A stretch of DNA of 64,000 nt from [Phialemoniopsis] sp. UDSM-2020 (taxonomy: Eukaryota > Ascomycota > Sordariomycetes > Thyridiales > Thyridiaceae): positions 434,001 through 498,000 of the forward strand of contig JAEILZ010000008.1 in NCBI GenBank assembly GCA_018873225.1, written 5' to 3'. Shown here in pieces: positions 1 through 64,000 of the stretch; position 1 is the stretch's first letter, and each line of letters starts with the position of its first letter. A program made the translations under genes and the position numbers. The notes under the pieces were generated by a model. It did not search any database. It was not told where the DNA came from and saw only the letters and a list, made by a program, of their open reading frames with translations.

Positions 1-548
1 TTAGCTGTACTTACGAGCTGAGATGCAGGTATGATTGGGACAAGGGGTAAGGCGGATCTCAGCACGACGTGTCTTCTCTCCGAATCCATTTTGTCCTCAG
101 GTTGCTGTGGGGTGATCTGGTCAACCAGGACGTAGCGCGACACTGGTCCGCCATGGTTGAAAGAATCATAAGCCTGCTGTAAACCTTTCAGAACTCCATC
201 TTGGTTCACCATCTTGAACACAAATGTTTCTGCCCCGAAATATTCTTGTAAGGTAATCGGCTTCCATAGGCGCCCCTCAATGTAGGGAATAAGGCGATTA
301 ATATCATCATTGAGCGCATCTACAACCCAAGTTTCAAAGTCGTTGAGAAGGTCCGGATCCTGGTCAAGATTGTCGGTAAAGTCGTGAAAAGTGTCCGTCA
401 ACGAGCCATCGCCGACAAGATCGTCGGCCGAAATGAGAACAATGAATCGACGATTCTAACACATGAAAGTGTAGATTATGTTGTCGCTGCGATTATCGAG
501 ATCAAGGGTGGTAAATGAATACGCGGTCGGGGGCTGATCAGTAGCCAT
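1..548 (-). pseudogene. N-terminal fragment of a fungal protein-kinase-type gene, interrupted by a nonsense codon, running off the left edge
   Basis: Read leftwards from an ATG at 548, the sequence gives about 180 codons of normal-looking protein in one frame, broken only by a TAG at 456-458 after 30 residues. Downstream of the stop the frame continues as acidic, well-formed protein (for example DLLNDFETWVVDAL and LQEYFGAETFVFKM). A splice-donor-like GTAAGT lies at the very edge (about position 12), so the gene probably continues outside the window. The style resembles the N-terminal extension of fungal kinase-like proteins; that is recollection of the family, not proof. A single point change could have created the stop, so this is probably a recent pseudogene. 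A start downstream of the TAG or an allelic difference are alternatives. The adjacent kinase gene on the same strand supports a local kinase-gene theme. Confidence 0.45.
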
Positions 549-839
549 GGTGTGAATGGCGATGAGCAGGTTGAGACTGCTGCGGGGTCTGATGACGACC
601 AGACGGAAAGGTTGGTCGGAATACAAGGGCGCTGGGCGAGAAATGGTAGATCAAAGTGGGCTTAGTGAATACGGTCAGGATCTTTTGAGCAGCTGCACGA
701 GAAGGAACACGCGCCGCTCAATGCAGCCACGGAGCTCGACCACTTGCCCTACGGTTTGAAAGTGCGCGCTCTCCATGATGGTGATCCACATGCCGGCTCC
801 CTGGCTATCACAGACAGCTCGCTGCGACAACTTGCTGCT

Positions 840-2466
840 CTAACGCAGAATATCTGCCCCGTCAATCAGCCTACACCTCCTTGGTAATCTTCTTCCCTGG
901 ATGTTGGCCCGTGACCTCTCCCGCGAAGCAGCACGAACGGGCTTCTTAGTCTTCCCGGCAGTGGTTGCATGCCTATGATTTGTGACTACGCGGAAAGAAA
1001 CGGGGTCCAAAGCCGACGTTGCCGTAACATCATCTTCTATCGGTGGAATTCTGGTCCGGGTAGTGAGGAGGTCCTTATATCCATAGTGATGAAGGAGCAT
1101 CTGCGCCGCGGAAGCTCGCCTTGATACGTCCACTCTTGCCATGGCTCGCACTGGCCAAAGCCTGTGTCCCTCGTTCTTGGCCATCTCCGCGACTGCTCTC
1201 CAACCTGAGTCCACGGACGCGAGATTGATCTGGCGAAAGTCTTCGTCCAGCAACCAAGCCAGTGTGGCATACAAAGACCATACATCAATCTTTGTGGTCT
1301 GCTGTCCTCCCTGACACATCTCTGGAGCCAAAAAGCGCAAAGTGCCAGACAAGGTTCCAGCCATACTCTGCCAGTTGGCGAGTCCGAAGTCGGCCAACTG
1401 AAAGTCCCAGCTTCCGTTTCTCTCGAAATAAAGAATGTTCTCAGGTTTTACGTCGCGATGGATGATGCTCTTGGCAGTCAGAAAGTCAAGGGCTGCGAGC
1501 ACTTGAGGAAGCATGCGCTCGGAGATCGCGCTTGCCTTGCTGGGGCTCTGCAAGGCAAGGGCCTGCAAGTTTCCATCAGCTAAGTTGGTGAAGACATGGA
1601 CGGTCGAGCCAGACTCCCACCAGCTGTCAATATACTGGACAACACGCTCCTAAACGAAGATTAGCAGAGTTCCTCAGGTGAAGGGGAAGTCTCACATGTT
1701 TTACTGCACACAACACCTCGATCTCACGCTTGACGTTGGCCCGTTCTCCTGGACTCATCAGGCACAGCGGGCGATTTATTGTCTTGACAGCGATGAGATT
1801 ACCGGAATCTATGTCAATAGCTTTGTAAACCTTGCCAAAGGTTCCGCACCCGAGAATATCAAGCATATTGAATCGCATGGGTAGTTTCTGTGCTCCGCTG
1901 GTGTGGATTCTTGTCTCCCTTATCGACTGTAGGGTTGTGGCGACATCGTCGATGGTCCGTGCAAGGTGTTCAGGAGGCGGCACGGTGAGTCGCTGGGCGT
2001 TGCTGTTCTGGACCTCAACTTGATCTTGGACAAGCCAATGCAACTCAAATAAATAAAGGTCCCTCTTCTCGCCACCTATCCCGATTTTCAGATTGTATTC
2101 GGGGTGTACAACCACTTGGCGCCGAGGACGCCCGTGCTCAAACGGGTAAATGCCGAACACCTCGCAAGACTGATTCGATGAACGGTTGCAAAATAACACA
2201 ACCTTGCTTCTTTCATGGATCTCAAATGAACAATGAATTCTTGAGAGCATCAGGTTTGGAATCTTGATGTCGCCTTCGCGGCCGATGGTGACAAGAGTAT
2301 GCGGTTCGCGCGATGAGGAGGAATGGCCACCGATTTCAAAACCAACGACGTTGTCATGCAATGCAACATATGGTAAATGATCAGCATTTTCAAGGAGTGA
2401 TCTTGTGGCTGGATTGGAGGGTACAAGGAGGAATAGTGGCGGAGCACCTAGGCCGCGCGATGGCAT
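840..2466 (-). CDS. FHA-domain serine/threonine protein kinase
   Basis: Two exons (2466-1696, 1649-840) flank a 46-nt intron (GTGAGA...TTTAG with a CTAAT branch site), giving 526 residues. Residues about 58-125 form an FHA phosphopeptide-binding domain (IGREGD followed by SRIHCSF). A full kinase domain follows: glycine loop LGCGTFGKVY near 205-214, K228 in LIAVKTI, HRDVKPEN with D323 and N328, DFG at D344, and APE near 365-367. All catalytic residues are present, so it should be active. A basic C-terminal tail follows. FHA plus kinase is the plan of the Rad53/Cds1/Chk2 checkpoint family, but this copy is divergent and sits in an accessory region next to a broken kinase-like fragment. An orthologous checkpoint role is therefore not assured. 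Neighbouring short open frames on the other strand are shadows. Confidence 0.85.
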
Positions 2467-3348
2467 GACGAGCGGGAGGGTGATAAGATACTTGCAAGTA
2501 AGGTAATAGATGGTCTGGAACGAGGGAGGCCAAGATGATTCTGAATCATCAACAACCAGAGTGTCTGAAATAATCGAGTGTAAGAATGCTGCTCCTTATA
2601 CTTCATCGCTACGAGTATGGTGAGCCGAAACATCATCAAAAGTCGCGGTGGCTACACAAACCGACCAAGCACATCTAAACATCAGCAGTTTCATGAGAAC
2701 AAAGGGACCTCCGGGGCTGAAGTCAGCCAGCCAGCCATTGAATTGAACCACTAGTACTATCCTTGCAATTTCCTTCGCGGTTGGTTCCGACAGCAGAAAG
2801 TTCTTGCAACCTCTTGCCTCTAAGCGATTCGTACCATGTGAAATGGCAGCAGCTTACCTGCCAGGGTCTGTTGCATATCATGCCCGAAATCATCTCAGTA
2901 CTGGCCAACTACTTTCAGCTGGCTGATTAGCCCTGTCAGGGGCCTAAAAAGGCAAAGAACGGGCCCCATAGAATATTCTCGGCCAGTTACGGCAGACAAA
3001 GAGCATTGCGGCTCAAGTACAGTGACCAGGGCTTGCTGTTTGTTGATGCTGTGTTGAGTGTATCGCGACTTTTTGTTCAGCCCACTCCTAGTCTGCTCTG
3101 GCCACCTAAATTACTAGTCTATGACGGATCCGGCGGCCCCCGCGTTCCCCCTGTATCAAAGAGCCAAGATGAAAGCCAGTATCGCGATTGACTGTCCGTG
3201 CTTTGGGACAAAATGGCTGTCAATATTTCTTTGTCTCCTGCCTGCGTTTTGACCGCTGACCCTTTCCCTCACAAAACTACAACGATGGATATTCACCTAC
3301 GTTTGACGAGTTGAATTTACGTCGTACTGGTTGCTTCCACTAAAAAGT
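2467..3348. other. intergenic region, no gene seen
   Basis: 882 bases between the divergent FHA-kinase gene and the tryptophan-rich protein gene. Only short frames without recognisable domains are present. It presumably holds both promoters; no specific element could be assigned. Confidence 0.5.
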
Positions 3349-4647
3349 ATGCCAACGCAGTACGGTTACGGTATCCTCGAACTCCACGAGGCCATCGCCA
3401 AGCTGGAGGACCCGATACGGCTAGAAAGGCTCCGAGCCAGATTCGATCGATCTCCGCCGCCTGTCCCATCTGGTACGACGACACTGCCTGATGAGATAGG
3501 CTCATACAGAACGCCAGAAGACCCAGTGGAACGCCAGAAACGCGAGTTGGAATCTGCCTGGCGGGCTTCAAGGCCCAGGGAGCAGTTCTGGCATCAGTGC
3601 CGAGCAGAGCGCGATAGACTTGTGCTGGATAGCCCTTACGGCGGCGCATACTCGTTCGAGAGGCTGCCGGCCATCATTGTGAGGAATGCGTGGGTTGAGC
3701 AGGGCATCTGGAAAAGCGAGTGGGGCAGGAATGTTCCGTACGATGAACAGTGGAAGCACGAAGACCAGTCAGAAGATGAGGTTGACCCTCCCACTGCGGT
3801 CGACCTTCATGTTCCCGCCGCGGCCGACCCTCGTGTGCACGCCGCAGTTGCCCTTTTCGCGTTGGCAGCTACTAGGCCGCCTCCGCCGACAGACATCCGG
3901 AGACATAACAAGGCACGACGCCTGGAGCGCGACCGAGAGGCGTCGCGGCCGCTACCCCAATTTCAGTACCAGGTGGCCCGGATGTGTGAGCACCTCATGT
4001 GGCTGCGTCGGCCAGGTCTAGCGGCAGTGCAAGAGCCGCCTGACCTCGGGACCATGGCTTATCGGAAGGTCAAGGGTCTATGGGTGGAATGGGGGATCTG
4101 GAACCCTGCATGGGGTGTGCTCCCCGGTAGGACATGGAAACATGAGCACCCGTTTGAGGACATGCTGCGCATCGAGTTACCCGAAGCCTTGGGTTTGGCC
4201 CCGCAGGCAGCCGTTGCTCCTACAGAGGTCGATTTGAGGCCGATCCGAGAGCTAGCATGGAACGGCGAGCCTCGGCCACCCTCAGTTGCCAGCGACGACT
4301 CTCTGATCGGTTGGAGACCTAGGATGGATAACCCAATGGCTTCTGATACGTCGTCGCTGTCCGAGCCGATCCCCAAGTTCCTAGAGCCACGCCCAGAGGC
4401 GAGGGACTTTCCGATTGTTCGTCTGTTCACCAGGCCCGAAGAGCTGGGAGACGAGACCCAGCCTTCCTTAACGACCTCTGCTCCTACCATCAACACGAGA
4501 CAGGCTGTTGTGCACCCTCGCCGAAGCTCTCGAATCTCGGCCAAGATGGCATGCCAAGAGCCAGGACACACATACGGCGCCCACGGAAGCTCAGAGAAGA
4601 AGAAGATCACGCGTTCAAAGGGACCGAGAAAACGGAGAAAATGTTGA
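3349..4647 (+). CDS. hypothetical protein with two W-x(2)-GIW-x(3)-WG repeats
   Basis: Intronless frame of 432 residues from the first in-frame ATG at 3349. No known enzyme domain is visible. Two imperfect repeats stand out. The first has WVEQGIWKSEWG followed by QWKHED (3689-3764) and the second has WVEWGIWNPAWG followed by TWKHEH (4083-4151). Each is preceded by a Val-Arg/Val-Lys segment, so they look like a duplicated module of roughly 100 residues. The C-terminal part is proline- and serine-rich and ends in a strongly basic KRRK-type tail that could act as a nuclear localisation signal. Function is unknown. Similar tryptophan-rich hypothetical proteins are familiar in accessory regions of Sordariomycete genomes, but I cannot name a family. 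Codon use is normal and the frame is intact, so it is probably a real gene. Confidence 0.6.
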   Translation: MPTQYGYGILELHEAIAKLEDPIRLERLRARFDRSPPPVPSGTTTLPDEIGSYRTPEDPVERQKRELESAWRASRPREQFWHQCRAERDRLVLDSPYGGAYSFERLPAIIVRNAWVEQGIWKSEWGRNVPYDEQWKHEDQSEDEVDPPTAVDLHVPAAADPRVHAAVALFALAATRPPPPTDIRRHNKARRLERDREASRPLPQFQYQVARMCEHLMWLRRPGLAAVQEPPDLGTMAYRKVKGLWVEWGIWNPAWGVLPGRTWKHEHPFEDMLRIELPEALGLAPQAAVAPTEVDLRPIRELAWNGEPRPPSVASDDSLIGWRPRMDNPMASDTSSLSEPIPKFLEPRPEARDFPIVRLFTRPEELGDETQPSLTTSAPTINTRQAVVHPRRSSRISAKMACQEPGHTYGAHGSSEKKKITRSKGPRKRRKC

Positions 4648-4892
4648 GCGAACAACGCCGGACGGAGGATGGCTGTTCGGCGTCAGTGACATGCATCATG
4701 TGGCGCACTGGCGGGACTGACTTGGTGATAAAGGGCTGTTAGGATACGCTCATTGATCGAGGCATCCTTGTTTTATTATTGATCTCCACATCCCTTTTGG
4801 TATTCTGAATTATAAGCAATGTAATCTGCCTCGAGAAACTCATATAGAACTTCAGCCCGGCTCCCTTCTGAACACCCGAGTGGGCAAGAAAA

Positions 4893-5948
4893 TCAGACGG
4901 TAATGTTTCCCTTCATCACCATAACGGCCGTGCCTCCAAGGATGACCTTCTCAATCACGTCATCCCCATCGCTATCCCAGCCCAACTTGACCTCGATGTC
5001 AATAACACTCTCCCTTCCCATCTCTACACCCTGGGTGATCTGGTACTTTGTCGATCCACCAGAATTGCCCCCGTCTCCGGCCTTCAGCATGGTCAGGTAG
5101 CACGTCAATGCAGACGCCGCGCTTCCAGTGGCCGGGTCCTCAATGACCTCCTCGACCATGCGCGTGCGGATCCGCTGAACGCCGTCCGCCTCGGGCTGGT
5201 TGACGTAGTAGTACCTACCCACAAAACCCCGACCCCAGTCGCCCTCGTCCAGCAGGCCCGCCTGCGCGAGGCCCGCCCTCGCGGGGCGCACCTGCGCGAG
5301 CTGCTCGAGCGTCTCGAGCTCGACGAGCAGGAACGCCATGCCCTGCACGATGGACACGAGGGGCGCAAACCGCTCGGCCGCGCGGATGGCCGGGTCCGCC
5401 GACAGCCACTGCGGCTCGGGCTGCATGTCGCCGACCGTCGACGCGTGGATGTGCACGTCGTGCGGGATCTCGGCGTTGACGGCGCTCTGCCCGTGCAGCT
5501 CGATGGGGATGAGCCCCGCCTTGGTGCGCAGGGCGCGGATGTGGCCGAGCCGTCGCTCGCGCAGGAGCAGGTAGGCGCTGCCGATGGTGGGGTGCCCCGC
5601 GAAGGGGATTTCGGCGTCGGTGATGAAGATGTCGATGTCGATGGTGTCGGCCTCGGTGGTGTCGGGCTCGTGCAGGAAGACCGTCTCGGACAGGTTGAAC
5701 TCGCGCGCGATGCGCTGCTTGGCGGCCTGGGTCAGGGCGGCCCGGCTCAGCGAGGCGGGCACGGAGACGACGGCGAGCGGGTTGCCGAGGTACCGGGTGC
5801 CGGTGAAGACATCGAGGGTGGTGAATGGCAGGCTGATGCCGGCGGCCCGGACCCGGCTGGACGGCGGGACCGGAGATGACGATGGCCTTGGCGAGGGCGA
5901 CGGAGACGCCCTGCTCCGGATCGGCAGGTTGGCAGATGTGCTAGCCAT
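4893..5948 (-). CDS. PhzF-like phenazine biosynthesis family isomerase
   Basis: Single-exon gene of 351 residues starting at ATG 5948. It has the PhzF fold signatures: LDVFTGTRYLGNPLAVV near 45-61, FNLSETVFL with the presumed catalytic glutamate E88, the GHPT loop at 118-121, and DPATGSAA at 271-278. The first ~38 residues are a Ser/Pro/Arg-rich extension not expected in bacterial PhzF and could be a targeting or disordered region. The family performs isomerisation of dihydro-aromatic or related acids; in fungi such proteins are mostly of unknown substrate. The GC-rich sequence produces a long open frame on the opposite strand (5445-5879), which I consider a shadow. No phenazine gene cluster surrounds it. 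Confidence 0.9.
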   Translation of the reverse strand: MASTSANLPIRSRASPSPSPRPSSSPVPPSSRVRAAGISLPFTTLDVFTGTRYLGNPLAVVSVPASLSRAALTQAAKQRIAREFNLSETVFLHEPDTTEADTIDIDIFITDAEIPFAGHPTIGSAYLLLRERRLGHIRALRTKAGLIPIELHGQSAVNAEIPHDVHIHASTVGDMQPEPQWLSADPAIRAAERFAPLVSIVQGMAFLLVELETLEQLAQVRPARAGLAQAGLLDEGDWGRGFVGRYYYVNQPEADGVQRIRTRMVEEVIEDPATGSAASALTCYLTMLKAGDGGNSGGSTKYQITQGVEMGRESVIDIEVKLGWDSDGDDVIEKVILGGTAVMVMKGNITV

Positions 5949-6267
5949 GTCTGTCTGACCGTAGAAGCACTGCGAAAGAGTGGAAGATTGGGGTTGCGCA
6001 GACCTAGGACTCCCGCGAATGTCGATGACTCTTTTCTTGGCTCAAGTTCAGCTCGGCGGGGTTGTGAATGCCTTGCTTACATAATGGCCAGACTAACAGA
6101 CAGGCCAGGAGACTTGGCGAGAGAACTCACAACAACACGAAAGCTCAGTCTCAGAGGTGAATGGGGATAGAAAACCTTTGATTATCTTCAAATCATGAAT
6201 GCGTAACTTTCAGTTCAACATTTCGTGAAAGCGAGAAGACCCGATCCCTCCCCCGGATGTCCGTCAC
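5949..6267. other. intergenic region upstream of the PhzF-like gene
   Basis: 319 bases between the start of the PhzF-like gene and the end of the STAND receptor gene on the same strand. Probably the PhzF-like promoter; no distinct element seen. Confidence 0.5.
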
Positions 6268-9200
6268 TCATCTTATTAGCTTGAAAAGAGACTCCTTCTT
6301 TCGGTCCTCTTCATATCTGCTCACGTCGTACTTGAAAGGCTTTGCCGGGTCGTTGCCAAAGTTTGCTATAATTTGTGCCACTGCCGGCCCGATTCCCACG
6401 CATGGAAACACTCGGCCTTGCTTGAGATTCACGAAACCATCGCCTGGACCAAGATCAGCCAACGTCCTGGAGGAGGACTCATGTCAAGGAGTGACTCACC
6501 AACTAGCTCTCCGTTCTTGGTGAAGAAAATTGTTTTCTTGTCAGAGTCTATCCCACAACCCACCGTGTCCGGGTTCCGCCAGGTCGGTCCTTCAACGTCA
6601 TGAAGATCGTCGTTTCTGTCAAAGTTGAAGAGGCCGCCGTCATCGCTATGGTAACCCCAAGTCGGCCCGTTGCAATCTCTCCAGCCGGGCATGTTATTCA
6701 ACAATACATATTTGTTCGAAAAGCCTATTCCTACAGCTCTGCAATAGGGTTAGAAACTTTGTTTGTGTGTGCCCTGTCCACATAGAACTTACGTGGCCCT
6801 TCGCAGGGGCATCAAGATAGTGACTTCAAAGTAGTAACGTGTCGTGCCAAACGGGACAGGATGGTTCGCACGACACATTCCATAGCCCCAAGAGGCTGGA
6901 TCTGGAAAGTTCAGTTAGTTTGCTTCAGAAACAAAGTGTATTCATTGGGATTTCTTTACTAAGCCGCATCAATTCCAAGTCGTCGATAATGATGATATTC
7001 TTCCAGCCAACATCCCAAGCTGACGGCCTGTGTCCGATAAGCACCTCTTGCTTCGTGCTAAACTTGTCTAGCATATCATCCGTGTCAAATCGGCCCAAAA
7101 GCTGTATGATGGCGTGCTTTTGACACTGTATCGCTAGTGCGAGGGGGCTCCAGCCATGGTCGTCTTTGTCTGACGCTTTTTCGCCGAGGATTGCAAGGAT
7201 GTCTTGACACGCATTCAACGCGCCTACCTCAATGGCGATATCAAGGATTGCAAGCCCGACTTCGGACGCGGTCACGGGATCTTGTTGCACCAGATAGATT
7301 GCCAGGAGTCGATATGTCCAAGTTGCGAAAAGGCCTTGCTTTTGCATCTGTGCCACAGCGGTATGAAGCGGAGTGAGCCCGTCTTGGTCTCTCGCCAGAG
7401 GATCCGCACCATGCTCCACGAGCAATTCGGCGGCCCCGAAGTGGCCCCGACGGGCTGCTGAGTGCAGAGCTGTCCGACCGTTGCGATTAACCTGAGCAGT
7501 CAAAACGGCACCATCGCCGACCTGGAGAAGGAGCTTGACGATTTCATCTTTCCCGCGGGCTGCACTCCGGTGCAGAGGTGTATGTCCCGTGATGTCCAGT
7601 TCCATCAGAATGCTCCTGTCGCCGCCCTGGGTCTTTAGGGCGTCCAGCAACACGCGCACCACCTCTGCGTTATCTTTGTACGCTGCCATGCTGATTGCAT
7701 TGCGGAGTTGCTTGTCCTTCAGGGTGACATCGGCATTGAACTCCAGTAGCGTCTTGACCAGGTCCAGGTTTTCTAAATCAATGGCTTCGTGTAAAGCAGT
7801 CCGGCCGAGCACATCCTCGCCGTCGTTCACGTCAGCGCCTGCCTTGAGCAGCATCCGAGCAGCCAAGACGTGGCCCGCCCGACACGCCTCGTATAAAGGG
7901 CCTTGGCTGTCGTTATCCTGCTCATTGACGTTGGCTCCCTTGTCCAACAGAAGTTTCAGTATGTTGACTGGCGCATTGGCCCAAACAAACAGCGAATGAA
8001 GAGCCGTCTCTCCGATGCCGTCGCGGACATTGACGTCCACTTTCGGGTGGTCCAAGATGGCCTTAATGTTCTCATAGTGCCGGCGCCTCACCGCAAAGTG
8101 AAGAGCCGTGTACCCTTCGTCGTTGGCCACGGTTGGGTCCGCACCCCTGGACATTAGAAACCGCAGCTTGTCTGTTGAACCATCGTAATCCAAAAGGTTT
8201 TGCATTGGGGTTGTCCCATCAGAACCATCGATGTGATTGACATTTGCACCGTTGTTGACTAGAAGCTCCAGGCCGACCCAGTCTCCCCCACCCGTGCAAA
8301 CCATGATCAGCGGTGTAGATCTGTTCTCGTTGAGGACCTCGAGATCACCGCCGTTGTCAATGTACTTTTGCATGTAATGCAACAGACCGTATCGTGCAGC
8401 TACATGGATGGGCTCATCAAAGGTATCGAGACCCCTCCAGGTAAGCACCCGTTTCTGCCAGACCTTGAATGCGGTAGGGTTGGCATGTAGAAAAGTCTCT
8501 ATCTCGTTGTAGAGCGTTGCCCAGTCATCCTCGTTGCGCTCGTCTTTGGGCCAGAGCCTCTCTGCCTCTCTGACGTGGTAATGCCAGTGGGTCAGTTCAT
8601 AACGAATAGCGTCCTCGTTGTTGCGATCCTGATGTTCGTAAGGGGCAGCACGTCCGACCGATCCTGCATCAGTTGGAGCATAGACGACTGAATCCGTACC
8701 GTCATTATCCTTTGTCTGGGGCTCAACGGGCGCGACATCTGGCTTATCCGCGCCTTCGTTCGGGTTAGTAGCCTCGGGCTGTTTCTCAGCCTGATCTATC
8801 CCTGGGTCTTCCAGTGCTGTCGAATGATTAGGACCTTCTGGAATGGTTTCCATAGGCTGATCGCGCACAGGTTCCTGGTCCTGGGGTTCGTTTTCAGTTG
8901 GCTCGGGTGTCTCCGGCTCCTCAAGAATGGCTTCTTCCCTTGTGGCAGCACGAGACTTTTCATGTTCGTCCAGAATGCTCTTCGGCAAGAACACGCGCTG
9001 GAATGACCGACAATTCAAGTTCTTCAGGCAATGTATAGCCATGAACAGGTGACCTTCCTTTGGGCCAGCCTCGACTGTTGACAGAGCTCCGATGCGCTCC
9101 CGGCACTTTGGACAAAGCGTTTCTTCCTGGTGGTGGTGCTTTGCCTGACTAATGACAAAGTCTCGAACGGAGGCGTGTTGAAGAGATATATGGTCCTCTT

Positions 9201-11569
9201 TGTCAAACTTAAGGAAATTTCGACTAACCGACTTGAGAATATTGATCGAGTCTCTCCCTGGATGACTAGTCTCCTCAGAAATGTCGCTGTGTCTGGAGGC
9301 ATCTTCCGCCTCTTCGTGAAATGATTCGAGGCCGTCTTTGTCCGTAGCCTGTATCCCTGGCAAGATCGGCTCTTCGGTGTGACTGCTCTCAAGATGCCCG
9401 GTGTCCTGAGCATAAGCTGTGGTCTCGTTCTCGTCGGGCCTATCATCATCTTTGTCGTCATCATCTTCATCATCGTGATCGTCATCAGTGTCGTCGTGAT
9501 CATCAGTGTCTTCACCGTCGTCTGGTCCATCCTGGAATTTTTGTTCAAGCTCATCTGCAATGGGCTCGGCGGATATGCGACCCTCGCCACACACCATCCA
9601 CCTCAGAGCCACCAAAAGCATATGACGGACATCGGGATCAAGACTTTGAAGCTCCTGTTTGTAAAGCCCGGACATACCATCCGGAAACTGTTCCATGAGC
9701 TTCTTGAAACTCGTCATCACAGCCTTCGGTTGTTTGAGACTCTCAACTGCAAGACTGGCATCTATTTCCTGATCAGTCACATGTCACAAGCAGTACGCTG
9801 CTGGCCACTTACAACGGAACATGCCGTCGGCCTTTGTTGCAATCGTGGCGCTCGCAGTAGTCTTCTCCGACTTGCTGAATCGCTTGATCTTCTTCAACGA
9901 GCTCGAGATGTATGTCTCGACATCTTTGGCCGTACTCATCTTCGTAACGTCAATGGAGGGATATTTGTACAGCCTGTCACGGATGTCGTCCTCTGGTCGA
10001 CTTGATACCAAAATTCGAATATCGGCGTCTGTATCTGCGGTTTGGATGAGCGCGTCAACCAAGCCGTCATCCCAGTCACTGCACTCATCCAGCGCATCGA
10101 GCAGAATGTAAACGCGCCTTTCGAGAGCGCGGGCTAGGGCAATCAGTAGCGGTTGCATCGCGGTATTGACTTGGAAATCCTTCGCATCTTTAGTTCTTGC
10201 ATCTTTAGCAGCATCAACACATCTTCTCTTGCGGGCTTGAAAAGCTTTGTCCTCGGTCAGTTTGCTCTTCTTCAGAGGCTCCTTGCTGGCTTCGTTGAGG
10301 AGTTGCATAAGAAAATGCAGCATGATTCTGTTTCCCTTTTGCGTCGAATCGTTTCCAGTCTTGCAAAAGAAGTACAGAACGATCGGTCGCTCGTGGCCGT
10401 CCTCTGGCTCCTGTCTCTCAATCCACTCAACGACGGACGACATGAGAACCGACTTCCCGAAACCCGCCTCACCCATGATCCAGAGCAGACGGTGAGGCGA
10501 CTCAGCAAGCACAGGTGAGTAAAACTGCCGGAAGTTGTCGTCTTCGCGGATCCACCTGCAAGTTCCGGGGTGCCGCCTGTCAATGTTGTCTCGAAGGAAC
10601 TTCTGCGGCAGGTCCAGCTCAGCCGACGTGCCCTGCTTGAGCCATCGCATCTGTTCATTCAGGTCTTTCTCTAGGTCTTTCTTCTCCTGCGCCTCCTTCT
10701 GCTTGCCCTGTTCATTTTGGATGGCTTTGACTGTGGGAACTAGCTCCTCACTCGTGGACTGAAGGAAAGCGAGCACAGCTTTGGAGTCTTCCTGTGTCTC
10801 CAGTAGAATTTCCATTGCCGCTTCATGGAAGGCGACGTCCGCCATCTTGTGCAATTCGTCGCGCTTGGTCTCGGCATCCTTGAAGATCTCATCGAGCTCC
10901 TCGGAGCCGCCAAACATCACATTGAGCGTGCGACCTTCGGCACGGTTAGTGCCGTCCTCTTTCCTGTGGGGAAGGCGACTTACGGATACTGGAATGACCC
11001 AAGACCAACTTCCTAGTCTCATACGCAAACTTGAGAACAAGCGACAGGAGTGCCGGAATCTTCTCGAGAATCTTGTCGGCCAGCATCTGCACTTCTTCCG
11101 TGCCGGCCGGCAGCCTCCCAAGCTGGCGCTTGGCGTAGATCTCGCACACAAACATGACGTCGGACATGGTGTCGATCGAGTCGACAAGGAAACGGCACGT
11201 TTCAAAGTCCTTGAGGAAGCCCGCAAAGACCATGCGGAACGCCGACCACGCGTACGACGCCGTCTCGGGCGCGTAGCGCATCGCCTCGTCGCCCATCTTG
11301 AGCAGGTACTCTAGGCGCTGCAGGACACGCCCGAGTTTGAACTCGACGGGTTTGCCGACGAACTTGGCGCCGTAGGCTGCCGACGCCTTCTCTTGCGCCT
11401 GCTTGAGCGACTTGATCGTGTCCTCGAGCGTCGTGTCGTCGCGCAGGGCTTCCTTCCGGGCATCGCGTGCCGACAGCGAGGTCTCGAAGAGGACGCGCGC
11501 CTCGTGCCATAGCCCCGCGAGGGACTTTTGGTCGGCCACCGCCATTGTCGGCGGTGGGGCAGGGTTCAT
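6268..11569 (-). CDS. STAND (NLR-like) receptor: helical N-domain, NACHT, ankyrin repeats, SPRY
   Basis: Six exons (11569-10984, 10934-9813, 9761-6960, 6901-6793, 6738-6500, 6443-6268) join in frame to 1677 residues; introns are 49-58 nt with clear GT-AG ends and CTAAC branch sites. Residues 1-195 are an alpha-helical N-terminal domain like those heading fungal STAND proteins (Goodbye/DUF7708-like by style). The NACHT NTPase has Walker A GEAGFGKS near 350-357 and Walker B YILLDALDE near 472-480. A very acidic Asp-rich stretch lies at about 645-690, then about a dozen ankyrin repeats from about 1020 to 1490. The C-terminal 170 residues form a SPRY domain (NPASWGYGMCRANHP, RYYFEVTIL, VGIGFSN, FFTKNGELVG). 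Such proteins are the fungal counterparts of NLR immune receptors, governing non-self recognition and cell death. Ankyrin plus SPRY in one sensor is less common than WD40, TPR or ankyrin alone. Confidence 0.9.
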
Positions 11570-13920
11570 GGTGCGTTAACTGCGTGCCTTCGCGGGCTAC
11601 GAAACGAGCAGCTTCGCGCTGGACGAGGCTTGATCGGCCGATCACTGCGACGTTTGAGCCCTTTGACCTATTGTACCCGAGACGGGTTGCGATGCGATTT
11701 GCTTCAGGCAGTCGTTCCATCTTGGGAGGCTATGCATGCGTCGTGACACAGCACCCCTGTCACTTAGCTGTGTTCAACCCCTGCACCCGAACGTGCTAGC
11801 ACCCAATTGAATGCGTGCTTGTGATAACCCTAATGCTGACATGCATCTCATTGCACTGTTGCGCACCAGAACTGATTCAAAAAAAATTGGGGGCCGTTCC
11901 ATCGCTTCGAATCAAGTGCCGAGATGTTGAAGCTAGCCTCATTTTCGCAGAACCTCTGCTCTTCCCATGCGGGGAACTGATCAAGGAAGATCAAAGACTG
12001 AAGAGGTAATGAGATAGAGAAGGAGATGGTAAAGAAGGAAAATCTCTGGCAAAGCCAGTAATTGAGTTGGCGAGCAAGGATCTAACCTTGATATCAACAG
12101 ACTGGAAGATCCATCACGCTTAGGTAGTCGAAGACCTGGAAGGAAAGCTTTCAACGAATATGTCACCCACTTGAGTAAACGATGTTGAATATTTGAAAAC
12201 CCGAGACCTTGCTCACAGGAATGTCGATGATCCCACTTGAGATTCCGGAGCCCGCGAGGTACCTCCTGTGACATAGTTGCCACGCTTGTCGGCATTTTGA
12301 CAAGCTCCTCCACACCAATGGCATTGCAAGTAGCAGGTGAAATACCACAGTTGAGCTGCGAATCGAAGTCTCCAGATGGTTAATGAAAGAATAATAGATA
12401 GCAGCTATGAGAGCATCGGCCAAGCAGAAGGCCACCGCAGTCAGGCTGTGTCAAATTGCTGTCGACTGCAACAACGTTCTCGAGGTTTTCAAGAGCGACA
12501 GTCGAGTTACCACAAGGATGACGTAGACAGAGCCTCTGAAGGCTTCAGCTCTGCAGTCTGTATTGAAGTTCCCAGGCACACCGGGCCTAGTGAAGGGCAC
12601 GGTCGGGACTAGCTGGATCCTCGTGCAGGTCGATCGCGTCTGTCCCAGATGCAGCGACCTTGCGAGCTTAAAACCAGAACTGTATGCAGTGTGTTTCTGC
12701 ATAATATACCGGGATGAACATTATTATTGGGTGTGTTACACGGGAAGGTCTTGCTGAAGACTCGGCGCTTACAATTAGACGAAGAAAATGTGCCTTTGCA
12801 TGCAGTCCATGCTCACCAGGGATGCCGGGGTAAATTTTGATTCCCTGTCATGTAGCAAATTTTGCACAGGAACTCGGTCTTCAGCAGGCGAGTACCGGGC
12901 ATGGGTGCTTGATTTTACCCGTTTACGCCCTGCCAAGGGTCGTATGTCTCGGACGTCCCTGTTGGCGACTTGGCATTCTGCTCCACCGGGCGCAGGCAGC
13001 CAAATAACGATGATGCTGAATGGTCTGAATGGCAGTCAGTGGAGTGGACTGGGTGGGTACATGTAAGATGTTCAATTTACTTCCCATCCCCACGCTCGTG
13101 CGCGCGTTTGCCCTTTTGAGTATGGCAGTGTGTTGATTTTTCATTCGAAAATTATTCCCCGTTACATTCCTGAATTTGTCATTTCATCATGGAATAAGTT
13201 GGGCTTTCTTAGAAATGAGAAAGATCATGATCGTATTGCATGAGCCTATCCCTTTGGCAGGGCCGCCGGGTACACGAACCTACACATTAAATCGACCGCT
13301 AGGTTTAGTCGATTCGACTTCCGACGGGTCTAAATTTAGACATGACGAGTGAAGTGTTTCCACAACAAGCCTCACTCACCCTATTTGCATGCGACGGTGG
13401 ATCTCCTTGTGTTAGTCCCCCACATGACACTCAAAGACTCCTTGTCTTTCTGGGCAATACCACTTCAGTCCGGGGCAAGAAGAAGTGGCCATCGATGTTT
13501 GGGAGCACACATCTCGAGCTGAGGTGAATCTGCAAGCATTAGGGGGTTCAATATGTTGTGTCACATTTGCTGACGACAGATCCATGCTCGTTATGTGTCA
13601 TCTTCTCATTGCCGCCTGTCATTCGGCTGTTGCCGGACGTGCCGGACATTTGACCCTCCTTCTCCAGTAAAATGGATGCTACTGCCTCCTGAAGATCCTG
13701 GATGCAAATCCACTCCTTGGAGTTCCACATCTTTCTCAGATCCTTCGACTGCCTTGCGCTGCCAAAATGTTTTGCTGCCCAGGCAAACTTTGTTTCTAAG
13801 ATCCCGTCCTTCTTCCCTCGTTCTCCGAACAGAGTGGAATGCCCGATAATCCATGCCAAGAGAGAACGCAAGCCCACAAGGCATCTGGGCATGCATTCGT
13901 TCCTTTTATCCTAAAGTGCA
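11570..13920. other. 2.35-kb gene-poor region
   Basis: No convincing gene was found. The longest frame with an ATG is 13892-13548 on the minus strand (114 codons, no recognised domain). On the minus strand around 12370-12260 a short cysteine-rich stretch (YLQCHWCGGACQ) could be a remnant of a small secreted protein, but no complete model with start, signal peptide and stop could be built. An A-run lies at 11878-11885. The region may contain degraded transposon sequence, though no terminal repeats were found. Confidence 0.4.
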
Positions 13921-15107
13921 ATGTCCTTGATGGGTGGACGACTTCGAGATGTCGGACTTGAGACTTGGGACAGTATCAGCCGCTTCTGGCAGCGTCTGTG
14001 GTTCAGCACGACACGGCGCACGAGAATCGTCGCCGCCTTTGCGATTTTCCTGTAAGGTCACCGTCCTTTCTTTACGATCTCATGGTCTTGAACGACACCA
14101 TCATGGCCAACTGCAGCATGTCCGGCTGATTGCGCGAGTACAGAGCATTCTTCCTGTCACTACTGGTCAACACCATCCACATCGACCGGGACTTTAACTA
14201 CCCCAGGATCCACGCATCATGGGGGGACAAACTGTCTGCCGTGTCACAGGGTGTCGTCTACAACGAATCGAAGGTGGCTCTTTTGATCGAGAATCGACCG
14301 AATCCTATCCTGGCGCCGTTGATGTTGCACTTCATGGCTGTGGTACCGCCCGACTGGCGCTTCCGATTCATGGGCTCGGAGGAATCCGTCCAGCACATCA
14401 ACAAGTCCTACGCCATCCGCGAGCAGGTCAAGGCCGGAAAGCTAGACCTCACATACATTCCGTCGAATGTAACGATCGAGAAGCAAGAAGATCTCAGCGC
14501 CTTTCTCACAACGTACTGGCTGTATAAATACACACTGTATCCGGCAGAATGGTTGTTGGTTTTCCAGACGGACAGTATGCTTTGCGCCAACTCGATGAAC
14601 ACCATCGACGACTACATTGACTACCATTGGATCGGAGCCCCATGGGGTAAACATCACCAGTGGGCAGGAAACGGTGGCCTCTCTCTCCGCCGTGTCAGCG
14701 CTATCGTCGATGTACTCCAGAACAATACACGAGAGCCCGAATCACAGCCCGAAGACATTTGGCTATCGGAACGGTTGAGCGAGCGGCCTGGCGCTGTGAT
14801 GGCTGACCGTGACGTGGCACTCACTTTCTCGGGCGAGATGTTTGACGGCAGGCCTGTCTTCATGAATGGTACCTCGCTGAAGGAAGCCGCTGAGGGTCAG
14901 TTGGTTTACGACATTGATGCATGGCGAGCGGGCTTCTATGAGCCTATGGGTTATCACACGGGTGATGGAGGCAACACGCTTCATGAGCGTATCTGGGGCA
15001 CGCCCGCCAAACGAGAGCACCTGTGGAACTACTGTCCGGAGTTGAAAATGACCGTCAAGATGGACGTAGCAAAGTATGTCCCTGGGCACTGTAATAGTTA
15101 TTGGTAA
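13921..15107 (+). CDS. DUF5672-type single-pass membrane protein, possible glycosyltransferase-like
   Basis: Two exons (13921-14051, 14144-15107) around a 92-nt intron (GTAAGG...GTACAG) give 364 residues. Splicing restores a hydrophobic segment at about residues 35-53 (IVAAFAIFLAFFLSLLV), so the protein looks like a type II membrane protein with a short basic cytoplasmic tail. The lumenal part carries the DUF5672 pattern: LLIENRPNP, FQTDSMLC (an aspartate-containing motif reminiscent of the metal-binding DxD of glycosyltransferases), WIGAPWG, NGGLSLR and GSEESV. Family members are uncharacterised but behave by sequence like Golgi or ER sugar-transferring enzymes. That is inference. No neighbours with an obvious link. 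Confidence 0.8.
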
Positions 15108-16298
15108 TAATACAAAGGGTGTACAAATACCCCCATCAACTACTTAGTGAATACTGCAACTGTGGCACTTATACCAGCCGAAATCGTGGTTGTAGATTTA
15201 TAGTTTAAGCAAAGTAATTACTTTATTTACAGCTTCAGACATCGGATGTTGACGAGATCAAATCTTCGTTTCTCTGTCTCGGTGTTTTTGCCTCAGAGTG
15301 AAAGACTTGATGATCCTAGGTCAGGTCCTAACTCTAGTAAGATAACCTACCATCCGCCGAGCCTCGGTGAAGTGCTAGCCGTATCACAGCTTTACTCGCG
15401 ACATCATCTCTAGATCAACCCCATTATACGTCACTCGAACACTGTTGCACAGACAGCAAAATATGTTTTCACCATTAGTATGACGAAATATTGAACACCG
15501 CTGCCTGATCCGATACGATGGTGTGGCCTCGATCAGGCTTCAACTGGCACGAGGCCACAACACAGTCTTATTCGTGAGGTTTTCAATTTGCCACAAATGT
15601 CCCAGGCACCGGCGCATCTCGGTAGGGTAGTCTGGCCCGTTCTGTGTGGCAGGCTGCCTTGCTGACGCCAGCCAGAACCACGCATGCCGAGGCCCCGGGC
15701 TCATTGCAGGCTTTGGGCATGACTGTACAAGCGCTCCAGGTCATGGAGGTGATCTGGCAGAATGGTAACAGTTTGGGTGTGGAGTGAAGCCTCGCTCCGT
15801 GCCTCTCAATATTTGGCACCCAAGTCTAGTTACTCTCCAGATATGTTGAATGCGATGTTCAAAATATCTGATTCAACGACGATGTTCAACCGGTGAGAGA
15901 TATCCAGCTACATTCCAACCCACCATCCAGAAAGGCTGCCGGTGAGGTGGCTCGGAATACTAGTTTTAATTCGCACGAGACCTCGGACTTCGTCTGGAAG
16001 AGTGTTACCCTCGGTGCGAAGAACCTCCCTGCCAGGTATCTCGGACTTGAAGCCCACCTTGATTCCCATTTTGGACTGGTGTTGCTCTAGAGGATGCACT
16101 TTGACCGCCTCGAAAAACCACTGAATGCATGTTGGTTATTTCTTGGAAAACAACAAGCGGTGGAGGGCGGCGGCCGCCCAGTCTTGCAGGAATACATAGC
16201 TTGGGGCTACTGCTCTACATTTACTTCTATCGCGCTTTACCATTTATTCCCATTTGCCTCTTTATCTTCACTTGCCCCCGTTTACATACCGAGAAAAC
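15108..16298. other. intergenic region with two TCGGAC sites upstream of the SDR gene
   Basis: 1191 bases without a convincing gene. The stretch just after 15107 is AT-rich. Two copies of TCGGACTT lie at 15983 and 16041, in the part nearest the SDR start; they match the element found in other promoters of the 16-31 kb cluster. Confidence 0.5.
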
Positions 16299-17399
16299 AT
16301 GGCCCTCGCGGTCAAAATGGCTTCATGGGATGTCGAAGGCAAAGTTGCGATTGTAACGGGTGCCGGCAGCGGTAAGTGCACGAAAGTCGCCCTTCTGTCG
16401 GCTTTCCAACAGGCTTGCTCTCCATCGTAACACAATCACTTACGCTTCGTAGGCATCAACCTTGCCTTTGCCGAGCTTCTTATGAAAGCGCACTGCTCTG
16501 TTGTGTTCGCCGATATCAAACTACGCCCGGAAGCCGAGGCAGTACTTGCCAGCTTTCCACATCCGGCGCGAGAGAAGGGCAAGGCCGCAGCAGTCTTCCA
16601 CAAGATGGACCAGTCGGACTGGTCACAGATCTCATCTACCTTCGATTTCGCCATCAAGACGTTTGGTCGGGTTGACTTGGTCTGCCCAGGTGCCGGAGTC
16701 TGGTATATCTAGCTAACAAGTCTTTCTTGCGTCAAATTCGTTCTAACGCTACTTCCTTTCAGGGAGCCCCCATTTAGTGCCTTCTGGGAGTTGCCTGGGA
16801 TCTCTCCATTGTCGAAAGACGACCCCAACAATTCTCAGGGAGTCTTCAAGACCATGTCTATCAATGCCATGGGCCCCATCCGGTGCGCTCAAATCGCCAT
16901 TGACTACTGGCTGCAGAATCAGATCCAGGGGAACCTTCTCTTAGTCAGTTCCGTGGGTGGATATCTGCCAACTGTAAGCACGCCGCTATACTCAGCTAGC
17001 AAGAGCGCCCTTATCGCCTTTGGCGGGTCACTCGCACAGATGAAGACTCGCCTCGGTATCCGCGTCTCTGTCATGTGCCCAGCTCCTACCTTCACCCCCG
17101 CAGTCACGATGGAATACTGTCAGGGCAAAGTCCGCGAGCAGGACATGAACATGTCGGCCGCAGAGTGCGCTGAGATCATGATCAAACTTGTTACTGCGGC
17201 TGAATATGGAAATGGGGAAGCTGTCGAGGGCATGCAGTTTGGCACCAACGGGAAACCTGATGTTCGGACACGCGTCGTCCCTTATCAGGCTTTGCTGCCG
17301 CCTATTGACCCCTCTGGCGAGTTCAGTGGCAAGAATATTCTCGTAGAGGAGGAGAAGCTCTGGGAACGCCTGAAGAGCAAGGCCATGAGCACACAGTAA
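16299..17399 (+). CDS. short-chain dehydrogenase/reductase (SDR)
   Basis: Three exons (16299-16371, 16453-16702, 16763-17399) join to 319 residues. The Rossmann nucleotide-binding motif TGAGSGI is at 20-26 and is created by splicing of the first intron. The catalytic set is present: Asn in INAMGP near 142, Ser in LLVSS near 170, and Y184-x3-K188 in YSASK. The usual NNAG motif is changed to CPGAG. The acidic residue after beta-2 (FADIK) suggests an NAD preference. It belongs to the classical SDR family close to 15-hydroxyprostaglandin-dehydrogenase-like fungal enzymes; the substrate is unknown. It lies just upstream, on the same strand, of the isocitrate-lyase-like gene and has TCGGAC elements in its promoter, so it may belong to the same catabolic cluster. 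Confidence 0.9.
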
Positions 17400-18032
17400 T
17401 GGACCAAGATCTCGCTGGCTCAGGGATTGAGTCTGTATAACGTTACGACCTATTTTGACTATGAGTTCAAGAAAATTTACAAACTCTGGAGAAAGTATAT
17501 GTATCCTCTCAAGCTTAACGACGATATGAGTTTCCTAAAAGGGTAATGGAAAGTAATAAAAGCTCCTAAAGTCCCTCAGATACCCCACGTCAGTGAAATA
17601 ACCACATGCTTATACATGTAGTCTTACAGCAGGTTTCAAGATGGGTTGCCAGCTTGAGACTCGTAACCAAGCAGATTACGACAAAGAGTCCTTGTCGTTG
17701 AGAGCTATGTCTTATCCTATGCCCTCCCCAGAATTAGCGGACTTTTCAGGCGGGTCCATCGGGATGTTCGGAGGCCGCATCGGGGTCAACTCCGACCCCA
17801 CCTCTCGCTACCCACGGGTAGTAAGATGATGAAGAGTAAGAGTGATAGGGAATGCACAGCCGTTTGTCAAGCTTGCCTGTCAATTTCTCCGGATTTCCGC
17901 GCATGTGCAGCTCTTTCGTTCCAAGGATCGTCTTACGAACAGTTCGTGCCCAATCTGGTTCTCTTAGCACACCTCGGCCAAGCACTAAGTCATAAGTTCT
18001 TCACCCTCATCGTTCCGACTGCTCTGACAATA
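17400..18032. other. intergenic region upstream of the isocitrate-lyase-like gene
   Basis: 633 bases. A GGGGTC-(6 bp)-GACCCC inverted repeat lies at 17782-17799, about 235 bases upstream of the next start codon, and could be an operator-like site. No gene seen. Confidence 0.4.
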
Positions 18033-19830
18033 ATGTCGAACTTCAAAGTAGACTTGGATGCGGAAGAGGTAGCATTTCAGCAGGAGGTGGCTGCCATCGA
18101 AAAGCAATGGCAAAATCCTAGGCAGTCTCACATAGTCAGGTCATTGGATACTCATCTTTTCCCGATCTCTCGTCATGTAGGCTGACTTGAAATCAGGCCG
18201 TACTCTGCAAAGTCCATCGCAACACTTCGGAACTCTATCCCAATTGAGTATCCTTCGAGTCGGCAAGGCGACAAGCTATGGGATATTCTCAACAATCATC
18301 TTAAGAATGGAACTTGTGAAAAGACCTTCGGCACCACGGAGCCAACCGTCATGTCGCAGATGGTGAAGCATCAGCAGGTATGTGGAGCTTGTCAGGAGAT
18401 ACCGTCATCGGACCAGGAAGCTCACAACATTACACAGACTGTCTACGTATCCGGAGCTCTTTGCGGCTTATCTGAGGTTCAGCATCCTGGATGTGATCAC
18501 GCCGACTACCCGTGGGACACCGTCCCGAAGGTGGTGGAGAAGATCTTCAAAGCGCAGCTCTGGCACGACCAGCGCCAGAAGCAATTCAGGATGCATCACT
18601 CCAAGGCCGAGCGAGAGAAGCTCGAGGCTTATGACTTCATGGCGCCCATCATTGCGGATGCGGACATGGGCTTCGGTGGACTTACCACGACTGTGAAACT
18701 AGCCAAGCTGTTCGTTGAGGCCGGTGTTGCCATGATCCACCTGGACGACCTGGCCATCGGCCTGAAAAAGTTCACTGTCGGGGAGGGGCGGACTGTAGTC
18801 CCCACGAGCGAGTACATCTCCAGGTTGACAGCTGTGCGGATGCAGTTTGATATCATGAAGTAAGTTGGAAGCTCGTCAGGCTATTTTGGCCCATTGAATC
18901 TCAATACTGACAGACTTTTACAGTGCCAATACTCTGCTTATGTGTCGATGTGACACGGACAGGTCACAGTTCATCACCAGCACCATCGACCCTCGGGATC
19001 ACGAGTACATCATCGGAGCTACTGAGGATATTGAACCTCTCATTGAGGCCATTCCCAAGTCTATGTCCGAAGGAAAGACGTATGTTCAAGCGAGAGACGA
19101 GTGGAAGGCACGTGCCGGTCTTATGACTTTCGATGAGGCTGTGAAGAGGGCGGCCACCGAGGAGCAGTACCAGAGATATTCCGAAAAGGCCATCGCCTAT
19201 GGCACTTCCATCAAGGAAAAGCGACGATCTGCAAAGGAGATCTTGGGACAGGATGTCTACTTCGACTGGGAGGCTTCCAGATCCAAGGAAGGCCAGTACA
19301 TGTGGAAGCCAAGCGTGAAGACCATTGTTGAGCGAGCAGTCCTGGCTGCGCCACTCGGAGACATGACATGGGCTAGGATGGATGCACCTGGTACGTCGTA
19401 GATGACTCAAAGCACCAAGTTCGAAATACTGACATAAGTGTCTGCAGTCTGGAGGGACATTGTCGAATTCCACACCGAGGTTCGCAAGGTCTACCAGAAC
19501 CGACTGTTCGCTTTTGGTTTCACTGGCATGTACAACTACGAGGCTGCTGGGTTCAGCCAGGAGCAGGTCCGCTCCTTCAGCGACGACATGGCCAAGTTGG
19601 GTATCGTTTGGCAAGTCCAGCCTATCTGGGCCGTGGGTGGACTGAACATCACTGCAGAGAAGTTTGCGAAGGATTGGCAGCAGGACGGCATTGCCGGATA
19701 CATCGAGAACATCTCCAAGCCGTCAAGGGGCCCACCTGTCGTCGACGGCTTCCACAAGGCAAGCTACGCTGGCTCTTACCTCGCCGATGCGTTCTTCGCT
19801 ACGGTCGCCGGTCAAGATATTACTCCATAG
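18033..19830 (+). CDS. isocitrate lyase/methylisocitrate lyase family protein lacking the KKCGH signature
   Basis: Five exons (18033-18139, 18197-18377, 18438-18859, 18924-19390, 19448-19830) join to 519 residues, about the size of fungal isocitrate lyases. Family landmarks are clear: YVSG, DYPWDTVP, IIADADMGFGGL (metal-binding aspartates), IHLDD, ITSTIDPRDHEYI and the PIWAVGGLN region. The defining active-site segment KKCGH, whose cysteine is the catalytic acid in isocitrate and 2-methylisocitrate lyases, reads KKFTV at 206-210. Two tryptic lysines remain but Cys, Gly and His are gone. The neighbouring ADTGHGG is also changed to ADMGFGG. It should therefore not be annotated as a glyoxylate-cycle enzyme. 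It may cleave a different 2-hydroxy- or 2-methyl-acid, or be inactive. No peroxisomal SKL tail is present. Confidence 0.88.
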
Positions 19831-19991
19831 AAGTCTTCGTAACTCTAGGTTACACAGCCATGGCAATACCATCAAGATGTTATAACAATAGTTTCGAGAT
19901 ATTGATAGCCGGTATTGAGACCATGCCTTCTGCTATTCAATCTCTATATAGAGGGTGGGTGACTCAGTAGACCTGTCACAACTGCTCACTC

Positions 19992-20530
19992 TTACACAGT
20001 CGACGGATGCATATCCTAGAGACCACTTAGCGAGCGAGCGGAAGAGTCCAAGTTTTGCACTTACCGGGATGATAGTGTACTTGTCGATCAACACCTTTCC
20101 GTCTTCGCTTCTGCGGAAATGCATGCGTGCCGCCCATGTGAAAGTGCTCTGTTCGCCACTGTTGAGCACATTGTTGCTCCGTCCATGCAACATGACCTCC
20201 TCGGCCTTCGGCCCAAAGGGGAAGACGGCGTAGACAATGTGGTCTCGACTTTTGACGGGCTCCCACGACTTGGTCACAAGGGCCACAAGTTCTGTGATTA
20301 AGCAAAGGTCAGCAAAAGGCGACATGCTTGTCTCAGGCTGGGGCCGACATACTACCCCTGCCCTTGACATTCGAGGCACCTTTCTTCAACTCGGCATCTT
20401 CAGTGAAGTGGGAGCCCCAGTGTTCAAGCTCCTTGTTATCTACAGCGGCGTACAAGCTTGCGATGTGAGCTTTGATGGCAGGGTCAAGGACACTGTCATC
20501 GCTTAGGAACGTTTTGGGGCTTGGAGCCAT
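19992..20530 (-). CDS. SnoaL-like (NTF2-fold) protein
   Basis: Three exons (20530-20356, 20291-20065, 20015-19992) give 141 residues; the last exon encodes only seven residues and the stop. The fold is indicated by an N-terminal helix (IKAHIASLYAAVDNKELEHW), the FTEDAEL segment and the long C-terminal strand region. In this superfamily such proteins are polyketide cyclases, isomerases or dehydratases, or simply small-molecule binders; the substrate cannot be read from sequence. It converges on the isocitrate-lyase-like gene with 161 bases between stops, and its promoter has a GTCCGA element. It is plausibly an accessory enzyme of the catabolic cluster. Confidence 0.75.
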
Positions 20531-21164
20531 GATGTCTCAGATACTTCAGTCAAAAAGGTTTGATTGATATTAGGAAGAACAAGCAGATGAGATCATACGC
20601 CTTGTTCCTGTGAGCACAGATTGAATCAATTGTCGTTGTTCTGATGCTTCACTTTCTGCCCCGACACCGTCCCGATGTCGTCATATCATCACAGGTCATC
20701 GGCTTGGTCCGCTCTTCCACAAGATCTGGGTTTCGGATATGTCCGATACGAAAGCGGGGACTTACCACAAAGCTTCGGAGCGTGGTGCAGCTGTGGGACC
20801 TTTCGCACTTGAAGGCCGAAGGCTGTCCTGCCGATCAACCTATTTCATCAGGAATAAGGGGAACCCCCGCAATTCAAACATGCGGGGGGTAATGTTGCTG
20901 TTCATACCCCGGGCATGAGTCTAGGAGGCGCTAGGCTTCGCCCGAAGATTGCCTGGAATCAGTGGAGAGTCTGGCCCCTACAGTCCTTCATCGCAAGTTG
21001 AGTTCTGGAAGGTCAAGCGGACAGTCACACTTTGGCTGATCTTATCAACATTCGGAGTACAGGCTACCTAGGCTCGATGACATCTTCAAAGATTGAGCGC
21101 GGACTAGTTGCTCGAACGACAGCAGCCTTGAGTGAGATGTGCAACCTATATCCATCCCATCTGT
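20531..21164. other. intergenic region, promoter of the SnoaL-like gene
   Basis: 634 bases. TCGGAT-AT-GTCCGA, a near-palindrome, lies at 20733-20746, about 210 bases upstream of the SnoaL-like start. No gene seen. Confidence 0.45.
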
Positions 21165-22968
21165 CTACCCAACAACGATATTCCTTACTCTCGTAAACAT
21201 GCTACGGCGGGGTTTCTCCTCATCGAGTCCTCCGAGCCAGTCCCTTCTACCACTGACAAGGTCGGCTTCCGCAGGGTTGACCCATTTAGTCTCTGATAAT
21301 CGATTGTTAGCGACATGGTAATCAGGACTACAAACCGGAAATGACTTACTGTGATAAAGCTTCCACCCGACAAACAAGATAATGAAAATCGGTATAACCA
21401 AGTAGGCAAAGATGAATGACTTAACATCAAACGGACTCAGGAGCGTGGTGTAGCCAGAGATGAGGACGAGAAAGATGTTGGCAACGAAGAGGATCCAGGG
21501 AATGTAGGGGTAGCCCATCGACACGTATGGCAGCGACGAGACACTCATGTCTTGGGCCTTCATCGCGGCTCGGAGTCGCAAATGCGTCAGACCAATGCAA
21601 GCCCAGGCAATGAAAGCAGCAGCGCCAGAGATCGACAGCAGATAGTTGAAGACGTTTCCAGCGTTCTCGGATATGTTCAGCAGCGAGATCAACCCAAACA
21701 TGTTGGTCGCAATGATCGCATTGACGGGGACTCCATTGGAGGTGGTCCATGCCAAGAATCTCGGTGCCCTTCCGACCTTGGCCTGCGCATAGATGCAGCG
21801 ACTAGCGACGTAGATAGCAGAGTTGATCGAGGAGAGCAAAGTGAGAACGATGATGGCGTTGATCAGGTTGCCGGCGCCTGCCCACCCAGCAAGGTTCAGC
21901 GCCACGGTGAAAGGAGACGAGGCTGACTTGGACGTGGCGTTCAACAAGGCTTCGGAGTTCGAAGGGACGATCAGCCCAGTGAAGAATACCATTCCAATGT
22001 AGACGATCAAGATACGCCAGAAAGTCTGCTTCAGCGCCTTGGGGATATCTCTCTTGGGGTTGCGAGATTCACCGCCAGTGATGGCAACGGCCTCTGTGCC
22101 GGAGTACATCACAGCAGCTAGGACCAGGACCTTTCCGAACCCGTTGATGCCGTTCGCAAATGGACCGGGATCCTTCCAATATCGAAAACCAATGTAGTCG
22201 CCGCCGATTGCTCCCGTATCGAGAAGGCTGGTGGTTCTGTTAGCTTGGTCTTACACTAGAAAGTACACCGGCGGGACTTACATGGCAACGAGATAAAGAA
22301 TGATCGTGACCACAAATTTGAAACTGGCCAGCCAGAACTCCATTTCTCCGTATACCAGCACGCCTAGAAGGGATGTACACATGAAGAACGCCCAGCAGAT
22401 CAGGATCCAGGCATAATTGGGGAGTTTGTCGGTCCAAAAGCTCAGGATCAAGGCAGCCCCGTTGTATTCGTTGGCTAGGATCGTACCCTGGAACCCGGTA
22501 TCAGTCAGGGTTTGTGAATGTCAGAGGAGTTGTCACGGAAGTACTAACCCACATGTACCAATAGTTCCAACCAAGTGCAAACGAGAGAGCTGGGTCAACG
22601 AACCGCCCAGCAAACTCATTGAAGGAACCGGTCGTTGGAAACAGAGTCGCCATCTCCCCAAGAGACTGGGTGACAAAGAAAATGTCGATGCCAACGATGA
22701 TGTAACCGATCAACGATCCGACAGGTCCAGCATACTGCAATGCAAAACCGGTGGCATAGAAGGTGCCTGGGCCGATGACGCCTCCAAGGGCAATCATCTG
22801 GAGATGCCGAGACTTGAGGGCTCGTCGCACGCCATCGTCAATGATCACATCGTCGGTGTTCATGGGCTTGCCGACTTCACCTTCGACATTCTCATCGGCC
22901 ACCGGACCGGCGGGAGTGATTTCTTTGCCTGTTGTCTCTGCCATTTTGGAGTCTTTGGAGGGCAACAT
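21165..22968 (-). CDS. amino-acid permease (fungal YAT/AAP family)
   Basis: Four exons (22968-22549, 22487-22282, 22227-21350, 21292-21165) give 543 residues. The membrane core starts with the typical sequence RALKSRHLQMIALGGVIGPG and contains about 12 hydrophobic segments, with the family motifs GEMATLFPTTGSF, WNYWYMW and a TGGESRNPKRDIPKA loop. The C-terminus ends in the hydrophilic ADLVSGR-type tail. An upstream in-frame methionine set (22968 or 22944) makes the exact start uncertain by eight residues. The family carries amino acids, GABA or polyamine-like substrates into the cell by proton symport. Its position between enzyme genes of an amine and aldehyde pathway suggests it imports the amine or amino-acid substrate. 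Three GTCCGA copies lie 90-185 bases upstream. Confidence 0.92.
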
Positions 22969-23434
22969 GCTGAAACCGGACCAGCAGCTGGCCTCACCGA
23001 GCGCAGGGCTTCCAAAGTTATACCCAGCGCTGCCTCTATCTGCATGGATTGTTCGCTCGAGTCCGAATGTTTGCAATGCCCTCCTGGACGGTAGTTGTTG
23101 ATGTGGGGGTGGAGCCTCGGTCTCGAGAGTCCTATGATGTCCGAAAGAGTCCGAAAGCCTATCACAGCTCGCCCTTGGATATCCACACTGACTAGTTTGG
23201 CTGTTTGATAACGAATCCCCACAACTTATCTTGCGGAGAAGGGGTCAAGCCCAAACAGGACTCTTTCACTGCTCTTATCTGTTGAATCTTGCCAGCCAGT
23301 GACTTCAAAAAAGTTTCGTCGAAGTGTCTGTGCGAGACCTCTTTCTGGGTCATACTAAGATGATTTGCATAATTTCAAGAGTAACATTTGAATTGACTAG
23401 CTTTATAATTCTATTGTAATGCTGTAGACGATTT
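22969..23434. promoter_or_regulatory. permease promoter with three GTCCGA elements
   Basis: 466 bases between the aldehyde dehydrogenase stop and the permease start. GTCCGA occurs at 23061, 23139 and 23149; the last two form a tandem GTCCGAAAG direct repeat with a 10-bp period, putting both copies on one helix face. The same element recurs in other promoters of this cluster. Assignment as an activator site is inference. Confidence 0.45.
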
Positions 23435-25312
23435 TTAGAGACGGCTTTGTAGCACGAGCGAGGCAGCCTTTGTGACGAGATACTCCTCAACCGCCACGTC
23501 CTTCCCTGCCTCTTTACCGTACCCGGACTCCTTCATCCCGCCAAACGGCGATTCTGCACCAGTGATTGCACCTTTACCGGTTAGTATATGTCTAGAAGCA
23601 GTAAGGATATCAGGTAACTCACTTGTGTTAAGGCCAATCATGCCCGCCTCCAACTCGTCCAATAACCTCCAGGCCCGGTCCAGGTCTTTCGTGAAGACGT
23701 ACGAAGCCAGACCCATCTGACAGTCTCATTAGTAGAAACTCATTACCTCTGAATTTTGAAGGACTTACTGGAGTGTTGTTTGCTGCTTGTATGGCCTCCA
23801 CCTCGGTGTCAAATCGATAGAGTGCGAGGATCGGGGCGAAGGTCTCTTCATCGGTGATGCGCATCTCCTTGGTCACGTCTGCAACGATTGTAGGTTGGAA
23901 AAAGTATCCTGAGGTCTCTGCAACCTTGGTTCCGCCCAATAATACCCTTGCACCAAGGCTCTTGGCATCTTCGACTTGGGCTTGTGCTCGATCGAGACTC
24001 TGCTGGGTGGTCACTGGCCCAAGACTCGAGTCCCCAGAGCTGCCGTGGCCGACAACGAGTCTTGATGTCCGTTCTCTGACTATCTCAGCGAATTTCTCGT
24101 AGACACCAGCCTGGACATAAACGCGATTGGCACTGATACAGGCTTGTCCAGAGTTGCGCCATTTCAGTCCCATCAGAGCTATCAAGGTTTAGAGTTGGTT
24201 CAATATCCTTCGAGGTAAAAGGAAATGTAAAGGAAAAGGGAAGCTGACCATCAGCTGCTTGATTGAGGTCTGCGTCATCGAACACTACAAATGGACAGTT
24301 TCCACCAAGTTCGAGCGTCACTTTCTTCAAGCCGTCCGAACAGATCTTGGCTACGAATTTGCCAATTCTTGTCTATATCAGAAAGATATTAGCACTTCGT
24401 CTACTACAAAGGCGCGATACTACTTGCCGAACCAGTGAACGTGACCTTCTTGACAAGATCGTGGCGACAAAGAGCCTCACTCAGGGCAGGAGTGTTTGCC
24501 AAGCTTGTTGTCAAAACATTGATGACTCCAGCAGGAAATCCGGCTTGCTCGGCCAACACCGCCAGTGTGAGAACTGACAGAGGCGTCTCCGGTGATGGCT
24601 TGATGACCATGGTGCATCCAGCAGCGAGTGCCGCCCCAGCTTTCCTTACGACCATCCTGTGCCAATATCAGCATCAGCGAAATAGAGTAAGGGGTCGATC
24701 CGCTCACGCTATGGGAAAGTTCCAGGGGACCAGTGCAGCCACGACACCAATAGGCTGCTTGATAGTCATGACCTTTCTTCCTGGCATTGACGAGTCGTAA
24801 AGCGTGCCCTGGATCCGGTCCGCTTCGCCAGAGAACCACCAGGCAGCGTCAATGGCATAGTTGATCTCGCCCAAAGACTCGCTTAAAGGCTTCCCGGTTT
24901 CATAAGTGACGATCTTGGCCAAGTCCTCCTTGTGCTCTTTGATGAGAGAGCTCCACTTCATGAGGAACTGGGCCCGGACCCGAGGTGTGAGTTTGCGATA
25001 GCTGGCAAAGGCACCCTGCGCGGCCTTGACTGCGGCATCGACGTCGACTGCATCGTTGTCTGGCGCTGATGCCCATTCTTTACCAGTGCCGGGGTCTGAA
25101 CTTGTCAGCTGCTGCTCTGAATTGCCGTTAGCTGTGGACTTACCAATGACTTGGAAGCGCTTCCCTGACGATGCTTCCACCCATTGGCCGTTGACCCATG
25201 ACTTATCATGGAATAATGTCGGCTCGCGGAGCTGTTGTTATCAGTGACTCTCACTTCAGTAACAGTTCTTGCGATCTCGCTCGCTTACCTCGAAAGGTAG
25301 ATCTTGTCCCAT
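23435..25312 (-). CDS. succinate-semialdehyde-dehydrogenase-type aldehyde dehydrogenase with SRL C-terminus
   Basis: Eight exons (25312-25289, 25231-25144, 25095-24708, 24656-24428, 24372-24249, 24178-23769, 23716-23623, 23571-23435) give 497 residues. It has the ALDH motifs PWNFP, FTGSTRIGK, the general base E264 in LELGG, the catalytic cysteine C298 in NSGQAC, and PFGGMKESGYG near the end. The ITGAESPFGG region and GKPL/LGEINYA segments match the succinate-semialdehyde dehydrogenase group, but aminoaldehyde substrates are possible. Intron 4 is a GC-AG intron (GCAAGT at 24427-24422). The protein ends in SRL, a variant PTS1 that could send it to peroxisomes alongside the SKL-tailed amine oxidase. 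It is divergent from the Zn2Cys6 regulator gene. Confidence 0.92.
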
Positions 25313-26169
25313 GATTGTCAAAAGGACCAGAAGAGGGTTCGACGTGGAACGGTTAGGATGTCTATTGCTTTGGTGTCCAAGTTCTACGCAGTAAGTTCGG
25401 CGATTGTTGGGTCACTCTAAACTATGCCATCCGTCTTTCTTGATCAAGAAGCTGGGGTAAGTGGTGATCAGTGGCGTGCAAAACAAAGCTACTGCGGAGT
25501 GCAGGGGCCTTCATCGGACTTCGCGTCCGATGTATCAACGGATGCGAAATGGATATTTACCCAGGGTGTCACTTCCACGTATGTCAAGGAGGGCATGTCA
25601 AGTACTCGAAAGGGAAGTTTGAGATGCAATTGACCTTTTGCCTATTCCATTTGCAACTTTGCGGTATGTTTATTTGCCTGCCGCCCAAGGCTTCTATCAA
25701 ATCGTCAGCGCGTCAAGTCCTTTCCCGTCCGCCAAGGGCTGGGACGAATGAAACTTAGCAGCGCATTTAGACTACGCTGATGACATTCTAGTGGATTCCG
25801 TTCTGCAGGGTTTGGCACATTGTAGGGCATGGATCACGAGGTGTACGGCACCCAACTAGATCAGCTAAAAGCAGTGAAGTGAACTCCAGTGACACGCTAG
25901 CTCGATAAACGTCAGTAAGTGATGTGTGTTCACGAGACGGGGCATCAACCCTACTTGAACCAATCTGCGTTGCCCGATAATGCCCAATTCCGCTAGCGAT
26001 CCTAGAGTGGAGGAGGTCGGAGACGGAGCCGACAGACATGATAACGGCGTGTCGCCGATGACGCTAAGCTCACCCCGCATCCTCAAGATTGCCCATCTAT
26101 CGCACAAAAGATGCCGAACTTCGTCGGGCCATAGCTGGAGCACAATCAGATCCCGAGGGCTGCATAGCT
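25313..26169. promoter_or_regulatory. divergent promoter between aldehyde dehydrogenase and Zn2Cys6 regulator
   Basis: 857 bases separate the two start codons. The palindrome CATCGGAC-TTCGC-GTCCGATG at 25512-25532 has perfect 8-bp arms and places inverted CGG triplets nine bases apart, the form bound by Zn2Cys6 dimers. Nearer the regulator start there are GTCGG-(8 bp)-CCGAC (about 26017-26034) and CGGCG-TGT-CGCCG (about 26045-26057). These fit autoregulation plus control of the dehydrogenase, by inference. Confidence 0.5.
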
Positions 26170-28707
26170 ATGTCTGAACAGGGCGAACGGGGGTCAGCAG
26201 CCGCCCAGGGACCACGGAAAAGACCAAAGCTGCTCGCCTGCGCACGTTGTCGGCATCGAAAGCAAAAGGTGAGAGAACGTGTACCCCCTGCACCACACTC
26301 CAGGAGGGCCAATTCCTAACGTTGATTGCAAATAGTGCACAGGAAATCGCCCTTGCGAAAACTGTATTCAATCCGGGGCTGGTGAGATCGACTCCACTAC
26401 ATGTAGACTAGGCCAAGACTTGAAGCCTTCTAACTTGACATAGACTGTGTCCCTGTTCGTTCGGCAGCCTCGAAGCCCCCTCTGCAGGCAGAGTACGTTT
26501 TGTCTACAAGTTACAACACGATCTCACTGTTTTGACAATTTGGTAGATATGTTCAACGCTTAGAGGACCGGATAGCGCAGCTCGAGTCGCTTATTCCTCG
26601 CGAAAGCCTTGACCATATTGGCCCTACTCGGTTACAAGATGAGCGGCCACCGCCCTCGGACAGAACTGAGGCTCAGGTACGAAGTCCGAGACTAATGCAT
26701 ACTGAATATGCTCATCGAAAGTGCCACAGTCTTCCGTGGGCTCGGGGCATGAGTATCAAGACTACCCAGCTCAGCTTGACTCTCCTATTCAGAATGAGGA
26801 TCCCAGCCCCCGTCAACCAATGAACTACGTTTTCACTCCCCCCAGCATCGCTCCCGGCCTCTTCGGTGTTCTCTCTGGTATTCCAAGTCAAGTCCCTCCT
26901 ACGGAGACAGTGCACTTGGCTCGAGAGTCCTTCGATGTGGACTGCGACACAGAGCACTTTCTTATCCAGACTTACTTTGACATGGCACACTCTCAATACC
27001 CTTTCCTACTCAAGCATCAATTCTTACAATGGGTTGGATCTTGGAGAGAGCGCCAGAAGACTTGCCCGAAGTGGACGGGATTCTTTATATATATGGTATG
27101 TATAGATTGATACACTTTTTGCAACCTCTCTGACATAACCTTTCCAAGGTTTATGCTATCGCCTTTCTCATGACAAAGGTTCGAATGAATGGCCTTATGA
27201 GATCCCAGGTATGCGATCTGTTGCCCGAGTTGACCCTGTTATATGACTAATTGGTACTGTTGTTAGACATTCTACACTCTTGCAACCTCAAAGTATCTTC
27301 CCTACGTCGTGGCCTCCTCCGATACATTGGTCCGAGCCCAGGCATATCTCCTGCTTACCATTTACTCCCTTCATATGCCTTCCCAAGAGAGTATCATTGC
27401 CTTGTCGTCCTGGACAATTCGTTTCTGCATCATGTCGCAATTACATGTAGCCGAGGTCGAGCCTACAGCTGACAGCAGCAACGCTCTGATTCACATCCAA
27501 CACCGGCGCAAGGTCTTCTGGTGCGCTTATGCGGTCGACCGAGCAGTCTGCAGCTCATTTGATATACCTTGCTCGGTCGCAGATGACAGTATCAGTATCC
27601 CAGTGAGCCAACAACATGTCTTGCCGAAGTGACAGTATCCAGAGACTAACCAGTGTGGAGATGTTTGAAAACATTGATGATGACCAACTCTTAGCGATGG
27701 CATCAACCGCGGCTATCGGATCACCATTACAAGGCTGTGCAACTCCAACCAACCTCTCTGCTCCCCTCCACATCATTGCCGGTCGCCAACTCGAATCGGA
27801 GATTCAGCAGGTTGTCTTGGGTAAAACCTTCATTACCCATTCGGATGAAGCTTTCGAATGGCGCGCAAAGATGATGGAGAAGCTGAAGGACTGGCACAAG
27901 GGATCTGGAAGGTCTTCCCTGCCCTTCCAAAAGGGATACGTGGGACTGGGATGGATGACTATGATTTACTACTACAATGTTGTCATGCTCTACCGGCCGA
28001 CACGGTTAACCGCTCAAGGCGCAGCAGGCGATTGGTCTGTGCAGGCATGCTGTCAGGCCCTATTACTGTTCCGAAAGTTCCAGATGGCGAGAGAGATTGC
28101 CCAGCCCTGGCTAGGCGTATGTTCCCGTATTCTTTTCCCAATCTAGGAAATCCGTGCTGACAGGTCTTAGCTCTTGACCCAATTTCAGTCGGGCGTGACG
28201 CTCTTGTATTGTTTTTACGCTACTCCGGTGTCACGGTGGAAAGCCTCTTATAAATCCGCTGACGTGTCGGATGCCATTAGAGCTTGCTCAAATACGCTGG
28301 CGATACTCGCAGAACGGTGGGCTGAAGCTGAATGTGTTCGAGATATCTTCGACATTTTGGCGAGGGAAATACCATCAGGGGAAAGCTGGGCCAGACCAAA
28401 GAGTATGAGTGAGGCCGGAAGAGCGGGGATTGAAGAGAACTGGGAAGGCGTTAGTAGAATCGTGATTCATCGACCGACGTTGCGCATGATTGGGGAAATG
28501 GCCCGGGAGGAATTCATTGATCAGCCCGAACTGAGCTCGTATAGCGGTCTGAACACTGCTATGATCTCGCCCTTAGGGGTTCCACCATCTCTCGAAGATA
28601 TTAACCACCAATGGGCTGAACATGTTCATAGTCTGGATATGGAGCCGGTGTTTGATTCAGGGAACGACTTGGGTCCATTTTCGGGGCAGCTGTACTTTTC
28701 ATTATGA
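26170..28707 (+). CDS. Zn2Cys6 transcription factor with fungal-specific transcription factor domain
   Basis: Nine exons (26170-26268, 26336-26381, 26444-26492, 26547-26676, 26730-27095, 27149-27208, 27267-27602, 27661-28116, 28171-28707) join to 692 residues. The binuclear zinc cluster has cysteines 24, 27, 34, 40, 43 and 50 with exact C-x2-C-x6-C-x5-C-x2-C-x6-C spacing; three introns interrupt the DNA-binding region. A short coiled coil (YVQRLEDRIAQLESLI) follows and would allow dimerisation. The middle homology region starts at DTEHFLIQTYFDMAHSQYPF and includes the RRKVFWCAYAVDR signature. It is the only regulator in the 16-31 kb cluster, is divergent from the aldehyde dehydrogenase and convergent with the amine oxidase, and is the natural candidate for binding the local inverted CGG sites. 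Confidence 0.92.
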
Positions 28708-28789
28708 TAGGAAGTGGTCTCTGAAAGACATGCCATGAATAAAACTACCTAACTATCTACATGTCCGCTCCTGACTGTCGAAGCGAGAT

Positions 28790-30918
28790 TCACAGCTTCG
28801 AATTACAGCAAGCTGCCGTCGCTGCTGATGTTTCTTGATCCTCGTAAAGCACGCTCTTGTTTGCCCGCTGAGTACTCTGCGGAACGTCTAGCGCCGGGTT
28901 CTGCTCGAAGAACCCACTTGGCTTCAGGCTGACCATCATTGTTTCACAGGGCATAACGGGGTAGTCCTCCGGGCGGGGGTTATGGGTCAGACTGACCGAG
29001 TGCCATAGGACAATGTCCTCATTGTCGACATTATCGCGACGGCCAGCCCACATCGCAACGTCTCCTTTCCTAGGCATGGTTGACCCAGCCCCGACGTCAT
29101 CTGGCAACGACTGGTAGGTGTAATCGCCAGCAGCATAGAGCTCCCCGTCGCGATATGACGTGACCCAGTAGGGTTGAAACGCGAACTTTGCGCGCTTGCC
29201 GTGCCATGAGTCTGGGTGCGCGAGGAGCATCTCCTTCTGCGGACTGTGGATGGAATATGCCACCGGATTACCGGACACCTTGTTGATGACATTGGGGTTG
29301 ATAATCTTGTGGACTCGATTTGGCTGGGCAGCCGAGCTGCCTGACGACTTGATGACGTTCTTCTTAGTGATGTAGCCAACCCCGTACGGGTTATTGTCGT
29401 CAAACGGCATACGCAGTGAGTCCTCCTCGATGAAGCTGTTCTTGTCTCCGTCGAGAGCGGGGTCGATGCGGAGAGAGAAGACGTGCTGATGGTAAGGCGC
29501 CATCACGCCCTCATTGACGTTGGTACCCCACGGTACCTTCACTCCAGGGGCGATGGGCACTGTGGATAGGATACCAGTCGCTTGGATCTTGTAGTGGAGG
29601 CCAGCAGCCTGGTCAAAGTTCCACATGAAGATGTATTCATAATTGCCGACGGTGATGATAGTCTGCAGAACCAGAATCCGAGACCGCACGATCGACACCT
29701 GCTTTGTTGCGCCGTCGGTGTGCTTCCAACCAATACCATCGTCGATCTCATGCATGCAAATGGCATTTGGCTTGTGCACGATATTTCCGTTCGAGTCACT
29801 GAGCACAAACGAGAAATACTAGCGAGTATTGACCGTTAGCTGCCGTCCCAGTGACCACTTTATCGTGATGAACACTAACCTTGATCAAGCCCAGGCAATC
29901 ACATCCCAGCGCAAGGTTGTTCGCAGCCACACCAGCTCCGATATCGCCAACGTCGAAGACGCTCTTTCGCGAGTATGGCGTCCTGGGATCACCGTAGGGC
30001 ACAAACATTTCACTCAAACTGAGACGATGAAAAAGTTCCCTGCCATCGTATGTGACATCGTGGATAACCATGCCCTCACGCCAGTTAAAGCCAACTCGAA
30101 AGCGCCACTTTTGCCACTGAACGAGATGCTCATTCACGGTGAAAGAAGCTCCGCGTGGCTGATGCACTGTAAGAGGCTGCAAGTCTGTTCTCTTTGGCTC
30201 TGATTGCAGGTCGTGATGCCATTCCTTGGACTTGTGCGCCTGATATTTGGCATCTTTTGTTGGCGTATGGTCAGCACCGAGAGGCAGGTCCATGATGTCG
30301 ACGAGCTCCTGAGTGATGTAGTCAATGATGGGAGAGAACGGTAAGGGATGGTCATAAGCGTTGGACCCAGGATGCGACTTCGATTTGGCGTAAAGATAGC
30401 ACTACTTCCGGTCAGTTTCCTCAAATAAGATCTCGTTGGCACGAAGGGCTCACCTGTGCAGTCCTCCGAATCAAGTGCTCCGAGTCCCTGCCATACGGCC
30501 AAGTGTCGCATACGACGACCATGTCGTCAGGTAGGCCATATTCTTTGATCCTCTGTATGACCTTGGGATGCTTTAGACACTTATCCCGGATTTGCAGGAC
30601 TTCGTCCATATCGGCATGCCCATAGTACCGTGTATCGAGCTTCTCCACGTGCTCTAGCTTGCGCTTGTCTAGGTCAACGGTAGCGACAAAGAGGTTTGCT
30701 GTCCCTCGCAGATAATAGAGCGCCTCAGCACGGCGGATAAGAGGGGTCGGTTGAGACGAGCCATTCCGTTCAGAGGCCAAGTACTTTCTGAGTAGTTTCT
30801 TGGGAGGCTCTATCAGAGTAATGTTTTTGAAATGAACATTACTCTGGGGGTCGTGGCCCTTGACAAGCCCTGCAGCGACTGCGATCTCGGCCGGCGTAAG
30901 GGGGTCGAGGGGATGCAT
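28790..30918 (-). CDS. copper-containing primary amine oxidase with peroxisomal SKL tail
   Basis: Three exons (30918-30454, 30401-29880, 29818-28790) give 671 residues, the usual family length. It oxidises primary amines to aldehydes, releasing ammonia and hydrogen peroxide. Visible active-site features: the topaquinone precursor Tyr389 in T-x2-NYEY, the catalytic base Asp305 in VFDVGDIGAG, copper ligands His439 and His441 in YHQHVF, and the third histidine near 608 in LTHNPRPEDYPVMP. The last three residues are SKL, a canonical PTS1, so it should act in peroxisomes. It follows the regulator gene tail-to-tail, and its promoter contains TCGGAC-GATCAA-GTCCGA. Together with the permease and aldehyde dehydrogenase it forms an amine-to-acid route. 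Confidence 0.94.
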
Positions 30919-31360
30919 AACTGCAATTGAGTGCTGTGATCTATTGCGTAGCGATGGTTTTGTATCCTAAATCATGTACGCGGGATTATAAAACGCTAAT
31001 CAAGACTTTGAGATGTGATCTCTTGCATTGGATTCCAAGGCTTGATGAGATGCTCTGCATTTCAATCGGATGCTACTCCCTTGGAAATGCCGATAACGAC
31101 CGACGAGAGCCCGAGTACTTCAGAACATGCCGTTTGAGGGGAGTGTGGAGCATGGCGGAGAGCAACGGCCCCATCGGACGATCAAGTCCGACCTTATCAG
31201 TGACAGTTTGAATTCGACACGCCCCACCGTCATTACGTATCACAGAGCACAGCACAGGGAGGTGTGATTGGAGATGGGCGGACCCAGACATTCTTTTCTA
31301 GCATTGCTCATATGGGTAGCTGTGCCATCCAGAGCATCGCAAGGAGTCCACTCGTCTTGT
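30919..31360. promoter_or_regulatory. amine oxidase promoter with a TCGGAC palindrome
   Basis: 442 bases upstream of the amine oxidase. TCGGAC-GATCAA-GTCCGA at 31174-31191 is a perfect 6-bp inverted repeat about 256 bases upstream of the ATG, nearly the same site as in the aldehyde dehydrogenase/regulator promoter. No gene seen. Confidence 0.5.
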
Positions 31361-34300
31361 CTATGGGTTACAGGGATAATTGGGAGAGTCGCCGTAAGAC
31401 TTCCGCCCCTTGGCAAGGTTTGCCTTGGCTTCTTCCGGACCGCACACGGGAATGCGGATGAACCCAGCTGCCCTAACATCGAGCAAGTCGTCTCCAACTG
31501 CATCCTCGAGATTCTTCTGGGTGGGGTCGACTGCGTCCTTTGACGGGTCCATGATGTTCTTACCGCCATTCCTCTTGTACGTATTGACGGCGCTGTGATA
31601 CTCGATTAGTCAGTGGGCAGACAGTGAGTGAAACTGTATCGTGGACTTCTTACCCGACTATGAGGTCCTCAACCGTGACATGACCCCACTTGGGATTAGG
31701 GTTGTATATATCACCGATACCATTCAGCATGCTGAACGTCCACTGTAGCGTTGGCGCACAGCCTCCGTTGGATCCAGGAGTAGGCTCTCCACAAGCGTCC
31801 TGGAATTCACGTACACCGGCAAGGATGTAGGAATGGCCGTTGATGCATCTCCAGCCCAGGTTGTACTGGTCGGGCTTGACGTAGAAGTATTTTCTCGCGT
31901 CGATCTGACAGCTCTCCCCGAAATCGGCGATTACGGGCGTCGGCTTGTTAGCCGCCCAGACCCCCGGAATCGCTGCAGCATAAAATGCGCGGTCAATGTG
32001 CTGTCCAGCGTTGAATGTTGCGGTCTGGTTTGTGTTCGTGTTCTCATTCCATGAAGGCGCGGGGTTGTCCGGCATGCCGTATATCATCATGCCGTCCCGA
32101 AAAAGAGCGGTCAGTTTGTCGATACTCTCAGGAGTTCCATCGAAGATTCTCCTCACGAATGAGTCTGTCTGTTGTTGCCAAAGATTGACCGTCTTGTCCA
32201 GGAGTCCACTAAAGGCGATCTCTTCGCGAGCGTCTCCGACGGCCCCCCTGTCGCAGAGAAATCAGCTGGATGTTAAAGTTCAAAGAATGCCCTTTCACTA
32301 ACTTCAATGCCTCTTCTGTAACGGAGAAACCGATATCCATGAGGCCTGACGCCGCCTCCTCCCAGATTTCCTTTTTCTTTCCGGTCAGATCGTTTGCAAA
32401 GAAATGTTTTGCCATGAGAGCTGACTGCGAGTTAGTTCCGAGTCGTGCGCATCCTACTGTCCAAAGGGTGGACAGGATGGGAGTGGGTCTACCTACAACC
32501 GCCCATAAACTTTGATAAACCTATGCCAAGAGGAATTTGAATTAGGGATAGAAAGAGGTCCAGAAGATCGGTAAGATCGGTAGGCTTTGGGGCGAAAGTG
32601 TTGATGAACTCGTCCTTGTGACCTTGTAGTCGAATCCCAGCAAGGCCCAAGTTAGCGTGGTAGTTTTTCAGCATCTAGAGAATTGGAGATTAATGGGTAT
32701 TCTGACTCGAACAGCAAAGCGCGACTTCTGAAGTGAACAGGCAAGTATGAGTCCTCAAAAGATTTACCGTATGGAGTGCAACTATGGAGTTCCATATCTC
32801 GTAAGCGCAAGCGCCTGTCCGCTGCTCGAGAGCGTCGTCTTTGGTGTTATGCGTCGCGCACAGACTTATCGACTCGCAATGCGTTACGGCTGCAAGGTCA
32901 TTGCAATGCTATCGCGGTTATTCGCGATGGTCAGTCTTCTTGCGTGATCGGGATCAGACAAAGTTTGGTTTGAGATACTTGCCGAGTCTTGGCCCCAGTG
33001 GAGAAATTGGCTAACGATCTGAGAGAAGATTGGTTTGACCGACCGGGGCAAATAACAACCTTTCCAGACTCTAATTGTGTCTTTCCAGGCTGCATCGCAT
33101 TCCATAGCCTCCCAACGGCGCTGTGGTGTATGATCTGAGGGCGTCCCGACTTCATCGATGTTGCACTGGATGTTGACCCAGTTGCCAGTCCGTGTGAGAC
33201 GATCGCAGGCAACGGGCTCACCCACTTGCACATTGTGCCTGATCAGATCCCAGGTCGTTCCCGGATCTCGATCACCTGTACCATAACTAGGAGGATCATG
33301 GAACTTGGCTAGATCGACCGCCCAGTCTATTGTGCCCCCTAGATTGTAGCGTTTGTAAAGCTGTGTGCGTGATTCCTTGAGCGCGTCGTCCATGTACGAG
33401 ACCCAGAGATCCTTGTCGACCTTGATCATCGAGTCGCTGTCGGTATCAAGCCAGGTGCGCCCGCCAATTTCGTTGATCTCGGCGTTACTGAGATAGCCTG
33501 CTGTGCCCGTGCATCTTCCCTTTCGAGCATAGGACGTACGCCGATCGCCCGTGAAAACACAATTTGGACCAGTGCAAGAGGGATCAACCATCTGGAAACT
33601 TCGACCGTAGCTACTGACGCCGACAAGGACCTTGTTGGAGGGAACACCAGCCTTTGTGATCATAGTCAGAGCATTCATTGTCTCCGTGCGGTTGATGTGA
33701 CTCCGTAAACAATTTCCGGTCTCACAACCAGGACTGGCCCACTTGTTTCCAGCATCCCACTGGCCGTGAAGATCGTACGTCATGTAGACGATGTAATCCA
33801 GTAACTCTGACATTGCCTTGATGGGGAATTGCTTAAGATACCAGAAGGAAGCCGGGGCAGCGATCGACAAAGACTTGCCCTTGGGTAACTTTGCGCGAAG
33901 TAGAGCTAGGAGACGTAGGTAGTCCAGTGCCTCGGAAAGGTCCCCGGGTGGAATATCTGGAATGTCAGGTGCCTGTTTGGTCCGGTCAGTAGAGGGTTGA
34001 AACAGAGGCGAATAGAGAATGAGCCGTACCGAAGGGTATTCCCAGTCCATATCAAGGCCGTCTAGACCATTATCCACGACATACTTGACCAGGTTGTCTG
34101 CCAGTTTGTTGCGATTCTCGGCTTTAACGCCATTTCTGAGGATAGGATAGTTCGGTGCTTCGGCCGAGAATGCCCAGCCGCCAAAGGAGATGATCCGTTT
34201 TGGACCACGAAGGCTCTTGAACTGCTGGAATTGAAACTCAGCGAGCACGTTCTCTTGATAGATGTTGAAATCATTGTCGATCATGCCAAAAGCAAAGTGC

Positions 34301-36261
34301 ACATGCGTATAGGAGGGGTCGATTTGCGAAGCATCCATGTTCAGACAATCTCTTCCCAGGTTGAAGCCCTCGAAGTAACCGAGCTTGATGAACTGGGACG
34401 GCGGAGAACTCTGCACAATGGTCATGCCGCAGTTTGAGATGCAACCGTAAGTGTCCTTCTTAGCCGTTCCAGGTGGTCCCGTATTGGTATCGATACAGAA
34501 GTCGGCCGTCGTCCCGCACTGGCCCCACTACATCGATGCTCGCATGTTAGCGATGTGTGTCACGACCCGTCTTCCAAGACGGGTACCGGGTGCTAGGAGT
34601 AACTTACGATATTGCAGCAGGCATTGAGAGGACAAGGGTTGAGCTTGGCCCAGTCCCGCGATGAAAACCCACTTGGTTTGACAGTGCCAGGCTTCTGGGG
34701 GCCACAAACCGCATTGCCAATGGACGCAGGGAAGGGTGGTGTGCCTTCGCTAAGGCATAGCCAGTTGTCGGGCCAGAAACCGTAATCACATCCATTCCAT
34801 GCTGTGAGTGAAATAATTAGCCCGTGAACCGCAGAGACTCGATATGTAGATATAAAGTGTATTGATTGGTCACCTACCCCATGTGTCTTTGTTCAGACTT
34901 TCCAGCTCCTTTACGGTGAGGCCATTGGACATAGCAATCTGTGAGCAAAAATCACCCTTCTTGATCTGGTAGGCGAAACAAGTACCGTCGGCATTCTTCT
35001 TGGGGCGAATGTCGGGCAGCTTGCCGGATGTACAGCAGACGCGTTGGCCAGGCTGTAGGGTCGAGCAAAGATTTGAGGCAGTGTTGTACTTGTAGAATTG
35101 CGCAGCAGTGAGTCCCTGCCCGCACCGAGAAACAAGCTTGCCACAGTCGTCTCCCGACTCAACTGTGGAGGTGCGACAGGTGCCGTCGGGATTGGGCTTG
35201 GGTTCGGGCGGGACTGGCAACGTTCCAGAAGTACAGCATACCATCTGTCCGGGTTGAAGCGTGGAACACAGATTGGAAGCCGGATTGTACTTGTAAAAGT
35301 CTTGTGCAGTAAAGCCATTGCCACATTTCGAAACCAAATCCGCGCAGCCATTGCCACTCTTGACTTCGACAGCTCGGCAGTCGGCACGTGTGCTTAGCAG
35401 GCCCCTGACCGTGAAGTTGCCAGATTGAAGACCAGTGTTGTTCGCCTCGCCCTTTGTGGAGCTCACAATTGAAGAGATGGCACGAGTCGTGGTGTTGATT
35501 GTGGTCATGCCGAGCTTAGTGGTACTGGCGTAGGATGACGTATCGACGCAGCTGCCATTGGACCACTGGCGAACAGCATCATGGACCGTGGAGAAGCTTG
35601 GATTGGCGGCGGCGATGAGACCAAAGATCTCGTTACTGCTGCGTCCTTCACAGACCTGTATTAAGGCAGCTTTGGAGTCGGCAAGACCAGTCGTAGCCAA
35701 AGCCTCGATGAAGGGGTCAAAGAGTGCGTTTGCTATGCTGGGATTGAGTAAATCGGCACCGACATACACACCAACAGTCGTGCCTGATACGGTTGCGAAC
35801 AGGATTGTGTGGTTGTCTGCCCGGTGTCCAGTTTGCAAGAAACTTTGCAAGTGCTCGACACTCTGTGTCGCGAGTTTACCCCCGAGTTCGTCTTCAGATC
35901 TGGCGGGGTTGGCTGCCAGCTCTGGGACCACCTGGCCAAACAAGTTTGCTGATGAGAATGGAAGTAAAGCTTGCCCAGAGGCAGCCAAGATGTCGAAGTC
36001 GTTTGCCCAAACATTGCAGGCCCGCACATGTTGAAGTGAAGTTACGGGAAGATTGACTGAAAGCGATACGATCAAAGGTCTGCTGCAGGCTTGGAGTTGA
36101 CTAGCCTTGGCAACAACGGTCCAATTTGACGTCTCGAGGCCAGTCTCCGTGCATGTAGATGGACACAGATCTCTCCCCGGTATGAAAGCATCCACACCAA
36201 GGCGACTGAGACCGGCTAGGCCCACCAGTCCGAGGGACAGTTGTGAACGTAGGCCGATCAT
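31361..36261 (-). CDS. killer-toxin-like GH18 chitinase with LysM and hevein-type chitin-binding modules
   Basis: Nine exons (36261-34878, 34801-34608, 34527-34030, 33972-32979, 32889-32768, 32674-32497, 32420-32303, 32247-31654, 31592-31361) give 1437 residues. Start is the ATG at 36261, followed by a signal-peptide-like stretch. The order is: an N-terminal region of about 290 residues; two nearly duplicate LysM-like modules (about 295-345 and 362-412) each ending VCCTSG; a third LysM (428-478); a type-1 chitin-binding domain (NPCPLNACCNIWGQCG); a GH18 domain with the catalytic motif DGLDMDWE, acid E689; and a C-terminal extension of about 480 residues. This is the plan of subgroup C chitinases, related to the alpha/beta subunit of yeast killer toxins, used on fungal cell walls. 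The splice choice at exons 6/7 is the weakest point. Neighbours are a LysM protein and a DUF7136 protein. Confidence 0.9.
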
Positions 36262-36980
36262 GATAGATGGTGCAACCAAAAAGCAAGTGAGAAGGGGCCA
36301 AAGGAGTGAGTTGAGCTGTTAAGCATGACAGACATAGCGCAGTGACCCAATCTTATCCATCTCCCTTTCCATTATATATATTGAGCAGACGCCATGATTG
36401 GTGTGCCCATTGGGCAAGTATCCAGATACGCGCAAAGTCTTGCACCTATTTTTGACATATCTGCTTGATTCGCTCAAGTTACGAGAGTGCTCTTTTACGT
36501 AGCATCCTCCATGATCATGATGATTTATTGCGCCAAGGTGTTGGTTGACGAAAATCACAGGATTGAACCGGTCCGGTCGTGATCCATGGGTCACCTAAAA
36601 TGCAAATTTCGGGAGAATCTTGCTTGGCATTGGTAGATGTAACAATAAACAATGCCAAGGTTTATAGCTCGGATCTCGTCGCCAAACTTCCCTACAGCGC
36701 GGCTGACGCGGGTTTATCAACTTAAGGATGGCACTGACAGGGGTCTGCATTGACCGGAAGTGTGTCCGATCTGCCGTAAAAGGGGTCCGTGAGAATTTTG
36801 GGGATCGTGGCTACTTTAGCCAACTGCAAGCAAATGGTAATGCCGACGAAACCACTATCTGGCTTTGCCGAACACACAAATTGCAGGCACAAGTTCTCAA
36901 TCTTCTTTTCCACGACCGTTTGAAGAACCACACGAAGATCTTGACTGATTGTCTGATTGTCTACAAACTACACTGTCGCC
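36262..36980. promoter_or_regulatory. divergent promoter between the chitinase and DUF7136 genes
   Basis: 719 bases. A TATATATA box at 36373-36380 lies about 112 bases upstream of the chitinase start. Divergent arrangement suggests shared control of the two chitin-related genes. A GTCCGA copy occurs at 36764. Confidence 0.45.
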
Positions 36981-37868
36981 ATGCGATCGTATATTATTTT
37001 CATTCTCATACAGATACAGCTGTTCTGGGCTTCGCACGCGGAGCAAAAGCTGCCCGCTGACCTTCAGATCGACCTCATCTTCCCTCGCAATGAGACATAT
37101 GCCCCGACGCAGTACTTCCCAATTGTTTTTGGAATACGAAATCTCGATGCAATTTGGCCATTGGCCATGTTGCTGAAAGTCATGGTCAAAAGTGTGACTT
37201 GGAACACAATGGAGATGGACGAGGATCGCTTCAACAAGACCTTCGATCGATCGAGCGACCCTCACGGCATATGGCACACTCAATATCTCGACATAGGTAC
37301 ACCGGAAATAAACCAGACCACCGGTGGCATGCCGGGCCAGTACTTCTTCTACATTGCCTCGGTGAATATGACGAATGGAACAACCGATCAATACGGGATC
37401 AGCTGGAACCTGGCACTTAAGCATCGATGTCTCGCGAACAATACAGACCCAAGAAAGGACGATGGTGGGAAAGGCTTCTTGAGCCCGCTCGGCGGCCTCG
37501 AATTCAGTACAGCACCTGGTGCACCGCTCCCCGATATCGAATCCATTGTCACCTCTTGCTCTCGACAGTCAGAGGGCACGATTGAGGCTATTCGTATGAC
37601 CGACATCCGGACGACATTTGAAGAGGAAGAGCGGTGTCCTGTCATAGACGAAAACGTCATGGGGAACCAGTGTTGGTTCAAGGAATATGCAAAGGAGATA
37701 TCGGCAAATGTCTCTTCAACTCTTCTCAAGCGGATGCATTGCGATGAAGGCTCCTGGCAGACAATCACGGCGCCTTGTCTTAAAAGCAATGCCGCAACTT
37801 CAAATAGCCCGATGTATTGGATGAACTGGGGAATAGCCACTGCTTTCTTTATCTCCAGTCTACTGTAG
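36981..37868 (+). CDS. DUF7136-type secreted or GPI-anchored surface protein
   Basis: Single-exon gene of 295 residues from the ATG at 36981. The first ~20 residues (MRSYIIFILIQIQLFWASHA) are a signal peptide, and the C-terminus is hydrophobic (WGIATAFFISSLL) after a small-residue stretch (NAATSNSP), as expected for a GPI anchor. Between them are several N-glycosylation sequons (NET, NKT, NQT, NMT, NGT, NVS) and paired cysteines. The pattern LIFPRNETYAPTQYFPIVF with FGIRNL is the start of DUF7136, a fungal domain of unknown function often encoded next to killer-toxin-like chitinases and LysM genes. Its role could be cell-wall protection or presentation of the chitinase; this is inference. Confidence 0.8.
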   Translation: MRSYIIFILIQIQLFWASHAEQKLPADLQIDLIFPRNETYAPTQYFPIVFGIRNLDAIWPLAMLLKVMVKSVTWNTMEMDEDRFNKTFDRSSDPHGIWHTQYLDIGTPEINQTTGGMPGQYFFYIASVNMTNGTTDQYGISWNLALKHRCLANNTDPRKDDGGKGFLSPLGGLEFSTAPGAPLPDIESIVTSCSRQSEGTIEAIRMTDIRTTFEEEERCPVIDENVMGNQCWFKEYAKEISANVSSTLLKRMHCDEGSWQTITAPCLKSNAATSNSPMYWMNWGIATAFFISSLL

Positions 37869-38908
37869 TCAGACCAGCTAGAAGCTTACTAGATAATATG
37901 AATATGCTCTCTATCAAGTCATGTGGTGTGTCAGTGGTCAACTCATATCAGGAGCTGTTGACTTGAACACCCTTTTCCCTCTCTTCTTTCCCTTTAATTT
38001 TCATCTGAGCCCTTTTACTCGCGTAAGACCCACTCCCCTTCTCGTTCTTGGTATGCACCCAAAAGGTGGTTACACCGGCTAGTCGAATCTCTTGGGAGGC
38101 CATAGCTCTGTGTTCTGGTTCGAGCCTAGGTCTTCGTCCGTTATTCGTGAATAATTGACTGCCACAAAAGGTATGCTGTTCGGTACAGCATGCCCTTCGT
38201 ACACTGGCCACTAATGTTTGGCTTCTGGGTCAACGACGGACGAGATTTCTTTCCTCTGGCAAAATCTTATGATCGTGCTCGGCCCGACAATGTTGAACCT
38301 TGGTTGACTAATGCTGTTGGTTCACTCGAGCTTTGATTTCTTATTGAGCCATCTTGGCAGACCCGATGAGAAGGTTCATTTTAGCCTTTTTCTTGTCGTT
38401 CGCCGGCTTGGCGACGCAGGGATCAGATTTATTTGAGTCAACTCCGTGAACGGAATCGTCCCGGTTACATCGGCTCTGGCGCATTTGCAAGCGACTTCGA
38501 TAAAGGGCGTCGGCACAGGCCGTGCTACGATAGTAATGAGCATCCTACATGGGGCTCGGTGTCCATCTACGTCTACGACCTCGGCTTGTCATCCTGGGAC
38601 TTCCGTTAGTGGTCCTGAACAACCTGATGTTGCATTCCAATAGCGGTTCAACTTTCATTGAGTTGTAATTAGCAAAGATCTAGACGCAATGCAATTTCCG
38701 AGGTGCAGAAACATCATGATTTGTGTCTTGGACATTTCTTGTGAGACTATTTCCTGCTTCGTCAACACCTGAAAGGCGTGGACGTAAGACAGAATACTCT
38801 CCCAGCATTCTTATATAAATCGAGTGTAGAAGCGCACTCAGGCAATCTGTCTCGATGAGTATCGCTTAATTCCCTCGGGCAACTGATATAACCCATCTGT
38901 CTCTCGCA
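37869..38908. other. intergenic region, promoter of the LysM gene
   Basis: 1040 bases without a convincing gene. Its 3' end is the promoter of the LysM gene, with a TATATAAA box described separately. Confidence 0.5.
38812..38819 (+). promoter_or_regulatory. TATA box of the LysM gene
   Basis: TATATAAA lies 90 bases upstream of the LysM protein start at 38909, a normal distance for a fungal TATA box and short 5' leader. Confidence 0.5.
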
Positions 38909-40014
38909 ATGGCGCACTTGTCTAGTATCTTTGTCATTACCCTCTTGGCATCGCAATGTACAGCTGCGATTGTCCGGCGGTTTGACACCCCAACGCCGAC
39001 CTATGAGCACGATCCTGCCTCTCCAGCTGACTGCAGCCTGTGGTGGGATGCCGACGATGGCCTGAGCTGCGACACTGCACTTTTACTTGCGGACATTTCG
39101 ATTGAGAGACTGGCTAAACTGGTAAGCTCGTTCGCTTATATCAATGTACTTTGTTAGCATCGAGCTGAGATACTGATTCATGGTAGAACCCCTCGACTCA
39201 AAGTTGCGACGACTGGAAGAACAACTGGTCCTACTGTATCAAGGCGGATTCAGTGTCGCCTCCTGCTACCACCCCGGCGCCGACTTCAGCACCAGCGACG
39301 ACCCAGCAAAGCACAGTCACTACCACAACCACGACCCCGACCAAACCGGACAACGGCGTAAAGACTCCCGAGCCCTTTCAGCCCGGTATGGTTGACAACT
39401 GCAACCGATTCTACCAGGTTGCGCGCGACGAGACCTGTACGATTATTGCAGGCAAGGTTGGCGTGACTGTTGCCCAGCTCGCTCAGTGGAACAAAGAGAT
39501 CGGAGGCACGGCTTGCACAGGGATCTGGGCAGGTTACCACATCTGCACTGGCGTAATCGGCGGGTCACCCACACAGCCAGAGCCAGCGAACCCTACGCCG
39601 CAACCTGTTCAGGACGGGATGGTGGACAATTGCAATCGGTTCTATCTCGTCCAGGGTGGCGATACGTGCCAGGCCGTCGCGTCTAAAGCTGGCGTCACAG
39701 TCGCCCAGCTCACCCAGTGGAACAAGGGCATCGGGGGTGCCGCTTGCACGGGCATGTGGGCGGGTTATTATCTCTGCACTGGGATTGTCGGAGGCTCCCC
39801 GACACAGCCGCCGACAAACACCACCCCGCAGCCTGTCCAGGAGGGCATGGTGGCCAACTGTAAGAAGTTCCATTTGGTCAAGAGTGGGCAGAATTGCGAC
39901 TCTATTTCACGTCAATATGGTATTTCTCTTGGCGATTTCCTTCGCTGGAATCCTGCCGCTGGATCTAATTGCCAGGGATTGTGGGCAGAGACTTATGCTT
40001 GCGTAGGCCTCTAA
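38909..40014 (+). CDS. secreted protein with one degenerate and three typical LysM modules
   Basis: Two exons (38909-39121, 39187-40014) give 346 residues. A signal peptide covers about residues 1-19. A first divergent LysM with cysteines (DCSLWWDADDGLSCDTALLL ... NNWSYC) spans the intron. A Thr/Pro-rich linker follows, then three LysM units whose beginnings repeat as GMVDNCNRF or GMVANCKKF and which end in ICTGV, LCTGI and ACVGL. The linkers repeat GGSPTQP and PQPVQ, showing recent internal duplication. There is no catalytic domain. In this family such proteins bind chitin fragments, shielding the fungus's own wall or hiding chitin from hosts. Proximity to the LysM-containing chitinase suggests self-protection during mycoparasitism or wall remodelling. 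That is inference from known clusters in Trichoderma and relatives. Confidence 0.93.
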
Positions 40015-40138
40015 GGTAGCTTTCATTCAAGCTCGGTGTAAACTGAACATCCGACACAGTCACCACCAAGATTAACAAATAATGCATGAATCATTCATTC
40101 TAACAATTTTGATGTACGTGAAGGTCTTCATTCCGTCT

Positions 40139-43100
40139 TTAAGGACCAGCAAGCTTATCGTCCGACATGAAATGGCTGCCACCAGCACATCTGTACCCCT
40201 GCGCCTGCTTGATCCATTCATATCCCATTGGGCAGACTCCCATCTTCTTGAGCTTCTTGCGCATCTCTTCCTCTTCCTTGCGTCGCTTTTCTTCCTCCAC
40301 AATACGTTCAACGAGCGCCTGCCTGTCTGCCTCAGAAGCCTCACGTTGTGCGACCAACAGACGTTGGTATTCTTCCTCGCGTTCAATGTGTGCGCGCTTG
40401 TTTTTCTCGAGCTGCTCCCAGACTGCATCGCTTACTCCAGCGTCTCGTTGGACATTAAAGACAGACTTTGCTGAATTTGGACCGTGGGGCTCCTCTTCGA
40501 CATTTGGCCTCTCTTGCTCCGTTGCCTGAGTTACGGTTGTGGTCTTAGTCGTGGTCTGGGTCTTGGCAGTTACTCCAGGCGCATCTTGTTTCGACATGGC
40601 AAGCTTCTGAAGTTGAAGGCGAAGGTCTTGTCCCGGGTCAACCGATGAGCTCTCTCGTGCAGTTCGTTCGCGGAGCATTGCTTGCAATTCAGCACACACA
40701 GTCGCTTCTGCAACCCCCAGGCCATTCTCTGAGGTTTGGCTGTTTCCTTGTCGAATAGTCTTGTTGAAGATGGCTTTGGCGAGAGTTTTGACATCACGAG
40801 CACTGGCCCAGCTGGGTTGCTTTGACAGTTCGGCGAAAGTCTGAACCATAGCGGTAGTGAAGGCTGTGCTTGGTGTCTCAAACACAGCCAGGTCAAGTGA
40901 CTTGCCCTTCTCGGCAAGACAGTGTTTCTTGACCTTGAGTAGTCCGGCTAACAAGTCGATGCATTCCTTGGGCGAAAGGCTGCGAAAGTCCACCACTTCG
41001 GGGAACCTGGATGAGAGTCCTGGATTTGTGGACATAAGTCGATTGATGTCTGATTCGTACCCGGCGAGAATTATAACCAGCTTGTTATGATACTTGTCTT
41101 TGGTAATTGAGTCGACGAGCTCGTCAATTGCTTCCTTCGCGAAATGGCCTTCACCTAGCCGGTAGGCCTCGTCTACGAACAGGACCCTACCGAGAGCCTT
41201 GTCGAGCTTTTCTCTCACTTTGGGCCCCGTCTGACCAACAAATTGAGCGATAAGGTCCGAAGCCGAGCACTCGACTACCTCTGCTTTAGCAAGGAATCCC
41301 ATGTCATAGAACACCTTGCCCATTTTCTTGGCAGTGGTGGTCTTGCCCGTTCCAGGGGGTCCACGGAACAAGAAGTTGAAGGGAATGTTCTCCTTGGGGT
41401 CCATTTCCAGCTTTTTGAGCGTGCGAACTGTCTCCTGGTACTCCTCGAGGATATTGATGACCTGTTCACGGCCAACATCGCCCTCGAAAAGCTTGCGCAC
41501 ATTCGTCTCGGACCTCGCGGCACGATCAAAGTTCTCGTCAAAGTCGACGGCCTCGAAATTCGAATGCAGACTGGCCTTTGAAGCCGATACTCTCTTCTGG
41601 TGTCGCGCTTTGGCGCTGTCCAGAAGGATGTCGATCTCGCCTGCATTACCAAAGTTTGGCCGGTTCCGGGCGCGTCCCAGCATCTCCAATGCCACTCGCT
41701 TCGCTTGATCTGTGGCACTGAAATCCTGTTGCTTTAGTTTGAGATCTAAGATCTTGCGAAGTTCCTCGTCTGTGAAGTCTTCGAAGACAAAAGCAGATGC
41801 CAATGGAAAGCGCCTTGAAAGACCGGGGTTTACTTTCTGAAGCATCTCCTCCATTTGGTCCTTGTAACCAAGTAGCAAGACGCAGCGGTCGTCACCAGGG
41901 ACACTTTGTACTTCGGCAACAATTGTATCGATGACTGCGGTCTTGAACGGGTCACTTGTGACACCACCATAGAGTCCGTACGCTTCATCAATGACAAGAA
42001 CTTTGCCGAGAGCTGCAGCGAGAATACCTCTTGTCTGCTTCTCAGACGCTCCAAGCACACTTCCAACGAAATCCGAGGGGTTCTTGAGGACAACTTGCTT
42101 TATGTTAGTATGTGCGCACGCACGGCATCGTGTAGTTGCTTGTTTTCTCACCTTCTGATTTCGACAACATGCCTAAATGCACCAGAATCTCTCCATACAA
42201 CTTCGCCACTGTCGTCTTTCCGGTGCCAGGCGAGCCAAGGAATATCTTGTTGAGCGAATACTCTATTAGTGGCTTCTCGGCAAGCTCCCTGTTGTAATTC
42301 TCCTGAACACTGTCCAAAAGGACCTTGACGGCCTCTTTGACAGAGCTCAATCCGATTAGACTCTGCAATTTCTTCCAGGCTGGACAAGTTGAAAGAGCTC
42401 CCGAAGGTTCAGGGCCGATCAAGTCCTCCTTGGTGAACATAAAATCATCGGGTGTCTTGCCGCCCTTGCGCTCTCGGCGCAATCGTGCCGCCTGACGATT
42501 TTGAACCCGAGCCAGTCCGTTCTCGACTGTTCTGGCGTTGCCAAACCCCTCCCTGCCACGGCCACGCCCAATTCTTCTTGCGAAGATCCGGCAATACAGA
42601 CCTCGGAGGCCGTCGTGGCATTGCATGCGGCCATCATAGCGTTGTTTGATCTTGAGCTCCAGGATCGCCAGAAGCTCTTCGTCACTGTAATCGGCAAAGT
42701 GCATGTCGATAGGGAAGCGACTTGGTAGTCCTGGATTATGGGCAAAGAATGATTCCATCTGTTTGTTGTATCCAGCCAGGACGAAGACAACCCTACCTAC
42801 CAGGTTCTCCACCTCAGGTAGGAGATAGTCGAGCACGCCTGATCCCCCATGACTGTTACCGGACGTGAGCTGGTATGCCTCGTCGATGAAAAGAACTCCA
42901 CCTCCGGCGTTAAGTATTTCGTCGATAAGGGCTATACATGCCGGCACACCACCGTTTGCAAGACTGGATCCTGTAGTCTCCTTGAAACAGCTCCCGGGCA
43001 CAACGCCAACCGACGTGAGAAACTGGGCATACAGACGTGCAACGGTGGTTTTGCCTGTACCAGGATTGCCAAGAAGGGAGCAGTTGAACCGATCTTTGGT

Positions 43101-46100
43101 CAGGGATATCTCTTGGCGTACCGACGTGTCGACTTTGTGCTTGACACCGAGGAACTCCTGTTTGACACTCTCTAGTCCAATCATTCTCATGAGATCGTCA
43201 AGAGGCTTGCTGTCAGCTAGTTGAGTCCGTTTCAACTCTTCCCATTCATCCCGGGCGCAGCTTGGGTGTTCCAGGCCATCATCTCCTGGCTGGTACGGTG
43301 GGGGTGTATTGCTAGCCTGCTTTGACTTCCTCTCGGCAATTGTCTTCTTCTGCTGCTGAACCCTTGAGGCCGTCGCTTTTAAAGCAGCAAGGTCGGCTCG
43401 CTGTTGTTCTAATTCCTTCTTCTGCTCCTCTTCTTCCGTGGCATACTTGATCATGCGACGCTGGTGTTCGAGTTCGTCTTGGATCTGCTGCAGCTCTTGT
43501 CGATACGCCTTCTCTCTGTTAAGGCGTTCTTCCTCGAGGCGGAGATCCCTTCGAATCCTGCGTTCTCGTTGCTGGTCTTCTTGGACACACTTTGGGCAAA
43601 TGGCAGCTGTCTGGCTACATAGCACCTGAGTCTTGTGCCCTCGGCTGCAGGTCTTCTCTACCAATTGTGTGCACTCAATCTGAGAGTGGTCGGCCACGCG
43701 GTGACATCGAAGATGGCACTTGTGTTTGCCGCACTTGAATTGTCCGTTGCTATATCATTATTAGTCAGACAGCTCGACATTCCCAGCCCTCCTTTCTGAG
43801 CCCCCTGGCTTCTGCGTGAAAATGGACACTTACCAAGGTTCCGCGCATCCTCCATCGGGACAGTGCTGGTCAAAGTCCGCCGGGGCTGCGAGTACGGCCG
43901 CCTTCTCAGGATGGCGCTCACAACGAACAGGAAGCCCGTCAAACAACTGGTTGCTGTCTTTGAGAAGTCCGAAGAAGCGGGTCCACGTTTCCTTCCCACG
44001 TCGGCTGTTCATGAAGGTTTCCGAATCTCCAATCATGATGAGGCAGTCTCGCGCTCGTGATACCAAAACGTTCAGTCTCTCTGGAGCCTGCATGAAGCCG
44101 ATGTCTCCTGCAGTATTGCTTCTCGTGAGGGATGCTATCACGATATCACTCTCCTCTCCTTGATAATTATCTGCGGCTTTGTTAGCTATCGTCTTTGTTG
44201 CGAGGAGTACCGAACACTTGCCAATGGTAGATATTTTCAGTGGCTTCTTCTCCACCTTCGAGGCTGCCTGGGTCTGAAGGCCCGCTCGAATCAACTCAAA
44301 CGAGTCCAGGTCGTTGAGAATCGGATCGTGGTCGTCCTTCAGCATCTCGCGCAGTAAATTGAGTTGCCCAAGGTAAGGGGTCAGAACCACCATGTTCTCA
44401 GTCTTATACCCTTGTTGGGCGAGGTAGCGCACACACTTCAGGACCATCTGGCCTTCAAAGCGGTTCATCTTGCTCGCCTTTGTATCCGAGTCCCGGCGGT
44501 CAATCAGTTCAGCTTCCTCGACTTCCAGATGGCTGTGGTTGACGAAGACGACCCGATCCCGAAGTCCGCGAAGGGGTGCGCGATTTGCTGTATTGGGTCC
44601 GTCCATCAAGTCTGGGTAGGTCATGTCTCGTGGAAGTCGGGATATCTCTGGAACCATGCGGTGCTGCTTGTGGAGTGTGGTAAACGGTGCGTCCTGCTGG
44701 ATGAGCCGTTCGAAGAGCGAGCGGTTCAAATCGAACCCATTACCCTTCTCGACACTAAGTGCATAGTTGTTGACCTTTGGGCGTAGTTGCTTGTGGTCAC
44801 CAATCAAGATGAGCTGCTTGACACCGGGCGAAAGGCTAGTCAAAATGTGACTCTCCAGGATCTCGCCGGCTTCTTCCGCGAGGACGACGTCTGCCTCTGC
44901 TTGGCGGATGAGACTAGCATACTTTGAAGCTGCTGTGGTTGTGCATCCAATGATGCGCTTGGCTTTCAAGGCATGGACGTTGCTCTCTTTGAACAGTGTC
45001 TCGAGATTCTCGTGGGTGAGCTTGTATTGCCGAAACAGCTCTTGGAGTGTCTCCAACCTCTTGCCCAGCATTTCCTGTCGCCATCTCTCGAGATGAGAGT
45101 GTCGGATCGTCTTGTCCATTGCCCAGATGAACTTTCCACTCTCGGACAGCTGGCCTCGGAATGCCCCAGCATCCTGACCCGATATCCATCTCTGGAACAG
45201 GTAATTTGGAGTGATCTTGCCCTTGCCCTTTCCTTTGGCCGTCTTCCAGCCGGCGTCTCCCTCGGGTACTTTCAGAGCCTCACCGAATACAGAATCGTTC
45301 TCTGAGAACTCAAGGTGCTGTTCAATGTCGGCCCATGTAAGTGACAAGTTGCGATAATCGTCAAAGGCCTCTTCAAGGCGTTCGCGCAAGTCAGAGAGCT
45401 CCTGTTTGACCTGGTCAACGACCTGCCATGCAATCTTTGTGCGCCGAAAATCATTCTTCTGGTTGCTTAAGAGGAGTGGTCGCGTCACATCGGTACACTT
45501 TGAGCTGGAACCGAGGCGTGTGATGGCATCGTGTGGAACACCGACTTTGATCAGGTCCTCGAGGAACTGATCCAGAGCATGGTTTGTGTATGTGATGACC
45601 AGCATTCTGGACTTGGACACGTCGTACAAGCACTTGACAATGTGTGCACCAATGAACGATTTTCCAGTTCCTGCAAGGCGGCAAGGTAGCCCAGTCAGTC
45701 AATGAGGTCTTGTAACGAGCGAAATCACCTAGTAGTCAAGGACAATGCTTACCTGGAGGCCCCTGGATGATTGAGATAGGGCTGCGTAGTGCATTGATGA
45801 AAGATGCGCTTTGAGAAGCGTCAAGCAAGATACGCTTCTTTCCAGGATAGTTGAGGATAATCCTGGGACGGGTTGGTTCACTGTCGCCTTGATCCTTGGA
45901 GACTTCCTCTCGAGCCTCAAACCGTTTGATCATGGCCAATACACCGGGCTCGGGTGCGAAGTCTGTGTTCTGGTCCTCAAAATTGAGGAGAACACTATCT
46001 AGTGGAAGTGCCTTGAGCTGCTTCAGCCCGTTTAGAACAGGCTCGTACGCGAACACAGGCGTGCCAACAAGAGTAAATCGGATATCTCTAGGAGTCTTCA

Positions 46101-47268
46101 GGACCGAAAGAGCTTTGCGAAAAGCCACATCGTCTGTAAATTGTAGTAGAATCTCGGGCGGATCTTTGCAAAGCCTGTCGACATCACGATCGACGAACGC
46201 GAACCCATAGATCTCATTCGCTCGATAGAGGACGCCAAAGGCTTGGTGCTTGAGGAGCCTGGGATTATCTGCCAAGAATCTCTTGCGGCGAGACTTGTCC
46301 AGATTGCGCAGGGTCTCAAGACCAGTGTAGCAGCGTATGGCAACCGTGCATGCCTTGCTGCGTCCGTTGCCGTCGTCAAACTCGAGACTTGCTACATCAA
46401 GCCCGCCCAGAACAAGAGGCCTTCTCTTGCTTTTCTTTGTGCCAGTGGCAATCAACATGTCTTCACGTAACTCGGCCAACATGTCTTCTCGTAGCAAGCG
46501 GAACTGATTGTCGATGAGAACGCTTGCACGGGAATCCTCATCTGTTTCGAAGACCTCTTGAGCGGTTCGGTAGAAGGGGTTTTGAGTGGACAAGATCTCA
46601 TCGGTGGTGGGGTAGATCGCAATATCTCGAAAGTCCGCAAAGTCGTTGTCGTGGCGTCCACCTGCGGTGATGGACTGTGAACTGGTCTGGATTGCGGAGC
46701 TCTTCATTTGCATTAGCTTGACGAGTTTGTAACCCATCTCACGGGCGGCGTGGGATGAGGACTCCTTGAGAATGCCGCTGTCCATGACAGTCCGTGCATC
46801 GCTGAGAATGTCAATCTCGAGCTGCTTAGAAGACGATCCAACGAGGTGGCATAGCATCCACGCGAAGGGATGCAGCTCGTCATTCGAGATCTCCTTCTTC
46901 AAACACAGGTGAATGAGACACCGCCAGAATGTAGGCGGTTGCACGATGGCATCGAGCAGCTGTGACAGAAGCAGCCCATCGGCGAGAGCCTCGACTGAAG
47001 GGTCCGAGAGGTATGTAATGAATTTCAAGGTGTGATCTCGAATGAAAGGTAGGGAGAGGTCTGCGCGAACAGCGCCACCGACACTTGCAAGCCCAGATGG
47101 GCTTGCTACGATCTTCTCGACACAGACACTTGGCGACTGCTCATTCTGGACCGCTTCAAGGAATAGCTTTGCATCATTGCCATTTTTTATCTGCCGCTTA
47201 CCATGCAAGATGGATCGAAACAGACCTGGCAACAGCTCGGTTTTTCGCTTGTCTGTTGCGGATGGCAT
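40139..47268 (-). CDS. fusion of ZNFX1/Hrr1-type SF1 RNA helicase, NFX1-type zinc finger and three CbxX/CfqX AAA domains
   Basis: Four exons (47268-45753, 45670-43834, 43749-42152, 42093-40139) join in frame to 2301 residues. Residues 1-500 are a helical N-terminal part. The SF1 helicase has GPPGTGKS at about 503-510 (split by intron 1), ITYTNHALDQFLEDL, the DEAG-type LAEEAGEIL, GDHKQLRP, KQHRM, and late motifs VLTPYLGQ and LNVLVSRAR. This matches the ZNFX1/Hrr1/SAD-3 helicases of RNA silencing. A Cys/His-rich NFX1-like finger spans intron 2 (about 1105-1160), then a charged coiled coil. Three AAA modules have NPGTGKT near 1345, SPGTGKT near 1640 and PPGTGKT near 1895, each with a FIDEAY, VIDEAY or FVDEAY Walker B. 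The C-terminus is a coiled coil and a GVCPMGYEWI motif. It lies beside an Argonaute gene. Confidence 0.9.
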
Positions 47269-47795
47269 GGTGCAGGAGGAAGCCACCTCTGGGGGCCTGT
47301 TGATTTCTGTGGGATCTTGAAGCACTTTGGTCTGTAATGGATTTTGAGGATGAAGGATACTTCGCAAAATGAATAGAGACAAGAGCAATGCCAAGTTAAG
47401 AGAAGAGTAGGGCAAATCCAACGCAGGGGCAGAATCATCAATGACTCCAGGATCACTGCCAAACAGAAGAAGGAACTAACAGCATGCACTGCAGCCTTGG
47501 TGTCAACCAATCAATGGCTGGAGATGCTGGAGGCCGACCAACTTTTTGTGTATCACAAAGAATGCCCAATCGGTTGAGGCTTGCCACCACAAATCATTTG
47601 GCGCAGCCAGGCCTCCAGCAGTAGCTTGCATTCCAACAATGCAGGTTGCAAAGAAAAAAACGCCGTGAATGGACAGGTTAACTTGCAAGGCGTCAATGCA
47701 TGTGTTGGCTCAAACCAGCGGCCAGGGATATTTTAGCGAGGCATTCCGCACATACACAGATTCTCCGAGCAACACCTTCTTCCTCATCATCCGTC
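47269..47795. promoter_or_regulatory. divergent promoter between helicase-AAA and DXO-like genes
   Basis: 527 bases separate the two start codons. The head-to-head arrangement would allow shared regulation. No specific box was identified with confidence. Confidence 0.4.
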
Positions 47796-49283
47796 ATGGC
47801 ATATTGGGGCAAGACAAGACCCGGACATCAACGCGGGCGTGGAGGCCTTTCGCGATCAACTTGGCGCCCCTCAGTGGGAGACGAGCCTACTTCTCCTCCG
47901 GGGTCCGTCTTGCAGTCACTACGCAAAGGAGACCTGCATCTGCAAGCACAGACCTTCAAGAATGCATCCGTCATCACCAATTCTAGACTGGTTGCATCGT
48001 ACAACTGGCTTGATACAGCCAAACCCACGATCATCATTCCCGGTAAGCCATACTCCTCACCCTGTAGCAGTAGATTTACTGACGATACTCAAGGCCAACC
48101 CCCCAAATGGACACCACCTATCACAGCGCCTAAACTCTCCCAGGACAGTGGGGAGTACTTCCGAGACCCCAATGCTGCTCGATATCCAGACCACCCCATC
48201 GAGCCCGCCGTCATCGCTAGTCTCGCCGCAGACCCATCGCTCCCATCCTCGATTGACATAGTCGCCTGCGGTAGCACCTTGGGAAATCTTTTGCGTTTCG
48301 TACGCGGGCAGGAAAAGCCATTTCGCATGTCTGTCGAGATGGTCGGGCGTACTGTGTTCTTGATTCGCCGGGAGAAGACACCGACACAAATGATCCCCGA
48401 CATTCGCGGTTATGGTCACTCGTTTCCAGAAGCTTACACGACATGGGAGCCAGATGCCAAGGGATCCTGTTCGCACCAGCGCATACTCCAATATGCTTTT
48501 GCCGGACTGAGCGTCTTGACCCGATTTGAGGCAGATGGATATATCGCTAACCCAGGTGATGGTGATCCATCGAAAGGTGCATCCATGGAGCGAGATAACA
48601 TGTCTGTGTCGACAAGCGACATTTGCAATGTCCTTCAAGGAGTTAACATGACCCCGGATCCCATCCAAAAGGCGACACACATCCAAATCAAACAGAGTGG
48701 ACGACTGGTGGACCAAGACCGTGTCTTTGATTTGAAGACGAGGGGCCACTGGAAGAAGGATCATGACGTCCTTGGAGAGGAGCTGCCCCGACTCTGGCTA
48801 TCGCAAATCCCAAAGTTCATCCTCGCTTTCCATGATCAGGGTGTGTTCAACAACATCCGTATCCGAAACACCGCTGATGACGTTAAATGGTGGGAGAAAA
48901 CACATACCGATGATCTCTCTCATTTCGCGGCCCTCCTTCACCGTATCCGTGATCAGTTGCTCACACCGGGAAAGGACTGTCGGTTCGAGATCTATCATTC
49001 CGGCAATGGACCTCTGGTCTTCCACGCTCAAGAGTCGTCTATGAAGGGTGCTCTGTCGCACGCAGTCGAGGCTTCGTGGAAGAAAGACCTCGTTGTTGAT
49101 CTCGATGATTCAAACAAGGAAACATGCGACTTTGGGACGGAAGACGACAGAGCGCCCAGTGCCGATTCATTGGATGACGATCTGGAAGCCTCGCTAGGCT
49201 TAGATGGAGAGTTGGAGTCTGAGCCGGATTTTACCGCATGTTCAGCTGATGCTTGTGGCTACTGCGGCAAGTGCACCTACTGA
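47796..49283 (+). CDS. DXO/Rai1-like nuclease-fold protein (ascomycete family often mislabelled as GGPP synthetase)
   Basis: Two exons (47796-48042, 48094-49283) give 478 residues. The N-terminus is Gly/Arg-rich (GQ-type RGG-like stretch HQRGRGG), typical of RNA-binding proteins. No prenyl-synthase DDxxD motif is present. Instead the order of motifs follows the DXO/Rai1 decapping-nuclease fold: IVACGSTLGNLLRF, then FRMSVEMVGRTVFLIRRE, then YGHSFPEAY (E195), then RFEADGY with E228 and D230 as an ExD motif, then VFDLKTR with D295-x-K297 as the (D/E)xK motif, then LWLSQIPKFILAFHDQG. The C-terminal tail is acidic and ends in a CGYCGKC cysteine motif. The assignment is a by-eye fold inference. It is divergent from the silencing-type helicase and next to Argonaute, which fits RNA processing. 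Confidence 0.7.
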   Translation: MAYWGKTRPGHQRGRGGLSRSTWRPSVGDEPTSPPGSVLQSLRKGDLHLQAQTFKNASVITNSRLVASYNWLDTAKPTIIIPGKPYSSPCSSRFTDDTQGQPPKWTPPITAPKLSQDSGEYFRDPNAARYPDHPIEPAVIASLAADPSLPSSIDIVACGSTLGNLLRFVRGQEKPFRMSVEMVGRTVFLIRREKTPTQMIPDIRGYGHSFPEAYTTWEPDAKGSCSHQRILQYAFAGLSVLTRFEADGYIANPGDGDPSKGASMERDNMSVSTSDICNVLQGVNMTPDPIQKATHIQIKQSGRLVDQDRVFDLKTRGHWKKDHDVLGEELPRLWLSQIPKFILAFHDQGVFNNIRIRNTADDVKWWEKTHTDDLSHFAALLHRIRDQLLTPGKDCRFEIYHSGNGPLVFHAQESSMKGALSHAVEASWKKDLVVDLDDSNKETCDFGTEDDRAPSADSLDDDLEASLGLDGELESEPDFTACSADACGYCGKCTY

Positions 49284-49725
49284 AGCTAGGTTAGACTCAG
49301 GTAGATAGACGTTGTGAGGATGACCAGAATACGACTTTGATTGATGTCCAGTATTCAGATAACATGAGAATATCACCCCCTGATGATTCAGATCAGATGA
49401 CTCCTCAATGGATCACCGGATTTGTAGCCATGAAGCCGCACACTTAACAAAGTCGTCACACTGGATAGATTCCCACGTTTGTCGTAGCAGAACTTACCGC
49501 AGCAGATCATTCACTTAGCAAGGCTTCAGCAGTCTATTAATTCTTAGAACCCTCGATTTGTGAGCAGCTACATATTTGTTTCTGAAAGGAAAGTGGTGTT
49601 ATTAACTATGCTATGGCACGGGGATAAAAATGCAAAAGTTAATCTTCAAGTACTGTCTAGGATAATCCCAGACCTGGCCATCAAAAAATCATCATCTAGA
49701 AAACCCTCCCATGCAAACTCCTTAC
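49284..49725. other. convergent intergenic region
   Basis: 442 bases between the stops of the DXO-like gene and the Argonaute gene. Presumably both 3' untranslated regions; AT-rich, no gene seen. Confidence 0.5.
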
Positions 49726-52694
49726 TCAGATGTAGAACATCGAGTGCTCAACACGAGGATTAATTACGACCCTGGAATGGTCAAGGGCAACCTCCTGTGT
49801 ACCGCCTGCGGTCGACGCCGCGACCGAGCTGTCAGAGGGATCGTACAGGTTGCTCAGATAGCGCCTGGCTCGCTCGCAGACAATGTCTGCGTAGTAAGCA
49901 GGTGTGCAGAGGCTAACGGCCTTGGTAGCGCGGCCGAAAATGTAGCACATGCTCTGCGTGAGGTCCTCGAGTTTGTCGGCAGCATCCTTCCCGTGCCTGG
50001 CGCGGAAGATCTCATCGTGGACCACAAAGTAGTGGCCGGGCCGGGCGGTGCCCTTGACAACTGCGTGCGCCTGTAGGAAGAAATCCCAGTTGCGGGCTTC
50101 GGTGACGCCTCGGTCGACGATAGTACCTGGCATGTTGTTGGAAGACCGATCTGCATGCTTTTCGTGGGCTGGGTAGAAACGAGTGTGATGTCGCTTGCCG
50201 ACGACGATGATGGTGAAGTTTGGAAGTTTCTGTGGTCCGTACTCCTCCTGACAGGCCTGACGAAGTGAACGCAGCTCTTGCTCGATGACTTGGCTGTATT
50301 GGCCCTCAGATACGCCATCCCGATAGACAAGGATGTTCTCGGGGAAGAACTGATTCTTACCTTTAGTCTTCCAGAGGTTGAGGCAAGACTTCAGCATGGA
50401 GGTGAGACCAGCAACCATTTCCTGGCGAGCCTTCGGCTGGATGCTTAGCTTTGCAGGCCACTGGGCCAAGTGCCGATCCACGCTTGCGACCATGCCAGCA
50501 ACACTGGGTGCAGAGTCGCGAGAGCCTGGTGAAGGGTGCGTAACGTCGATGCCGACGACCATGGTTGTACCATTTGAGATCAGAGTCTGCGGTGAGTTGA
50601 TCAGATGATTGCGGCCGCCCAGTTTCAGGTTGAACTTCATCGCCACATTGGCATAGTAATCAGCCTGGGCGCCAGCAAATTTCTTACCGACCACGCAAAC
50701 GGTGAGAACTCCATGTACGACGTCGCCAAGATACTTGACCCGGTTGTACAGCGCTGCATCATTATTGGGCAAGATGACCAATAGGATTCTCAGATTCGAT
50801 GCTGACAACATGACCTTGTCGAGCTCTGGATCGTCGACGTTGGCAAGTGTCACGTCTTTGATCCCCCTCTCAAGGAGATCGTTCGGATTCATTCCGACAG
50901 CTCTGAATGCATCCTGGAAGCGACCAATGTCGTCCTCGAGCCTCGGATCCCTGTAGGCTGGTCTGAACATAAGGTTCAAGCACGCCCATGCACCAAGGTG
51001 TGTACCTTGGGCAAACCTTTTGTTCATAAGATTCCAGCTCCCGAACTTGCCCGGGTTCAAAGACTTCTGGTACAATAAGTCCGGCGCCTTGAGGATTCTG
51101 CCTTGTACGGTAATCAATTCCTGCGAGGCTTGAAACCCAAACTGTCGCAGTACTTCATTGGGTTGAGGTCTGAGTCCAGCTGCTCCGAGGCCGTCGACGA
51201 TGGACTTTGCATTTTGCGCCGGCTTTCGGACAGCAAAGCCTATCATGGCATTCGTCTGACCAGGGCTCAGTCTGGTCCTGGCTAGTTGTCCCGGGATGAT
51301 GGAGCACACCTCAAGAGGGAGGTAAGAGGGATGGTCTCGATTGCCGACGTTAACAACCGGGAAGTCATTATTGCATGGGATATTGTACTCTTGTGATGAA
51401 CGTTAGTTTAAAATACATAAGAGGAACTCCAACTTTCCACTTACTCTTGAGGAAATGCTCGTAGACGCTGATGTAACGTCCTCCGCTAGCTGACGATGAT
51501 GGGGTAGGACCTTGCCGAGGTCCAGATGTGCCGCCCTTCTTGCCCTTGCGACCCTTAGGCTCCGTGGGCTGAGCTGCATTCGCGTCGTCTATCCAGAACT
51601 TGACATCCTTCGGGCCGGCACCGTACATGCTGACCTCAGGCGGGTGCGGACGATCTCGGCCGTCGTCGAAAGTTGCCAGGCCAAAAATCGTCTTCGGTCG
51701 ACATATAGCCTGACCATTGCTGACAATTGGTTTAAGATGGGTTCTGGTGACACGCAGCTTTTTGAGAAAGGCATTGAGCTTGTGCATGTTCCAGCCTCGG
51801 TCCTGATGGGCAAGAACAAGACCAACAAGACCGCGTTTCTTGAGGTTGTTGGAGTGAGTGAAAGTCTCGTAGAACACTCCATGGCTCACATTGACGTTGA
51901 CAAGCAGTCGAGCAGTCGCTAGCCTAACGCTGGAGAAGAAGCCTCGAACTGCCATCAATCCGTCGCCGAGAGACCTCTGCTCTTGTCCATGAGCGATAGA
52001 GAAGACCTTGCTAGAGCCGACAGTCACCAGATTTCCCGAGAACCGAGCTTCGTGCTTCAGAAGAATGTTGAGTGCTTGAAGCATTGGGGCTTGGTCGGTA
52101 TATGTGGTTGACGGGTTGGTAGAAGTGAGGTAGTTCATCAATTGCGACATCTCCAAGGTGTTCGTGTACTGCACCTGAACTGTGTAGACTCTGGCGTTTT
52201 CACGAGGTTCGTCCTCTCCCTCCGCTCGATAGGGCAAGCTGATTTGCAAATCATCCTGCGGAAGGCGCTTGCGGGATATTAAGGTAGACTTGAGATCCGA
52301 CATGGTGTCCCCTTCGAACGCAGCCAACTCTTGCACCTGCAGCAGAAGCTTGACAATCTGAGAGAGCTTCTTACCGACTGCATGTGCCTGCGGAGTGACC
52401 GTGATACTGTACTTGTAAAGGATGAGGCCTTTGGGAGGGTTGATCAACTCAACGTAATTGGCCCACAATACAATTTTTTCGCCTCCAGTGCCGAAGCTGG
52501 GTCGCCGTGGGAAACCAGACGACAGGCTGAGGGATCCCAGGTCTTTAGTGAGTGTGGCTGTCTCTTTCTCGGAGACACGCGGTGCAGGGGGGATAGTGTT
52601 GTTAGGCCTATATCACTACGTCAGTTCTGATCTCGTCATGGTGAATAATTTGGAGACAATACCTAAAGACCACCTTTCCACCCTGATAAGTCAT
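49726..52694 (-). CDS. Argonaute protein with slicer-type PIWI domain
   Basis: Three exons (52694-52663, 52607-51445, 51389-49726) give 952 residues; the first exon encodes only 10 residues (MTYQGGKVVF). Domains in order: N-terminal and ArgoL1, PAZ (about residues 270-400, including SVYEHFLKKYNIP), MID, and PIWI. The PIWI active site shows D680 in VGIDVTHPSPG, D756 in VYRDGVSEGQY and H851 in RPGHYFVVHDE, with a glutamate near 722, so the slicer tetrad appears intact. HHTRFYP and the C-terminal hydrophobic MFYI end are as expected. It binds small RNAs and cleaves complementary transcripts in quelling or meiotic silencing. It may be a QDE-2- or SMS-2-type paralog; I cannot tell which. A poly-Gly/Lys insertion (GRKGKKGGTSG) sits in the PAZ-proximal part. 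Confidence 0.95.
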
Positions 52695-54318
52695 GGTCGA
52701 AGGCCTTACCGCGGGAGGGCTTTTAATTGCGGCCACTGAACGAAGTGCTGTCGAAGCTTTGATATTCTGCGCTGTACAGAATGGAAAGAAAAGGTCGAAC
52801 GAGAGAGATTGATTTGAGGTATGAAGAGGAAACAGGGTGAAGGTGAATATGTGATAGTAGAGCGCGCGGTGTGGCTTAAGAACACTTTCGGCTTAGGATT
52901 TACTCTTTGATGAGAGGTATGCGGTGAGCCATGAATGACGTTGACAAAGACAAACGGGCGGGAAGCTTGTGTCCACAGATCCAAAGAAGCATGGAGATAG
53001 ATTGTGATGCAACTAGCAAACAAAACTCACTGGACTTTTCTTTGACAGGGAGCGGTGCCCTACAGATTGTGATATATGATCTAAAGGAAACATGTGGCGC
53101 AGCTGGTCATTCACATCTAAGGCTCGCTTTGATACGAGATGATCTAAACAAGACATGCAGGACCGAGATCTGGGCTTTCATGCGCAGAGTACCCTCTGGC
53201 AACCAGCCTTTCCGGTGAGAGTCATCGGTGTAGGCTTGCTTGTAACCATGGTTCTATCTCGCCATCTTCTGCATAGCCTTCCGAACAGCGCACGCCGCTT
53301 GCAGTCACGTCAAACCCACAAAATCGTCAACCGTGGTCGGGTTCGAATACGGACCCAAGTCTAGGTCTGCGCACGATAACGTAGTCACTTCCACTCTTCG
53401 AGCAACAAATCTGGCCGATACAAAAGCAAATTTCATCTAGGCCCGGCCCGTTAGTCTACAACTGGAAATGTGGACGTGTTCTACCAGCCGTTCGGGGATG
53501 CCGATGGTCACAGACTGCTGCTGATCGGACAGTCGGAATGGCAATCACTCATTGACTGAACGAAGGGAGTACCTTCGCGGTACCAGGGTTTTCCTTGTCT
53601 AGGTGGTACTCTATGTTTGTCATTTAACGAAGGTTGACGCCACACAGCAAGGTACAAGGATTCTTCCAGTTGCCAGCGCAGTCAACGTAACTTTCCCATC
53701 CCTGTCTCACGGGAGCCGGCACGTTGATTGGTATGCCGGGAAATACATGGTGGCTTTCATCAGACGACTCAGCTGAGGGGCCGTCAAAACTCGGCAAGAC
53801 AACGGCTTGCAACAGATCGCTGCAGTTTGCTTTTTCCTGGTGTTGACAAACAGCACCCTAGCGTGTCATAAGACTATTACGTCACCCAATGGTGAAGAGC
53901 GCAAATTTGCTCACATGAAAATCAAGGCCAGTCTTGACAAGCAGTGAGTCTAGAGTGTGCGTATTACAAACAGGACCCCAAATCCGGAGTCGACCTACCC
54001 TCACCGCCTGTCCGCACCCTACGATGTACAGACCCTTGTCTCGCCGGACCATCCTTCATTTGGTGGCTTGCTCGTTGAATCAATTGCAGCAATGAAGGCA
54101 GCCTTGGCAACGGTATCTTGCGTGGAACTCATCTGTATGAAACGCATTCAACCCTAGTTGATTGAAAAGGGCAATATGACTCAGAGAGCTGACGTACAAC
54201 AAGGTGACAGATCAGATGACAAACGGCCGCAAGTCTCTGTCACTTTTGAATCGGTTGTAGAGAAGTGGCCCTCTAGATAGATGACATACAACATGTGAAC
54301 ATCGAGTTCCTTTTCCTT
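52695..54318. other. 1.6-kb intergenic region
   Basis: Contains the Argonaute promoter at its left end. Only short frames without recognised domains are seen (for example 53812-53624 on the minus strand). A stretch near 53335 has a GGTTCGAATAC box resembling a tRNA T-arm, but no cloverleaf could be built. Confidence 0.45.
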
Positions 54319-55557
54319 TCAAGCCGTAGGTACCGGATGCCCCAGGCTAAGAGTAGGCTGATAGGTGGCAACGTCTCTTCCCCCAAAGTCCCAGACAGAA
54401 TAGAATTTGCTTAGGAAAGCCTTTCCGAGCAAGGTAAAGCCGCCCTCCTCAAACGGCGGCCAGCAAGCCCCCTCCTTTGCAGGGAACCCAGGTCGAGCAA
54501 GTTGATCGCCAGTCAGTGTAACAGTGCGGAAGTCATCCTGGCTCTCAAATGGCCCAAACTCAAAGGAGACCGACCAGGATGAGTTGAAGTCGGTGCACAT
54601 GAGAACTTGGTGTCCATTGAGCAGTGCTGTCCAGTTCATTCCAATGGATTCGTACACCGATTCAATCTTTTCGGAGGGCAAGACTATTCCACCGCCTCCA
54701 GTATCAAAGACAACGTTTCCAGTGCCGAAGTCGGTGCTGGTTTCGGTCCTGCCGTTTGGGTCGGTGCCCACGATTGAGGCCATGCGGGATCGCCACACCT
54801 GGTACTGGCCATCTCGAGAAACAATTGGGATGGTCGTCATTGAGCCGTCGACATACTTTTCCTCGTGGGAGTCGCCGATTGTAACATGGCCTGCAGCCGA
54901 GCTATCGGCGTCTGGACTAGCGGCGGGGTCATAGAAGATGGAAAACCTGGGCTTGTCGAGGAGTGGTAGTAGGGTTTCGACCACTGTATCCGCACCGCCT
55001 ACTGAGATGGTTGAGAAGGCGAGGCCAAGGAAGCCGTCGCTAGACATCGCAGCCCAATTGGATTGGCTCGCAGCCAGAAATGTCTGATTCCACTCGAAGT
55101 CGTTCCATTGAAACAAATCCATCGCTGTCGGCCCTGCTACGGCGCCTCCGGAGTATTCGATAGATCCGTACTGGCCGGTGAGAGACGCCGTTGACGATGC
55201 GTTGACATTGTATCCGATGCGCTGGTAACTACGCATGTAAGCTAAGAGTCCTGGTTCTCGTGTTCCAAGCACGATGTGAGCCTTACCCTGAGATGTTGGT
55301 GCAGCCCTTCGCGCACTTGTCATCAACTACCCAAGTTGAAGCACTTCCAGTATCAAACATGAGCCGGTATGTCTTGGCTGGCGTTCCGATATCGACCTCT
55401 ACAAGGCACTGTGAAGATTAGTCTCTCAATCATGGCCGTTGTCACAGGGCCTTGCACTTACATAGCCATTGTCCAGCACCATGGGCAGTTCAAGGACAAC
55501 ACCACTTGTCAGCGACAGTAGCGGCAACACCGCTGCGGCAGTGAAAGAACGCATCAT
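54319..55557 (-). CDS. secreted pepsin-like aspartic protease (family A1)
   Basis: Three exons (55557-55462, 55408-55287, 55228-54319) give 375 residues. A signal peptide (MMRSFTAAAVLPLLSLTSGVV) is followed almost directly by the mature enzyme, without a long propeptide. The two catalytic aspartates are D51 in MFDTGSAST and D248 in VVFDTGGGG. A CAKGC disulfide loop follows the first site, and intron 2 must use the GCGTAG acceptor to restore NISGYQRIGYN. The C-terminal FTLLGKAFLSKFYSVWDF is typical of the family. It should be an extracellular acid protease. The second methionine at 55554 is an equally good start. It is divergent from the metalloprotease gene, suggesting a pair of secreted proteases. 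Confidence 0.92.
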
Positions 55558-56085
55558 GCAGCTTACCTCAATCGACCCTAAGACGATTTGTGACTCCTTT
55601 ACCGACGAGATCAAAGGATTTCGAGGCTTTTATGGTTTGATTTAACGCCAGAATGCAATTATCAGCATGCCGATCATGAATTACCATTTAGAGAAGTTAA
55701 AGCCGAGAACCGCAATACGAAGTGCGTGGCCGCGAAAACCTCGGCGTGGAACCTGGGCGTGGACGCGTCTCGCCGCGATCCTGGTTGATCGCCTCGTATC
55801 CAGATCGAGTAGGTAGCAGTTCTATGTTCTCATTAGGGAAGGTGTACATGGATTCATATCGGCTGCTGTTAAGCTTAATCCTGGTTTATCCACCTACATC
55901 CGCATTGCGGAGCCGAAGCAGGGGTGCATTAAGTGGTGCTTGTTCATGCAACAGGCGGATACGACTCACTGACAGTTTCTGTGCTATTTCCTTGTATAAA
56001 CATCCCGCATCGCTTAGCAGTGCGGGAACATCCTGCAACTACTCCTCACGATCTCAGAAACTCAAATGGTAATCCTCAAGGCATC
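55558..56085. promoter_or_regulatory. divergent promoter between two secreted protease genes
   Basis: 528 bases between head-to-head starts. TATAAA at 55995-56000 lies 91 bases upstream of the metalloprotease ATG. Shared control of both proteases is plausible. Confidence 0.5.
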
Positions 56086-57096
56086 ATGAAGACGAGATCA
56101 GTCGCCCTGCTCTGGAGTCTAGCACTGGCTGCTATCGCATACGGCCATTGTGGCTCGGAAGAAATAGTCCCAGAAGCTATTGTTGCAGCACGCAGACTTC
56201 AAACTCAACAGAGAGCTACTCGGAAGACGGCTCTATCGCCTTCGGGGTTGCATGGACGAGCACATGATGGACTACTGATATCGACTTATCTTCATGTCGT
56301 TGAGACCCACGACATGGTGGGATATGTCACGGACGAGATGTTGCAAAACCAGGTATGACCTCCGAAAGTATCTTTGGAATGAAGGCGAAGCTGAGTCGAC
56401 GAATAGATGCGAGTACTAAACGAGACATATCTCCTGCACAATATCCAATTCGTCGTCAAGAATGTCTCGCATACGGTCAATGACGCCTGGGCTACCACGA
56501 CCAGACTTAGAGAGAAGGACCTAGCGCTTCGCCAAGGCACTTACGATGAATTGAATATCTACTTTGAGACTGGGCTGATGAGAGATGGTTCCGTGACTGG
56601 AATCTGCGGCTTCCCTGTCGAAGACCCACTCAACGATGGCATCAATGGCACTTCCTGGTCCGTCTACGACGGATGCCATGTCAGCCCGGGTACCATGCCT
56701 GGAGGGAATGGGACATACTTCAACCCGAACGACAACAAAGGCAAGACGGCGACGCACGAGGTCGGGCATTGGTTCGGTCTCTTCCACACATTTGAAGGCT
56801 TTTCTTGTTCTGGCGAGGGCGATCTCATCGACGACACGCCCTTCCTGATCACGGCGACGGTTGGTTGCCCGGAGTCGCCGGACACCTGTCCTGACCAGCC
56901 CGGATTGGACCCGATTCACAACTATATGGACTACAGTAGTCACGACTGGTATGCATGCGACCGACCCATTGAGAGTTTTAAGTATGGCTAACAAATTGGC
57001 AGCTTGCATGAGTTCACGCCTTTGCAAGAGGAGCGCATGTATAGTTCGTTCAACACTTTAAGACGCGGAAAGACCTTCCCGAAGCCACCTCTTTGA
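56086..57096 (+). CDS. secreted zinc metalloprotease, family M43 (pappalysin/MEP1-like)
   Basis: Three exons (56086-56352, 56407-56948, 57003-57096) give 300 residues. A signal peptide covers about 1-20 and a short propeptide follows. The metzincin motif HEVGHWFGLFH gives zinc ligands H206, H210 and H216 with catalytic E207. The Met-turn NYMDYSSH follows about 60 residues later, interrupted after SSHDC by the last intron. Cysteines near CPESPDTC and CSGEGD support an extracellular, disulfide-bonded enzyme. Related fungal proteins are secreted peptidases implicated in nutrition or host interaction. The C-terminus LHEFTPLQEERMY matches the family end. Confidence 0.93.
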
Positions 57097-57180
57097 CTGC
57101 ATCAGTGGTAAGTATTCTTTGGCGAAGGAATCAGAATCGATGCAGGGCGAGGTTCAATCTAGCATGTGGACCTGTCAATT

Positions 57181-57672
57181 TCAAGTATTTTGGCGCATAA
57201 GAAAGGCCGCATCCGCTCCATACTCCATCAGCTTCTCCGACAAGTCTGCATCTACGGACCCCGGAGCGAAGCCGAAGCGTGACCAAAAGGGCGTCGTTCC
57301 GTAAACCGATATGAGACAGGTTGTAGCGTAGCGCTGGGCGATACCGAGCAGCCTGTTGATACATGCGGCTGCATGTCCGCGACCGCGTAGATTTTCCGAG
57401 ATAGCGACGTCGTGTATGTAGTACGTATTTGCTTCAGTGTCTATCTGTCCGAGCAGGCTGTCGAGCGCAGGTGGGTGACCGCTGCGAATGGGATGTGAGA
57501 TGGCATAGCCGCAGATGTCGCCACCATCTTCAAGAACCATGCAGCCTTCTGGAAAGAGCCTGATGCGTTCTGAGAATACCTCTTCGCTCTCTGGTAGGTT
57601 GGGATGAACCTCATCAGCGACACGCGTAAGACTCTGCACGTCGCCAACGGACGCACAGCGCCAAGTGGCCAT
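57181..57672 (-). CDS. GNAT-family N-acetyltransferase
   Basis: Intronless gene of 163 residues starting at ATG 57672. The GNAT core is clear: an N-terminal alpha/beta region ending in VLEDGGDICGYAISHPI (strands 2-4), YYIHDVAISENLRGRGHA (strand 4 and the acetyl-CoA pyrophosphate loop R-x-x-G-x-G/A), and the C-terminal FWSRFGF. The substrate is unknown; proteins of this size and style acetylate small amines or antibiotics. It ends 84 bases from the metalloprotease stop in a convergent pair and shows no sign of damage. Confidence 0.88.
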   Translation of the reverse strand: MATWRCASVGDVQSLTRVADEVHPNLPESEEVFSERIRLFPEGCMVLEDGGDICGYAISHPIRSGHPPALDSLLGQIDTEANTYYIHDVAISENLRGRGHAAACINRLLGIAQRYATTCLISVYGTTPFWSRFGFAPGSVDADLSEKLMEYGADAAFLMRQNT

Positions 57673-58534
57673 GTCGGGGTCGCATTGAACGTCCGTACGT
57701 AAAGCTCGTCAATGGGCTAGGAATCAAGAAGCGTTGGATTGCATGGGAAAGAAATTTCTTTTATCGCGACAATGTTGTCCGGGATGTTTGCCATCGAGAT
57801 TCGAGTGACGTATGACAGAAGGGCGCCAGACGCAGACACAAGCACCGCTGCTGCCCCAGATCACCTGACGCGAGAGTAATAAGCGAGCGCAGTGCGTAGT
57901 GCACCAAGCTGCCGACACTAGCAACCCAAGTTGTGGGTCTACGATTCGTACTCTGAGCTGGACCATGGCCATGGAGGCGATGAAAACAATGCACTCTCTT
58001 AGCTGCCCAAGTGGGTGTCAGAAAGGTTGTGACGGTTTGAATTCAATCTCTACCAAAGTTACTAACAAAATGAGTGATCCAAACGGGCTTAGATAGTAGG
58101 ATAATCCTGGGTGATCAGTTATGAATTAAGGTACATCGAGAAGGCAAACCGTCAACTAATCTGTCACCCACTTGCTGCCCTTGGTAGCTATCTCTATTGT
58201 AGTAAAAAGATTCTCAGTTTATTGGTGGAAGTATTGCTGTCTACCAGCGTGCGGCACGCAATAGCAATGTGGAATTTCATTTGCGAATGTGGAATTTTCT
58301 GGAGTGGATTCCACATGTGGCGATATTCCACTCCAGCAATTTTGACCTTCGACTAACTGCGTCACGCTTTGTAGGAGACTCACTTGGACTTATACAGAGT
58401 TGAAAACAATGCGTAGCTAGTGAATCTTGAAGTGAGAATCAAATCCAAAACCTCGATTTTGGCCCTGCACTAGGTTTACTCACTGTTTCTGGCCCAACTG
58501 CTGTCATCGAGTGCATGTCAACTACTCATCAAAT
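57673..58534. other. intergenic region with palindromic promoter elements
   Basis: 862 bases between the GNAT start and the dioxygenase start, divergent. No gene seen. The right third holds the repeats and hairpin listed separately. Confidence 0.5.
58266..58336. repeat. direct repeats and nested inverted repeat with GGAAT/ATTCC motifs
   Basis: AATGTGGAATTT occurs twice (58266-58277 and 58286-58297). CTGGAGTGGA (58299-58308) pairs with TCCACTCCAG (58327-58336) as a perfect 10-bp inverted repeat, with the perfect palindrome CCACATGTGG (58311-58320) in the loop. It lies about 200 bases upstream of the dioxygenase-like gene. A protein-binding site or a decayed mobile element end are the main options. 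Confidence 0.6.
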
Positions 58535-59689
58535 ATGCCTTCTGCCATTACACCCTGGCCAGCGAGTAGTCCAGCTTGGGAGCATCCCAAATACGGGCCT
58601 CCTAGCAGCATAAGTGTTGAAGGTAATACTGGTGGACAGGTGAGTTGAGATGTCTTGAGCGAAAAAAACTCGGACATTCCAAGCTGACAACTGCAAGATC
58701 GACCCAAAAGGCCTTCGATGGTTAGAGCCCGTAAGCAAAGATCTGTCTAATCAGGAGCTACAAGACCGATTTGAACGTGATGGGGTTCTTCTTGTCAAAG
58801 CAGTGATGCCGCGAGAAAGAGTTCTTGCTATGCGCAAGAGGTACTTCGAATACGTCTCGTCGTCGGGCGTTCTCAAGCAGGGCAGTGATCCCGAAGACGG
58901 CATATTTTGCGGTGGTGACCCACACAAGTTTGGTAAGAGCAACTGGCACCTCCTTGGTCTGTGACTATGATGGCCTGGCGATACTGACACACAACACGCC
59001 TAGCTGGCCCTGGGGTAGCCTCACACCTTGGTCTGACCGAGGCTGAATGTGACTTCCTCGCGAAGTCCGTGTCCGCACACCAAGAACAATGGGTACAAGA
59101 CTTCGCGCGAGATCCGCATATTCTAGCCATGGTGAGCAGGATAAAGCCTCGCTGGAAAGAACCGTTCGTCTTCCGGCGACAACTTCTGCGCACCAACATA
59201 CCCAACTCGGAGGGCACCGCTACGAAAGTGCACTTCGACCAACCTTTCCTGCGGGTCGCGCCGCCCACGTCTCTCACAGCTTGGGTGCCCATCGGTGACA
59301 TCTCGCCCAGGTCTGGCGGTCTCATCTATCTTGAGAACTCTGTACCACTCGGATTCGAAATAGAAGACAAATTCACGGAGCTGAACGCAGCTTTGCCGTT
59401 GGAGGAGCGCCTGTCCGCCTTCAACGTCAATATGATGGATCGAGGTAACCTGTCCCGCGACCCAAGCAAATTTGCTCGCGAAAAAGGCGGCGGCCGGAAG
59501 TGGCTTATTGCCGACTACGAGGCTGGTGATGCGGTGTTCCACCACCCGTGCATGATCCATGCCTCTGGGGTCAATCGGGATCCGGATGGTCGTATTCGTC
59601 TTGCCACTGATCTCCGTTTTGCTGATCGCGCGGACAAATATGATTATCGATGGGCAGAAAACTACTTCAAACCTGGAGATGGGCTATGA
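58535..59689 (+). CDS. phytanoyl-CoA dioxygenase (PhyH)-like Fe(II)/2-oxoglutarate oxygenase
   Basis: Three exons (58535-58639, 58698-58932, 59004-59689) give 341 residues. The iron-binding facial triad is visible as H190-x-D192 in VHFDQPF and distal H299 in MIHASGVN, with the 2-oxoglutarate arginine in GRIRLATDLRF. An N-terminal segment LQDRFERDGVLLVKAVMPRE is the usual start of the PhyH fold. The family hydroxylates small molecules, in fungi often secondary metabolites or fatty acyl chains; the substrate is unknown. An out-of-frame ATG at 58515 could act as a short upstream frame. It sits just before the dehalogenase-like gene, but no shared element was found. Confidence 0.88.
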
Positions 59690-60179
59690 GGTTCTGTAAT
59701 CCATGTAAAATACAGATAAATGTCACACCTGGAAGCTCCCCTTAGTAATGTCCTTCCTTTAAACATAGGGGTGAGCTGGCATGGTCTTAGCCTGAGCCGA
59801 ACCTGAGCCTGCCTGAGCTGGGCTGAGCTGGCCTAAGCCTAGGCCCTTGCTAGATACAATCCTTATTTCCCTAGCTAAACTTACCAGTTGAACCTTCTCC
59901 TATGGTTAAGGGCCTGCGCCAGCTCTCATTCTAGACAAAGTCTTGGCATCACTCCTGGATAAAACGGCTCGACCGGTTCGACCGGATCGGGTGGGGAATC
60001 CGGGATCAAAAATACAGATATCTCAACCGCCGAAACCAAGCAATTCTCGTATATACGAATTGAGGAAAATCACATACACTGTAGAAGACACGGAGCGGAT
60101 TATCGCGTATATTTAAACCTGTAGAACTCTGTCATCTCATCTTTCTACGAGATATCTGGATAAACAAAACAACCCCACA
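59690..60179. promoter_or_regulatory. promoter of the dehalogenase-like gene with tandem CGG repeats
   Basis: Three tandem 9-bp units CGGCTCGAC, CGGTTCGAC, CGGATCGGG occupy 59965-59991, about 190-215 bases upstream of the start, a form suitable for a Zn2Cys6 regulator. A TATA-like TATATTTA lies at 60108-60115. Further left, 59775-59850 is a low-complexity stretch of degenerate GAGCC/GAGCTG/CTAAGCC units. Confidence 0.5.
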
Positions 60180-61121
60180 ATGGCAACCGAACTATTCCCC
60201 GGCTTCAGCCGTCAGATCTTCCAAACCCCTGATGGGGTGTCTATCTTTGTTCGTGCAAAGACAGAGGCCACGAAGCCTCCACTGTTACTCCTACACGGAT
60301 TTCCCCAAACGCATGTCGAATTTCATGCCATTGCTCCATCCTTGTCGCCGTATTTCAGCCTCGTCCTCATGGATCTTCGCGGTTATGGCGCCTCGTCAGT
60401 GGCCCCGAGCGTCAGGGGCTCCGGCTATTCCAAACGGCTTATGGCCCAGGATTGCACATTCGTGATGGATCGACTCGGCTATGACAAGTTCAGCGTCGTG
60501 GGACACGACCGAGGCGCGAGAGTCGCATACCGTCTGGCTTTTGATCAGCCGGACAGGCTCCTGAAAGTGGTTGTTGTGGATATCATCCCGACGGCCGCCA
60601 TGTACAGCGGATTCGGCAATATCAGTGCCGGTCTGAGGGCATATCATTGGCTATTTCTTGCACAGCCTGATCCCTTTCCCGAAACAATGATCAAAGGGAA
60701 CGACAAGGGCAAAGTATTCTTGGAACATACACTGGCTTCGTGGACGAAAAAGGGTAGCCTTGACGACTTCACCGAGACAGCACTTGAGGAGTATCGAAGA
60801 GCGTACTGTGATCACGCGAGAATCCACAGCACTTGCGAGGACTACCGCGCTGGGGCGTATATCGACAGAGTCTACGATGAAGAGGAGCTCAAGTCAGGAA
60901 ACAAGATTGATACCCCGATGCTGGCAGTCTGGGGTTCCGCGGGGTTATTTGCAGGGGCTATGGCGGAAACGGGTACGGAGAGCCCACTGGAGGTCTGGAA
61001 GAAGTTCGCCCGAGATGTACGTGGGAAGGGCCTGAACTGTGGGCACTTTGTGCCCGAAGAGGACCCCGAAGGCCTGATTGTAGCTCTGCTAGAGTTTTTA
61101 CGTGAAGGTGTGAAACAGTGA
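60180..61121 (+). CDS. fluoroacetate dehalogenase-like alpha/beta hydrolase
   Basis: Intronless gene of 313 residues. It has the alpha/beta hydrolase pattern HGFPQTH, MDLRGYG and a nucleophile elbow GHDRGAR. Comparison with bacterial fluoroacetate dehalogenases (the Rhodopseudomonas RPA1163 type) places every described active-site residue: nucleophile D110, carboxylate-binding R111 and R114, acid D134 in VVDIIPT, general base H289 in CGHFVPEE, and the halide pocket H156-W157 in AYHWLFLAQP and Y222 in CEDYRAG. Such enzymes hydrolyse fluoroacetate to glycolate and fluoride. Epoxide hydrolases lack this HW...Y set. Its neighbour, 479 bases downstream, is an FlK-like thioesterase, which strengthens the organofluorine reading. 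Substrate is still inferred. Confidence 0.85.
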   Translation: MATELFPGFSRQIFQTPDGVSIFVRAKTEATKPPLLLLHGFPQTHVEFHAIAPSLSPYFSLVLMDLRGYGASSVAPSVRGSGYSKRLMAQDCTFVMDRLGYDKFSVVGHDRGARVAYRLAFDQPDRLLKVVVVDIIPTAAMYSGFGNISAGLRAYHWLFLAQPDPFPETMIKGNDKGKVFLEHTLASWTKKGSLDDFTETALEEYRRAYCDHARIHSTCEDYRAGAYIDRVYDEEELKSGNKIDTPMLAVWGSAGLFAGAMAETGTESPLEVWKKFARDVRGKGLNCGHFVPEEDPEGLIVALLEFLREGVKQ

Positions 61122-61600
61122 TCCATTATTGTAGTGTCAATATACACTCCTTCTGGGTAATCTTCTTGGATGTCATAGCATGCAGCTTGAGGCATGTTTC
61201 AATAAAAAAGTCGTGTCCGTAACACGGCATCTTCAGCAAGAATAGCGGCGATCTCTAGGGAGTACCGTCATGATGTAGGGCAACAGATTCAATGTCCGTC
61301 TGATTCGTGGTAATTACGTTCGTTGTCTTCGATGTCCGAGGTATCCACTCTCAATCTCCGATTTAGACGAATGTCCGAGGCTAAGGGCCGAGCGAAGTTC
61401 CGCCTCATCCATCTCCAACTCAGGACGGAAAAGGAATTTGCTGTCCATTTCCAAGACAAGTATTTGTGTTAAAGTGAGTCCTAGGGACTACTTTTCGCGT
61501 AATAGGAAGTGGTCCAATCGAGTGGCGCTCATTATTGCTGACCTTTTTCCTTATACCCCTATCTTGAACTACGCTGCTTAAGATCCACCCTGTCAAATCC
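61122..61600. promoter_or_regulatory. promoter of the FlK-like gene with phased ATGTCCG repeats
   Basis: ATGTCCG occurs at 61292, 61332 and 61371, spaced 40 and 39 bases; the last two extend to ATGTCCGAGG. They lie 230-310 bases upstream of the thioesterase start. Reverse-strand reading gives CGGACAT, a CGG half-site. Confidence 0.45.
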
Positions 61601-62014
61601 ATGGCCACTTTAAGTCTCGAGCCAGGTGCAAAGACCGCTGCACAGCTGTGTGTCAAAGAATCTGACCTCGCCATTGCCATATCGGAGGACTCGCAAGATA
61701 ATTTCCCGAAAGTCTTTGCAACAGCGCGCCTAGTTGCGTTGATGGAAATTGCGAGCGCTCGAGCCCTTTCCCCACAGCTCAAGCCGGGGCATCTGTCCGT
61801 CGGAGTCAGTATTGATATGACACACACTGCTCCTACACCACCTGGGGCCGCAGTCACTGCGGAGGCGACGTACAGGGGAATGGAAGGCAAGCTTCATGTA
61901 TTTGACGTTATCGCCAAGGATCGGGGCGGAGAGATCGGAAGGGCCGTTCACAAGCGGGCAGTTGTGGACGTGGAAAGGCTGGAGAGAGCGGCGGAGAAGA
62001 GGGTTGCTACATAG
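61601..62014 (+). CDS. fluoroacetyl-CoA thioesterase (FlK)-like hotdog protein
   Basis: Intronless gene of 137 residues, the same size as Streptomyces cattleya FlK (139). The diagnostic segments are FPKVFATARLVALME and MTHTAPTPPG. FlK's catalytic residues Thr42, Glu50 and His76 correspond to T41, E49 and H75, and the gate phenylalanine Phe36 to F35, each shifted by one. The C-terminal HKRAVV also matches. FlK hydrolyses fluoroacetyl-CoA, preventing its conversion to toxic fluorocitrate. A general hotdog thioesterase acting on another small acyl-CoA remains possible because the family has unstudied members in fungi. It lies between the dehalogenase-like gene and a carboxylate-type transporter. 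Confidence 0.85.
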   Translation: MATLSLEPGAKTAAQLCVKESDLAIAISEDSQDNFPKVFATARLVALMEIASARALSPQLKPGHLSVGVSIDMTHTAPTPPGAAVTAEATYRGMEGKLHVFDVIAKDRGGEIGRAVHKRAVVDVERLERAAEKRVAT

Positions 62015-62105
62015 ACAATAGAAGAATACATATTGCTCATGTCTTGAATGCTATTCTGCCAAACAGTGAGACACTCGCTACTCGCGCTCACAGCCCTGTA
62101 CAATA

Positions 62106-63785
62106 TCACAGCATATATCTGAAGCCCTCCTTGCGCTGGTTTGGGTTCTGACGATCTGCTAATTGCTCCAAGTGCCTAGCCTTGTTTACGAGATCCCTGT
62201 GCTGCTCAAATGCCACTGCCTCGTCCGCTGCCAGCTTCTTGTTCTCCGCGACCAGGCTTTGCCTGAAGATGAAGTTGAGCAGAATCGTGGCCCCATACAT
62301 GGCGGTAGTGATACCGAAGGATGTGCGAAATGACGGCCCAAAGCTCGTCGGCCAAATGTACGAACCTGCAACGGCACCGAGCTGCGACACTGCGTTGACG
62401 AAAGAGATGACAACGGCTCGCTTAGCGGGCGGTCGCGGAAAAGATGACGACAACCAGGGGAACATGATGATGTAACCAGCATACGAGGATGTCATGAAGA
62501 AGAGCGACAGGTACCGTGCGGCGATATGAGTCGGCGCTGTGGCCATGGCGATGATGAAGCCGACGATACCGAGGGCGAGCGGCCATATGTGGTGAAGGAA
62601 GCGTTCCTGCTGGCGATCTGAGTGCCAAGTGTTGAAAAGCGCGACCAGGCAGGAGAAGACCCATGGTGGGGCGGCAAGAAGTAGTGTCTTTGTGTTGTCG
62701 TAGCCAAGAGTCTTGGTGAGCGTCGGGAAGTACGTGGAGAAGGACGTTCCGCAGATCATGGCTGTCTGAGACAGGCCGAGAAGGTAGAGCTTCCAGTCGC
62801 TGAAGGCTAGCTTGGCGCCGTGGTACCACTTTTCGTCGGCAGAGTCGACGTCCACTTCGCCGACATCTTCGAGCATGCGCAGCTGGGCGACTTGGATCTC
62901 TTCCTCTGTGAAGTGCCGCTTGGTGTTGTTGGGGAAATCAGGAAGAATAAAGGGCGAGATAGCGGCAACCGCCATGGTGATGGCTCCCTCGACGAAGAAA
63001 AGCCACCTCCATGCTCTGTGGCCGAGCATGCCTTCCATGTTCGCCAGGATGCCAGCGGCGATGAGGCTTCCGAAAGCGTTCGAGATGAGGTTGCCACAGT
63101 AGAAGATGGCGATGCGGAGCGACAACTCTTTCTTGGTGTACCACTTCGAGAGAAGGAAGAATGAGCCCGGTGAGAAGGCAGCCTCCACAAGACCGATGAA
63201 GAAGCGGCAGGCCACGGCCCCAGAGTACGACTGTACGATGCCAGTCAGGAGAGAAATGAGGCCCCAGACCATCATGCACGCGGGCAAGTATAGGGACGGG
63301 CGGCCAATTTTGTTCTGCGAATCGGAAGAACCCGGATTAGAACTTCACTGCACAGTAGACAGTCTATCGAGTTGACTCACCATGATCATATTGGAAGGGA
63401 CTTGGAACAAAATGAAACCCGCAAAGAGAATCGACATAACAGTTGCAAAGTCCGTGTCGGTCATGTTGAGATCGGACTGGAATCCTTGAAGTCTTGATGG
63501 AAGTCAGTACACATCATATCCGGCACCTGGTTAGTTCCTGTGCTATGGAACGTACCGAGCTGCAGCCGCGTTGGACCGGTCAATGTAGTTGAGAATGTAG
63601 ATGACTACGAGGAGGGACATCTTCGCGTCGAGCTTCCAGACGAGCGATCTCTCGACTTTCTTACGGCGCTCCGTGCCGAGAGCTAGAGGGCTCGGTAGAG
63701 CATCGACGTGCTCCGCCTCGACGTGACCAGCAACGGCCATGGTGTCCTTCAGGGCCGCTGACGGGACAGCAGGGTCGCCAGACAT
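62106..63785 (-). CDS. MFS transporter of the anion:cation symporter (allantoate permease) family
   Basis: Three exons (63785-63556, 63492-63381, 63314-62106) give 516 residues. About 12 membrane segments are visible. Family signatures include LLVVIYILNYIDRSNAAAAR in the first segment, QVPSNMIMNKIGRPS, CRFFIGLVEAAFSPGSFFLLSKWY and the loop RIAIFYCGNLIS. This group carries organic anions such as allantoate, nicotinate and other carboxylates. It is transcribed towards the FlK-like gene, with 91 bases between stop codons. Together with the dehalogenase-like and thioesterase-like genes, an organic-acid transporter would complete a fluoroacetate uptake or export function; this is inference. The gene is complete. 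Confidence 0.92.
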
Positions 63786-64000
63786 TGCAGAGAGTTCAAC
63801 AAGGTTTGTACCAAGGTTATCTCGTGTTACCGTGGGAAGACAGCGGAAAGATGGGAGATGAGGAGGGAAGAGCCACTTCGATGAAGATGGGCCTTCATAG
63901 CATGATAATGTACTCCTCGGGCAAGGCTGTGGACCGATGAGCCGTTGCCCGCATTCTACCCCATGGGGAACTCTGTGGGATGAAGAGGTGGCATTTTCTT
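63786..64000. other. promoter region of the MFS transporter, running to the window edge
   Basis: 215 bases upstream of the transporter start. No other gene seen before the edge. Confidence 0.5.

Follow-up and report, generated by a model that had tools for sequence, protein, structure and literature searches.

The fungal genome analysed here (44.18 Mb) carries a fluoroacetate-dehalogenase-type hydrolase gene with a complete active site, directly adjoined by a gene for a thioesterase of the FlK Pfam family. Our preferred reading is that a fungal haloacetate dehalogenase and a bacterial-derived thioesterase may jointly clear haloacetate-type acids. We infer the substrates, the joint function and the compartments involved, and put the probability of this reading at roughly 45%. 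The stretch studied spans positions 60180–63785 of the window, meaning the whole 64,000-nucleotide stretch of DNA that was analysed, and contains the following features:

60180..61121, plus strand: intact single-exon ORF of 313 aa for an alpha/beta hydrolase of the fluoroacetate dehalogenase type (PDB 3r3u, E 2.3e-82)
61122..61600, plus strand: spacer of 479 bp between the dehalogenase and the thioesterase
61601..62014, plus strand: intact single-exon ORF of 137 aa for a hotdog thioesterase of PF22636, the FlK Pfam family (PF22636, E 9.6e-28; FlK 3kv7, E 1.2e-21)
63556..63785, minus strand: MFS transporter exon 1, with the start codon (splice model)
63381..63492, minus strand: MFS transporter exon 2 (splice model)
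62106..63314, minus strand: MFS transporter exon 3 (splice model; MFS_1, E 3.4e-30)

The three adjacent genes proposed in the initial annotation were thus borne out by intact ORFs, a splice model and family matches far above chance. The gene it called an organic-anion transporter is an MFS gene, in three exons rather than as a single ORF. The 516-aa product comes from the sole model under the splice rules used, and its start fits the end at 63785 given previously. In the spacer, the 11 in-frame codons directly before the thioesterase ATG (TTLLKIHPVKS) contain no ATG. A search for a further coding exon upstream, one that would supply a targeting peptide, gave four spliced candidates, none of which looked convincing as a presequence on inspection.

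The hydrolase is homologous to the Rhodopseudomonas palustris dehalogenase RPA1163 (PDB 3r3u) over residues 4–307 of 313, with 139 of 292 aligned residues identical (~48%). All eight residues cited earlier (D110, R111, R114, D134, H156, W157, Y222 and H289) are present and align with RPA1163. They make up the Asp/His/Asp triad, two arginines and a His-Trp-Tyr halide pocket, and the string DRRDHWYH is identical in both proteins. The fungal protein, a predicted enzyme, belongs to the same fold family as the crystallised RPA1163 and the haloacetate dehalogenase H-1 family, and has in common with them the catalytic triad, the arginines for the carboxylate and the pocket for the halide. At each of the eight places the residue is kept in both genome paralogues aligned and in no fewer than 118 of 120 homologues, so the set marks the dehalogenase family and not this locus. 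The genome contains 17 dehalogenase-like matches, three genes having E below 1e-50. Unlike RPA1163, the fungal hydrolase is accompanied by two extra copies with the same residues, and these have no PF22636 gene over the cut-off nearby. The hydrolase is thus a true fluoroacetate dehalogenase family protein in a fungus, and is probably a haloacetate dehalogenase.

The thioesterase is the only PF22636 match over the cut-off in the genome; a second, weak match lies below it (C1:1.02 Mb, E 0.002). It shares 45 of 97 aligned residues with FlK of Streptomyces cattleya (PDB 3kv7), and F35, T41, E49 and H75, from which a fluoroacetyl-CoA substrate had been proposed, are present and align with FlK. The equivalents of FlK T42, E50, G69, H76 and R120 (T41, E49, G68, H75 and R119) are, however, near-invariant across the 226 PF22636-family rows compared, which include members beside AMP-binding and enoyl-CoA-hydratase genes. 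These positions are not diagnostic of substrate and do not support the earlier substrate assignment, and residue conservation is discarded as evidence of fluoroacetyl-CoA specificity. Among the cited residues, only the lid phenylalanine F35 (FlK F36) discriminates within the 226 rows. It is kept in 114 of 120 listed relatives and in 75 of the 80 bacterial-locus rows with a letter at that position, in none of four plasmid rows and in 3 of 21 others, those three belonging to the same subfamily as the fungal thioesterase. Counting back from F36, Q32 falls at the place of FlK F33, the FlK chain segment compared beginning after F33. F33 is the second lid phenylalanine of FlK.

In two trees, the fungal thioesterase falls within a subfamily of bacterial proteins that is separated from Streptomyces FlK (splits 100/97 and 100/99). 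A joint clade of the fungal proteins and FlK, a group that we defined with the first tree already in view, was rejected (p-AU 0.0038). The ancestry of the thioesterase is separate from that of FlK, and together these results exclude orthology. The label "FlK-like" thus holds for the Pfam family and fails for the clade. We conclude that the thioesterase is bacterial-derived and was acquired horizontally. The two proteins share their Pfam family, the five near-invariant residues and F36, and differ in their subfamily and, by the count back from F36, apparently in a fungal Gln at the place of F33. Also unlike the situation of S. cattleya FlK, no fluorometabolite genes were found among the nearby ORFs scanned at the fungal locus. 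Sources carry the Pfam name FlK over to proteins of fungi and metagenomes in the form "fluoroacetyl-CoA thioesterase", but the name alone is no evidence of that substrate.

Under random placement, a PF22636 gene would lie within 500 bp of one of the three dehalogenase-like genes with a probability of ~1.2e-4, a value for a pair chosen post hoc. Linkage of the two families is rare among bacterial relatives. A dehalogenase occurs within the fetched flanks of 1 of 80 bacterial loci of the thioesterase subfamily, namely in the Pyrinomonadaceae MAG L065, where the two genes are 359 bp apart. A weak dehalogenase match at another locus (L031; 28%, E 3e-5) is excluded from this count. At E 1e-30, a dehalogenase was found in 2 of 50 whole genomes of subfamily members and was absent from the other 48. 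For the wider PF22636 family in Burkholderiales, 10 of 50 genomes with both families have them on one contig, and none has the pair within 5 kb on one contig. No dehalogenase lies beside the plasmid-borne PF22636 members on the 4 of 11 plasmids inspected, and an alpha/beta hydrolase next to a Methylobacterium member gave no match at E 1e-3 to the dehalogenase studied here. When the homologues listed for the two fungal proteins were compared by the lengths of their contigs, no contig common to both lists emerged.

We also clustered the recurrent neighbours of the bacterial relatives and scanned 10 representatives by Pfam. A block in Arcobacter-type bacteria comprises clusters of 12 to 16 loci; other clusters are a 5-locus SRP54-type, a 4-locus AMP-binding/acyltransferase and a 3-locus ribonucleotide reductase block, with further 3-locus clusters in addition to those scanned. 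Most of these neighbours are unrelated genes, such as YbeY, an ATPase that we read as RadA-like, an Na/Ca exchanger, SRP54 and ribonucleotide reductase. Some PF22636 relatives sit in AMP-binding/enoyl-CoA-hydratase operons, and four bacterial loci have a related gene within 2.4 kb, the one scanned (L032) carrying AMP-binding and acyltransferase domains. These contexts hint at ordinary acyl-CoA work. The two fungal genes may be chance neighbours, accessory genes independently acquired or retained in a gene-diverse region and each acting alone, the thioesterase being of a general short acyl-CoA type. The mostly unrelated bacterial neighbours, with one acyl-activating type, fit this explanation, as do the eclectic surroundings of the fungal pair and the slight overlap between the fungal species in which each family occurs (among the matches listed, F. 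oxysporum is the only fungal name common to both proteins). The placement probability of ~1e-4 and the recurrence of the pair in two bacteria, L065 and Caballeronia sp. S22, speak against it, and we consider it somewhat unlikely.

According to a figure legend in the report on Caballeronia sp. S22 (PMC11812338), a dehalogenase gene on plasmid g adjoins a gene annotated by its authors as a fluoroacetyl-CoA thioesterase. The likeness to the fungal arrangement is one of gene order and annotation. Because this pairing is already published, the novelty previously claimed for the module is weakened. The S22 cluster is also described there as containing CrcB and an aconitate methyltransferase. In contrast, the fungal cluster lacks a fluoride exporter: the only two PF02537 matches of the genome lie side by side at C1:2.05 Mb, on another contig than the pair. 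A Pfam scan of 34 selected distinct ORFs (window plus the next 10 kb, focal three included) revealed no fluoride exporter or other fluoro-gene, and no methyltransferase. The dedicated two-route module proposed initially, in which a fluoroacetate-destroying dehalogenase is paired with a thioesterase of true fluoroacetyl-CoA selectivity, draws on the adjacency of the families here, in S22 and in L065 and on the conserved lid phenylalanine. Set against the position outside the FlK clade, the non-discriminating catalytic residues and the 48 of 50 genomes without a dehalogenase at E 1e-30, it is possible but unlikely.

Whether the MFS gene is a member of the unit is uncertain. For some of its relatives the annotation is tartrate or pantothenate transporter. 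This would suit a module directed at a different substrate, perhaps chloroacetate or some other activated small acid, that the MFS protein would import. According to a passage of PMC11022551, enzymes of the fluoroacetate dehalogenase type often act on chloroacetate too, but often less than on fluoroacetate. The closest named MFS relatives come from Thozetella, Sporothrix and basidiomycete yeasts, which are not among the fungi named for the dehalogenase and the thioesterase. We regard such a module as improbable.

For joint haloacetate clearance we counted the ~48% identity to RPA1163, the eight residues, the adjacency (~1e-4), the S22 and L065 pairs, the kept lid phenylalanine and the Fusarium reports cited below. 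Counted against it were the non-FlK clade, the rare bacterial linkage and the ordinary acyl-CoA contexts, as well as the lone paralogues, the exporter on another contig and the single species common to both lists. What stands of the initial interpretation is a dehalogenase-type enzyme with a full active site adjoining an FlK-Pfam-family thioesterase, without the residues as a pointer to fluoroacetyl-CoA. In joint clearance, the dehalogenase would be cytosolic and would do the main work. By analogy with characterised relatives, the nucleophile Asp110 would attack the alpha carbon, His156, Trp157 and Tyr222 would take the halide, and a His289-activated water would release glycolate. Acetyl-CoA synthetase may form haloacyl-CoA, which the PF22636 hotdog thioesterase, as a predicted hydrolase of small acyl-CoA, would mop up. 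A bolder version, which we think distinctly doubtful, is that this is the first gene-level fungal fluoroacetate defence unit with labour split by compartment. A cytosolic dehalogenase would then act together with a thioesterase from a non-FlK bacterial subfamily, with mitochondrial-type presequences in some related fungi, that guards citrate synthase from fluoroacetyl-CoA.

Fluoroacetate degradation was reported decades ago for Fusarium solani and F. oxysporum, and a table in the review describing this gives the F. solani defluorination gene as not determined (PMC5485738). The locus described here provides a gene-level candidate for fungal defluorination, long known in Fusarium.

The genome assembly comprises 44.18 Mb in 11 contigs, with the window at positions 434001-498000 of contig C10. 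Its fungal origin is judged from the encoded proteins, which have fungal relatives. The initial annotation described three adjacent genes in this window, and all three were recovered at the same positions:

60180-61121, plus strand: dehalogenase-type hydrolase, single exon
61601-62014, plus strand: thioesterase, single exon
62106-63785, start at 63785, convergent with the thioesterase gene: MFS transporter of 516 aa, two introns (the sole gene model produced by the splice rules applied)

A Pfam scan of selected surrounding ORFs detected, among others, PhyH, GNAT, protease, Argonaute, AAA, chitinase and LysM domains. The Argonaute gene (49729-52612, minus strand) encodes ArgoN, ArgoL1, ArgoL2 and Piwi domains. 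In a fungal NLR-like gene at 6928-11310, long ankyrin repeats come after a NACHT/NPHP3_N domain, and a GH18 chitinase-type gene lies close to two LysM-domain ORFs (32887-40011).

Fluoroacetate dehalogenases of known structure, such as RPA1163 of Rhodopseudomonas palustris (3r3u, E 2.3e-82), align with the hydrolase along its full extent. The hydrolase and RPA1163 share 139 of 292 aligned residues, including all eight active-site residues. The assignment of the hydrolase to the fluoroacetate dehalogenase family is thus convincing at the sequence level, and its predicted activity is very probably that of a haloacetate dehalogenase. Among the matches listed, several Fusarium relatives already carry the source name haloacetate dehalogenase H-1. 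The same eight residues are found in the paralogues on contigs C4 and C1 (204/309 and 108/296 residues identical to the window copy, respectively), and each place is conserved in no fewer than 118 of the 120 closest homologues, so nothing sets the window copy apart. Two tandem, distant alpha/beta hydrolase matches were also seen close to a contig end (G000:C7:5907-8219).

The thioesterase is a PF22636 protein (E 9.6e-28) whose best solved relative is the fluoroacetyl-CoA thioesterase FlK (E 1.2e-21). We compared residues in four sets of 120, 81, 4 and 21 rows, in which a few genes are counted twice, using the FlK numbering of lid and catalytic residues. At FlK places 42, 50, 69, 76 and 120, the respective residues T, E, G, H and R were near-invariant across all four sets. 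The threonine was present in 120/120, 80/81 (the remaining row being a gap), 4/4 and 21/21 rows, and the exceptions at the other places were one E (119/120), two R (79/81) and the gapped row. Among the proteins compared are some from Caballeronia and Variovorax plasmids, whose genes lie beside those for an AMP-binding protein, enoyl-CoA hydratase and HAD hydrolase. As the residues are near-invariant even in such unrelated contexts, they indicate the family and not the substrate, and the argument from them to fluoroacetyl-CoA in the initial annotation does not hold. The lid phenylalanine F36 behaves differently: it is present in FlK and in 114/120 and 75/81 rows of relatives of the fungal protein. 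It occurs in none of the four plasmid rows and in 3 of the 21 others (10 of which are gapped there), all three belonging to the subfamily of the window protein. The Caballeronia and Variovorax plasmids share an operon (L102:5998-10389 and L103:5935-10411) in which AMP-binding, enoyl-CoA hydratase, HAD hydrolase and ABC-substrate-binding genes come after the PF22636 gene.

In a 70-row tree, built from few columns and with long branches in four rows (L126, L102, L103 and L129), FlK grouped with PF22636 members of other contexts, and the window protein fell in a separate subfamily (100/97). The L102 and L103 proteins fell on the window's side, which, if this placement is right, again favours ordinary acyl-CoA work. 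Eleven fungal or fungal-like proteins formed one group (92/89); a metagenome protein considered as a further fungal-like candidate (P0011) fell outside it. A 42-row tree, from which L126, L102, L103, P0011 and 24 other rows were omitted, recovered the same split between FlK and the window protein (100/99) and the same eleven proteins as one clade (98/91), nested among bacterial proteins. A joint clade of these eleven with FlK, represented by 97 residues in the comparisons, was rejected (p-AU 0.0038, tested after the first tree had been seen). The simplest reading is that the thioesterase derives from a bacterial gene that would have been transferred into fungi.

Among the matches listed, 8 of 14 fungal or fungal-like thioesterase relatives have an N-terminal extension (P0001, P0004, P0005, P0008, P0013, P0014, P0017 and P0111) and six do not, although some annotated starts may be wrong. 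All seven extensions examined contain Arg/Lys (2 to 7), and six of the seven are without Asp or Glu, a composition that appears to resemble mitochondrial presequences. For the window thioesterase, the splice rules used revealed no upstream presequence exon, there being only eleven in-frame codons without an ATG. The dehalogenase opens immediately with its conserved domain.

The three genes do not have one common distribution, as the relatives of the MFS protein differ from those of the two enzymes. Among the matches listed, the nearest named relatives are from Fusarium for both enzymes and from Thozetella and Sporothrix for the MFS protein (76% identity, followed by Saitozyma at 72%, Kwoniella at 56-65% and Fusarium at 52-54%). 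A metagenome protein matched the MFS protein at 83% across 75% of its length, and the distribution of this transporter (62106-63785) is patchy. Among the names given, Fusarium oxysporum is the only one common to both enzyme lists, which is weak evidence since the lists are limited to 120 rows and give few, truncated names per 90% cluster.

Linkage of dehalogenase and PF22636 genes is rare in bacteria, but not unique to the fungus. Among 80 bacterial loci of the subfamily, with flanks of up to 10 kb and often shorter, one contained a dehalogenase gene: L065, from a Pyrinomonadaceae MAG, where the genes are 359 bp apart (L065:499-2130). The dehalogenase reading frame is broken there, and the record title states a coverage of 1.29; by our reading of the sequence, an aconitase-like gene lies about 4 kb further on. 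A weak, partial match (28%) at L031 was excluded from the count. In 50 whole genomes from these 80, a dehalogenase was found at E 1e-30 in two, that of L065 and G013, the latter with its PF22636 gene on another contig. Within the phylum of the L065 genome, 9 of 247 genomes have the dehalogenase; two of the nine also have PF22636, adjacent in one. PF22636 was found at E 1e-12 in 82 of 250 genomes of an order recorded as Burkholderiales, and 50 of the 80 of these that were searched have a dehalogenase. Both genes share a contig in 10 of the 50, where the smallest distances between them are 16.1, 21.8 and 22.3 kb; no pair lay within 5 kb, though contig breaks could conceal some. In the fungus, the chance that the sole PF22636 gene over the cut-off lies within 500 bp of any of the three dehalogenase copies is about 1.2e-4, for a pair chosen post hoc.

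A published account describes a dehalogenase/thioesterase pair in Caballeronia sp. S22, accompanied by CrcB and by an aconitate methyltransferase (PMC11812338). The pair is common to both organisms, whereas no fluoride exporter was found near the fungal locus and the genome's two adjoining PF02537 matches lie at 2.05 Mb on contig C1. In the literature covered, which excludes most subscription journals, we recognised no publication describing such a pair in a fungus. Defluorination of fluoroacetate by fungi has long been known for Fusarium solani and F. oxysporum, according to PMC5485738. The two-route defence against fluoroacetate proposed in the initial annotation is weakened by the separate ancestry of the thioesterase and by its mostly unlinked relatives, but it has a published bacterial parallel; a dual fluoroacetate route at this locus is best regarded as possible.
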